DNA of 35,837 nt from Nitrososphaerota archaeon (GTDB taxonomy: Archaea; Thermoproteota; Nitrososphaeria_A; Caldarchaeales; Wolframiiraptoraceae). A model generated the notes under the pieces. That model was not told the origin of the DNA and searched no databases. It was given only the letters and a program-made list of their open reading frames with translations. Of this stretch, positions 1 to 35,837 are shown piece by piece. The DNA lies in NCBI GenBank assembly GCA_021163925.1, contig JAGGTD010000016.1, positions 1-35,837 on the forward strand, read 5' to 3'. Made by a program: the position numbers and the translations under genes. Every line of letters begins with the position of its first letter. The stretch's first letter is position 1.

Positions 1-150
1 CTCCTCGTTCACGTAGGTTCCATGGAAGGTTACGTCTGGATAATCCTTCAAGACCTCTAGGAACTTCCTCCTGATCTCCTTAAGCTCTTCCTCGCTCAGC
101 TTCGGGAGCCTACCCTTCTCGGTGAAGTGGAAGACTATTACCTTAGCCAT
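1..150 (-). CDS. Unknown protein, N-terminal 50 residues only
   Basis: A reading frame starts at the ATG complementary to 148-150 and stays open to the left edge, so the C-terminus lies outside the window. The visible part begins MAKVIVFHFTEKGRLPKLSE, giving a short beta strand followed by a charged helix (EEELKEIRRKFLEVLKD). This is reminiscent of small ferredoxin-like alpha/beta proteins, but I do not recognise the family. It is divergent from nop5, with which it shares the 151-231 spacer. The frame has no stop and its codon use (AAG, GAG, AGG) is like that of its neighbours. Confidence 0.6.
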   Translation of the reverse strand, partial: MAKVIVFHFTEKGRLPKLSEEELKEIRRKFLEVLKDYPDVTFHGTYVNEE

Positions 151-198
151 ATATCTTCTTATCTAGGATGGATTTTAAGGCTTTTGGCCAGAGGCTAA

Positions 199-208
199 TT
201 TTTAAAAG
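199..208 (+). promoter_or_regulatory. TATA box of nop5-flpA
   Basis: The A/T block TTTTTAAAAG is centred about 28 nt before the ATG at 232. In archaea transcription starts about 25-27 nt after the box, so the nop5 mRNA is probably leaderless or nearly so. No Shine-Dalgarno sequence precedes the ATG, which fits. Confidence 0.6.
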
Positions 209-231
209 GCTGGCTTGCTAGAAATCTTGCG

Positions 232-1416
232 ATGATAAAACTCGCCTTAAGCCCCCTCGGCGTCATAGCTCTGAGGGACGATGAGCTATTGGCATCTAGG
301 CTATTCAAGGGGGATCCCGCCTCGATAGCCTCGAAGTTCTCGAAGGCTTCAAGCGGGGAGCTCGTGGATGAGGTTAAGGACTTGATGGATGAGGTCGCGG
401 CTGGAGATGTTGAGGAGGTTTTGGTCGAGCCTCCAACCCTGATCCCAGCCCTCTCCCAAAGCTATCGAGGGGTGAGGTTTAGGGAGCTTGAGGAGCCGAT
501 AAACATCGAGGAAGTCTTCGTCAAAAATGGCTTGGTGAGAGATTTAGACGAGTATAGGAGGAGGGTTAAGGAGGTGATGGACTCGCTGCTCGTGACCGAG
601 CTTAAGGAGGCGGTTGCGCGGAGAGATGTGATGATCGTCCACGCAGTCCACGTCTTAGAAGACTTGGATAAGCAGATAAACATGTTCTACACGAGATGTA
701 GGGAGTGGTATGGGCTGCACTTTCCCGAACTCGCAGACCTAGTAGATGAGCCTGAAGAGTATATGCGGATAGTTGCCGAGCTCGGCTCTAGGAAAAACTA
801 TACGATCGAGGGGCTTAAGAAGATCTTGGGGAGCGCGAGAAAGGCCAAGGATGTCCTCGAGAAAGCCGAGGCATCTATTGGAGCTGAGATGAGCCCAGAG
901 GATGAGGAGAGGGTTAAGGATGTTGCGAGAGAAGGGCTTAGGCTGATCAAGTTGAAGAGGGAGCAGGAGAACTACATCAAGGAGCTCATGTCGGTTGAGG
1001 CCCCGAATCTCTCAGCGATCGCAGGCCCAATTCTAGGGGCTAAGCTCATCTCCTTGGCCGGTGGATTGGAGAAGCTCGCGAGGCTTCCAGCGAGCACGAT
1101 CCAAGTCCTTGGAGCGGAGAAAGCTTTATTCAGATTCTTCAGAACCGGTAGAGGCGCTCCAAAGCATGGGATAATCTTCCAGCATCCATATGTTCATGGA
1201 TCTCCGAGATGGCAGAGAGGGAAGATAGCTAGATTGTTGGCGGCGAAGATAGCGATAGCCGCTAGAATAGACTACTTCTCAAGGGAGGATAGGAGTTCTG
1301 AGCTCAGGAAGGCCCTTGAGGAGAGGTATGCTGAGATCAAGCAGAAGTATGCTCAGCCTCCAGCGAGAAAGCCTAGGAAGAAGCGTGGTAAGCGTAGGTC
1401 GAGGAGACGTAAATGA
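232..1416 (+). CDS. nop5: Nop5/Nop56, C/D box RNP scaffold protein
   Basis: This is the scaffold of the archaeal box C/D RNP, which carries out guide-directed 2'-O-methylation of RNA. It joins L7Ae bound to the K-turn with fibrillarin, the methyltransferase. Its 394 residues are normal for the family. An N-terminal fibrillarin-binding part is followed by a long charged coiled coil (about residues 110-250). The Nop domain follows, with its signature GPILGAKLISLAGG near residue 265 and GAPKHGIIFQHP near 306. The last 17 residues are a lysine/arginine tail, as usual in this family. It is followed after 27 nt by fibrillarin, the standard archaeal pair. Identification is secure. Confidence 0.97.
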   Translation: MIKLALSPLGVIALRDDELLASRLFKGDPASIASKFSKASSGELVDEVKDLMDEVAAGDVEEVLVEPPTLIPALSQSYRGVRFRELEEPINIEEVFVKNGLVRDLDEYRRRVKEVMDSLLVTELKEAVARRDVMIVHAVHVLEDLDKQINMFYTRCREWYGLHFPELADLVDEPEEYMRIVAELGSRKNYTIEGLKKILGSARKAKDVLEKAEASIGAEMSPEDEERVKDVAREGLRLIKLKREQENYIKELMSVEAPNLSAIAGPILGAKLISLAGGLEKLARLPASTIQVLGAEKALFRFFRTGRGAPKHGIIFQHPYVHGSPRWQRGKIARLLAAKIAIAARIDYFSREDRSSELRKALEERYAEIKQKYAQPPARKPRKKRGKRRSRRRK

Positions 1417-1443
1417 ATATAGATCGGCTTAACAGGCTTATCA

Positions 1444-2139
1444 ATGGTGGGAATGGTCGAGGTTAAGCCTCATGAGAAGTTTGAGGGAGTCTATTGGATA
1501 ATTGACACGGAGAAGATTTTGGCGACGAAGAATCTAGCTCCAGGAGTTCAGGTCTATGGCGAGAGACTGTTTAGGGTTGGTGGAGTCGAGTATAGGGCTT
1601 GGATACCCTATAGGAGTAAGCTCGCGGCCGCCATCCTGAAGGGGATTAAGGAGATATTCATAAGACCTGGTTCAAAGGTCCTCTATCTCGGAACCGCCAC
1701 GGGGACGACGTCAAGCCATGTATCAGATATAATCGGAGAATCTGGGATACTATATGGGGTTGAGTTCGCCTCAAGAGTCATGATCCAGTTTAAGCGGAAC
1801 GTCGCCGATAGGAGGCCTAATGTGATCCCAATATTCGCTGATGCGAGGAAGCCCTCAACCTATGCTGGAATCGTTGGAGAGGTCGATGTGATATATTGCG
1901 ATGTCGCCCAGCCCGAGCAGGCGAAGCTCTTCTCAGACAACGCTAGATTGATGTTAAGGAGCAAAGGTCATGGATTGATCGCGGTCAAGGCTAGGAGCAT
2001 AGATAGCGTCGAGGAGCCTGAGGCCGTCTATAGAAGGGAGATCGAAACTCTGGAGAAAAATGGATTGAAACCGTTAGAGGTGGTTGATCTTGAACCATAT
2101 GAGAGGGATCATGTAATGGTAGTCGTTGAGTATCGATGA
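1444..2139 (+). CDS. flpA: Fibrillarin-like rRNA/tRNA 2'-O-methyltransferase
   Basis: This is the catalytic subunit of the C/D box RNP. It transfers methyl from S-adenosylmethionine to the ribose 2'-OH of the nucleotide selected by the guide RNA. The 231-residue length is typical. The SAM-binding motif VLYLGTATGTTSSHVSD lies near residue 79. GVEFASR follows as the acidic loop, and VDVIYCDVAQPEQA matches motif IV of fibrillarins. Archaeal fibrillarins lack the glycine/arginine-rich N-terminus of eukaryotes, and so does this one. It is cotranscribed with nop5. An in-frame second ATG four codons in is an alternative start. Confidence 0.97.
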   Translation: MVGMVEVKPHEKFEGVYWIIDTEKILATKNLAPGVQVYGERLFRVGGVEYRAWIPYRSKLAAAILKGIKEIFIRPGSKVLYLGTATGTTSSHVSDIIGESGILYGVEFASRVMIQFKRNVADRRPNVIPIFADARKPSTYAGIVGEVDVIYCDVAQPEQAKLFSDNARLMLRSKGHGLIAVKARSIDSVEEPEAVYRREIETLEKNGLKPLEVVDLEPYERDHVMVVVEYR

Positions 2140-2344
2140 GGCTGGAGACCTTATAACGCTCTTCTAGAATCTCTCCATCGCATTCCCTCGCATATCTCGT
2201 CGAGAATCCGTAAATTAGGTTAAGCTTATGATCGTCGATGTCGTTTAGCTAGACCTCAACGTCCTGTAGGTCTTTGTTTATGATTAAGTCGATTATTATT
2301 CGGCTCGACCACACAGCGCTACCCGCTCCAATGAAGACTATCTT
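2140..2344 (-). pseudogene. Remnant of a glycoside hydrolase family 4 gene
   Basis: The 320 bp between flpA and the next gene have no intact gene, but the minus strand holds a decayed one. Read from 2344 leftward it gives KIVFIGAGSAVWSSRIIIDL, the NAD-binding start of GH4 enzymes (alpha-galactosidase, alpha-glucosidase and 6-phospho-glucosidase type). An in-frame TAG comes just before LNDIDDHKLNLI, where GH4 proteins have the conserved (M/N)DID turn. The frame then continues with GFSTRYARECDGEILEERYK. No start codon precedes the lysine. The homology stops at the end of flpA, so the remaining roughly 350 residues have been lost. Beyond it, 2345-2459 shows nothing recognisable except a T-run at 2421-2427. 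Confidence 0.6.
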
Positions 2345-2459
2345 CTGAGGAAAGAGGGGAACGGGTTTGCGGTAGCTATGATGAATAGGTTGAGCTAATC
2401 CACGCTACGCATTCTTGAGCCTTTTTTAGAGGCTACTCTCTAGATGAAACTTTATGGAC

Positions 2460-4058
2460 TCAGCGATCTTGTTGGAGGAATTTATGGATCGCGTGAGCCG
2501 CCTTCAATCCATCCAGCGTCGCGTGGGTGAAGGTCGATGGCCCCCTTATAACATCCCCTCCAGCGAATACGCCCCGCCTGCTCGTCGAATAGTTTTCATC
2601 TACCTCGATTAAACCGCGCTTCGTAAACTTTATCCCATCTCCCGGCTTTATCCAGCTTAGATCCGGTTCTTGACCTATCGCTAGGATCACGTGATCGGCC
2701 TCAACCTCGAACTCCGATCCAGGTATCGGTATAGGTCTTCTCCTTCCATCAGGTCCCGGCTCGCCCAACCTCATCTTAATGCATCTCATTCCTATCACTT
2801 TTCCATCTCTGCCCAGTATCTCGATCGGCATGGCGAGGAAATCTATCTTGACGCCCTCCTCTAATGCTCTTTCGACCCCTTCATCACTGGCCGGCATCTC
2901 GGCCCTACCCCTCCTATACATTACCCTAGCCTCCCTCGCTCCAAGTCTTAGGGCTGTTCTAGCGGAGTCTATCGCGACATCTCCTCCACCTATAACCCAA
3001 ACGACTCCCTCGAGCTTCCTAAGCTTTCCAGACTTTACGAGCTTTAAGAATTCCAATGCTTGATGGACTCCCTCCAACTCCACTCCTGGAATCTTTAGGG
3101 TTCTCGGCTTGTGTGCGCCTGTTGAGATGAATATCGCCTTAAACCCCATCTTGAAGAGATCATCTATTCCAATCTCATCGCCTATCCTCGTGGAGGTCTT
3201 GAACTCGACCCCGATTCTCTCCAAGAGCTTAACCTCATCTTCCAAGACTTTCCTCGGAAGCCTATATTCTGGAATAGCTTGAGCGAGCATCCCCCCAATC
3301 TCTTGAGACTCCTCGAAGACCGTGACCGAGTATCCCATCAACCTCAGATGATAGGCGGCTGTGAGGCCCGCTGGCCCAGATCCTATCACGGCGACCTTAA
3401 TCCCCTTGCTCTGCTTTGGGCTTGGCTGAAGCCTTATCTTATCGACGTTTTCGACTATGGCCCTCTTAATCAATCTGATCGAGATGGGCTTAAGACCGAT
3501 CCTCTTGAAGGTGCAGGCATCTTCACAGTATCCGATACATATTCTCCCGCAGACACCTAGTAGAGGTGTGAATCTCAATCCAAGTTTATAGGCTTCATCC
3601 AGCCTTCCATTCGCGACGAGTTTTAGGAATGCTGGGACGCTGAAGTTTATCGGACATGCTTCAACACATCTCGGCAGAATGCATGCTAGGCATCTTCTTG
3701 CCTCCATTACCGCATCCTCAAGACTCACCTCTTTAACGACCTCATCAAATCCCCCAACTCTAACATTTGCTGGAATTTCAACGGGCTTTAACTTCGCCTC
3801 AATCTCCTCGATCAGATCCTCTCTAAACTCTTTAATCCTTGAAGCGAGCAACTTGAAGACCTCTTTCAATTTTTCAGATTCTATTCCAAAGTCTATGAGC
3901 TTATTCGCAAGATCCCTCACGAAGCTCTTATCCACCTCGGATAACTCTATGTCGAGTGAGACTCCGGACTCCTTGAGGAAGTCGAGCAGCCTCCCTGAAA
4001 CTTGTGTTAGGGATGATCGCCGCAATATTTCATCCATGATCTCCGAGACTCTGGCCAT
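2460..4058 (-). CDS. GltD-like NAD(P)H-dependent FAD/Fe-S oxidoreductase
   Basis: It belongs to the glutamate synthase small-subunit family, which passes electrons between NAD(P)H and FAD. An unusual helical extension covers residues 1 to about 105. Next are the cysteines of the Fe-S domain: C-L-A-C, P-R-C, E-A-C-P near residue 122, then GVCGRICIGYCEDAC. The FAD site is VIGSGPAGLTAAYHL near 221. The NADPH site is VIGGGDVAIDSARTA near 354. The C-terminal FAD motif is GVFAGGDVIRG. No large glutamate synthase subunit is adjacent, so the partner is unknown; homologues serve as GltA or as the NfnB-type flavin subunit. ATG 4058 is preferred over TTG 4061 because AGGAG lies 6 nt before it. Confidence 0.88.
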   Translation of the reverse strand: MARVSEIMDEILRRSSLTQVSGRLLDFLKESGVSLDIELSEVDKSFVRDLANKLIDFGIESEKLKEVFKLLASRIKEFREDLIEEIEAKLKPVEIPANVRVGGFDEVVKEVSLEDAVMEARRCLACILPRCVEACPINFSVPAFLKLVANGRLDEAYKLGLRFTPLLGVCGRICIGYCEDACTFKRIGLKPISIRLIKRAIVENVDKIRLQPSPKQSKGIKVAVIGSGPAGLTAAYHLRLMGYSVTVFEESQEIGGMLAQAIPEYRLPRKVLEDEVKLLERIGVEFKTSTRIGDEIGIDDLFKMGFKAIFISTGAHKPRTLKIPGVELEGVHQALEFLKLVKSGKLRKLEGVVWVIGGGDVAIDSARTALRLGAREARVMYRRGRAEMPASDEGVERALEEGVKIDFLAMPIEILGRDGKVIGMRCIKMRLGEPGPDGRRRPIPIPGSEFEVEADHVILAIGQEPDLSWIKPGDGIKFTKRGLIEVDENYSTSRRGVFAGGDVIRGPSTFTHATLDGLKAAHAIHKFLQQDR

Positions 4059-4100
4059 CAACCGCTCCTAAACTTCACATGAGTTAAACCTTTGGTCAAA

Positions 4101-4110
4101 GCTTTTAAGG
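4101..4110 (+). promoter_or_regulatory. TATA box of the PspC-domain gene
   Basis: GCTTTTAAGG lies about 20-30 nt before the candidate TTG starts at 4126 and 4135, in the 67 bp spacer shared with the divergent oxidoreductase gene. It suggests a leaderless transcript. Confidence 0.4.
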
Positions 4111-4125
4111 AGATCGGGGGGATTA

Positions 4126-4557
4126 TTGATCGAGTTGAGCCAGACTCCGAGAAGGCTTCTGAGATCGGAGAGGGATAAGGTGATAGCGGGGGTTATAGGC
4201 GGGCTTGGAGAATATCTTAACATAGATTCAAACATCTTGAGGTTGTTGGCGGTAGCCCTCTTCATAGTCTCGCCGGCCGTCATGGCCCTACTCTATCTCG
4301 CGGCGGTCTTCCTAATCCCAAGGGCTGGAAGCGATAAACCCCTAATCTCATCCATAGACTTATCGAAGCACTCAACGCTCATCATAGGATTAATCCTCTT
4401 CCTAATCGGGGCAGCCCTACTCGGACCATCGGCCGCCGCGACCGCCTCCATAATCTTACATCCAGTCGAGCCTCTTATGACCTTCCAGCTAGCGATCTCA
4501 CTCATCCTCTTGATCGTGGGCCTCATCATGATGATCTCCCACCTGAAGAAGATTTGA
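4126..4557 (+). CDS. PspC-domain membrane protein
   Basis: The first half is a PspC domain: RRLLRSERDKVIAGVIGGLG then EYLNIDSNILRLLAVALF, with the typical hydrophobic helix ending LYLAAVFLIP. In bacteria PspC belongs to the envelope-stress (phage shock) response; the archaeal role is not established. Two more hydrophobic segments follow (about residues 84-105 and 118-139), so the protein has three membrane spans. The start is a TTG at 4126; TTG 4135 is an alternative. A pyrimidine-rich stretch at about 4597-4607 may end the transcript. Confidence 0.8.
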   Translation: MIELSQTPRRLLRSERDKVIAGVIGGLGEYLNIDSNILRLLAVALFIVSPAVMALLYLAAVFLIPRAGSDKPLISSIDLSKHSTLIIGLILFLIGAALLGPSAAATASIILHPVEPLMTFQLAISLILLIVGLIMMISHLKKI

Positions 4558-4664
4558 TCACACACTCCCACCAATATTCGGATATAGTCGAGACCCTTCT
4601 CTTTTTCCCATTAATTTAAGCTAAAATAGGGGCTGGATAAGCGGTTGGGGGGAGTAGGGCGTAG

Positions 4665-5123
4665 ATGCCTCATTGGGGCTACTCGGTTCAAGAGGTCGAT
4701 AAGGCTAGAACCGTCAAGGCGAGCCTGAGGGAGGTCGACGTCTCGCCTAAGTGGTCTAGGGAGGTTTGTAGGGCGATCTTAGGATTGAAGCTTCCAGAGG
4801 CGAGGAAACTTCTAGAGGACGTGGTGGCTAAGAGGAGGATGATACCATATAGGAGATATAATAAGAATAGGGCTCATCATAGGCAGACCAAGGGGCCTGG
4901 AGGATATCCCGTGAAGGTCGCAAAGCTCATGCTAAAGCTCTTAGATAGCCTTGAGGCGAACGCGGACTTCAAGGGGCTTGATCCAGATGAAGTGGTGATA
5001 GTCCACGCCGCCGCCCATAAGGGTAGGAGAATTAGAAAGTTCATCGAGAGGGCTTTCGGGAGGTCAACCCCATACGATAAGGTTTTAGTCCATATCGAGG
5101 TGATGGGGGAGGTGAAGGAGTAG
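4665..5123 (+). CDS. rpl22: 50S ribosomal protein uL22
   Basis: A large-subunit protein that lines the peptide exit tunnel. The 152 residues match archaeal uL22, including the hairpin region RRMIPYRRYNKNRAHHRQTK and the C-terminal strand FGRSTPYDKVLVHIEV. It opens a six-gene ribosomal block. A T/A-rich element at 4611-4628 is a likely promoter. The usual upstream partners (uL3, uL4, uL23, uL2, uS19) are not here; a PspC gene takes their place. Confidence 0.97.
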   Translation: MPHWGYSVQEVDKARTVKASLREVDVSPKWSREVCRAILGLKLPEARKLLEDVVAKRRMIPYRRYNKNRAHHRQTKGPGGYPVKVAKLMLKLLDSLEANADFKGLDPDEVVIVHAAAHKGRRIRKFIERAFGRSTPYDKVLVHIEVMGEVKE

Positions 5124-5124
5124 C

Positions 5125-5775
5125 TTGTCCGCGATAAAGAAGATCTTAAAGGATAAGATGAAGAAGGCTGAGATCTACGAATACTTGGCCGAGAAGCTAA
5201 AGGACGCGGGATTCGGTGGAGTCGACATATTCTTCACCCCGATCGGGACTAGGATCACGATCTACGCCATGAGACCTGGGAGGGTTATAGGGTCTAGGGG
5301 TAGGACGATCAAGGAGATCTCCAGGGAGCTTGAGGAGAAGTTTGGGGTAGAGAATCCGAACGTGACCGTGGCTGAGATAGAGGTTCCGGAGCTGAACCCG
5401 CATGTCATGGCTAGGAGGATAGCTCAAGCGATCGAGCGTGGAGTTAGGCATAGGAGGGTGGCGTTCTGGGCCTTGAGGAGGATAATGGAGGCGGGTGCGA
5501 GGGGATGCGAGATAGAGATTAGCGGGAAATTGACCTCGGCGAGGCATAGGACCGAGAAGTTCTCGGCTGGAATCATGCCGAAGTCGGGAGACTTAGCCTT
5601 AAAGTATGTGAAGGTCGGTAAGGCCTCAATCCTCCTAAAGACCGGGGTATTCGGGATCAAGGTCAAGATCTATCCACCCGACGCCCCAATGCCCGAGGAG
5701 ATCAAGATAGATGTCAGCAAGGTTGCGGCGAAAAAGGAGGCTGAGAGCGGTGGTGAAGGAAGTCAAGGAACTTAG
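5125..5775 (+). CDS. rps3: 30S ribosomal protein uS3
   Basis: A small-subunit protein at the mRNA entry channel. It has a type II KH domain with the GxxG loop in RVIGSRGRTIKEIS, then the C-terminal domain (ARGCEIEISGKLTSARHRTE). 216 residues is normal for archaea. It starts at a TTG one base after the uL22 stop, with AGGAG a few bases upstream, so translation is probably coupled. Its 3' end overlaps uL29. Confidence 0.96.
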   Translation: MSAIKKILKDKMKKAEIYEYLAEKLKDAGFGGVDIFFTPIGTRITIYAMRPGRVIGSRGRTIKEISRELEEKFGVENPNVTVAEIEVPELNPHVMARRIAQAIERGVRHRRVAFWALRRIMEAGARGCEIEISGKLTSARHRTEKFSAGIMPKSGDLALKYVKVGKASILLKTGVFGIKVKIYPPDAPMPEEIKIDVSKVAAKKEAESGGEGSQGT

Positions 5776-5953
5776 GGAGAAGAGTACGAAGGAGCTGATA
5801 GAGGAGCTCGATAGACTTAGAGCAGAACTGATCCTGACTAGGAGCAAGACCGTCGCCGGCGGAGGACTTGAGAAGACCGCGCTCGTCAGGAACATGAGGA
5901 GGAGGATAGCGAGAATACTCACCATCTTGAGAGAACGCGGCGTTAAGCTATAA
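5750..5953 (+). CDS. rpl29: 50S ribosomal protein uL29
   Basis: A short two-helix protein near the exit tunnel. The sequence KEVKELREKSTKELIEELDR is the first helix, and ALVRNMRRRIARILTILRER the second. A longer frame from 5711 exists, but the family starts near VKELRE. The GTG at 5750 has GGAGG (5736-5740) 9 nt upstream and gives 67 residues, the normal size. This start overlaps the uS3 end by 26 nt. Confidence 0.93.
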   Translation: MVKEVKELREKSTKELIEELDRLRAELILTRSKTVAGGGLEKTALVRNMRRRIARILTILRERGVKL

Positions 5954-5998
5954 TTCGATAAAAATACCTTTAATGCGCAGGATGTCTTCCTTGAAGTG

Positions 5999-6280
5999 AT
6001 GAAGACCTTAACTCCGAGGAATATTCTCAGGCATGAACTCCTAGGTCTGAGGGTTAAAGCCAAGCCGCTTAAAGGGGATTATATCCATGTAGGCGAGGTG
6101 GTTGGTGAGACGAGGAACATGCTGAGAGTTTTGAGAGATGATGGACGAATCATCTCCCTCCCTAAAGAGGCATATTTCTTCGAATTTCAGCTCCCATCAA
6201 ACGAGAAAGTCTTGGTTGAGGGAAGGATGCTTATTGGGAGGCCTGAGGAGAGGTTGAAGAAGAGGGTTAGGAGATGGTAG
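5999..6280 (+). CDS. rnp1: RNase P protein component 1 (Rpp29/Pop4)
   Basis: A subunit of archaeal RNase P, which matures tRNA 5' ends; it binds Rpp21 and the RNA specificity domain. The Sm-like barrel is visible in GDYIHVGEVVGETRNMLRV and GRIISLPKEAYFFEFQLP, and the conserved basic C-terminus RPEERLKKRVRRW is present. 93 residues from ATG 5999; a GTG at 5996 is in frame. A TATA-like ATAAAAATAC at 5958-5967 suggests a separate promoter. In most archaea the translation factor SUI1 gene lies between uL29 and this gene; it is missing here. Confidence 0.95.
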   Translation: MKTLTPRNILRHELLGLRVKAKPLKGDYIHVGEVVGETRNMLRVLRDDGRIISLPKEAYFFEFQLPSNEKVLVEGRMLIGRPEERLKKRVRRW

Positions 6281-6343
6281 CTGGGTTTAAGGCTTTTATT
6301 TACCCATTCCGAGAACGTGGGAGGATTGGAGGTCGCCTAAGAG

Positions 6344-6667
6344 ATGGTTACCAAGAATATTGGGATACCCGTTAAGCCTCCTGAAAGGGAGTGCGACGAC
6401 CCAAACTGCCCCTTCCACGGCCACCTCAAGATCAGGGGGATAATCTTGACCGGAGTGGTTTATAAGAAGAGGGCTCCGAAGACGGTGATCGTTAGGCGGG
6501 AATACCTACACTACGTCAAGAAGTATAAGCGATATGAGCGGAGGAGGAGCAATATTCCAGCCCATCTCCCACCATGCATCGATGTCAAGGAGGGAGATAA
6601 GGTTAAGATAGCTGAGTGTAGGCCGATAAGCAAGACCGTGAGCTTCGTCGTGATAGAGAAGCTTTAG
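6344..6667 (+). CDS. rps17: 30S ribosomal protein uS17
   Basis: An OB-fold 16S-binding protein. Residues 1-30 carry the archaeal extension with a Cys/His cluster (CDDPNCPFHGHLKIRG). The conserved core follows: GVVYKKRAPKTVIVRREYLH and VKEGDKVKIAECRPISKTVS. Length 107 is typical. GGAGG at 6329-6333 serves the ATG, and a TATA-like CTTTTATTTA lies near 6294-6303. Confidence 0.96.
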   Translation: MVTKNIGIPVKPPERECDDPNCPFHGHLKIRGIILTGVVYKKRAPKTVIVRREYLHYVKKYKRYERRRSNIPAHLPPCIDVKEGDKVKIAECRPISKTVSFVVIEKL

Positions 6668-6721
6668 CTTGAGGGTGAGGTTTAAAGCATCGACAAACCT
6701 CTGCTTGATGGGTGGTGATGG

Positions 6722-7156
6722 ATGTCTAGGAGGAGCAGAGCCGTCGCCGCTGTCGGGATCCTTGAGCGGAGGCCGAACATACCTAGGACTATAAACGTTG
6801 GGTCAGAGATCCTATGCACCGACAACTCTGGAGCTCAGATATTGAAGATAGTCCAAGTCCATGGGATCAAGACCAGGCTTAGACAGCATCCATGCGCATG
6901 CGTCGGAGACCTAGTATCGGTCACGGTCAAGAAGGGGCCTATAGATCTTAGGAAGAAGGTCCTACACGCAGTGATAGTTAGGCAGAAGAAGCCCTATAGG
7001 AGGCCCGATGGAACTTGGATAATGTTCGAGGATACGGCCGCGGTCCTAGTCACCCCAGAAGGAGATATTAAGGCCACGGAGATTAGGGGACCTGTAGCCA
7101 AGGAGGCCGCTGAGAGGTGGCCTAGGATAGCTAATGCGGCGAGTATAATAGTCTGA
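6722..7156 (+). CDS. rpl14: 50S ribosomal protein uL14
   Basis: A protein of the intersubunit face. Family features are seen in order: GSEILCTDNSGAQILKIVQV, the basic VSVTVKKGPIDLRKKVLHAV and VRQKKPYRRPDG, then GPVAKEAAERWPRIANAAS. 144 residues is normal for archaea. It is the last gene of the ribosomal block: uL24, eS4 and uL5, which usually follow, are absent from the window. Confidence 0.96.
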   Translation: MSRRSRAVAAVGILERRPNIPRTINVGSEILCTDNSGAQILKIVQVHGIKTRLRQHPCACVGDLVSVTVKKGPIDLRKKVLHAVIVRQKKPYRRPDGTWIMFEDTAAVLVTPEGDIKATEIRGPVAKEAAERWPRIANAASIIV

Positions 7157-7160
7157 GATT

Positions 7161-7520
7161 TTAGGTTCTCTTGATTATTCTAGCCTCATCTAGAAGCCTT
7201 CTCCTCTCAGATCTACTGGACTCCAATAATTTCTCCAATCTCTCGATAACCCTCGTCATCTTATCAACCCTATCTTGCGTAACTCTACGAGCCGTTTCAC
7301 GCCTGTTCCTCATCAACTCTTGAACGGTGTCGGCCACGCATATGATCTCCGCCAGATTTCTATCCTCAAGAAACTTCGCAAAGGAATGTGAGTAGATTTT
7401 TTCGACACCCGTCTCTAGGTCTTTGATGAGGGCGATGCCCCTTAATTGCTCATACTCTATAATCTCCTCTAGGCTATAGCCTCTCGACAGTGCTTCGAGC
7501 TTCTCCATAGGGCTCAACAT
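7161..7520 (-). CDS. Unknown helical/coiled-coil protein
   Basis: I do not recognise a family. The 119-residue product has an N-terminal part containing LEALSRGYSLEEIIEYEQLR and VEKIYSHSFAKFL. A strongly charged helical half follows, with an apparent coiled coil (MTRVIERLEKLLESSRSERR). No signal peptide or membrane span. It converges on uL14 with a 4 nt gap. ATG 7520 is supported by GGTGA upstream; ATG 7508 is an alternative. The AT-rich element near 7655-7663, readable on both strands, would give it a leader of about 110 nt. Confidence 0.6.
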   Translation of the reverse strand: MLSPMEKLEALSRGYSLEEIIEYEQLRGIALIKDLETGVEKIYSHSFAKFLEDRNLAEIICVADTVQELMRNRRETARRVTQDRVDKMTRVIERLEKLLESSRSERRRLLDEARIIKRT

Positions 7521-7654
7521 CCAGCTTCACCAGGCTATCCCCAACATCTTCTCTATTCTTTTTAGCCGATTAACGGATTGTCATACCCCAATTTAGACCT
7601 ATCTCTCACGGCATACCCGATTTCAATACAGATCTGTAAATTTTTGAAGATTAT

Positions 7655-7662
7655 TTTATAAA
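7655..7662 (+). promoter_or_regulatory. Strong TATA-like box with no normal downstream gene
   Basis: TTTATAAA stands out in the 7521-7731 gap. On the plus strand the predicted transcription start is about 7684-7686, exactly at an ATG (7686) that opens a roughly 53-codon frame running antisense into the 3' end of taw2. Being near-palindromic, it could instead serve the minus-strand unknown gene. Confidence 0.4.
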
Positions 7663-7704
7663 TATGTGCAAATATGCCGGCTTTCATGAGCTATGCGGGG
7701 CTTG

Positions 7705-7723
7705 GGAAGGTTGTGAACCTTCC
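7705..7723. terminator. Perfect 8 bp hairpin after taw2
   Basis: GGAAGGTT-GTG-AACCTTCC is a perfect inverted repeat with a 3 nt loop, 9 nt beyond the taw2 stop codon. It is probably a transcript-end hairpin for taw2, although no T-run follows. It would equally be part of any plus-strand RNA made from the TATA box at 7655. Confidence 0.5.
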
Positions 7724-7731
7724 TATCCCTT

Positions 7732-8562
7732 TCAACGCTTTATGGCGAATAAGTCGATTACGATGTGATTTTTCGTCTTGGAGTAGGATTTCACCCTCCT
7801 CCAACCCAATAGTCTGGCCAAATATCCCAGGCTCTCGACCTCGTCGATAACCTGGTTTACAAACCTCTCTTCAGAGCCTCTCCTCGCGAGTTCATGGAAG
7901 TGGATTACGCCGCCGACGGGCTTGAGCGCTGAGAGGGCTGCAGGTATAGCCTTCATAGTTCCATGGAAGTATCCCATGATTATCCTGTCTGCGACACCCC
8001 TAAACATCTTCGGCACTACCTCGACGCAGTCTCCTAGGATCGCTTGAACCCTATCCTCAACCCCATTCAGCTTGATGTTCTCTAACAGGTATTCATAGGC
8101 CTCTGGATTAAGCTCTATCGAGTAGATCTTGCTCGGATTCGATAAGACTGCTATCGGTATCGTGAACTGCCCTATCCCGGCGAACATGTCTAAGACGACC
8201 TCGCCATCTCTGGTTAACGCCGCCATCCTCAGCCTCTCAAAGCTATTTCCCAAGCAGAGCATGAGCCTCGTTAGATCGAGTTTGAAACGATAGCCATATT
8301 CTCTATGAATTATCTCCCTCACCTCCTCGCCGGCGAGATGCTTTATAACGGGTTTCCGCTCAATTCCCGTGACGCCGTAGATCCTATAGACGGCTTTAAC
8401 CCGATAAAATTCTAGGAGAAGCTTCCCGATCTCCTCTTCAAGCTCATCTAGCTCAGGTCTGAGTCTTAGCAAGGCAACTCCTCCCATTATCTTGGCATGA
8501 GATGGCAAGAATTTTGGATTCACTCCTGGCAACCTCTCCGCCAAGAATTCCTTCAGCCTCAA
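7732..8562 (-). CDS. taw2: tRNA-Phe wyosine aminocarboxypropyltransferase
   Basis: A Trm5/TYW2-family SAM-using enzyme. Taw2 transfers the 3-amino-3-carboxypropyl group of SAM to C7 of 4-demethylwyosine at position 37 of tRNA-Phe. The Rossmann core is VVLDMFAGIGQFTIPIA, and the acidic loop is YSIELNPEAYEYLLENIKLN. The motif IV region reads RIIMGYFHG. In the methyltransferase Trm5 this place normally reads NLP or NPP, whereas Taw2 has GY, which decides the call. The C-terminal SKTKNHIVIDL also fits Taw2. Length 276 is typical. No other wyosine gene is nearby. Confidence 0.85.
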   Translation of the reverse strand: MRLKEFLAERLPGVNPKFLPSHAKIMGGVALLRLRPELDELEEEIGKLLLEFYRVKAVYRIYGVTGIERKPVIKHLAGEEVREIIHREYGYRFKLDLTRLMLCLGNSFERLRMAALTRDGEVVLDMFAGIGQFTIPIAVLSNPSKIYSIELNPEAYEYLLENIKLNGVEDRVQAILGDCVEVVPKMFRGVADRIIMGYFHGTMKAIPAALSALKPVGGVIHFHELARRGSEERFVNQVIDEVESLGYLARLLGWRRVKSYSKTKNHIVIDLFAIKR

Positions 8563-8639
8563 TTATCTCTAAGATAGCTTAATCATTCGAAAATGAATTT
8601 ATTTTGGAGAACTCAGTCTATGACTCGGTGGGATGAGGG

Positions 8640-8993
8640 TTGGGAGGTCCTAAGAAGCCGACTCTAAAGCAGCTTGAGAAGAGGCTTCTCAGACAAAAGC
8701 AGCAGGCTGGAAAGACGGCTATGGAGGTTAGGGAGAAGTCTATTGCGGGAGTGACCCCGCCGAGCTTAGATGAAGTCGAGTCCTTCATCAAGACTCAGCC
8801 CTATATAACTCCATATACCCTGTCCGAGAAGTTTGGGATAAGGATCTCCGTCTCAAGGGATATCTTGAGGAGGCTCGCCGAGGAAGGTAAGCTTAGGCTA
8901 GTTGAAGGAGATAGCAGGCTTAGGATCTATGCACCGATTAAGGTGGTTGTGGAGGAGCATAAGAAGGAGAAGCCGAAGAAGCGGAGGAAGTGA
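8640..8993 (+). CDS. rps25e: 30S ribosomal protein eS25
   Basis: A winged-helix small-subunit protein shared by eukaryotes and some archaea, mainly TACK lineages. The core runs from SLDEVESFIKTQPYITPYTL to RDILRRLAEEGKLRLVE, with a basic N-terminal helix and a lysine/arginine tail. It starts at TTG 8640, since MGGPKKPTLKQLEKR is the usual N-terminus, and the nearby ATG at 8633 is out of frame. Its stop codon directly abuts the stop of the convergent gene. Confidence 0.93.
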   Translation: MGGPKKPTLKQLEKRLLRQKQQAGKTAMEVREKSIAGVTPPSLDEVESFIKTQPYITPYTLSEKFGIRISVSRDILRRLAEEGKLRLVEGDSRLRIYAPIKVVVEEHKKEKPKKRRK

Positions 8994-9368
8994 TCACTCA
9001 AGCCTCGTCATCCTCACCCTAGCCCCAGGTCTTAGATCTTCAAGCCTTGAGAAGTCTCCCTTTAACCTTCCTACCTTAACCATCTGAGCCGGTGGAACGG
9101 CATCTTTATAGGCTATGACTAGATATTGGCTCGGAGGCCAATAGAGGATATCTCCAGCCTTAACCCGCTTAACCTCGCGTTCAGCACCCCTCCTCAAATC
9201 TATCTGAAAGTATACCGCGTAATCCCATTTCGCAACGGCACCCTCGATCGGCAGCAGTTTTAGTAGTTGTTGAACCGTTATCGGCGCATAGAATCTAACG
9301 AGTTCTCCCTCATATTCGCCGACCCCCTCAAACGCCACTCTTATTGGAATCCTAGATAAGCTCCTCAT
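8994..9368 (-). CDS. Cyclophilin-like fold protein (TM1367 type)
   Basis: It resembles the small archaeal and bacterial proteins with a cyclophilin-like beta barrel (Pfam Cyclophil_like). Visible are IRVAFEGVGEYEGELVRFYA, VQQLLKLLPIEGAVAKWDYA, VKAGDILYWPPSQYLVIAY and a C-terminal LEDLRPGARVRMTRLE. The biochemical role of the family is not established. The start at ATG 9368 is chosen because a TATA box at 9391-9401 would start transcription there; a TTG one codon upstream is less likely. 124 residues. Confidence 0.78.
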   Translation of the reverse strand: MRSLSRIPIRVAFEGVGEYEGELVRFYAPITVQQLLKLLPIEGAVAKWDYAVYFQIDLRRGAEREVKRVKAGDILYWPPSQYLVIAYKDAVPPAQMVKVGRLKGDFSRLEDLRPGARVRMTRLE

Positions 9369-9390
9369 CAAAGTTTAGACCGGCGTTAGA

Positions 9391-9401
9391 CCATTATAAA
9401 C
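9391..9401 (-). promoter_or_regulatory. TATA box of the cyclophilin-like gene
   Basis: On the minus strand GTTTATAATGG is centred about 27 nt before ATG 9368, implying a leaderless mRNA. Confidence 0.55.
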
Positions 9402-9495
9402 CTAACACACCTCCTCATGAATGAAATTCGCCAAATGCCGATTCTTGGAACGTAGTAAAAATGGGGGAGTTTTTGGGCTTCATTTTTCGATGGTT

Positions 9496-9506
9496 AATAA
9501 AAAAAG
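9496..9506 (-). terminator. T-tract after the exported-protein gene
   Basis: Read on the minus strand, a run of seven T lies about 20 nt beyond the stop codon of the gene at 9524-10288. Archaeal transcription ends at such T-runs without needing a hairpin. Confidence 0.45.
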
Positions 9507-9523
9507 ATGAAGGAGATTATGGT

Positions 9524-10288
9524 TTAAGGTCTCGATAGCGCAGTTCCAGATGTGAGGTCTATTATCGCTCCACTATATCCCCAGATGAAGGCATCTATCC
9601 CGAATACGTCGGAGAACTCCTTCCTCATGGCTAAGATGTTATGGCAGAATAATCTCACCGTGTCCCCTTCATGGAACTCGTCGGCGACATCGCTCCAAGT
9701 CACCTCTCCGCCCCCAGCCTTAATCCACTTCCCACTGGTCGACGCGATGACCCTACGGCCATCCTTTTCAAGGATCATGTAGTTCTTCCCCTTCTCCACA
9801 AGCTCTCCTCTCGGACCCATGTATGTCTTGGTATGTTTATGGCCCGCCGCATAGACCTTCAATAAGACTGGCCTAAACATCATTACTTCTCCTTGCTTCA
9901 ATCCCAAGCATATGTAATGGGTTTCGTTGCCTCTAGTTATCGTGCCCATGACGACTGTCGCCTCACCTCCCTTAACATAGTTCATCGCGTCGATCCACCT
10001 GGCCTTCGGAATTATCTCGTCGGAGATGATTATCCACTTGCCCCTTGCTAGGAGATTTATCTCCTCACCGCCCTCGCCGACTATAGTTATCGATGAGTTA
10101 TCAACGGATGTGATCTTGGTCTCAAGAACATCTAAGCTCTTGACGATCTCCGACTCCTTCGCCATTATGTCGAGGTTTGCGGGTGAGGCGTATGCCGATG
10201 AAGTCGCCAGCATAATCGCCATGATCACCGCAGCGGAGACTATCGCCACCAGCCTCAGATCCGGTTTTCCAACTCTTAACGCGTTCAT
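9524..10288 (-). CDS. Exported protein of unknown function
   Basis: The N-terminus MNALRVGKPDLRL followed by VAIVSAAVIMAIMLATSSAY is a classic signal peptide with likely cleavage after SAYA. The mature part is beta-rich and appears to hold two similar halves: ITSVDNSSITIVGEGGEEIN / GKWIIISDEIIPKARWIDAM and NYMILEKDGRRV / SGKWIKAGGGEVTWSDV. These halves look like a duplicated small barrel domain. There is no C-terminal anchor. Upstream in-frame starts exist (ATG 10300 and 10303, and further), but the TATA box at 10310-10317 places the transcript start at ATG 10288. 254 residues. No family recognised. Confidence 0.75.
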   Translation of the reverse strand: MNALRVGKPDLRLVAIVSAAVIMAIMLATSSAYASPANLDIMAKESEIVKSLDVLETKITSVDNSSITIVGEGGEEINLLARGKWIIISDEIIPKARWIDAMNYVKGGEATVVMGTITRGNETHYICLGLKQGEVMMFRPVLLKVYAAGHKHTKTYMGPRGELVEKGKNYMILEKDGRRVIASTSGKWIKAGGGEVTWSDVADEFHEGDTVRLFCHNILAMRKEFSDVFGIDAFIWGYSGAIIDLTSGTALSRP

Positions 10289-10309
10289 CGAGTAGATCAT
10301 CATATAGCT

Positions 10310-10317
10310 ATTTTTAG
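10310..10317 (-). promoter_or_regulatory. TATA box deciding the start at 10288
   Basis: CTAAAAAT on the minus strand is centred 26 nt before ATG 10288. The longer reading frame upstream would begin before the promoter and so cannot be fully translated from it. Confidence 0.55.
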
Positions 10318-10398
10318 AGAGGTTTGCACCAATCATCCACAACCCTTAAGTATAGCTCACTAAGCTGGCGTGGAATTCCTCGTAAACTCTAAAACTCG

Positions 10399-10797
10399 AT
10401 GGATTGCCGCTTGATTGAGGGAGAGATGGGAGGAGAACGTGTGGAGAGGGCTGGGAGGAGCATGTGGATGCTAAGCGAACGGGAATTCGTTAAGGGGTTC
10501 GTGGATGAACTCGGCGGAGACCTAGAAGAAGCCGTCAACCAATATCTACTAGATGCGGAGAGATGTAGGAGGGAGGGTCGAAACATCTATGCATCGATCT
10601 CCTACGCATCAGCCGCTAGATGTATGAAAATTCTTGGAGATTATGAGCATGCGGCGAGATGTTATTTGATGGCCGCGAACATGTTGAGAGCCTCGCTGGG
10701 CAAATGTTACGAAGCTGATCGATTTATCCGCGAGAGAATCTCACGCTACGTGATTGAGGCATTGAAGCTTTTAGCGAAGTTATCTGAGAGGGATTAA
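10399..10797 (+). CDS. Small helical (TPR-like) protein
   Basis: A 132-residue all-helical product. The paired helices LEEAVNQYLLDAERCRREGR, IYASISYASAARCMKILGDY and EHAARCYLMAANMLRASLGK follow the A-x-x-Y spacing of TPR repeats. No signal peptide, so it is likely cytoplasmic. It ends 4 nt before the glycosyltransferase gene, so they form an operon, and a scaffolding role for that enzyme is possible but is inference. The start is uncertain: ATG 10399, GTG 10441 or ATG 10462, the last two preceded by GGAGG-like sequences. Confidence 0.65.
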   Translation: MDCRLIEGEMGGERVERAGRSMWMLSEREFVKGFVDELGGDLEEAVNQYLLDAERCRREGRNIYASISYASAARCMKILGDYEHAARCYLMAANMLRASLGKCYEADRFIRERISRYVIEALKLLAKLSERD

Positions 10798-10801
10798 TCT
10801 C

Positions 10802-12286
10802 TTGAAGATCCTGCTCATCCTCCCGGGAACCTATCCATATAGAGTTGGAGGAGTCTCAACTTGGGCGCATAACCTGATCTCAAATCTAAGCGATCACAAA
10901 TTCGATATACTCGCCGTGGCGGATGGAATCGATCTAACCCCGAAGTTCGCAATCCCTCCCAATGTTGAGAGAATTTATCTGGTTAAGGTGGGATCGAGCA
11001 ACTCTAGAAATAATCACCCGCATGAATTTATGAGAGATCTCAGGAGAGGATTCATACCGTCGTTGAGGCTTCTCCTCGACTATCTCTTAGAGGGGGGTTC
11101 ATGTAAGCTTGCCGCGAAGGCTGTCTGCAGGCTTCAGAGATTATTCGTGAAGCACGGGGAGGAGACGTTATTCAGATCTGGTGAGACGTGGAGCTTCTTC
11201 AAGAGATACTTCTCCGGGAAGGATTGGCTGGGAAACATGACTATACGAGAACTCAACCATACAATACGCCTCTTAAGAGATCTCCTCAAGCCCTTGGAGA
11301 TAGATTTGGGGAGATATGATATCGTTCATTCGGCCCTCGCCGGATTCTCCGGGCTCATCGGAATCGTTCAGAAACTTGAGCATGGAGCGTCATATATCTT
11401 GACTGAGCACGCCATCTACTACAAGGAGAGGATCTACGATCTGATTGGACGCGGAGGCCCATATAGGAGATTTTGGAGCATAGTCTTCAGAAGAATCTCC
11501 GAGCTAAATTATCATTGGGCCGATAGGATCATAACCGTCTCGAAATCCAATATGCGTTGGCAGAAGGAGCTTGGAGCCGATGAAGAGAAGATCAGGATCA
11601 TTCCAAATGGGGTTGACGTGGATAGGTTCAAGCCCATCTCGGGGAAAACCGATAGATGGAGTGTGGTCTCCATAACTCGAATAGACCCCCTAAAGGACAT
11701 CATAAACCTGATAGAGGCGATGAGCTATGTCGTCGACGAGATCCCTGAGGTGAGATGCTACATCTATGGCCCAGTCACTGATCATAGATACATGGATCAT
11801 TGTGAGGCCAGGGTCAGCGATCTAGGGCTTAAAGATCACGTCAAGTTCATGGGATATATTTCCAACCCGGAGCTGGCGTATAATAGGGGGTGGGTGGTGG
11901 TTCAGCCGAGCATGAGCGAGGGGGCGCCGATCGCTGTGATCGAGGCCATGGCCTGCGGAAAGCCCGTGGTCGCCACAGACGTTGGAGGAGTCTCAGAGAT
12001 CTTAGGAGATGCCGGTATACTGGTTCCGCCTAGAAATCCGAGGGCCTTGGCGCGTGGGATACTAAAGGTCTTATCGGATGAAGAGTTAGCGAGGGAACTT
12101 GGATTGAGGGCTAGGATGAGGGTTTTGAGAAGGTTTCCGATGTCGAGAATCGTAGGAGAATATAGGGAGATCTACCGCGAGCTGATTCGAGGCCATGGAA
12201 TGGAGGGGAAAATCGGCCTAGATCTGGGTGCTAGATCATGCCTGAAACCTCATAGCGGTAGCGATCTATCTCTCTATCGGAGCTGA
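10802..12286 (+). CDS. GT4 glycosyltransferase, PelF-like
   Basis: A GT-B-fold glycosyltransferase of family 4. The N-terminal domain begins LLILPGTYPYRVGGVSTWAH and contains ILTEHAIYYKERIYDL, resembling the DUF3492 region of PelF, which in bacteria polymerises the Pel exopolysaccharide from a UDP-sugar. The donor-binding half has RIIPNGVDVDRF, then VQPSMSEGAPIAVIEAMACG with the family's E-x7-E motif, and KPVVATDVGGVSEILGDAG. Unlike many GT4 enzymes it has a long insert at about residues 75-160. The start is TTG 10802. No pel gene cluster accompanies it, so the product is unknown; surface polysaccharide or glycan synthesis is likely. Confidence 0.87.
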   Translation: MKILLILPGTYPYRVGGVSTWAHNLISNLSDHKFDILAVADGIDLTPKFAIPPNVERIYLVKVGSSNSRNNHPHEFMRDLRRGFIPSLRLLLDYLLEGGSCKLAAKAVCRLQRLFVKHGEETLFRSGETWSFFKRYFSGKDWLGNMTIRELNHTIRLLRDLLKPLEIDLGRYDIVHSALAGFSGLIGIVQKLEHGASYILTEHAIYYKERIYDLIGRGGPYRRFWSIVFRRISELNYHWADRIITVSKSNMRWQKELGADEEKIRIIPNGVDVDRFKPISGKTDRWSVVSITRIDPLKDIINLIEAMSYVVDEIPEVRCYIYGPVTDHRYMDHCEARVSDLGLKDHVKFMGYISNPELAYNRGWVVVQPSMSEGAPIAVIEAMACGKPVVATDVGGVSEILGDAGILVPPRNPRALARGILKVLSDEELARELGLRARMRVLRRFPMSRIVGEYREIYRELIRGHGMEGKIGLDLGARSCLKPHSGSDLSLYRS

Positions 12287-12626
12287 AAGCTCTCAATAAG
12301 GCTGCTAGACTACTAACCTCATAGAACCTCTCCTTGACGGGCTTAGGCTTCCCTAGATCCGCCCTAAACCTATCCTCAACCTTTATCACGCCTAGCTTGT
12401 CGAGAACCTCAGCCGCCTTAGGGATCAGCTTCTCGATCTCCTCCATCTCGCTTAGACTCAGACCCCTAATACCCCATAATCCCATCAAGGTGTCTTTCAG
12501 CTCGCTTTCCCAAGCAGATCCATAGAGTATGTAGAGGGCTTTTAAGATGTCTACAGCGGCCCTGTAAACCGGGTCATCCCCCTTCTTGACCAAATCCTCA
12601 ACGATCTCCTCAATACCCTTATTCAC
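12231..12626 (-). CDS. Unknown, possibly winged-helix protein
   Basis: 131 residues, no known family. An N-terminal helix pair (IEEIVEDLVKKGDDPVYRAA, VDILKALYILYGSAWESELK) is followed by AAEVLDKLGVIKVEDRFRAD and KPVKERFYEVSSLAALLRAF. The helix-helix-strand-strand order could be a winged helix. The start is GTG 12626; AT-rich TATA-like sequence lies upstream near 12700. Its last 18 codons overlap antisense with the end of the glycosyltransferase gene (56 nt), an unusually long convergent overlap. Confidence 0.6.
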   Translation of the reverse strand: MNKGIEEIVEDLVKKGDDPVYRAAVDILKALYILYGSAWESELKDTLMGLWGIRGLSLSEMEEIEKLIPKAAEVLDKLGVIKVEDRFRADLGKPKPVKERFYEVSSLAALLRAFSSDREIDRYRYEVSGMI

Positions 12627-12810
12627 GTAACTCTATCGGATGAAGATCCTTAATTGCTTTTCCAGCCACATCCCCAAGTAATATCCACAAATTACTCAAG
12701 AGGTTTATAGAGAGATTTAAATAAGGGGAGTTTGGGAAGCGCGGCCGAGAGAATAGGATATATCATCCCTTGAATCAGAGATTATCTAGAGATCTGTAGA
12801 GGCGGTTGAG

Positions 12811-13266
12811 ATGATCTTCGAGAGATCTGCGGGAGCCGTGCTATTCTATAGAAATCTTGTGATCGAGTATCTTTTACTCCGTTATGGGGCTGGGCATTGG
12901 GATTTTCCGAAGGGTGAGATCGAGCCCGGTGAGGGGGAGCTTGAGACCGTTAGACGCGAGGTTTGGGAGGAGACTGGAATAAGGGATATTGAGATAATCC
13001 CAGGATTCAGGAAGAAGATACACTACTATTACAAGAAGTCTGGGCAATTGGTCAAGAAGACGGTTATCTTCTATCTCGCAAGGGCTCCGACGAAGGAGGT
13101 GACCCTCTCCTATGAGCACACTGGATATATTTGGCTCGATTATGAGAATGCTTTGAGGAGGCTGACCTTTAAGACCGCTAAGGAGACTCTGAGGGAGGCG
13201 CATGAATTCCTCATCCATACATATAATTTGAGGCATTCACCTAAGAGATTGGATGATTGGCGGTGA
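12811..13266 (+). CDS. Nudix hydrolase (diadenosine tetraphosphatase-like)
   Basis: The full Nudix box is present at about residues 35-57: GEIEPGEGELETVRREVWEE followed by TGI, matching G-x5-E-x7-REU-x-EE-x-GU. It binds the metal and cleaves nucleoside diphosphates linked to another group. The preceding YGAGHWDFPKG is typical of bis(5'-nucleosyl)-tetraphosphatases, so Ap4A is a likely substrate by family resemblance only. 151 residues. TATA-like AGATTTAAATAAG at about 12713-12725 would leave a leader of about 70 nt. It overlaps or nearly touches the next gene. Confidence 0.88.
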   Translation: MIFERSAGAVLFYRNLVIEYLLLRYGAGHWDFPKGEIEPGEGELETVRREVWEETGIRDIEIIPGFRKKIHYYYKKSGQLVKKTVIFYLARAPTKEVTLSYEHTGYIWLDYENALRRLTFKTAKETLREAHEFLIHTYNLRHSPKRLDDWR

Positions 13267-13271
13267 GCGGG

Positions 13272-14999
13272 ATGGCTTCGAGAAAGCTCATCACGATACT
13301 CCTCCTCGCAACATTAATGGCCTCGATCCCGATAACATTTGCTGAACAGGATCAGGAGCCGGCCGTGATAAGGGTCGTCGACCCATTTGGAGAGCCTATG
13401 AAGGGCGTCGAGGTTCTATTGACAAAGGATGGAGAGACCTTCAGATTCTTGACGAACTCAACTGGACATGCGACCTTCACGAAGCTAACGCCTGGAAGAT
13501 ACGATGTATCCGTGATCTTCAAGGATGTTAAGGTCTATTCTGGAGAACTCGATTATCCAAGCCAGAGAGTGCTTGAGGCGGTCGCCCTCCTCTCAAGGAT
13601 TAATCTGACATTGTTGAATCTCGATGGAAAGCCCGTCAAAGGAGTGGCCGTCAGGCTCAGTAGCTCAACCAAGAAATTCAATATGACGACCTCGTCGAAC
13701 GCCGATGGAATCGCGAGCTTCAAATACATCCCATACAGCAGTCTACCTGATATCGGAGAATATTCTCTCAGAGTCTTTAAGGGCTCGGTGACATATTTTG
13801 AGGAGAGGCTGAATGTCTCAGAGCCTTCTATTCAGAGAAAACTAACCCTCCCATTGATCACACTTAAGGTGACGACGACGAACTTGGAGGGGGAGCCTGT
13901 TCCCAAGACCACGATCACCCTGTCCGCGAGGAGGTTTAAGGAGAGTAAGCGCGCCGCGAATGGCTCAGCCACCTTCGAGAACATCCCATCCTCAAGGCTT
14001 GAAGATGTCGGAAAATATAGGTTCAATATAACTCTCTGGACTAGGGCGGGGGAGATTCCCATCCACTTCGAGGAGCGAGAACTATTGTCCAGCAAGCAGT
14101 TATACATAGTCATGGACTTGGCGAAGCTCCATGTTAAGGTCTTAGATGAGGATGGCGTCCCGGTTAAGGGGCTCAGGGTCTGGCTCAGCAATAGGCTCGC
14201 CGAAAACTTCACGTCAGCCGTAACGGATTCAAGAGGTGTGGCTAAGTTCAATAATGTGCCTCTAAGCGGGGGAAAGACGAAGGCTGGAAAATACGTCATA
14301 AGGGTTCTCAAGGCTGGGAGAGTCGTGGGCGAGAAGGTGGTCGAGGTCTCGAAGCCTAGACAGGAGCTGATGGTCACGGTCACTAGGACGATGGTGAAGC
14401 TCAGCCTAAGCGACTACGAGGATAAGCCGTTAAGCGGATATCTCGTGAGCTTAATCGATAGGGAGACGGGTGAGAGATTCAACGCGACGACTGGAGCGGA
14501 TGGATCCACTTCCATCAAGCTCTTCTTCGGAGACTATCGAGTTGAGGTCTCGAGGGATGGATATATGGTCTATAGTGGATTGGTGAAGATCTCGAATAGC
14601 TCATTCAAGCTGAGGGTGGAGTCCGTTAACTTCCCATACCTCCTAACAATCAAGGATTGTTTCGGAAACCTCATCAGATCTGGAGGTATCAAGGTTAGAG
14701 CTGGAGATGAGGTGATCCATGAATCCGCGTTAACCGGTCAGCCCATAAAGCTGAGGCTTCCCCGCCCAACACCCCTCTACATAGACATCTATGCAGATGA
14801 TGGAAAGCTCGTCCAGAGGACCAGAATTTTGGCCGAAAAACCCGGGCAAGCGGAGATCATATTACACGACTACATCTATCTGAATGGCTTGACGCCTCTC
14901 GAGACGCTTGGCCTCCTGATCTCGACCATAGCGTTGGCGGCCTTCCTCGGAGCCTCCGGATTCATCATCTATAGACGTGGATTTAGGAGAAAATCCTAA
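13272..14999 (+). CDS. Surface protein with six Ig/CNA-B-like repeats
   Basis: A signal peptide (MASRKLITILLLATLMASIP, cut near TFAEQ) precedes about 500 extracellular residues. These hold six related beta-sandwich repeats of roughly 80-95 residues, each opening with a similar line: VVDPFGEPMKGVEVLL, LLNLDGKPVKGVAVRL, TTNLEGEPVPKTTITL, VLDEDGVPVKGLRVWL, LSDYEDKPLSGYLVSL and IKDCFGNLIRSGGIKV. Each then has D/N-x-G-x-A-x-F and G-x-Y-x-V. This is the carboxypeptidase-regulatory/CNA-B pattern. Many N-x-S/T sites suggest glycosylation. A C-terminal span (LGLLISTIALAAFLGASGFI) and RRGFRRKS anchor it. Start ATG 13272 with GGTGAG upstream; a TTG at 13257 is in frame. Confidence 0.82.
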   Translation: MASRKLITILLLATLMASIPITFAEQDQEPAVIRVVDPFGEPMKGVEVLLTKDGETFRFLTNSTGHATFTKLTPGRYDVSVIFKDVKVYSGELDYPSQRVLEAVALLSRINLTLLNLDGKPVKGVAVRLSSSTKKFNMTTSSNADGIASFKYIPYSSLPDIGEYSLRVFKGSVTYFEERLNVSEPSIQRKLTLPLITLKVTTTNLEGEPVPKTTITLSARRFKESKRAANGSATFENIPSSRLEDVGKYRFNITLWTRAGEIPIHFEERELLSSKQLYIVMDLAKLHVKVLDEDGVPVKGLRVWLSNRLAENFTSAVTDSRGVAKFNNVPLSGGKTKAGKYVIRVLKAGRVVGEKVVEVSKPRQELMVTVTRTMVKLSLSDYEDKPLSGYLVSLIDRETGERFNATTGADGSTSIKLFFGDYRVEVSRDGYMVYSGLVKISNSSFKLRVESVNFPYLLTIKDCFGNLIRSGGIKVRAGDEVIHESALTGQPIKLRLPRPTPLYIDIYADDGKLVQRTRILAEKPGQAEIILHDYIYLNGLTPLETLGLLISTIALAAFLGASGFIIYRRGFRRKS

Positions 15000-15022
15000 T
15001 AATTTAGCTTTATTCATCTTCT

Positions 15023-15367
15023 ATGGAGCCGCCTTTGAGGCGTGAGGAGATTGGTGAGAAGGGGGCTGAATGGAAGCTAAGTAGGGAGCCGACCGAGATC
15101 TGCAACCCACTCTGCAGGTATTTTAGATGTGCTAGAAGGGCTTTAAACTTTAGGAGGAATCCGCCTTGGTGTAATTGGGTTAACGCTCCATGCATTGGCT
15201 ATAAGTGCCCATACGCCCAATGCATCCAAGTGAAGATGCTCCCAGATGGTAGATGCGGACTATTCGTTAGGAGGAAGACTAAGGAGAGCTTCGAGGTCTT
15301 GAAGAGCCCGTTCAAGGCCGAGACCGTCGATAGGGTTAGGAAGAAGCTGGATAAATTTGGGTTGTAG
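15023..15367 (+). CDS. Conserved eight-cysteine metal-binding protein
   Basis: 114 residues with eight cysteines at 27, 31, 36, 50, 57, 62, 67 and 78, in the pattern C-x3-C-x4-C-x13-C-x6-C-x4-C-x4-C-x10-C. This is enough for two Fe-S clusters or zinc sites. The flanks are basic, and there is no signal peptide. I know similar uncharacterised archaeal proteins but no function. The stop codon directly abuts the start of the DNA glycosylase gene, so the two are cotranscribed and may act together. Confidence 0.7.
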   Translation: MEPPLRREEIGEKGAEWKLSREPTEICNPLCRYFRCARRALNFRRNPPWCNWVNAPCIGYKCPYAQCIQVKMLPDGRCGLFVRRKTKESFEVLKSPFKAETVDRVRKKLDKFGL

Positions 15368-15955
15368 ATGCTTAGGATGATGTTCAAGAGACTTGGCAGA
15401 GACTTCTATGAGAGATGGGCCGTCGACGTCGCAAAAGATCTCCTAGGAAAACTCCTGATTAGACGCATAGATGGCCGAGTCCTAGTGGGTAGGATAGTCG
15501 AGGTGGAGGCTTATCGGGGATCTGATGATCCGGCGAGCCACGCGTATCGTGGGAAGACCGAGAGGAATAAGATCATGTTCGATAGAGGGGGGCTGGCGTA
15601 TATCTACCTAGCCTATGGAATCCATAGATTATTGAATGTGACGGCCGAGCCTCCTGGAAGACCCGCCGCAGTTCTGATTAGAGCTCTTGAGCCTATCGAT
15701 GGAATCGAGACAATGATGAGGTTTAGGGGGACATCTGATCTAAGAGCTTTGACGAGCGGGCCTGGAAAATTAACCGAGGCTCTTAAGATAGGGCTTGAGC
15801 TTAATGGTTTAGATCTAACAATGTCGGATGAGCTCTTCATCGCCGACGACGGATTCAAGGACTTTGAGATGGGCTCAAGTCCGAGGATTGGGGTGAGGGA
15901 TAGGAGGAAGTGGAGATTCTATATCAAGGGAAATGGATTCGTCTCAAGGCCTTAG
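15368..15955 (+). CDS. 3-methyladenine DNA glycosylase (Aag/MPG family)
   Basis: It removes alkylated purines from DNA, the first step of base excision repair. The family core is complete: LLGKLLIRRIDGRVLVGRIV, then EVEAYRGSDDPASHAYRGKT, which carries the catalytic glutamate (about residue 47). GGLAYIYLAYGIHRLLNV provides the intercalating tyrosine region, followed by VLIRALEP and LTSGPGKLTEALKI. 195 residues is normal. ATG 15368 follows the previous stop with no gap; an internal ATG-ATG at residues 4-5 is possible. Confidence 0.94.
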   Translation: MLRMMFKRLGRDFYERWAVDVAKDLLGKLLIRRIDGRVLVGRIVEVEAYRGSDDPASHAYRGKTERNKIMFDRGGLAYIYLAYGIHRLLNVTAEPPGRPAAVLIRALEPIDGIETMMRFRGTSDLRALTSGPGKLTEALKIGLELNGLDLTMSDELFIADDGFKDFEMGSSPRIGVRDRRKWRFYIKGNGFVSRP

Positions 15956-15995
15956 AAATCAAGTTAAAATAAGATTCTCCTCGGTTTAATGGGGG

Positions 15996-18341
15996 ATGAG
16001 GCGGAGTCAAGGTTTTAGGCCGAGGATTGAGGAGAAGCGGTGGGATCCAAGCTGGGAGGAGAAGATCTATGAGAAGTGGGTGGAGGAGGGGATCTACAGG
16101 TTTAGGCTTAGATCTAAGAAGCCTAAATTCGTTATAGACACTCCACCACCCTATCCGTCGGGCAGGCCATGGCATATTGGAGCGGCGGCCCACTACTCCC
16201 AGATAGATATGATCGCTAGGACGAGTAGGATGCTTGGATATGAGGTGTATTTCCCGATAGGAATCGATAGGAATGGGCTGCCGGTCGAGCTTTACACCGA
16301 GCGGATGTATGGGGTCTCGATTAAGGAGGTTTCGAGGGAGAAGTTCATCGAGCTATGCAGCCATGCTCTAGACGACCTAGAGAAGGAGATGATCTGGATA
16401 ATGAAGAGGATGGGGCTAAGCGGAGACTTCGAGAACTATTATCGGACGGACTCCGAGGAGTATAGGAAGCTGACCCAAGCAACCTTCATAGAGCTCTGGA
16501 ATAGGGGGTTGATCTACACCGCCACTAGACCGAACAACTATTGCTGGGAGTGTGGGACGACTATCGCGGACGCCGAGGTGGTGTATGAGGAGAGACCTGC
16601 GAAGCTCGTATACATCAGGTTTAAGCTTAAGGATTCTCCGGGAGATTTGATCATAGCGACGACTAGACCTGAGCTCTTAGGAGCTTGTCAAGCCGTCTTG
16701 GTGAACCCGAGGGATGAGAGATACACCCATCTACACGGAAAGCATGTGATAGTCCCGATCTATGGCCAGGTCGTCGAGATAATACCCCATCCAGCTGCGA
16801 AGCCTGAGTTTGGGACAGGTGCTGTGATGGTCTGTAGTTATGGGGATTATACGGATGTCCTCCTCTTCAGAGAGCTTGGATTGAAGGAGAAGGTGATGAT
16901 AGGGCTTGATGGGAGGATGACCGAGGAGGCTGGAAAATATGCTGGGATGAAGGTTGAGGAGGCGAGGGAGGCAATCATAAAGGATTTGCAGGAGATGGGG
17001 CTCGTTGTGAAGATAGAGGACATAGTCCACCGAACCCCGATCTGCGAGAGGAGTAAGACGCCGATAGAGATAATCCCGATGCAAGAATACTATCTGAGAC
17101 AATTAGATTTCGCCGACGAGCTAGTCAAGCTCTCAGATAAGATGAAATTCCACCCACAACATCATAAGAGGCTTCTATTGGATTGGATAAGCTCGCTCAG
17201 GATCGACTGGCCGATAAGTAGGAGGAGATATTATGCGACCGAGATTCCGATCTGGTATTGCGCTAAGTGTGGCGAGCCTCACGTGCCGCCTCCTGGAAGA
17301 TATTATAGACCTTGGGCTGAGAAGCCTCCATTCGATAGGTGTAAGAAGTGCGGCCACACGGAGTTCATAGGCGAGACCAGGACATTCGACACTTGGATGG
17401 ATTCCAGCATAACCCCACTCTTCATAACCAAGTATATGCGGGATGAAAAATTCTTCAAGGCAACCTACCCAACGGGAATCAGACCTCAGGGGAAGGATAT
17501 CGTTAGGACCTGGCTCTACTACACGATCCTCAGATGCTATCTATTGACTGGGAAGCCTCCATTCAAGGAGGTTTGGATTAGTGGAACTGGGCTTGATGAG
17601 AGAGGGATTAAGATGAGTAAGAGTAGGGGGAATGTCATAGACCCGATCCCGATCTTAAAGAAGTATGGGGCCGATGTCTTCAGGTTTTGGAGCGCTCAGG
17701 AGGCGAGCCTCGGAGAGGATTTCAGGATCTCCGAGCAGAGGATAGCGAGCGCCGGTAGGTTCTTGACGAAGCTCTGGAACATCGCCAGATATATCTCAAG
17801 CTTTCCAAGGCCTAGGAAGGCTAAGCTGACCCCAACCGATAGGTGGATCTTGGGCGAGCTCACCTTAACGGCTAAGAGATGCCTGGAGGGCTACAAGGAC
17901 TATAACTTCTTCATCCCAGCGACCACGATAAGAGACTTCACCTGGAACCTCTTCGCAGACCACTATATCGAGATGTGTAAGCCTAGGGCTTATGGATCTG
18001 GATTTAATCGGGAGGAGCAGAGGGCCGCTTGGTTCACCCTCCACGAGGTTTTGAGGACGATCCTACTCCTATCGGCTCCAATAATCCCATTCATAACCGA
18101 TGAGATCTGGAGGAGGCTATACTCGAAGAAGAGTATACATGTCCAAGAGTTTCCGAGGGTGAGGTGGAGGACGACCTACACGAAGTATACGGAGGATATA
18201 GTCGAGTTCAACTCTAGGATCTGGAGGATGAAGAAGGAGAGGGGATTATCGCTCAGGTCTCCGATAAAGGCCGAGATACCTAGGAGGCTTAAGCCTTTCA
18301 GAAAAGACCTAATAGCTATGCATAACATCGTCGCAGGGTAA
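15996..18341 (+). CDS. valS: Valyl-tRNA synthetase, archaeal type
   Basis: A class I synthetase that charges tRNA-Val. The HIGH motif is WHIGAAAHYS at about residue 59, inside PPPYPSGRPW, which is typical of archaeal ValRS. The KMSKS loop is GIKMSKSRGNVIDP near 539. The editing domain contains LIIATTRPELLGACQAVLVN. Zinc-binding cysteines occur in CWECG near 183, CAKCGEPH near 421 and CKKCGH near 449. The anticodon-binding part follows (TPTDRWILGEL). 781 residues fits the short archaeal form without the C-terminal coiled coil of bacterial ValRS. LeuRS and IleRS were considered; the GIDRNGLPVE line favours ValRS. Confidence 0.92.
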   Translation: MRRSQGFRPRIEEKRWDPSWEEKIYEKWVEEGIYRFRLRSKKPKFVIDTPPPYPSGRPWHIGAAAHYSQIDMIARTSRMLGYEVYFPIGIDRNGLPVELYTERMYGVSIKEVSREKFIELCSHALDDLEKEMIWIMKRMGLSGDFENYYRTDSEEYRKLTQATFIELWNRGLIYTATRPNNYCWECGTTIADAEVVYEERPAKLVYIRFKLKDSPGDLIIATTRPELLGACQAVLVNPRDERYTHLHGKHVIVPIYGQVVEIIPHPAAKPEFGTGAVMVCSYGDYTDVLLFRELGLKEKVMIGLDGRMTEEAGKYAGMKVEEAREAIIKDLQEMGLVVKIEDIVHRTPICERSKTPIEIIPMQEYYLRQLDFADELVKLSDKMKFHPQHHKRLLLDWISSLRIDWPISRRRYYATEIPIWYCAKCGEPHVPPPGRYYRPWAEKPPFDRCKKCGHTEFIGETRTFDTWMDSSITPLFITKYMRDEKFFKATYPTGIRPQGKDIVRTWLYYTILRCYLLTGKPPFKEVWISGTGLDERGIKMSKSRGNVIDPIPILKKYGADVFRFWSAQEASLGEDFRISEQRIASAGRFLTKLWNIARYISSFPRPRKAKLTPTDRWILGELTLTAKRCLEGYKDYNFFIPATTIRDFTWNLFADHYIEMCKPRAYGSGFNREEQRAAWFTLHEVLRTILLLSAPIIPFITDEIWRRLYSKKSIHVQEFPRVRWRTTYTKYTEDIVEFNSRIWRMKKERGLSLRSPIKAEIPRRLKPFRKDLIAMHNIVAG

Positions 18342-18342
18342 A

Positions 18343-18350
18343 CATATATT
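18343..18350 (+). promoter_or_regulatory. TATA box of guide RNA candidate 2
   Basis: CATATATT starts just after the valS stop codon. Its centre is 26 nt before 18373, the first base of the terminal stem of the candidate RNA. Confidence 0.45.
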
Positions 18351-18372
18351 CAGCCATACAATACTATGTGGT

Positions 18373-18447
18373 GCTGAGCTGTGAGGATCGTCGGAACATC
18401 TGACCAATTGGGATGATGACGGGTCAGAGATCTCATCTAAGCTCGGC
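18373..18447 (+). ncRNA. Candidate box C/D guide RNA 2
   Basis: In the valS-phosphorylase gap the order is C box GTGAGGA (18381-18387), 12 nt guide (18388-18399), D' box CTGA (18400-18403), C' box ATGATGA (18413-18419), 12 nt guide (18420-18431) and a weak D box CTCA (18432-18435). D' and C' are joined by the palindrome CCAATTGG, a natural hairpin. The ends GCTGAGCT (18373-18380) and AGCTCGGC (18440-18447) form an 8 bp stem with one G-U pair. The D' guide is complementary to GUUCCGAC, which I recall as a conserved stretch of 23S domain IV. The terminal C and D boxes are poorer than the internal ones, which lowers confidence. Confidence 0.5.
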
Positions 18448-18463
18448 ATTTAACATTATCAGT

Positions 18464-19180
18464 TCATAATCTCTTGAATGCGTTTAGGATTATCTTCGCC
18501 GCCTCCATCACCCTATCCTTAAGCTGATCCGCTAGGAGCATGGGAGTATCTCTGACGACGTTATTGCTTATTATCAAGACCGCCGCGGACTTGAATCCTC
18601 TAAGCCTTGCGAGGCCGAAGAGGGCTGCGCACTCCATCTCAACCGCTATAACTCCATACCTCCTCCACTTCTCAACGAAGTGTGGATCCTCGGCGTAGAA
18701 GGCGTCGTTCGAGACCACCGCCCCAACTCTAAACCTCAATCCAGCTCTCCTAGCCTCTTGAACTATGGCCTCCATAACCTCATAGTTTGGCGCGAGGGGT
18801 AGGTGGACTCCTGGCGCATAGGTTGAGAGTGCTCCATAGGTTGAGGAGCATGAGGCTGAGTCCGGTATCAAGAGCTCCCCGGGCTCCATCTCCTCTAGGA
18901 ATGCTCCAGCCGTCCCAAGCCTGACGATGATCTCGGCTCCAAGCATCCTAAGCTCCTCAAAGACTATCGAGGACGATGGGCCGCCTATTCCATGGCAGGC
19001 GACCGTCACAACCTCTCCATCGAATTCCCCCGTATAGACCGGGAACCCCCTATTCGTGTTCACGAGTTCAGCGTCCTTAAGGATCGAGGAGATCTGCTCA
19101 ACCCTCGCCGGATCTCCAACCGCTATCACCTTCTCCGCGATCTGCTCAGGCTTTGCCAAGATATGGTATGGCCCGCGCAT
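18464..19180 (-). CDS. Purine/uridine nucleoside phosphorylase
   Basis: A PNP/UDP-family phosphorylase that splits nucleosides with phosphate for salvage. The sequence shows VIAVGDPARVEQISSILK, the phosphate-binding GDPARV. It then shows VACHGIGGPSSSIVFEEL, IVRLGTAGAF and the nucleoside-binding GVIAVEMECAALFGLA. It ends with a SNNVV line. About 238 residues, as usual. Which base is preferred cannot be read from the sequence. ATG 19180 (MRGPYHILAK) is preferred over GTG 19198 because a TATA-like TTAATATT (minus strand, 19203-19210) is centred 26 nt before it. Confidence 0.88.
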   Translation of the reverse strand: MRGPYHILAKPEQIAEKVIAVGDPARVEQISSILKDAELVNTNRGFPVYTGEFDGEVVTVACHGIGGPSSSIVFEELRMLGAEIIVRLGTAGAFLEEMEPGELLIPDSASCSSTYGALSTYAPGVHLPLAPNYEVMEAIVQEARRAGLRFRVGAVVSNDAFYAEDPHFVEKWRRYGVIAVEMECAALFGLARLRGFKSAAVLIISNNVVRDTPMLLADQLKDRVMEAAKIILNAFKRL

Positions 19181-19240
19181 GCAAAATCTATTTCTCACTT
19201 GAAATATTAATCTTTATCATTCTTTCCTTATTGATGGATC

Positions 19241-19735
19241 TTGAAGATCTACTGTGGCTACTATGCTGCTCCATTCGCGGTCGTGGGGTTCGTTGGATCG
19301 AGTGAGGGGCTTATCCACCTAGGATTTTACCGAAGCCTCGAGGATTTCGTGGAGAGAGTTAGGAAGAGATTTGGGGAGATCCATCAAAATATCGAGGAGT
19401 TCAAGGATTTGATAGAGCTCTTAGAGAGATACTTCTCGGGTCAGAGAACCGAACTCGACTACCCAATCATCTTGAACGGAACCGAGTTCCAGCTAAGGGT
19501 TTGGATAAAGGTGAGGGAGATACCCTATGGGGAGGTGAGGAGCTATGAGTGGGTTGCGAGGAATATCGGTAGGAAGGGGGCGGCGAGAGCCGTTGGAAAC
19601 GCCTTAAGGAGGAATCCGATAGCCTTGATAATCCCATGCCATAGGGTCGTTAGAAAGGATGGTAGTATCGGAGGATTTGGATATGGGGTCGAGGTCAAGA
19701 GGAAGCTTCTAAGGATCGAGGGGATCGAGCTCTAA
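19241..19735 (+). CDS. ogt: O6-methylguanine-DNA methyltransferase
   Basis: A suicide repair protein that moves the O6-alkyl group of guanine onto its own cysteine. The active-site motif is IPCHRV with Cys near residue 133. The DNA-binding helix-turn-helix and arginine finger lie in IPYGEVRSYEWVARNIGRKG and AARAVGNALRRNP. The C-terminal GGFGYGVEVKRKLLRIEG is typical. 164 residues; the start is TTG 19241. Its stop abuts the stop of the convergent Ogg2 gene with no gap. Confidence 0.95.
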   Translation: MKIYCGYYAAPFAVVGFVGSSEGLIHLGFYRSLEDFVERVRKRFGEIHQNIEEFKDLIELLERYFSGQRTELDYPIILNGTEFQLRVWIKVREIPYGEVRSYEWVARNIGRKGAARAVGNALRRNPIALIIPCHRVVRKDGSIGGFGYGVEVKRKLLRIEGIEL

Positions 19736-20380
19736 TCACTTCAAGATTCGCCCAGTCTCTATATACCATAGATAGAGATCCAATTCGGCCAAGCTTATCC
19801 CAAGCTCCTCTGAGATCCTCCTGAGAAGCCCCTCAATCTCAAGATACCTCCTCCGAGTCAGGGATCTCGGCCTCTTAATCAAGCCATATCTCGTGAGCAG
19901 GTCTATTATGTGGAAGTCTATTATTGAGAGGTTCTTGAACCCTATGTTTCTGAGGAAGTGGCTTGCCTCCTTATACCCAACCCCCTTAACATTCCTCACC
20001 AACCACTCCCTAATCATAAACTCATCATCGATCGTCTCAAGAATCTTGACTAGCTCGTCCAAACCCCTCCTCGCTTGGACTATGTATCTCGCCCTAGAAC
20101 TTGGAAACCTGTGGCCAAGCCTTCTAAGGGTCTCGGCCAACTCTTCTTCGGAGAGCTTTAGAAGATCGTCACCGATTTCCTCAACGATCCTTAAGGATCT
20201 CTCAGCGCTGAAGTTCGCGGCTAGGATGCAGAAGCATAGCTCCTTAAACAGATCCTCTCTTGAGGAACCTTTAAGCGATTCAAACTCCTTAATTCTGGCC
20301 TCGACAACCCTCCTAACCTCATCCTCCATCAACAGCCTCCGTAGATCCCTCAGAAGCATCTGGAAAACCGCGCTCCCCAT
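19736..20380 (-). CDS. ogg: 8-oxoguanine DNA glycosylase/AP lyase (Ogg2)
   Basis: A helix-hairpin-helix glycosylase of the archaeal Ogg2 type. The signature NVKGVGYKEASHFLRNIG contains the catalytic Lys137, and SIIDFHIID contains the catalytic Asp155. There are no Fe-S cysteines, unlike endonuclease III. It excises oxidised guanine and cuts the abasic site. The C-terminus YLWYIETGRILK is typical of the family, where the last lysine helps recognise the base. 214 residues from ATG 20380; ATG at residue 8 or 18 is possible. Confidence 0.92.
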   Translation of the reverse strand: MGSAVFQMLLRDLRRLLMEDEVRRVVEARIKEFESLKGSSREDLFKELCFCILAANFSAERSLRIVEEIGDDLLKLSEEELAETLRRLGHRFPSSRARYIVQARRGLDELVKILETIDDEFMIREWLVRNVKGVGYKEASHFLRNIGFKNLSIIDFHIIDLLTRYGLIKRPRSLTRRRYLEIEGLLRRISEELGISLAELDLYLWYIETGRILK

Positions 20381-20423
20381 CGACGATTAAAGACTCCGGG
20401 AACTCATAATCCTTGAGGCATCC

Positions 20424-20431
20424 TTAATAAT
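20424..20431 (+). promoter_or_regulatory. TATA box of guide RNA candidate 1
   Basis: TTAATAAT is centred about 26 nt before 20453, just ahead of the C box at 20456. No protein gene starts there. Confidence 0.45.
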
Positions 20432-20449
20432 GTGGAGGAGATGGTTATG

Positions 20450-20508
20450 GATGGGATGATGAGCAACGTCCAAGTTGAGCTATGATACCCGACGGGCAGG
20501 CTGACCAA
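20450..20508 (+). ncRNA. Candidate box C/D guide RNA 1
   Basis: In the 204 bp gap between ogg and the CofE-like gene, the elements are: perfect C box ATGATGA (20456-20462), exactly 12 nt guide (20463-20474), D' TTGA (20475-20478), 3 nt, degraded C' ATGATAC (20482-20488), exactly 12 nt guide (20489-20500) and perfect D box CTGA (20501-20504). This is the canonical archaeal layout. GG/CC bases flank C and D as a short stem. The D guide CCGACGGGCAGG contains 8 contiguous bases complementary to GCCCGUCG of the 16S decoding region. By the D+5 rule it would methylate the C equivalent to E. coli C1402. Ends are estimated. Confidence 0.7.
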
Positions 20509-20584
20509 AACACATACTCAAAAATTTCCGTGTTAAATGATTTTTATTCTCCCATTCTAACCAATTTTATGGCGTGAGATTTAG

Positions 20585-21496
20585 ATGGATAAGCCTATAA
20601 CTATCTATGGTGTCAAGCTGCCGCTCATCGAGGAGAGATGCGACCTAGCCCAAGCCATAGTCGATTCCGCTAGAAAGCAGGGATTGGAGCTAGAGGATGG
20701 AGACATCATAGTGATCACATGCAAGATCGTCTCAAAGGCCCTCGGCCTCCTCGTTAAGCTCGATGATGTGAAGCCGTCGACGAGAGCGGTGGAGATCGCG
20801 TCTAGGGCTGGATGCGATCCGAGGTTTGTCGAGCTGGTCTTGAGGGAGAGCGACGATGTCGTTGCAGCTATTCCCGTTAAGAGGCTCGCCGATGAGGGGC
20901 TTATCCCCCTATACTCATATTCTAAGAAGCCTGAAAATGTTAAGCGATGCTTGGAGAAGTATCCGACGATCTTCCTCGTGACCCGGGATGGAAGCCTCTG
21001 GAGCGATGCAGGCCTCGACTCCTCAAACCATCCACCTGGAGTCATATCCATACCTCCCAGAGACTTAGACGAGGTGGCTAAGGCCATAAGAGATAGAATT
21101 AAGGAATTGACCGGCAGGGATGTCGCGGTCGTCATCTCAGATACGGAGATCTTCTTAACAGGTTCACTCGACTTCGCTAGGGGATCTTATGGGATAGAGC
21201 CTATCGAGCGAGGATTCGGCGAGCCAGACCTATATGGTAAGCCTAAGTTCGGGGGAGTCGACGCGATAGTCCATGAGATATGCTCGGCGGCCGCCTTGAT
21301 GATGAGGCAGACGGCTCGCGGGATACCTGTCGTGATAATCAGGGGACTCGACTATGAGAGATGTGAATGCGGATATCATGATAGGGTTAAGATGAGCTCG
21401 GAGGGGTGGGCGAGGATATTGAAGCATGTGTTAAGGGAGACTAGGAGGGTTTTGGGATTAAAGAATCTCTTAAGAATGCTCTTAGAGTTCATTTAG
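20585..21496 (+). CDS. Divergent CofE-family protein without the catalytic motif
   Basis: A homologue of the F420-0:L-glutamate ligase family. The N-terminal half aligns with true CofE: GLELEDGDIIVITCKIVSKA, SRAGCDPRFVELVL, then SDAGLDSSN (140-148) where CofE has ANAGVDxSN. At residues 185-187 the SDT is kept, but the following GRPxR of active CofE is replaced by EIFLTGS. The C-terminus is longer (303 residues) and carries YERCECGYHDR with Cys260 and Cys262. It may use another substrate or be regulatory. The canonical copy is at 30262. Expressed alone; its start is ATG 20585. Confidence 0.8.
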   Translation: MDKPITIYGVKLPLIEERCDLAQAIVDSARKQGLELEDGDIIVITCKIVSKALGLLVKLDDVKPSTRAVEIASRAGCDPRFVELVLRESDDVVAAIPVKRLADEGLIPLYSYSKKPENVKRCLEKYPTIFLVTRDGSLWSDAGLDSSNHPPGVISIPPRDLDEVAKAIRDRIKELTGRDVAVVISDTEIFLTGSLDFARGSYGIEPIERGFGEPDLYGKPKFGGVDAIVHEICSAAALMMRQTARGIPVVIIRGLDYERCECGYHDRVKMSSEGWARILKHVLRETRRVLGLKNLLRMLLEFI

Positions 21497-21510
21497 GGAA
21501 TGATCTCGAC

Positions 21511-22458
21511 TCAGACCTGACTCCTCCCACATGATGGGCAGAAGAGGCTTAGCAAGGGCTTCCTCGCCCCGCAGAATCTACATATCGGGCTTATCGCGTT
21601 CAATAATGTGATCCTCCTCTCGATCTTCGCTCTAGCATTCCTAAACTGAACGCTATCATAGAATTCTTCAAGCTTCTCAATCCTATTCAGGTAGGTTGGA
21701 TGCGTCTTGAAGAGCTCGGAGACCGAGTCTAGGATTCCCTCAAAGCCTTCCTCAGAATATCTTATGAGCTTGGAGAACATGGACTTGATCACCTCTAGAT
21801 CGTTGGTCACCAAGAGGCTGGCCCTATCCGCTGAGATCTCGGAGTCCCTATGCCACGCGAGTAGGAGGAGTCTGAGGGGCTCCGCGGCCAAGTCTAAGCC
21901 CATTAAGGAGAGTGAGAGTGAGGCCCCTCGAACTAGGAGCTCGGCTAGGGTGTGATATACTAGATGTCCGCTCTTCACGTGGCCAAGCTCATGGGCTACG
22001 ACGGCCTCAAGCTCCCTCTCATTCATAATCTCGAGCATAGATGAGCTTATTGCGAGCACGGGTTCTTCATCGGTTCCAAACGTGAATGCTTGAGGCGTCT
22101 CTGATTGGATTATGAAGGATTCTGGGAGAACTTTTAATCCCAACATTATCCCACATCGCCTTATGATCGAGCCTAAGCTTGAGAGAGGCTTAACCCTAAT
22201 CGATCTCCGAGCTAGCTGGGATCTTAGACGCTCTAGCTTCTTCTCGATTAAGAGATGCTTTATGATCTGGGGAAGGGGTTCGAGGTCTTTGATAGACTCG
22301 ATCCCATCCTTATCTGGGGGATAGATGAAGTCTTCAACAGCTAGATCATATTGGGTTAATGGGATTATCCTATGGCGGCAGCGGAGGCAGAAGATCCTAT
22401 CGATCCTCGTATAGGCTCCACACCTTGGACAGGGTATCTCCAAGTATTCATCGCTCAC
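21511..22458 (-). CDS. M48 metalloprotease with two zinc ribbons
   Basis: The protease motif HELGH (about residues 155-159) is followed by the third zinc ligand region WHRDSEISADRASLL, the HtpX/Ste24 arrangement. Unlike HtpX it lacks an N-terminal membrane anchor. Instead it begins with a zinc ribbon (CPRCGAYTRIDRIFCLRC) and ends with another (CRFCGARKPLLSLFCPSC). One moderately hydrophobic stretch (LLVRGASLSLSLMGLDLAAE) may contact the membrane. The zinc ribbons suggest recognition of a protein or nucleic acid. The start is GTG 22458. Confidence 0.85.
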   Translation of the reverse strand: MSDEYLEIPCPRCGAYTRIDRIFCLRCRHRIIPLTQYDLAVEDFIYPPDKDGIESIKDLEPLPQIIKHLLIEKKLERLRSQLARRSIRVKPLSSLGSIIRRCGIMLGLKVLPESFIIQSETPQAFTFGTDEEPVLAISSSMLEIMNERELEAVVAHELGHVKSGHLVYHTLAELLVRGASLSLSLMGLDLAAEPLRLLLLAWHRDSEISADRASLLVTNDLEVIKSMFSKLIRYSEEGFEGILDSVSELFKTHPTYLNRIEKLEEFYDSVQFRNARAKIERRITLLNAISPICRFCGARKPLLSLFCPSCGRSQV

Positions 22459-22540
22459 GGCGGATTTTCCATAGAGTTAAGCGTGTGATGCTATTTAGCC
22501 TTCGACTCAGAATCATTCCTCTCATCGACATGCTAAAAGC

Positions 22541-22550
22541 TTAATTTATT
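22541..22550 (+). promoter_or_regulatory. TATA box of the deaminase gene
   Basis: TTAATTTATT is centred 26 nt before ATG 22572, implying a leaderless transcript and favouring that ATG over the preceding in-frame TTG at 22569. Confidence 0.5.
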
Positions 22551-22571
22551 CTCCATAAGTCATGATGTTTG

Positions 22572-23867
22572 ATGAAGAGGTTTGAGCTCGCCATCAGGAA
22601 TGGGATAATCTTAACGATGGATGATGAGATGAAGGTCTTCAGACCTGGAAGCATTGGAATCGATGATGGAGTCATAAAGTATGTTGGATCTAAGGACGTT
22701 AGGGGAGAGGTCGAGATAGATGCGAGTAAATGCGTCGTGATCCCGGGATTGATCAACTGCCACACCCACGCGGCCATGACCCTATTCAGGAACGCGGTCG
22801 AGGATCAGCCCCTAGAGAAGTGGCTCAAGGAATATGTCTGGCCGGTTGAGGAGAGGTTGAAGCCCGAGCATGTGAGGATTGGGACTAGGGCGGCTTGCGC
22901 CGAGATGGCCTTGGCCGGGATAACATGCTTCAACGACCAATACTTTTACATGGATCAAGTCGCCGAGGCCGCGGTCGAGGTCGGGATTAGGGGGGTTCTA
23001 TGCGAGGGGATGATCGAGGGATTCGACGAGGAGAAGGGGAGGAAGGCCCTCAAGAGAGGGGTGAGCTTCGCCGAGAAATATAATGGTTGGAGGGGGATGA
23101 TCTGGACTAGACTCGGCCCACACGCCGAGTATTCATGTAGCCTAGAGTTTTTGAGGAGGGTTAGGGAGGAGGCGGATAGGCTTGGAGTCGGGATCCACAT
23201 CCATCTAGCTGAGGCGAAGGCCCCAGTCGACGAGTTCATCGAGAAGCATGGGAAGAGCCCCGTGAAGCTCTTGGATGAGCTAGGATTCTTAAAGGACGAT
23301 GTCATAATAGCCCACGCGATCCACCTAGACGACGAGGACCTAAAGATACTCTCAGAGAGGAATGTGGCCGTCGCCTATAACCCCGTCTCCAACATGAAGC
23401 TCGCCTCCGGAATCGCTAGGATAGCTGAGATGCTGAAGCTCGGGATCAGGGTTGGGATAGGGACCGATGGACCTGGAAGCAATAATAGCCTAGACCTACT
23501 CCAAGACATCAAGATCGGAACTCTCCTCCAAAAGACGAGATACATGGATCCAACGGTCTTGCCGGCTAAGCAAGCTCTATGGATGGCCACGAGGGGAGGC
23601 GCCGAGGCACTAAACCTCTCAAACCTGATTGGGAGCATAGAGGTTGGGAAGAGGGCGGACATAGTGGTGATAGATACGAGGAGGATAAGATACATCCCGG
23701 TCAGAGACCCATATACCGCGATAACCTACTGTTCCTCAGGATCGGATGTAAGGGATGTGATAGTTGATGGAAAGATTATCGTTAGAGATGGAAGGCTTCA
23801 GACGATGGACTCTCAAAGAATTGTGGAAGACCTTGAAGGCGCCGTTCAAGAATTGTTCGCGGAGTGA
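22572..23867 (+). CDS. Amidohydrolase, SAH/MTA deaminase type
   Basis: A zinc-dependent deaminase of the TrzN/ATZ/MtaD group. Archaeal members deaminate S-adenosylhomocysteine, methylthioadenosine or 5'-deoxyadenosine. Metal ligands: H-T-H in LINCHTHAAMTLFRNAVEDQ (His64, His66), HIHLAEAK, IIAHAIHL and the aspartate in GIGTDGPGSNNSLDL. The closing GSIEVGKRADIVVIDT is the usual C-terminal beta-sandwich line. 431 residues. Nearby phosphorylase and phosphoribosyltransferase genes suggest a nucleoside salvage setting, but they are not in one operon. Confidence 0.85.
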   Translation: MKRFELAIRNGIILTMDDEMKVFRPGSIGIDDGVIKYVGSKDVRGEVEIDASKCVVIPGLINCHTHAAMTLFRNAVEDQPLEKWLKEYVWPVEERLKPEHVRIGTRAACAEMALAGITCFNDQYFYMDQVAEAAVEVGIRGVLCEGMIEGFDEEKGRKALKRGVSFAEKYNGWRGMIWTRLGPHAEYSCSLEFLRRVREEADRLGVGIHIHLAEAKAPVDEFIEKHGKSPVKLLDELGFLKDDVIIAHAIHLDDEDLKILSERNVAVAYNPVSNMKLASGIARIAEMLKLGIRVGIGTDGPGSNNSLDLLQDIKIGTLLQKTRYMDPTVLPAKQALWMATRGGAEALNLSNLIGSIEVGKRADIVVIDTRRIRYIPVRDPYTAITYCSSGSDVRDVIVDGKIIVRDGRLQTMDSQRIVEDLEGAVQELFAE

Positions 23868-23874
23868 TCGCTCA

Positions 23875-24567
23875 TCAGATGTAGCCGATGAAGAGGCTCG
23901 GAGATCTCTCCTTAAACTCCCTCAAAATTTTCTCGGCCTCCTCGTAGTCGAGCTTTGGGAAGTCGATGTAAGTGTCTCTAATGTGTATCGTCGACTTTAT
24001 GTTCGGGCATATGATCATGTCCGCGGCATCCTTTAGCAGGTTTATCCCATCCTTGAATCCTGTTGGAGCCGCTGCGATAATCCTCCCCTTCCACCGCCTC
24101 CTTATACTCTTAATCGATGTGAGCATGGTGTATCCAGACGCTATTCCATCGTCAACTAAGATCATCGTCCTATAGCGCGATATCTCCGCGGCCTTCGACC
24201 CAAATCTCCTTAACATCTCATCTATCTTGCCCCTCGCCGATCTAAGCTGCCTCTCGACGACTTCTTGAGCTATGTTGAACCGCTTCACGTTCTCCCAATT
24301 TATTTCCAGCATTCCATCCGAGCTTAGGGCGCCGAATCCCCTCATCCCCTCCCATGGGATCAAGAGCCTCGCGACCATCATTAAGCCTAGGTCGATGTCC
24401 AATGTCTCGGCTATTGTGACTCCTATTGGAACTCCGCCATTTGGAATCGCCGCCAAGCATGTATCATCATCGACGAGGTCTTCAATCATGTTCGCTAAGA
24501 TCTTGGCCGCATGAACTCTATCCCTATAGATCTTCAGCCTCTCCCTCAAACACATCCTCTCAACCAT
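23875..24567 (-). CDS. Phosphoribosyltransferase (PRTase type I fold)
   Basis: The PRPP-binding loop is MILVDDGIASGYTMLTSIKS near residue 137. The N-terminal part RDRVHAAKILANMIEDL and CLAAIPNGGVPIGVTIAETL forms the usual start of the stand-alone phosphoribosyltransferase family related to that of Mycobacterium and archaeal genomes. The acceptor base is not evident. The stop lies 7 nt from that of the convergent deaminase. ATG 24567 is preferred to the TTG at 24579; about 230 residues. Confidence 0.82.
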   Translation of the reverse strand: MVERMCLRERLKIYRDRVHAAKILANMIEDLVDDDTCLAAIPNGGVPIGVTIAETLDIDLGLMMVARLLIPWEGMRGFGALSSDGMLEINWENVKRFNIAQEVVERQLRSARGKIDEMLRRFGSKAAEISRYRTMILVDDGIASGYTMLTSIKSIRRRWKGRIIAAAPTGFKDGINLLKDAADMIICPNIKSTIHIRDTYIDFPKLDYEEAEKILREFKERSPSLFIGYI

Positions 24568-24625
24568 CTTTGCGGTCAATTCATGTATGAGATGTCTTAA
24601 GATGTTTTAAGTCTAGGGGTAATGG

Positions 24626-24633
24626 ATATAATT
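24626..24633 (+). promoter_or_regulatory. TATA box deciding the start at 24657
   Basis: ATATAATT is centred about 27 nt before ATG 24657. The longer frame from TTG 24633 would begin inside the promoter, so it is not the true start. Confidence 0.5.
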
Positions 24634-24656
24634 TGTCTTGGTGTCTCGCAAGTTGT

Positions 24657-25181
24657 ATGGAGGAGGTTGAGCCTGTTCACGGCCAAGCGTTCTTCACCCT
24701 AGGCATGGACGATGTCTTCAGCCAGATACTGGTCTTCGACTACTATGATCCCAGGAGATACTATTACCGCCTACTCGAGGATGAGGACGGCTATAGAAAG
24801 GAGATGGATAGGCTCCTCAGGAACATAAACTCGTTGCTGTCAAAGGAGGTGATATTGATAAATGGTGAGAGGATTTCAGCCGAGGCTTTGACGATCAACC
24901 TAGATTTCCGAGGGATGGCTGAGAGTCCAGCGATCTCATTCTACATAGAGTTTCGCGGAAAGCTCCTCCACGGTGGGAGAAACGTCTATGAATGCTTCTA
25001 TGAGGAGGGCGTCGCCGAATATGATTACGAGGTATACTGGTTTCTTCCAAGGGGTTCTAGGATAATCGAGGTCGAGACATCGACGGATTACGAAATCTTT
25101 GGCGAGAGGTTTCTGGTTATGTGGGCTAGGAGGGGAGATCGCTATTCAGGTCATGAGAGGATCGTGTTCACGCTCCCCTAG
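24657..25181 (+). CDS. Unknown acidic protein
   Basis: 174 residues, no family recognised, no signal peptide. It is rich in aromatic and acidic residues (FDYYDPRRYYYRLLEDEDGY, ECFYEEGVAEYDYEVYWFLP) and appears mostly beta with one helix (RKEMDRLLRNINSLLSKEV). The alternation in AISFYIEFRGKLL and RIIEVETSTDYEIFGERFLV suggests a beta sandwich. The last 14 bases overlap the end of the convergent livM gene. Confidence 0.6.
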   Translation: MEEVEPVHGQAFFTLGMDDVFSQILVFDYYDPRRYYYRLLEDEDGYRKEMDRLLRNINSLLSKEVILINGERISAEALTINLDFRGMAESPAISFYIEFRGKLLHGGRNVYECFYEEGVAEYDYEVYWFLPRGSRIIEVETSTDYEIFGERFLVMWARRGDRYSGHERIVFTLP

Positions 25182-26229
25182 CCTCAACCAATTTCCTAAT
25201 CTTCTCAAGTCTCTTCTTACTGAGGGTGTGGGTGGGCTTCTCAGGCACTATTCCCTCAGGCCTATAGATCAAGACCATTATTAGGGCTATTCCGAGGAGG
25301 AGATACTCAAGCCAAACCACGTCGAATGGAAGGAATGGTTGGAGGCTGCTCTTATAGAATATTATGAGCTTTCTAAGGGTCACGAAGAGGGTTGCTCCAA
25401 GCAAGGTCCCGAAGTTGTTGGCCGCTCCTCCTATCACGACCATGACCCAAGGCCAGAAGGTGTAGCATACCCTATCATAGCCTAATGCCGTCACGCTCCC
25501 GCAGAGGAATGCATAGAGTGCTCCGCCTATCGCCCCTATCGCTGACCCTATCATGAGGGTCTTCATCCTAAGCCTCACCACATCTTTCCCATACGCCTCG
25601 GCTACAGCCTCATTGTCCCTCATCGCCCTGAGAGTTCTCCCCATCGGAGATCTGCTGAGTAGCTCGACGTAGATGAATATGATTATGGCTGTGGCCATGA
25701 TGACTGATGAGGCGAGGGCGAGTCTAAGCTCTCCCCCAATCCATCTAAATGGGTCTGGAACGGATATTCCAACAGTCCCGCCTATCAGATCCCTATAATT
25801 GTACCCTATCATCCTAAGGATCTCCGCCATCGCTAGGAGGGTTATCGCGAGATAATCTCCTCTAAGCCTTATCGCTGGATAGGATGCTATGAACCCTAGG
25901 ATCGCGCCGACCGCGGCCGCTAAGATGAGGGAGACTATGAGCATGGCCATGGACATGAGTGGATTTGCTCCAAGAATCTTTCCGAGAACATACATCACCT
26001 TCACGTTCTCATCTATGTAATCATATTTCCTGAGCAGCCCATAGATGTATGCGAGAACCCTTCCCGGAACAGCTCCTATGAAGAACGCTCCGCCCGCCAC
26101 GGCTAAGAGTTTCCCGAAGTTCGGGATTCCGGCGTATCCGAACTCTATGTTCAGGCTGAGGGAGATTATTATGAATATTCCGAGGAGCGCGAGTAGGTCT
26201 ATTATGAAGGTTAGGGCGAGCGGTATCAT
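25168..26229 (-). CDS. livM: Branched-chain amino acid-type ABC permease LivM
   Basis: The second permease of a LivFGHMK-type importer, with about ten membrane spans. Family lines are present: IEFGYAGIPNFGKLLAVAGG, YPAIRLRGDYLAITLLAMAE, VGISVPDPF, the coupling-helix region SPMGRTLRAMRDNEAVAEAY and GGAANNFGTLLGA. 353 residues. Its start overlaps the livH stop by 4 nt, so translation is coupled. Substrate cannot be told from the permease; amino acids, amides or urea are all known for this family. Confidence 0.93.
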   Translation of the reverse strand: MIPLALTFIIDLLALLGIFIIISLSLNIEFGYAGIPNFGKLLAVAGGAFFIGAVPGRVLAYIYGLLRKYDYIDENVKVMYVLGKILGANPLMSMAMLIVSLILAAAVGAILGFIASYPAIRLRGDYLAITLLAMAEILRMIGYNYRDLIGGTVGISVPDPFRWIGGELRLALASSVIMATAIIIFIYVELLSRSPMGRTLRAMRDNEAVAEAYGKDVVRLRMKTLMIGSAIGAIGGALYAFLCGSVTALGYDRVCYTFWPWVMVVIGGAANNFGTLLGATLFVTLRKLIIFYKSSLQPFLPFDVVWLEYLLLGIALIMVLIYRPEGIVPEKPTHTLSKKRLEKIRKLVEARGA

Positions 26230-27143
26230 CTCCTAAACCTCCTCAAGGATCTCAAGCTAATTCCGGTTAAACCCCTTGGGGCGAATAGGAGGGTTATCGC
26301 CATTATCGTTAATGGTATTATTGGACGATATGGCGCTATCCAGGTTCCAACCGTGAGCGAAAGATATCCGGTTCCCAGAACCTCGGCCATCCCGATCAAG
26401 ATCCCTCCTAAGAACGCTCCATAGATGTTCGTCAGCCCGCCGACTATGCTCGCCGCGAACACGCTCACGATAAGCCTCGCCCCGATATCCGGATTGCACA
26501 TAAGCCAGAGTGGGAGCAAGGCTCCTGCCATTCCGGCCAATCCTCCAGCTATAAGCCATGAAACGGCGTAGGTTAAGTTGACGTTTATTCCAACGACTCC
26601 AGCTAGGGCTGGATTCTCTATCGCCGCCCTCATAGCTATCCCAAACTTGGTCCTCGTGAGCAGGAGATAGAGCGAGGTTATCGCCAGGACCGCCATCACG
26701 GGAGCGACTATGAAGATGCATGGTTGATTGAAGATCTTGAGGTCATAGGATTTGAGGATATAGAGTCTGGTCGAGATCTTATAGGTTCTATTAAGGTAGT
26801 CCGCGAGTATATTTATCAGAGAATATAGGATCATGTCGTAGCCTATGGTCGCTATCATCAAGACTATATAGGATGCCCCTCGATCTAGGAGAGGCTTAAG
26901 AATTGCTTGATAGAGGATTAGGGCGAGGGCCGCTCCTAGAATAAACCCCAAACCGATCGAGAAATATGGATTTGTTTTTAAGATCTTAACCAAGATTAGG
27001 GTTATATAAGTTGTCATGGCGGCGAAGCTCCCATGGGCGAAGTTAGGGACCTTTGTGGTCATGTAGGTTAGGGTTAGGCCGGTGCTGAGTAGGGCTAGGA
27101 GGCATGAGAAGATCGTCGCATCCCTGAGCATCGGCGGGATCAT
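26226..27143 (-). CDS. livH: Branched-chain amino acid-type ABC permease LivH
   Basis: The first permease, 305 residues and about eight spans. Family features: VPNFAHGSFAAMTTYITLIL at the start, TKFGIAMRAAIENPALAGVV as the ATPase-coupling segment, then VSWLIAGGLAGMAGALLPLW and ASIVGGLTNIYGAFLGG. ATG 27143 has the strong ribosome site GGTGGTGGG directly upstream. It is transcribed away from the binding-protein gene, so the importer is split into two divergent arms. Confidence 0.93.
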   Translation of the reverse strand: MIPPMLRDATIFSCLLALLSTGLTLTYMTTKVPNFAHGSFAAMTTYITLILVKILKTNPYFSIGLGFILGAALALILYQAILKPLLDRGASYIVLMIATIGYDMILYSLINILADYLNRTYKISTRLYILKSYDLKIFNQPCIFIVAPVMAVLAITSLYLLLTRTKFGIAMRAAIENPALAGVVGINVNLTYAVSWLIAGGLAGMAGALLPLWLMCNPDIGARLIVSVFAASIVGGLTNIYGAFLGGILIGMAEVLGTGYLSLTVGTWIAPYRPIIPLTIMAITLLFAPRGLTGISLRSLRRFRR

Positions 27144-27144
27144 C

Positions 27145-27265
27145 TTCCCACCACCATTTACTCAACGGCTCAAAACACTTCTAAGATATGAGTTTTTGCG
27201 CCGATTTCCCGAAAAAAGTTTATAAAGAATTGAAAAACTCCAAAAACAATCAAAGGTGGTGGGAA
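27145..27265. repeat. 11 bp perfect inverted repeat bordering the liv promoter region
   Basis: TTCCCACCACC at 27145-27155 is the exact reverse complement of GGTGGTGGGAA at 27255-27265. Each copy is the ribosome-binding site of one arm (livH on the minus strand, livK on the plus strand). The two mRNAs therefore begin with the same leader element, which could be recognised in the same way. Confidence 0.7.
27218..27226 (+). promoter_or_regulatory. TATA box of livK-livG-livF arm
   Basis: GTTTATAAA predicts a transcript start near 27248. This lies after the upstream in-frame ATG at 27188 and before the GTG at 27269, so it fixes the start of livK. Confidence 0.6.
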
Positions 27266-27268
27266 AAG

Positions 27269-28675
27269 GTGAAGAGGAGGTCAGGCGTATCAACCGCTGC
27301 AGCCATCGCAGCCGTAATCGTCGCCATACTGGTCGGGATAGGTATAGGGATCGCCGCAGCGCCCTCAATAGTCGCGCCAGCGACGGTCACCTCCACCGTT
27401 GAGAAGACCAAGACCGTTACGACTACCCTTGGCGCTGGAGCTACCGCGACGGTTACAACGACGGTGAGCGTTGAGAAGACCGCTACCGTCACATCCACGG
27501 TCGAGAAGACGGTCACCGTTGGAGCCGGTGGGCTGAAGGGTGAGATACCTATTGGAGCGCTCCTACCCTTAACTGGGGTTCTTGCGAGCTTTGGTCAGAA
27601 TAATAAGGTGGCGGCGGAGATAGCTGTTGAGGAGGTCAACGACTTCCTTGAGAAGATAGGGGCTGGATGGAGGCTTAAGCTATACATCGAGGACACCGAG
27701 ACGAAGCCCTCGGTGGCTCTTGAGAAGCTTATGGCCCTCCACTCAAAGGGGGTAAAGGTGGTCATAGGTCCTATGGCGAGCGCCGGCGTGAAGGCTCTTA
27801 AAGAATATGCTGACTCCAATAAGATACTGGTCGTGAGCCCCTCATCGACATCTCCAGCCCTAGCCATACCAGATGACTATATCTTTAGATTCCCGCCAAC
27901 CGATGAACTCCAAGGAAGGATCGCGCCGAGATTCGCTAAGACGATAGGCGCCACGCACATCATCGTTGTGTGGAGGGGCGATGCTTGGGGAGACTGTTTA
28001 GCCGATGTCGTCAAGAAGAGGGCTTCTGAACTCGGCATAAAAGTCGCCAAGGAGATAAGATATGCGCCTGAAGCGACGGAGTTCTCAGCTGAAGTGGCGA
28101 CCCTAGCGGATGCGGTTAATAGCTTGGTGTCGTCTGGCGTTTCGCCGGATAAGATTGTGGTTGTGTTGATAGGGTTCGAGGAGGCTAGAGGGATACTCTT
28201 AGATGCAGCCGACTATGATGTCCTCTGGAAGGTTAGGTGGTTTGGAAGCGATGGGACAGCCCTATCCACGAAGCTTATTCAAGATCCGAAGGTCGCGGAG
28301 TTCAGCGCAGCCGTTAGATTCGTTAATCCTATCGCTGGCTCCGAGACTGAGAGCTTCTGGAGATTCGTCGAGAAGGTTAAGGAGAGAGTTGGGAGGATTC
28401 CAGAATCTTATTCGGTGAACACCTATGACGCTATCTGGATCATCGCCCACGCATTATTGATCACCGACAAGTATGATGGCGAGGCTTTGAAGAACGTCTT
28501 CATGAAGGTCGTCGACCAATACTATGGAGCAAATGGCCACATAGTCTTGAACGAGGCTGGAGACAGGGCCTACGCTAACTACCTGCTCTGGGAGATCGTG
28601 AAGACCGACGGCGGATACGAGTGGAAGTGTACTGGGAAGTACGACTTCAAGGCTGATGCAGTGGAGTGGAGCTAA
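27269..28675 (+). CDS. livK: Membrane-tethered ABC substrate-binding protein
   Basis: The Peripla_BP_6-type receptor of the importer. From GTG 27269 (GGTGG 9-14 nt upstream) the product has 468 residues: a short basic head, a hydrophobic anchor (AAAIAAVIVAILVGIGIGIA), and a Thr/Val-rich tether at about residues 36-84 with repeated VTSTVEKT-like units. The two-lobed receptor starts at GEIPIGALLPLTGVLASFGQ, and ligand-loop lines include GPMASAGVKALKEYADS and VVSPSSTSPAL. It sits on the outside of the membrane and hands substrate to LivHM. Confidence 0.92.
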   Translation: MKRRSGVSTAAAIAAVIVAILVGIGIGIAAAPSIVAPATVTSTVEKTKTVTTTLGAGATATVTTTVSVEKTATVTSTVEKTVTVGAGGLKGEIPIGALLPLTGVLASFGQNNKVAAEIAVEEVNDFLEKIGAGWRLKLYIEDTETKPSVALEKLMALHSKGVKVVIGPMASAGVKALKEYADSNKILVVSPSSTSPALAIPDDYIFRFPPTDELQGRIAPRFAKTIGATHIIVVWRGDAWGDCLADVVKKRASELGIKVAKEIRYAPEATEFSAEVATLADAVNSLVSSGVSPDKIVVVLIGFEEARGILLDAADYDVLWKVRWFGSDGTALSTKLIQDPKVAEFSAAVRFVNPIAGSETESFWRFVEKVKERVGRIPESYSVNTYDAIWIIAHALLITDKYDGEALKNVFMKVVDQYYGANGHIVLNEAGDRAYANYLLWEIVKTDGGYEWKCTGKYDFKADAVEWS

Positions 28676-28709
28676 AATCGCCGAAGAATCTAGCTACGAT
28701 CCTCAATTG

Positions 28710-28719
28710 GATAAAAATT
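28710..28719 (+). promoter_or_regulatory. TATA box of livG
   Basis: GATAAAAATT is centred about 24 nt before ATG 28739, so livG-livF can be made as a leaderless transcript independently of livK. Confidence 0.5.
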
Positions 28720-28738
28720 TTTAACTCCCCAATTTTTT

Positions 28739-29515
28739 ATGCTTCTCAAGCGGATGAGGTCGAAGATACTGTGGACGAGTAACGTGACTAAGAGCTTCGG
28801 CGGGGTTAGGGCGCTAAAGGGAGTTAGCATAAGGGTTGATGAGGGCTCCATAACCATGATGATTGGCCCCAATGGGAGCGGGAAGAGCACCCTGATAAAC
28901 GTGATCTCGGGGATCTACAAGCCCGATGATGGAAAGGTGTTCTTCAACGGTAGGGAGATAACGGGCCTCAAACCACACGAGATATTCAAGCTCGGGCTGG
29001 CTAGAACCTTCCAGATCCCTCAGCCATTCACGAAGCTAACGGTCTTAGAAAACCTTCTAGTCGCCTATCCAAATAACCCTGGGGAGAGGTTCTTTGGAGC
29101 TTTGAGGAGAGGTAGGTGGATGAAGGTTGAGGAGGAGGCGGTTGAGAAAGCCTTCAAGATCCTGAAGCTCTTAAAACTAGATCATCTCTGGGATCAGCAA
29201 TCCTATAAGCTCAGCGGGGGGCAGATGAAGCTCCTAGAGGTTGGGAGGGCGTTGATGAGCGATGCGAGGCTCATAATGATGGATGAGCCGGCGGCTGGCG
29301 TGAACCCGGTCCTAGCCCATGAGATCTTTAAGAGGTTTAGGGAGCTGAAGGATAGGCTTGGGGTGACCTTCTTCCTAGTCGAGCATAGGCTTGAGATAGC
29401 TCTAAGATACACCGACTATGTCTACGCCATGGCTAATGGGCTTGTCGTGGCCGAGGGCGTGCCGGAGAGGGTTATGGTGAACCCGCAGGTCGTCGAGGCA
29501 TACTTGGGGGGCTGA
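28739..29515 (+). CDS. livG: ABC transporter ATP-binding protein LivG
   Basis: One of two ATPases of the importer. Walker A is GPNGSGKSTL, the signature is LSGGQMKLLEVGRALM, and Walker B is RLIMMDEPAAGVNP, followed by the switch histidine in FLVEHRLEIAL. The LARTFQIPQPF line is typical of LivG. 258 residues. It ends 3 nt before livF. Confidence 0.95.
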   Translation: MLLKRMRSKILWTSNVTKSFGGVRALKGVSIRVDEGSITMMIGPNGSGKSTLINVISGIYKPDDGKVFFNGREITGLKPHEIFKLGLARTFQIPQPFTKLTVLENLLVAYPNNPGERFFGALRRGRWMKVEEEAVEKAFKILKLLKLDHLWDQQSYKLSGGQMKLLEVGRALMSDARLIMMDEPAAGVNPVLAHEIFKRFRELKDRLGVTFFLVEHRLEIALRYTDYVYAMANGLVVAEGVPERVMVNPQVVEAYLGG

Positions 29516-29518
29516 GAG

Positions 29519-30229
29519 ATGATCGAGATAAATGGATTGAATGCTGGGTATAAGAGGCTCCACGTCCTCTACGACATAAGCCTGAGATTTGAGAAGGATA
29601 TGATAAACGTGGTCGTCGGCCCGAATGGAAGCGGGAAGAGCACCCTCTTAAAGAGCATCTTCGGCCTAACCACCATCTACTCAGGATCGATAAAGTTTAA
29701 TGGAGTTGAGCTGAGTGGCCTCACACCCCATCAAATCGCCAGAAAGGGGATAGCCTATCTCCCACAGGTGGATAACGTCTTCTCGAATCTAACCGTCGCG
29801 GAGAACATGCTCATGGCCGGATACACCTTGAAGAGAGAGGAGGTTGAGGAGAGGATCGAAGAGGTCTCCGAGACATTTCCAGTGATAAAGAGGTATTGGA
29901 GGAGTAGGGCTGGAGTCTTGAGCGGGGGTGAGAGGCAGATGGTCGCGATGGCCATGGCCCTGCTTAGAAGGCCTAAGGTCATGATGTTCGACGAGCCCAC
30001 TGGAAGCCTCGCCCCCAAGATCGCGAACGAGGTCTTAGAGAAGATAGTGGAACTCAAAGACACGCTGAGGATAACGATAATCTTGGTTGAGCAGAACGCA
30101 AAGAAGGCCTTGGAGATCGGGGATAAAGCCTATCTATTGGTGGGCGGGAGACTCGTATTCCATGGAGACTCGCATGAACTCCTAGAGCATCCGGAGCTCG
30201 GGAAGCTATACCTCGGGGTAAGCGGATAA
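29519..30229 (+). CDS. livF: ABC transporter ATP-binding protein LivF
   Basis: The second ATPase. Walker A is VVGPNGSGKSTLLKSIFGL. The Q-loop region IAYLPQVDNVFSNLTVAENM is diagnostic for LivF, as is the signature LSGGERQMVAMAMALLR. Walker B is VMMFDEPTGSLAP and the switch is ILVEQNAKKAL. 236 residues. Confidence 0.95.
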   Translation: MIEINGLNAGYKRLHVLYDISLRFEKDMINVVVGPNGSGKSTLLKSIFGLTTIYSGSIKFNGVELSGLTPHQIARKGIAYLPQVDNVFSNLTVAENMLMAGYTLKREEVEERIEEVSETFPVIKRYWRSRAGVLSGGERQMVAMAMALLRRPKVMMFDEPTGSLAPKIANEVLEKIVELKDTLRITIILVEQNAKKALEIGDKAYLLVGGRLVFHGDSHELLEHPELGKLYLGVSG

Positions 30230-30261
30230 CATTTTATCGAGCAAGCTGAGCATCTTCTTGG

Positions 30262-31020
30262 ATGGATCTCCCAAAGGTCGAGATAATCGGTGTCAAGGGT
30301 ATACCGATAATCGGGGAAGGAGATGATCTGGCATCGTTGATAGTCGAGGCCGTTGAGAGGATGGGATTGAATCTGAGGGATGGAGACATATTGGTGGTCT
30401 CGCAGATAGTCGTCTCGAAGTCCGAGGGGAGGGTGAGAAAGCTCGAGGAGTATAAGCCATCGAGATTCGCCGAGGAGATCGCCAGGAAATCTGGTAAAGA
30501 TCCAAGACATGTCGAGGCAATACTTCAAAGCTCTAAGAGGATCGTTAGGATGAGGGATGGACTGCTTATCTGCGAGGCGGTCGGAGGCCACATCTGCGCA
30601 AATGCGGGGGTAGATCTCTCGAATGCGGGGATAGGTAGAGTCGCCCTCCTACCGGAAGATCCAGACCTCTCGGCGAGGAGGATTAGGGAGAGAATCAAGG
30701 AGCTCGCTGGAGTAGATGTCGCCGTCATAATCTCCGACACCCATGGGAGACCGTTGAGAAGGGGCTCCATAAACGTGGCCATAGGATGCTCTGGATTAAA
30801 GCCGATTCTAGACAGGAGGGGTGAGAGAGATCTCTATGGTAGAACCTTGAGATCAAAGATGATCTGCGTCGCCGATGAACTCGCCTCAGCGGCTGAGCTC
30901 GTCATAGGCCAAGCCGATGAGGGGATTCCGGTCGCGATCATAAGGGGCTATAAGTTTGAGAGGGGTGAGGAACCCGCGAGCACGATTCCTAGGAGTGAGA
31001 GGGATGACCTCTTCCTCTAG
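30262..31020 (+). CDS. cofE: Coenzyme F420-0:L-glutamate ligase
   Basis: CofE adds glutamates to F420-0 using GTP, finishing the deazaflavin cofactor. The canonical motifs are all here: LNLRDGDILVVSQIVVSKSE, GHICANAGVDLSNAG (110-124), ISDTHGRPLRRG (157-168), and the C-terminal ELASAAELVIGQADEGIPVA. 252 residues is the usual size. It implies that the organism makes F420. It follows livF by 32 nt, probably without functional meaning, and overlaps the next gene by 17 nt. Confidence 0.95.
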   Translation: MDLPKVEIIGVKGIPIIGEGDDLASLIVEAVERMGLNLRDGDILVVSQIVVSKSEGRVRKLEEYKPSRFAEEIARKSGKDPRHVEAILQSSKRIVRMRDGLLICEAVGGHICANAGVDLSNAGIGRVALLPEDPDLSARRIRERIKELAGVDVAVIISDTHGRPLRRGSINVAIGCSGLKPILDRRGERDLYGRTLRSKMICVADELASAAELVIGQADEGIPVAIIRGYKFERGEEPASTIPRSERDDLFL

Positions 31021-31738
31021 GATAATCGTCGGCAAGATATTGGAGACTATTCTAAAGCTGACGGCGGAGAAAGCTGAGGTTAACCCGCAGGAGATCGCGG
31101 AGCATTCCCTCACCTCGGAATCGATAGTGAACGAGGTCTTAAACAAGTTCGGTCTAAGGAATAGAATAGGTTTTGAGCGGAGGGTTAAGGCGGCGTTGGA
31201 GGCGATTAGGCTTGGAGTCGATGGTGAAAGGATTTCGAGATACTTGGATTGGAGGGAGTTTGAGGGCCTCGCCGCCGAGGCGTTCACGGAGATCGGATAC
31301 GAGGTTTACGGCGACTTGAGATTCAAGTATGGAGGTAGAAGGCATCAAATCGATCTACTAGCATATAATGGAATCCTCATGCTACTAGTGGATTGTAAGC
31401 ATTGGAGGAAACCTCCATCGCCATCTGAGGAGGAGAGGATGATCGTCGAGCAGGAGAGGAGGCTCATGGATCTAAGAGATGCTTTAAGCACTCTTTGGAG
31501 AGGTTCCGGAGAATTGAAGGGGATAACTTTGATCCCAGTAATCCTGACCATCTATGAGCCGAAGAAGAAGCTCCTCCAAGGCCACATGTTCATATCCGTC
31601 GGAAAACTTAGGGGAGCCCTCGAATACTTGGAGAGGTCATATTATGAGTTGAGGGGTGAGGTGATTAAGGTTCCGAGAGATCTAGGTTTAGATGAGCTGG
31701 TAAAGCCCCTCAAAAGATTAAATAGATGGGTCGGCTGA
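31004..31738 (+). CDS. PD-(D/E)xK nuclease-like (Mrr-related) protein
   Basis: An N-terminal helical domain (about residues 1-75) is followed by a nuclease-fold domain: WREFEGLAAEAFTEIGYEVY, then HQIDLLAYNGILMLLVDCKH. Asp117 and the D-x-K at 130-132 match the metal site of Mrr/Holliday-resolvase-like nucleases, with Asp in place of the usual Glu. Conserved in archaea by my recollection; function unknown. ATG 31004 is chosen because AGGAG lies 8 nt upstream, and the frame from 30956 overlaps cofE too far. 244 residues, cotranscribed with cofE. Confidence 0.75.
   Translation: MTSSSRIIVGKILETILKLTAEKAEVNPQEIAEHSLTSESIVNEVLNKFGLRNRIGFERRVKAALEAIRLGVDGERISRYLDWREFEGLAAEAFTEIGYEVYGDLRFKYGGRRHQIDLLAYNGILMLLVDCKHWRKPPSPSEEERMIVEQERRLMDLRDALSTLWRGSGELKGITLIPVILTIYEPKKKLLQGHMFISVGKLRGALEYLERSYYELRGEVIKVPRDLGLDELVKPLKRLNRWVG
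31717..31724 (+). promoter_or_regulatory. TATA box of guide RNA candidate 3
   Basis: ATTAAATA within the last codons of the nuclease-like gene predicts a start near 31746, 9 nt before the C box of the candidate RNA. Confidence 0.45.
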
Positions 31739-31745
31739 GTTATTG

Positions 31746-31812
31746 ATGCGCCCGATGAGGAGCCTGTTGCTCACGCTGAGTAGTGATGAGCCATAGGGTC
31801 TCGGAGGGCTAG
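31746..31812 (+). ncRNA. Candidate box C/D guide RNA 3
   Basis: In a 70 bp gap the order is: GCCC (31750-31753), C box ATGAGGA (31755-31761), 14 nt, D' CTGA (31776-31779), 3 nt, perfect C' GTGATGA (31783-31789), exactly 12 nt guide (31790-31801), weak D box CGGA (31802-31805), and GGGC (31806-31809) pairing with the first element. The guide GCCATAGGGTCT is complementary to AGACCCUAUGG, 11 contiguous bases. As I recall, this matches the universal 23S segment near E. coli 2060-2070 in a common variant. The D+5 rule selects the C equivalent to C2064. The imperfect D box is the main weakness. Confidence 0.6.
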
Positions 31813-32165
31813 AATGGGATGAATTCGAGTATGGTTATTTGGATCATGAACACCATGATCAGGGCGAGACCTATCGATTCGAGTATCTTTGACACCAATT
31901 CATCTCTAACCCGCCTTAAAATCATCATCCCAAATCCTCCTAATGCGTGAAGGGCTACGAGCACGCCGATGAAATACTTTAGGTGAGTTACTGTATGGAT
32001 TAATATGCTTCTAGCCCTATCCATGAATCCGAGGGTCAATATACTAGCCTTGACCGTGACCAATCCATAGCCTGAGAGAAACATTAGGTAGAGCCCTATG
32101 GCGATTGGAATGGAGGTGTATTCGACGAGCATTAGATAGATCCTCAACCTAGTCTTTCTCTCCAT
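31809..32165 (-). CDS. Small membrane protein with intramembrane histidines
   Basis: 118 residues with three or four hydrophobic spans: IPIAIGLYLMFLSGYGLVTV, then HLKYFIGVLVALHALGGFGM, then IGLALIMVFMIQITILEFIP. Histidines in ILIHTVTHLKYFIGVLVALH lie on one helix face, as in cytochrome b-type haem proteins, but no family is recognised and haem binding is only a guess. ATG 32165. Its stop codon overlaps the 3' end of guide RNA candidate 3 on the other strand. Confidence 0.65.
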   Translation of the reverse strand: MERKTRLRIYLMLVEYTSIPIAIGLYLMFLSGYGLVTVKASILTLGFMDRARSILIHTVTHLKYFIGVLVALHALGGFGMMILRRVRDELVSKILESIGLALIMVFMIQITILEFIPF

Positions 32166-32194
32166 GTTTGATAGACGCTAACAGGGGTATTTGT

Positions 32195-32267
32195 CGGTTG
32201 GAGCGACTAACAATGTTCATCGAACAGTATCGGGGTTCTCATCGGCAAACGACGCCTGCTCCAGCCG
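32195..32267. repeat. Imperfect inverted repeat, 10 bp stem
   Basis: CGGTTGGAGC (32195-32204) can pair with GCTCCAGCCG (32258-32267) with one G-U. The right arm lies in the last codons of the NifX-like gene and the left arm in the spacer. On the minus strand the stem is followed by ACA. The loop of 53 nt holds a smaller TGTTC/GAACA hairpin. Confidence 0.45.
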
Positions 32268-32598
32268 GTCTAAGTTTTCCCGCCTTAATCTCCTCAATCA
32301 CTTGATTGAGGAAATCCGAGCTCGTCGTATAGATCTTCACGCCTCTTCCCCGAAGCATTTGAACCGCCCTAGGCCCTATACCCTTAACGATCACGGCATC
32401 TGCTCCAGCCTTCTCGACGAGGTCTCCAGCCCCACATATCTCTCCATGGGCTATAGATGAGATAGATCTTATCTCCACCTCCATCTTATCGGCTGATTCA
32501 TCGTGGGTGATTATCGCGTAGTATGGGGATCTGCCGAAATGGAATGAGATCCTAGAGGTGGCTCCCAGATTCTCTTGAAGCGGTATCAGATACCTCAA
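32239..32598 (-). CDS. NifX/NifB C-terminal-like (Fe-Mo cofactor-binding fold) protein
   Basis: A stand-alone dinitrogenase iron-molybdenum cofactor-binding domain. Lines: IPLQENLGATSRISFHFGRS, YYAIITHDESADKMEVEI, the cysteine in HGEICGAGDLVEKAGADAVI, VKGIGPRAVQMLRGRGVKIY and the glycine-rich tail AGAGVVCR. Many archaea without nitrogenase carry such proteins, and no nif gene is here, so it is not evidence of nitrogen fixation. Role unknown, probably binding an Fe-S species. The start is TTG 32598 with GGTGAT upstream; the nearby ATG runs into a stop. Confidence 0.85.
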   Translation of the reverse strand: MRYLIPLQENLGATSRISFHFGRSPYYAIITHDESADKMEVEIRSISSIAHGEICGAGDLVEKAGADAVIVKGIGPRAVQMLRGRGVKIYTTSSDFLNQVIEEIKAGKLRPAGAGVVCR

Positions 32599-32730
32599 CC
32601 GCCCATCACCTAGATTCCCTTTCTAGGCTTGCTGGATATAAATTTATGCGATGGCACAAAATATCTAATCGGGGACTCTGGCTCGCAAGGTTTATGGGTT
32701 AAGTATGGCAATAATTCTCTGTGGTAGGCC

Positions 32731-33387
32731 ATGGAGGCTAGGAATGAGATCAGCACAGGCTTGGTTATAGCTGGAGCTTATGCGGATAAGCTTAGGAGGA
32801 CTCTCTTCGCCCAGCTCTCATCAAAGATCAAGTCGAAGGAGATCTCGACGACCGCGGTGGCCAAGGCTTCAAGAGATCTAAACATGCTCCTCTATAACAT
32901 CTTGGTAGAGAAGCTCGCGGTCAAGAAGGGGGATGTCGTGAGGATCAGGATAGGATACACCTTGGAAGATGGGGAGATTAAGTGGGATTATGATAGCCTC
33001 AATATCGAGGTCTATAGGAGGGTTAGCGAGGAGGAGGTTGAGAAGATCCTTAAGGAGACCTTGATGAAGGCGGAGGAGGTAATCGAGAGAAAGCTTAGGG
33101 TCGAGGAGGTTGGAAGGACGCCGATAGGGGATCTAGTCTATTCAGTTAAGCTCGGAGACGCTGAGGTAGGATTATTGGAGATCACCCCACTCGACGACGA
33201 GATCCTTGTTAGGGGAGCATTAACGTCCCCAGAGCCCGTGATAATCGAGAAGGCCAAGCTCAAGCTTGAGGGGAGAGAGCCCATCGAGGTCATCGAGGAC
33301 AAGCTTAGAGAGATATCAGAGCTTGGGAGGAGGGTGGGGCGAGAAGAGGCTGAGGAAGCCTTGAAGAAGCTCTCCGAACTCGTCTAG
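32731..33387 (+). CDS. DUF2258-like archaeal protein
   Basis: 218 residues beginning STGLVIAGAYADKLRRTLFA, a line I associate with the DUF2258 family of TACK archaea, some of which relate to ThermoDBP single-stranded DNA-binding proteins. A helical N-terminus (SKEISTTAVAKASRDLNMLL) is followed by strands (VVRIRIGYTLEDGEIKWDYD) and long charged helices at the end. No membrane span. Function is not established. ATG 32731 stands alone with its own upstream region. Confidence 0.65.
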   Translation: MEARNEISTGLVIAGAYADKLRRTLFAQLSSKIKSKEISTTAVAKASRDLNMLLYNILVEKLAVKKGDVVRIRIGYTLEDGEIKWDYDSLNIEVYRRVSEEEVEKILKETLMKAEEVIERKLRVEEVGRTPIGDLVYSVKLGDAEVGLLEITPLDDEILVRGALTSPEPVIIEKAKLKLEGREPIEVIEDKLREISELGRRVGREEAEEALKKLSELV

Positions 33388-33455
33388 CCGAGGAGAACCT
33401 TAGAAAGACGGATTGGGCGGAGCGGTCTTAGGGCTCGGAATATGCGGTGACAAAA

Positions 33456-33471
33456 CATATAAACTATAAAG
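33456..33471 (+). promoter_or_regulatory. TATA region of the MgtC-like gene
   Basis: Two overlapping A/T elements, CATATAAACT and CTATAAA. The second would start transcription near 33493, a few bases before GTG 33500. Confidence 0.4.
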
Positions 33472-33499
33472 CCCTCTATAATCTATAGAGTGAGGCGGC

Positions 33500-33928
33500 G
33501 TGGACGCCTTCTCCCAGCTCGACTTCGTGCTCAGAATCCTCTTGGCCTTCGCGCTTAGCGGGATCCTTGGATTCGAGCGTGAGAGGGTCGATAAGCCAGC
33601 GGGGCTCAGAACCCATATCCTAGTCGGGGTTGGATCATGTCTCTTCACCGTAATCTCCTTCACAGCCTTCCCCGGAGGCGATCCAGCCAGGGTTGCGGCT
33701 TACGTTGTGGCTGGAATAGGGTTCATCGGAGCTGGAACGATCCTCCAAACTAGGGAGAGGATCTTGGGGATCACAACCGCTGCATCGCTCTGGATCGCGG
33801 CGGCGATCGGTATGGCCGCTGGAGTAGGCTACTATGTTTTGGCCGTCATAGTCACCGCTCTCTCATATCTAACGCTTAAGCTTAGACCATTAGAGAAGAA
33901 GATAAAGGTCTCTAGGACGACCTCATGA
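33500..33928 (+). CDS. MgtC/SapB-family membrane protein
   Basis: The N-terminal MgtC domain with about four spans. Signature lines: FALSGILGFERERVDKPAGL, RTHILVGVGSCLFTVISF and GIGFIGAGTILQTRERILGI, then TAASLWIAAAIGMAAGVGYY. In pathogens MgtC modulates ATP synthase and phosphate or magnesium balance; its role in free-living archaea is unknown. The soluble C-terminal domain of MgtC is absent. Start GTG 33500, 142 residues. Confidence 0.9.
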   Translation: MDAFSQLDFVLRILLAFALSGILGFERERVDKPAGLRTHILVGVGSCLFTVISFTAFPGGDPARVAAYVVAGIGFIGAGTILQTRERILGITTAASLWIAAAIGMAAGVGYYVLAVIVTALSYLTLKLRPLEKKIKVSRTTS

Positions 33929-33941
33929 GAAGAGAAGCCGC

Positions 33942-35243
33942 TTATCCTAGCTTTATTATCTGGATATAATCTCCCTCAAGAATGAGCTTGGATCTAGGCG
34001 GCAGAACTCTAGGCCTATGATGTCTCCCAACTATGAGATAGAGGTCTTGGGGCGGAGGATGCGGAGGCCTCCTAACTATTTCGTATGTCTCTTCATGTAG
34101 AGCCTCGACCCAATATCTCAGCCTAGTGTCGGGAACCACTATCGTCGATCCAGGCGGCACGTAATCGACTATCCTCTGAAGCTCTAGGTAATCATTCATG
34201 GTTATGCTGGGTCTGAGCGAGAAGATCGTTGGAAGCATTACCATGAACATCAACCCGATGATAGCCGTTAACATCGCTGGCCTACTTGACCCCTCAACTC
34301 CGTTCATCATCGAGGCGATTATCAGGGGGACTAGGATCGATCCCATAAGATTGAATCTGAAGAGCCATGAACGGCCTATGATGGGGAGATTCAGGAGGAT
34401 TAATGAGATCCCCGACGCGATCGGGATCAGAGACCCAGGCTCGGATCTGTGGGTTAGGCCATAGATGATTCCAGCAAGCCCGATGACCATGCTCCCGATG
34501 AAATCTATCCTCCTGAAAGTTAAGCCACCTCCATCCCCAAATGGCTGATTCAGAAAGCTTAGAAGCTTGAATGAATCATATCCGGTTACCTGCGGGAAGA
34601 TTGATAGAGATACTGTGAGGATGATCATCGAAGTTATCGCCGCTGATGCGGAGGCATACTTGATGGGATCATCGCCTCTCCCGATCAGGGATGAGATGAA
34701 AACAATTAATGACAGCAACGCCAATACTCCGAAGGTCAAGACATGTGAGAGGGCTGAGGCCAAGGCGATTATGGATGAGTAGACCGCCGCCCTCCTCAGA
34801 TCCTTAACGTTTAGGAGAATGTAGATGAATATCGCTGGGAAGATTAGGCTCACATAATTCTTTATGAAGTCCTCGGCGAGCCTGAGGGTGAATGGGGATA
34901 GGGTGAAGGTGAGGGATGCGGTTAAGCCGCTTAGATCGCAGAACCTCCTAAAGGCCATGGATAAGATCAAGGAGGTCAGGCCGCCGTAAAAAGCGACCGC
35001 AACCTTCAACCCAACATTCTTGTCCGAGAAGAGGAGGTAGAATGGGGCCAGCATATAGTATGTTAGAGGCGGGTCTGGATACTTCAACGATCCATCGCCC
35101 AATAGATGCCTCATCTGGATCAGATAATATGGTCCATCGATCCCATACATTATCGGATACCTCAAGAGGACGATCAGTATCGTGATGAACGATATTAGAA
35201 AAGCAGCAGACATCAAACACAACGATTTCAATGAATATCTCAT
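33942..35243 (-). CDS. GT-C-type membrane glycosyltransferase
   Basis: About ten hydrophobic spans. The first extracytoplasmic loop carries the acidic motif typical of GT-C enzymes using lipid-linked sugars: YGIDGPYYLIQMRHLL, with the catalytic-type Asp, then KYPDPPLTYYMLAPFYLLFS. A soluble C-terminal tail of about 90 residues begins LELQRIVDYVPPGSTIVVPD. It resembles the ArnT/PMT-like and AglB-like fold but no specific family. Probably adds a sugar to surface lipid or protein. ATG 35243 rather than GTG 35246, since the TATA box at 35267-35276 lies about 28 nt upstream. 433 residues. Confidence 0.8.
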   Translation of the reverse strand: MRYSLKSLCLMSAAFLISFITILIVLLRYPIMYGIDGPYYLIQMRHLLGDGSLKYPDPPLTYYMLAPFYLLFSDKNVGLKVAVAFYGGLTSLILSMAFRRFCDLSGLTASLTFTLSPFTLRLAEDFIKNYVSLIFPAIFIYILLNVKDLRRAAVYSSIIALASALSHVLTFGVLALLSLIVFISSLIGRGDDPIKYASASAAITSMIILTVSLSIFPQVTGYDSFKLLSFLNQPFGDGGGLTFRRIDFIGSMVIGLAGIIYGLTHRSEPGSLIPIASGISLILLNLPIIGRSWLFRFNLMGSILVPLIIASMMNGVEGSSRPAMLTAIIGLMFMVMLPTIFSLRPSITMNDYLELQRIVDYVPPGSTIVVPDTRLRYWVEALHEETYEIVRRPPHPPPQDLYLIVGRHHRPRVLPPRSKLILEGDYIQIIKLG

Positions 35244-35266
35244 CACGACCTCAATTCACCTGATCC

Positions 35267-35276
35267 AAAATTTTTA
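35267..35276 (-). promoter_or_regulatory. TATA box of the GT-C gene
   Basis: On the minus strand CTAAAAATTT lies about 28 nt before ATG 35243, again suggesting a leaderless transcript. Confidence 0.5.
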
Positions 35277-35555
35277 GAAAGGTAAATTAAAGATATGCCT
35301 TTGCGGCTATAAATACTCATGGGTGTAAGAAAAGAGAATTGAGGAAGCGCTAAGAATTATTCAAAAAATGTGAGAATCTTTCCAAGCGATTTACAAAGAG
35401 ATCTTTAATTGCAAAAATGCTGGCAATTATCTAAGGTCCATATAATGACATAAGTTGTCTTAACAAAATGATCGGGGCGTGCGGCGGTAGAATACAAACC
35501 TATTAGGTTTACCATCAATTTTTGAATCCATTCCATAAAAATGTTTTTCTTCATC

Positions 35556-35620
35556 GCCTCTAAGTGGAGGCTCGGATAATCATGACCGAGACCGAGCGCG
35601 GAGACCACTAAGAAAGCTCA
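35556..35620 (+). ncRNA. Possible structured small RNA
   Basis: A TATA-like ATAAAAAT (35535-35542) is followed at the expected distance by GCCTC-loop-GAGGC (35556-35571) and CTCGG-loop-CCGAG (35571-35590). A further AGTGG/CCACT pairing is possible. No protein frame longer than ten codons starts there. It lacks box C/D elements and tRNA features. Confidence 0.25.
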
Positions 35621-35754
35621 ATATATTAACCGGTTTCGGCTGGATTTTAACCTATAAGTCTTATCGATAAAAATTGTAGATAAATTTTATCCCCAATTAG
35701 GCCTCTTCTACCCTTCATCCACCTCGGGCCAGAAAGACGATGGAATATAAAAAT

Positions 35755-35766
35755 CGCTGATCAGCG
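35755..35766. promoter_or_regulatory. Perfect 12 bp palindrome, possible operator
   Basis: CGCTGATCAGCG lies one base after the TATA-like ATATAAAAAT (35744-35753) and 26 bp before another TATA box (35793-35801). A dimeric regulator bound here would cover the initiation region of the first promoter. Confidence 0.35.
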
Positions 35767-35837
35767 GCATGTTGTTTCGCTAGATCAAGGGCAAATTTAA
35801 ACTCTTTAGGGAAGAAGGCCGGGGCTCGGCTTAAGGG

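Follow-up and report, generated by a model that had tools for sequence, protein, structure and literature searches.

The DNA at positions 31750-31809 of the window (the whole 35,837-nt stretch of Wolframiiraptoraceae DNA that was analysed) very probably encodes a genuine archaeal guide RNA for methylation beside the catalytic centre of the ribosome, as judged by comparative sequence analysis. With high confidence, its predicted product is read as a double-guide C/D box sRNA in which the D guide would address C2064 of 23S rRNA and the D' guide most likely A2577. The observations behind this reading are the anatomy of the gene, its conservation and synteny, the complementarity of its guides to 23S rRNA, a guide/target co-change in the sister genus g2, and the presence of genes for the partner proteins.

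Anatomy, conservation and neighbourhood of the sRNA gene

The 60-nt gene was read directly from the letters of the forward strand, and the closing stem and the C, D', C' and D boxes were found in the order and within the 70-bp gap given by the original prediction, as was the 12-nt second guide GCCATAGGGTCT. From 5' to 3' the elements are GCCC, G, ATGAGGA, GCCTGTTGCTCACG, CTGA, GTA, GTGATGA, GCCATAGGGTCT, CGGA and GGGC. The gap filled by the sRNA lies between the end of a forward-strand ORF at 31738 and the stop codon of a reverse-strand ORF at 31809-31811. The features of the window used below are as follows.

31750-31809 (+), C/D box sRNA gene including closing stem (direct reading, relaxed archaeal C/D models, pattern scan, orthologues)
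31750-31753 (+), closing stem 5' strand GCCC (pairs with 31806-31809)
31755-31761 (+), box C ATGAGGA (direct reading and orthologue comparison)
31762-31775 (+), D' guide GCCTGTTGCTCACG, 14 nt (probable target A2577, alternative G2447)
31776-31779 (+), box D' CTGA (direct reading and orthologue comparison)
31783-31789 (+), box C' GTGATGA (direct reading and orthologue comparison)
31790-31801 (+), D guide GCCATAGGGTCT, 12 nt (complementary to 23S rRNA 2060-2070; D+5 is C2064)
31802-31805 (+), box D CGGA (orthologue comparison)
31806-31809 (+), closing stem 3' strand GGGC (pairs with 31750-31753)
31718-31724 (+), TATA-like TTAAATA, 25 nt before the RNA (direct reading; putative promoter element)
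30956-31738 (+), gene for an Mrr-like protein (PF04471), conserved neighbour of the sRNA
232-1416 (+), gene for Nop5 (PF01798), C/D sRNP partner protein
1444-2139 (+), gene for fibrillarin (PF01269), guided methyltransferase

The size and box order agree with those of archaeal C/D sRNAs (about 50-70 nt; C, D', C', D), with one mismatch each in boxes C and D. When both strands of the window were scanned for a C-guide-D'-C'-guide-D pattern with a closing stem, only the sRNA locus matched, and the same scan of 30 Markov-simulated windows gave no match. No Rfam family exceeded its gathering score at the locus. At a relaxed threshold the best matches were archaeal C/D families, placed exactly over the sRNA and aligned end to end, of which snoPyro_CD (RF00095) was best (28.3 bits against a cut-off of 45, E value 2e-4), followed by sR10, sR41, sR1 and sR14. 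The covariance search proposed with the original prediction thus recovered the same stretch, though at scores below the gathering cut-offs for membership in snoPyro_CD or the sR families. The TATA box had likewise been placed at the right distance; TTAAATA sits within the 3' end of the upstream ORF, and an A/T-rich element resembling it was found at equal distance in the same-genus relative.

By DNA search of 31700-31860 against 40 relatives, 89% identity was detected in one same-genus genome, and four genomes of three other genera gave 75-83% identity over 31750-31808 or little more. The part conserved across genera is the RNA alone, namely its stem, all four boxes and its D guide CCATAGGGTC. 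Conservation of the D' guide is restricted to its core, GCTCA, which is invariant among orthologues. Six sequences served to build a covariance model, and they themselves count among its family matches. The model detected the sRNA in 13 of 22 Wolframiiraptoraceae genomes at 60-84 bits, all 13 with an identical CCATAGGGTC. It also detected diverged orthologues, scoring 28-30 bits, in two genomes of a second family; their box C is AUGAUGA and their box D CUGA. Relatives therefore conserve the boxes and the D guide, a point on which the original prediction had been made to depend. Weak matches of 16-21 bits (L075, L081-L085) were treated as chance, a 25.6-bit match in G040 was not accepted as an orthologue because its guides differ, and no orthologue was found in G014. 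Two of the four closing-stem pairs change on both sides among the 15 orthologues, which is modest evidence given that these are related. The sRNA sequence is present in records of Candidatus Benthortus, Geocrenenecus and Terraquivivens, and NCBI taxonomy places Terraquivivens and Benthortus within Wolframiiraptoraceae. A pattern search for C2064 guides in 398 genomes of the phylum gave seven matches, in families f1 and f3 only; this pattern requires TGATGA and CTGA, so it misses the window sRNA and its g4 orthologues and its result is no proof of absence elsewhere.

Synteny was read from coordinates in 12 of the 13 family carriers (all except G013). In 11 of these 12 genomes and in both second-family genomes the sRNA was found to adjoin the 3' end of the Mrr-like gene, which usually comes after an F420 ligase gene. 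The exception is G016, where the Mrr-like and F420 ligase genes are about 1.7 kb from the sRNA. The sRNA and the Mrr-like gene lie on opposite strands in four genomes of the Terraquivivens group. As a separate observation, the F420-0:gamma-glutamyl ligase domain (PF01996) occurs in two genes of one 36-kb contig, at 20585-21496 and 30262-31020. The genes for Nop5 and fibrillarin are adjacent (232-2139) on the same window as the sRNA and an L7Ae-family gene lies on a different contig, so that the genome encodes L7Ae, Nop5 and fibrillarin.

Predicted targets in 23S rRNA and a second sRNA in g2

Because 23S and 16S genes were not found in the window's own assembly, the 23S gene of the same-genus genome G001 was used as a stand-in. 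The best site of the D guide in this 23S was found to be AGACCCUGUGG, with 11 contiguous pairs (10 Watson-Crick and one G.U), above the at least 9 bases that the original prediction had called for; 13 of 1000 shuffled guides scored as well. The claim of 11 complementary bases at 2060-2070 stands as 11 contiguous pairs and not as the full match to AGACCCUAUGG: that proposed target is absent from the 23S of all relatives, and with AGACCCUGUGG in its place the 11-nt duplex holds one interior G.U, which is found in all family orthologues. The 2060-2070 segment was the top or joint-top 23S site of the D guide in the genomes tested, except G013. The 23S of G013 (L038) is itself g2-like at 2045-2090 and like that of its own genus at 2430-2450, as in a chimeric assembly or a mixed population. 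The fifth guide base upstream of box D faces C2064 in E. coli numbering, which was checked on rrlB, in agreement with the nucleotide originally named. Guides of about 10-12 nt that end at D or D' and act at position +5 are the rule, and the D guide conforms with its 11 pairs; the D' guide is weaker, with 7. Taken together, these results indicate with high confidence that the sRNA is aimed at C2064. Cm2064 was not found in the literature searched, and published target lists for other archaea may already include a C2064 guide. In relatives (e.g., L048, L051, L052) the archaeal 23S model is matched over stretches of up to 5.5 kb, an indication that these 23S genes hold several insertions or introns.

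For the D' guide, the core GCTCA matches UGAGC at 2575-2579 in orthologues, with A2577 at D'+5. In the second family this guide pairs with GUGAGCUGG through 9 pairs, its best 23S match there, and the D' box is degenerate, so the +5 rule would fall on a neighbouring base. In the G001 23S of the window's genus, the duplex at A2577 has 7 pairs (2573-2579), and an alternative at 2446-2456 has 11 pairs, including two G.U, and would point to G2447; this score was reached by 227 of 1000 shuffled guides. The 11-pair duplex depends on G2448, which was found in G001 alone. The G001 23S (L056) carries G2444 and G2448 in place of the A of the other relatives compared, and these may be assembly errors since they come from one MAG. 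Pairing of the D' guide with GAGCUUU just 3' of the D target was rejected, as the g4 23S reads GAGGUUU and the g4 guide keeps AGCTC. We predict with moderate confidence that the D' guide is aimed at A2577. By sequence context and numbering, we take this to be the equivalent of yeast A2946 and human A4493. Both appear in a table of methylated sites, with snR71 and U29, respectively, as their guides (PMC8817022).

In g2, the Mrr-like gene is kept in all eight genomes and no sRNA was found beside it, two of these loci being short. Where the sRNA is missing, a short conserved ORF was observed immediately 3' of the Mrr-like gene (L133-L139); its peptide is acidic and contains tryptophan, with runs of E together with W (e.g., MIWAEFEEEWEEEEEEWDEEEEW). 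Seven of the eight genomes carry a different sRNA at a different locus (L124-L130), with C2064 at D'+5. Position 2062 lies beside the peptidyl transferase centre and is normally A. All three g2 23S genes that cover the site, in G002 (L041), G009 (L046) and G015 (L042), have U2062 (AGUCCC), and an A stands at the facing position in all seven g2 guides; T faces A2062 in all 15 orthologues of the window RNA. The U2062 and the guide A in g2 form a matched guide-target change, which may reflect a single evolutionary event. In three genomes the D guide of the g2 sRNA can form 10 Watson-Crick pairs with about 2437-2446, so that the two guides of this sRNA would join both strands of helix 74, the C2064 region (D') and 2437-2446 (D).

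Variation of the box C/D k-turn

The C and D boxes have the bulge GAU (31754-31756), tandem GA/GA pairs and G31760-C31802 between C6 and D1 of a k-turn, the G-C pair being invariant in the 15 orthologues. The next pair, where U.U or at least one U is expected, is G31759.G31803. Position 5 of box C is G in the window's genus, A in the family's other genera and T in the second family; box D is CGGA in the window's genus and CTGA in every other orthologue. As this position faces position 2 of box D (3b.3n), the window's genus has a G.G pair here, the other genera of the family have A-U and the second family has U.U. The original prediction was thus right that ATGAGGA and CGGA depart from consensus, but the departure is variation at the level of the genus, and the relatives' boxes are canonical.

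The requirement for U at 3b.3n is not strict, since k-turns with other pairs, even the poorest folder, fold with L7Ae; a Watson-Crick pair at this position gives poor folding when only ions are present, and G at 3n permits folding (PMC4382518). The -1b:-1n pair of the sRNA k-turn is C:G, which is favourable for folding (PMC5689011). The G.G k-turn of the window's genus would be predicted to fold more readily without L7Ae. A standard k-turn filter would reject G.G in place of U.U (PMC7994747). The shift from A-U to G.G amounts to a natural experiment in how k-turns fold, and predictors that demand a U at 3b.3n would miss RNAs of the G.G form.

Proposed function and comparison with known systems

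We infer that the sRNA is transcribed, assembles into an RNP, directs methylation and may have a chaperone role. The C/D pair would form a k-turn closed by the GCCC/GGGC stem and the C'/D' pair a k-loop, to which L7Ae, Nop5 and fibrillarin would bind. Pairing of the D guide with 2060-2070 would bring fibrillarin to the ribose of C2064, beside the peptidyl transferase ring, and the D' guide would most likely address A2577, on a different strand of the same 23S region. With its guides on two strands of one region, the RNA may therefore also keep two portions of domain V together while the subunit folds.

It is conceivable, if unlikely, that the sRNA is mainly a folding chaperone whose two guides clamp strands of the peptidyl transferase region (2060-2070 and 2446-2456 in the window's genus), with methylation secondary or absent. 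The 11-nt D' duplex in the same-genus 23S, one pair of which is made by A2448->G, speaks for such a role, as do the g2 sRNA, which likewise joins C2064 to the opposite strand of helix 74, and yeast snR190, a C/D RNA that serves at the root of domain V as a chaperone and does not direct methylation (PMC8536666). The frequency with which shuffled D' guides equal this score and the origin of G2448 in one MAG weaken the case, and the D/D+5 geometry for C2064, needless for a pure chaperone, is kept exactly in all orthologues. A compound proposal, which we regard as doubtful, is that in the window's genus the sRNA was retargeted to clamp both helix 74 strands (the D guide holding 2060-2070 and the D' guide 2446-2456, which includes A2451) in concert with A2448->G in its own 23S, and its C/D k-turn moved to a G.G form that folds without L7Ae.

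Many archaeal guides are orphans or directed at tRNA (PMC7994747), and the D-guide target search was confined to rRNA; nevertheless, the same rRNA site across genera, the independent g2 sRNA aimed at C2064 and the matched change at 2062 make it very improbable that the D guide of a real C/D sRNA has a tRNA or mRNA as target and pairs with 23S by coincidence. Short boxes, half of them off consensus, are what might be seen in a chance resemblance at 31750-31809, yet the confinement of conservation to the RNA across genera, its constant neighbourhood and the lack of matches in simulated windows leave next to no room for there being no RNA gene. We thus favour the double-guide sRNA aimed at C2064 and probably A2577.

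Archaeal C/D sRNAs are well known, as is the clustering of methylation around the peptidyl transferase centre (PMC4644070, PMC7994747); the sRNA is therefore a further member of this kind. It shares the box order, spacing, double guide and size of the Rfam archaeal families (RF00095, sR10, sR41, sR1, sR14) and differs from them in its guides, its sub-cut-off scores and its G.G in place of U.U. No C/D sRNA study of Wolframiiraptoraceae was found by literature search, and the sRNA family and its matched changes with rRNA look new; they provide a comparison-supported guide RNA family in this uncultured group. The yeast snR71 (Am2946) and human U29 (Am4493) guide methylation of the A that matches A2577 by context (PMC8817022), and these eukaryotic snoRNAs are likened to the window sRNA by target position. 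Similarly, snR190 pairs close to the C2064 region, but it has degenerate C'/D' boxes, does not direct methylation at G2395, and pairs through a second element with domain I (PMC8536666). A further counterpart is the g2 sRNA, which has C2064 at +5 yet differs in its locus, in the use of the D' rather than the D guide, in its match to U2062 and in its partner guide for 2437-2446. Sister genera thus have two non-orthologous sRNAs for one nucleotide of the catalytic centre, with a guide change that matches an rRNA change, and this opens to testing the idea that what selection retains is the modified site and not the gene.
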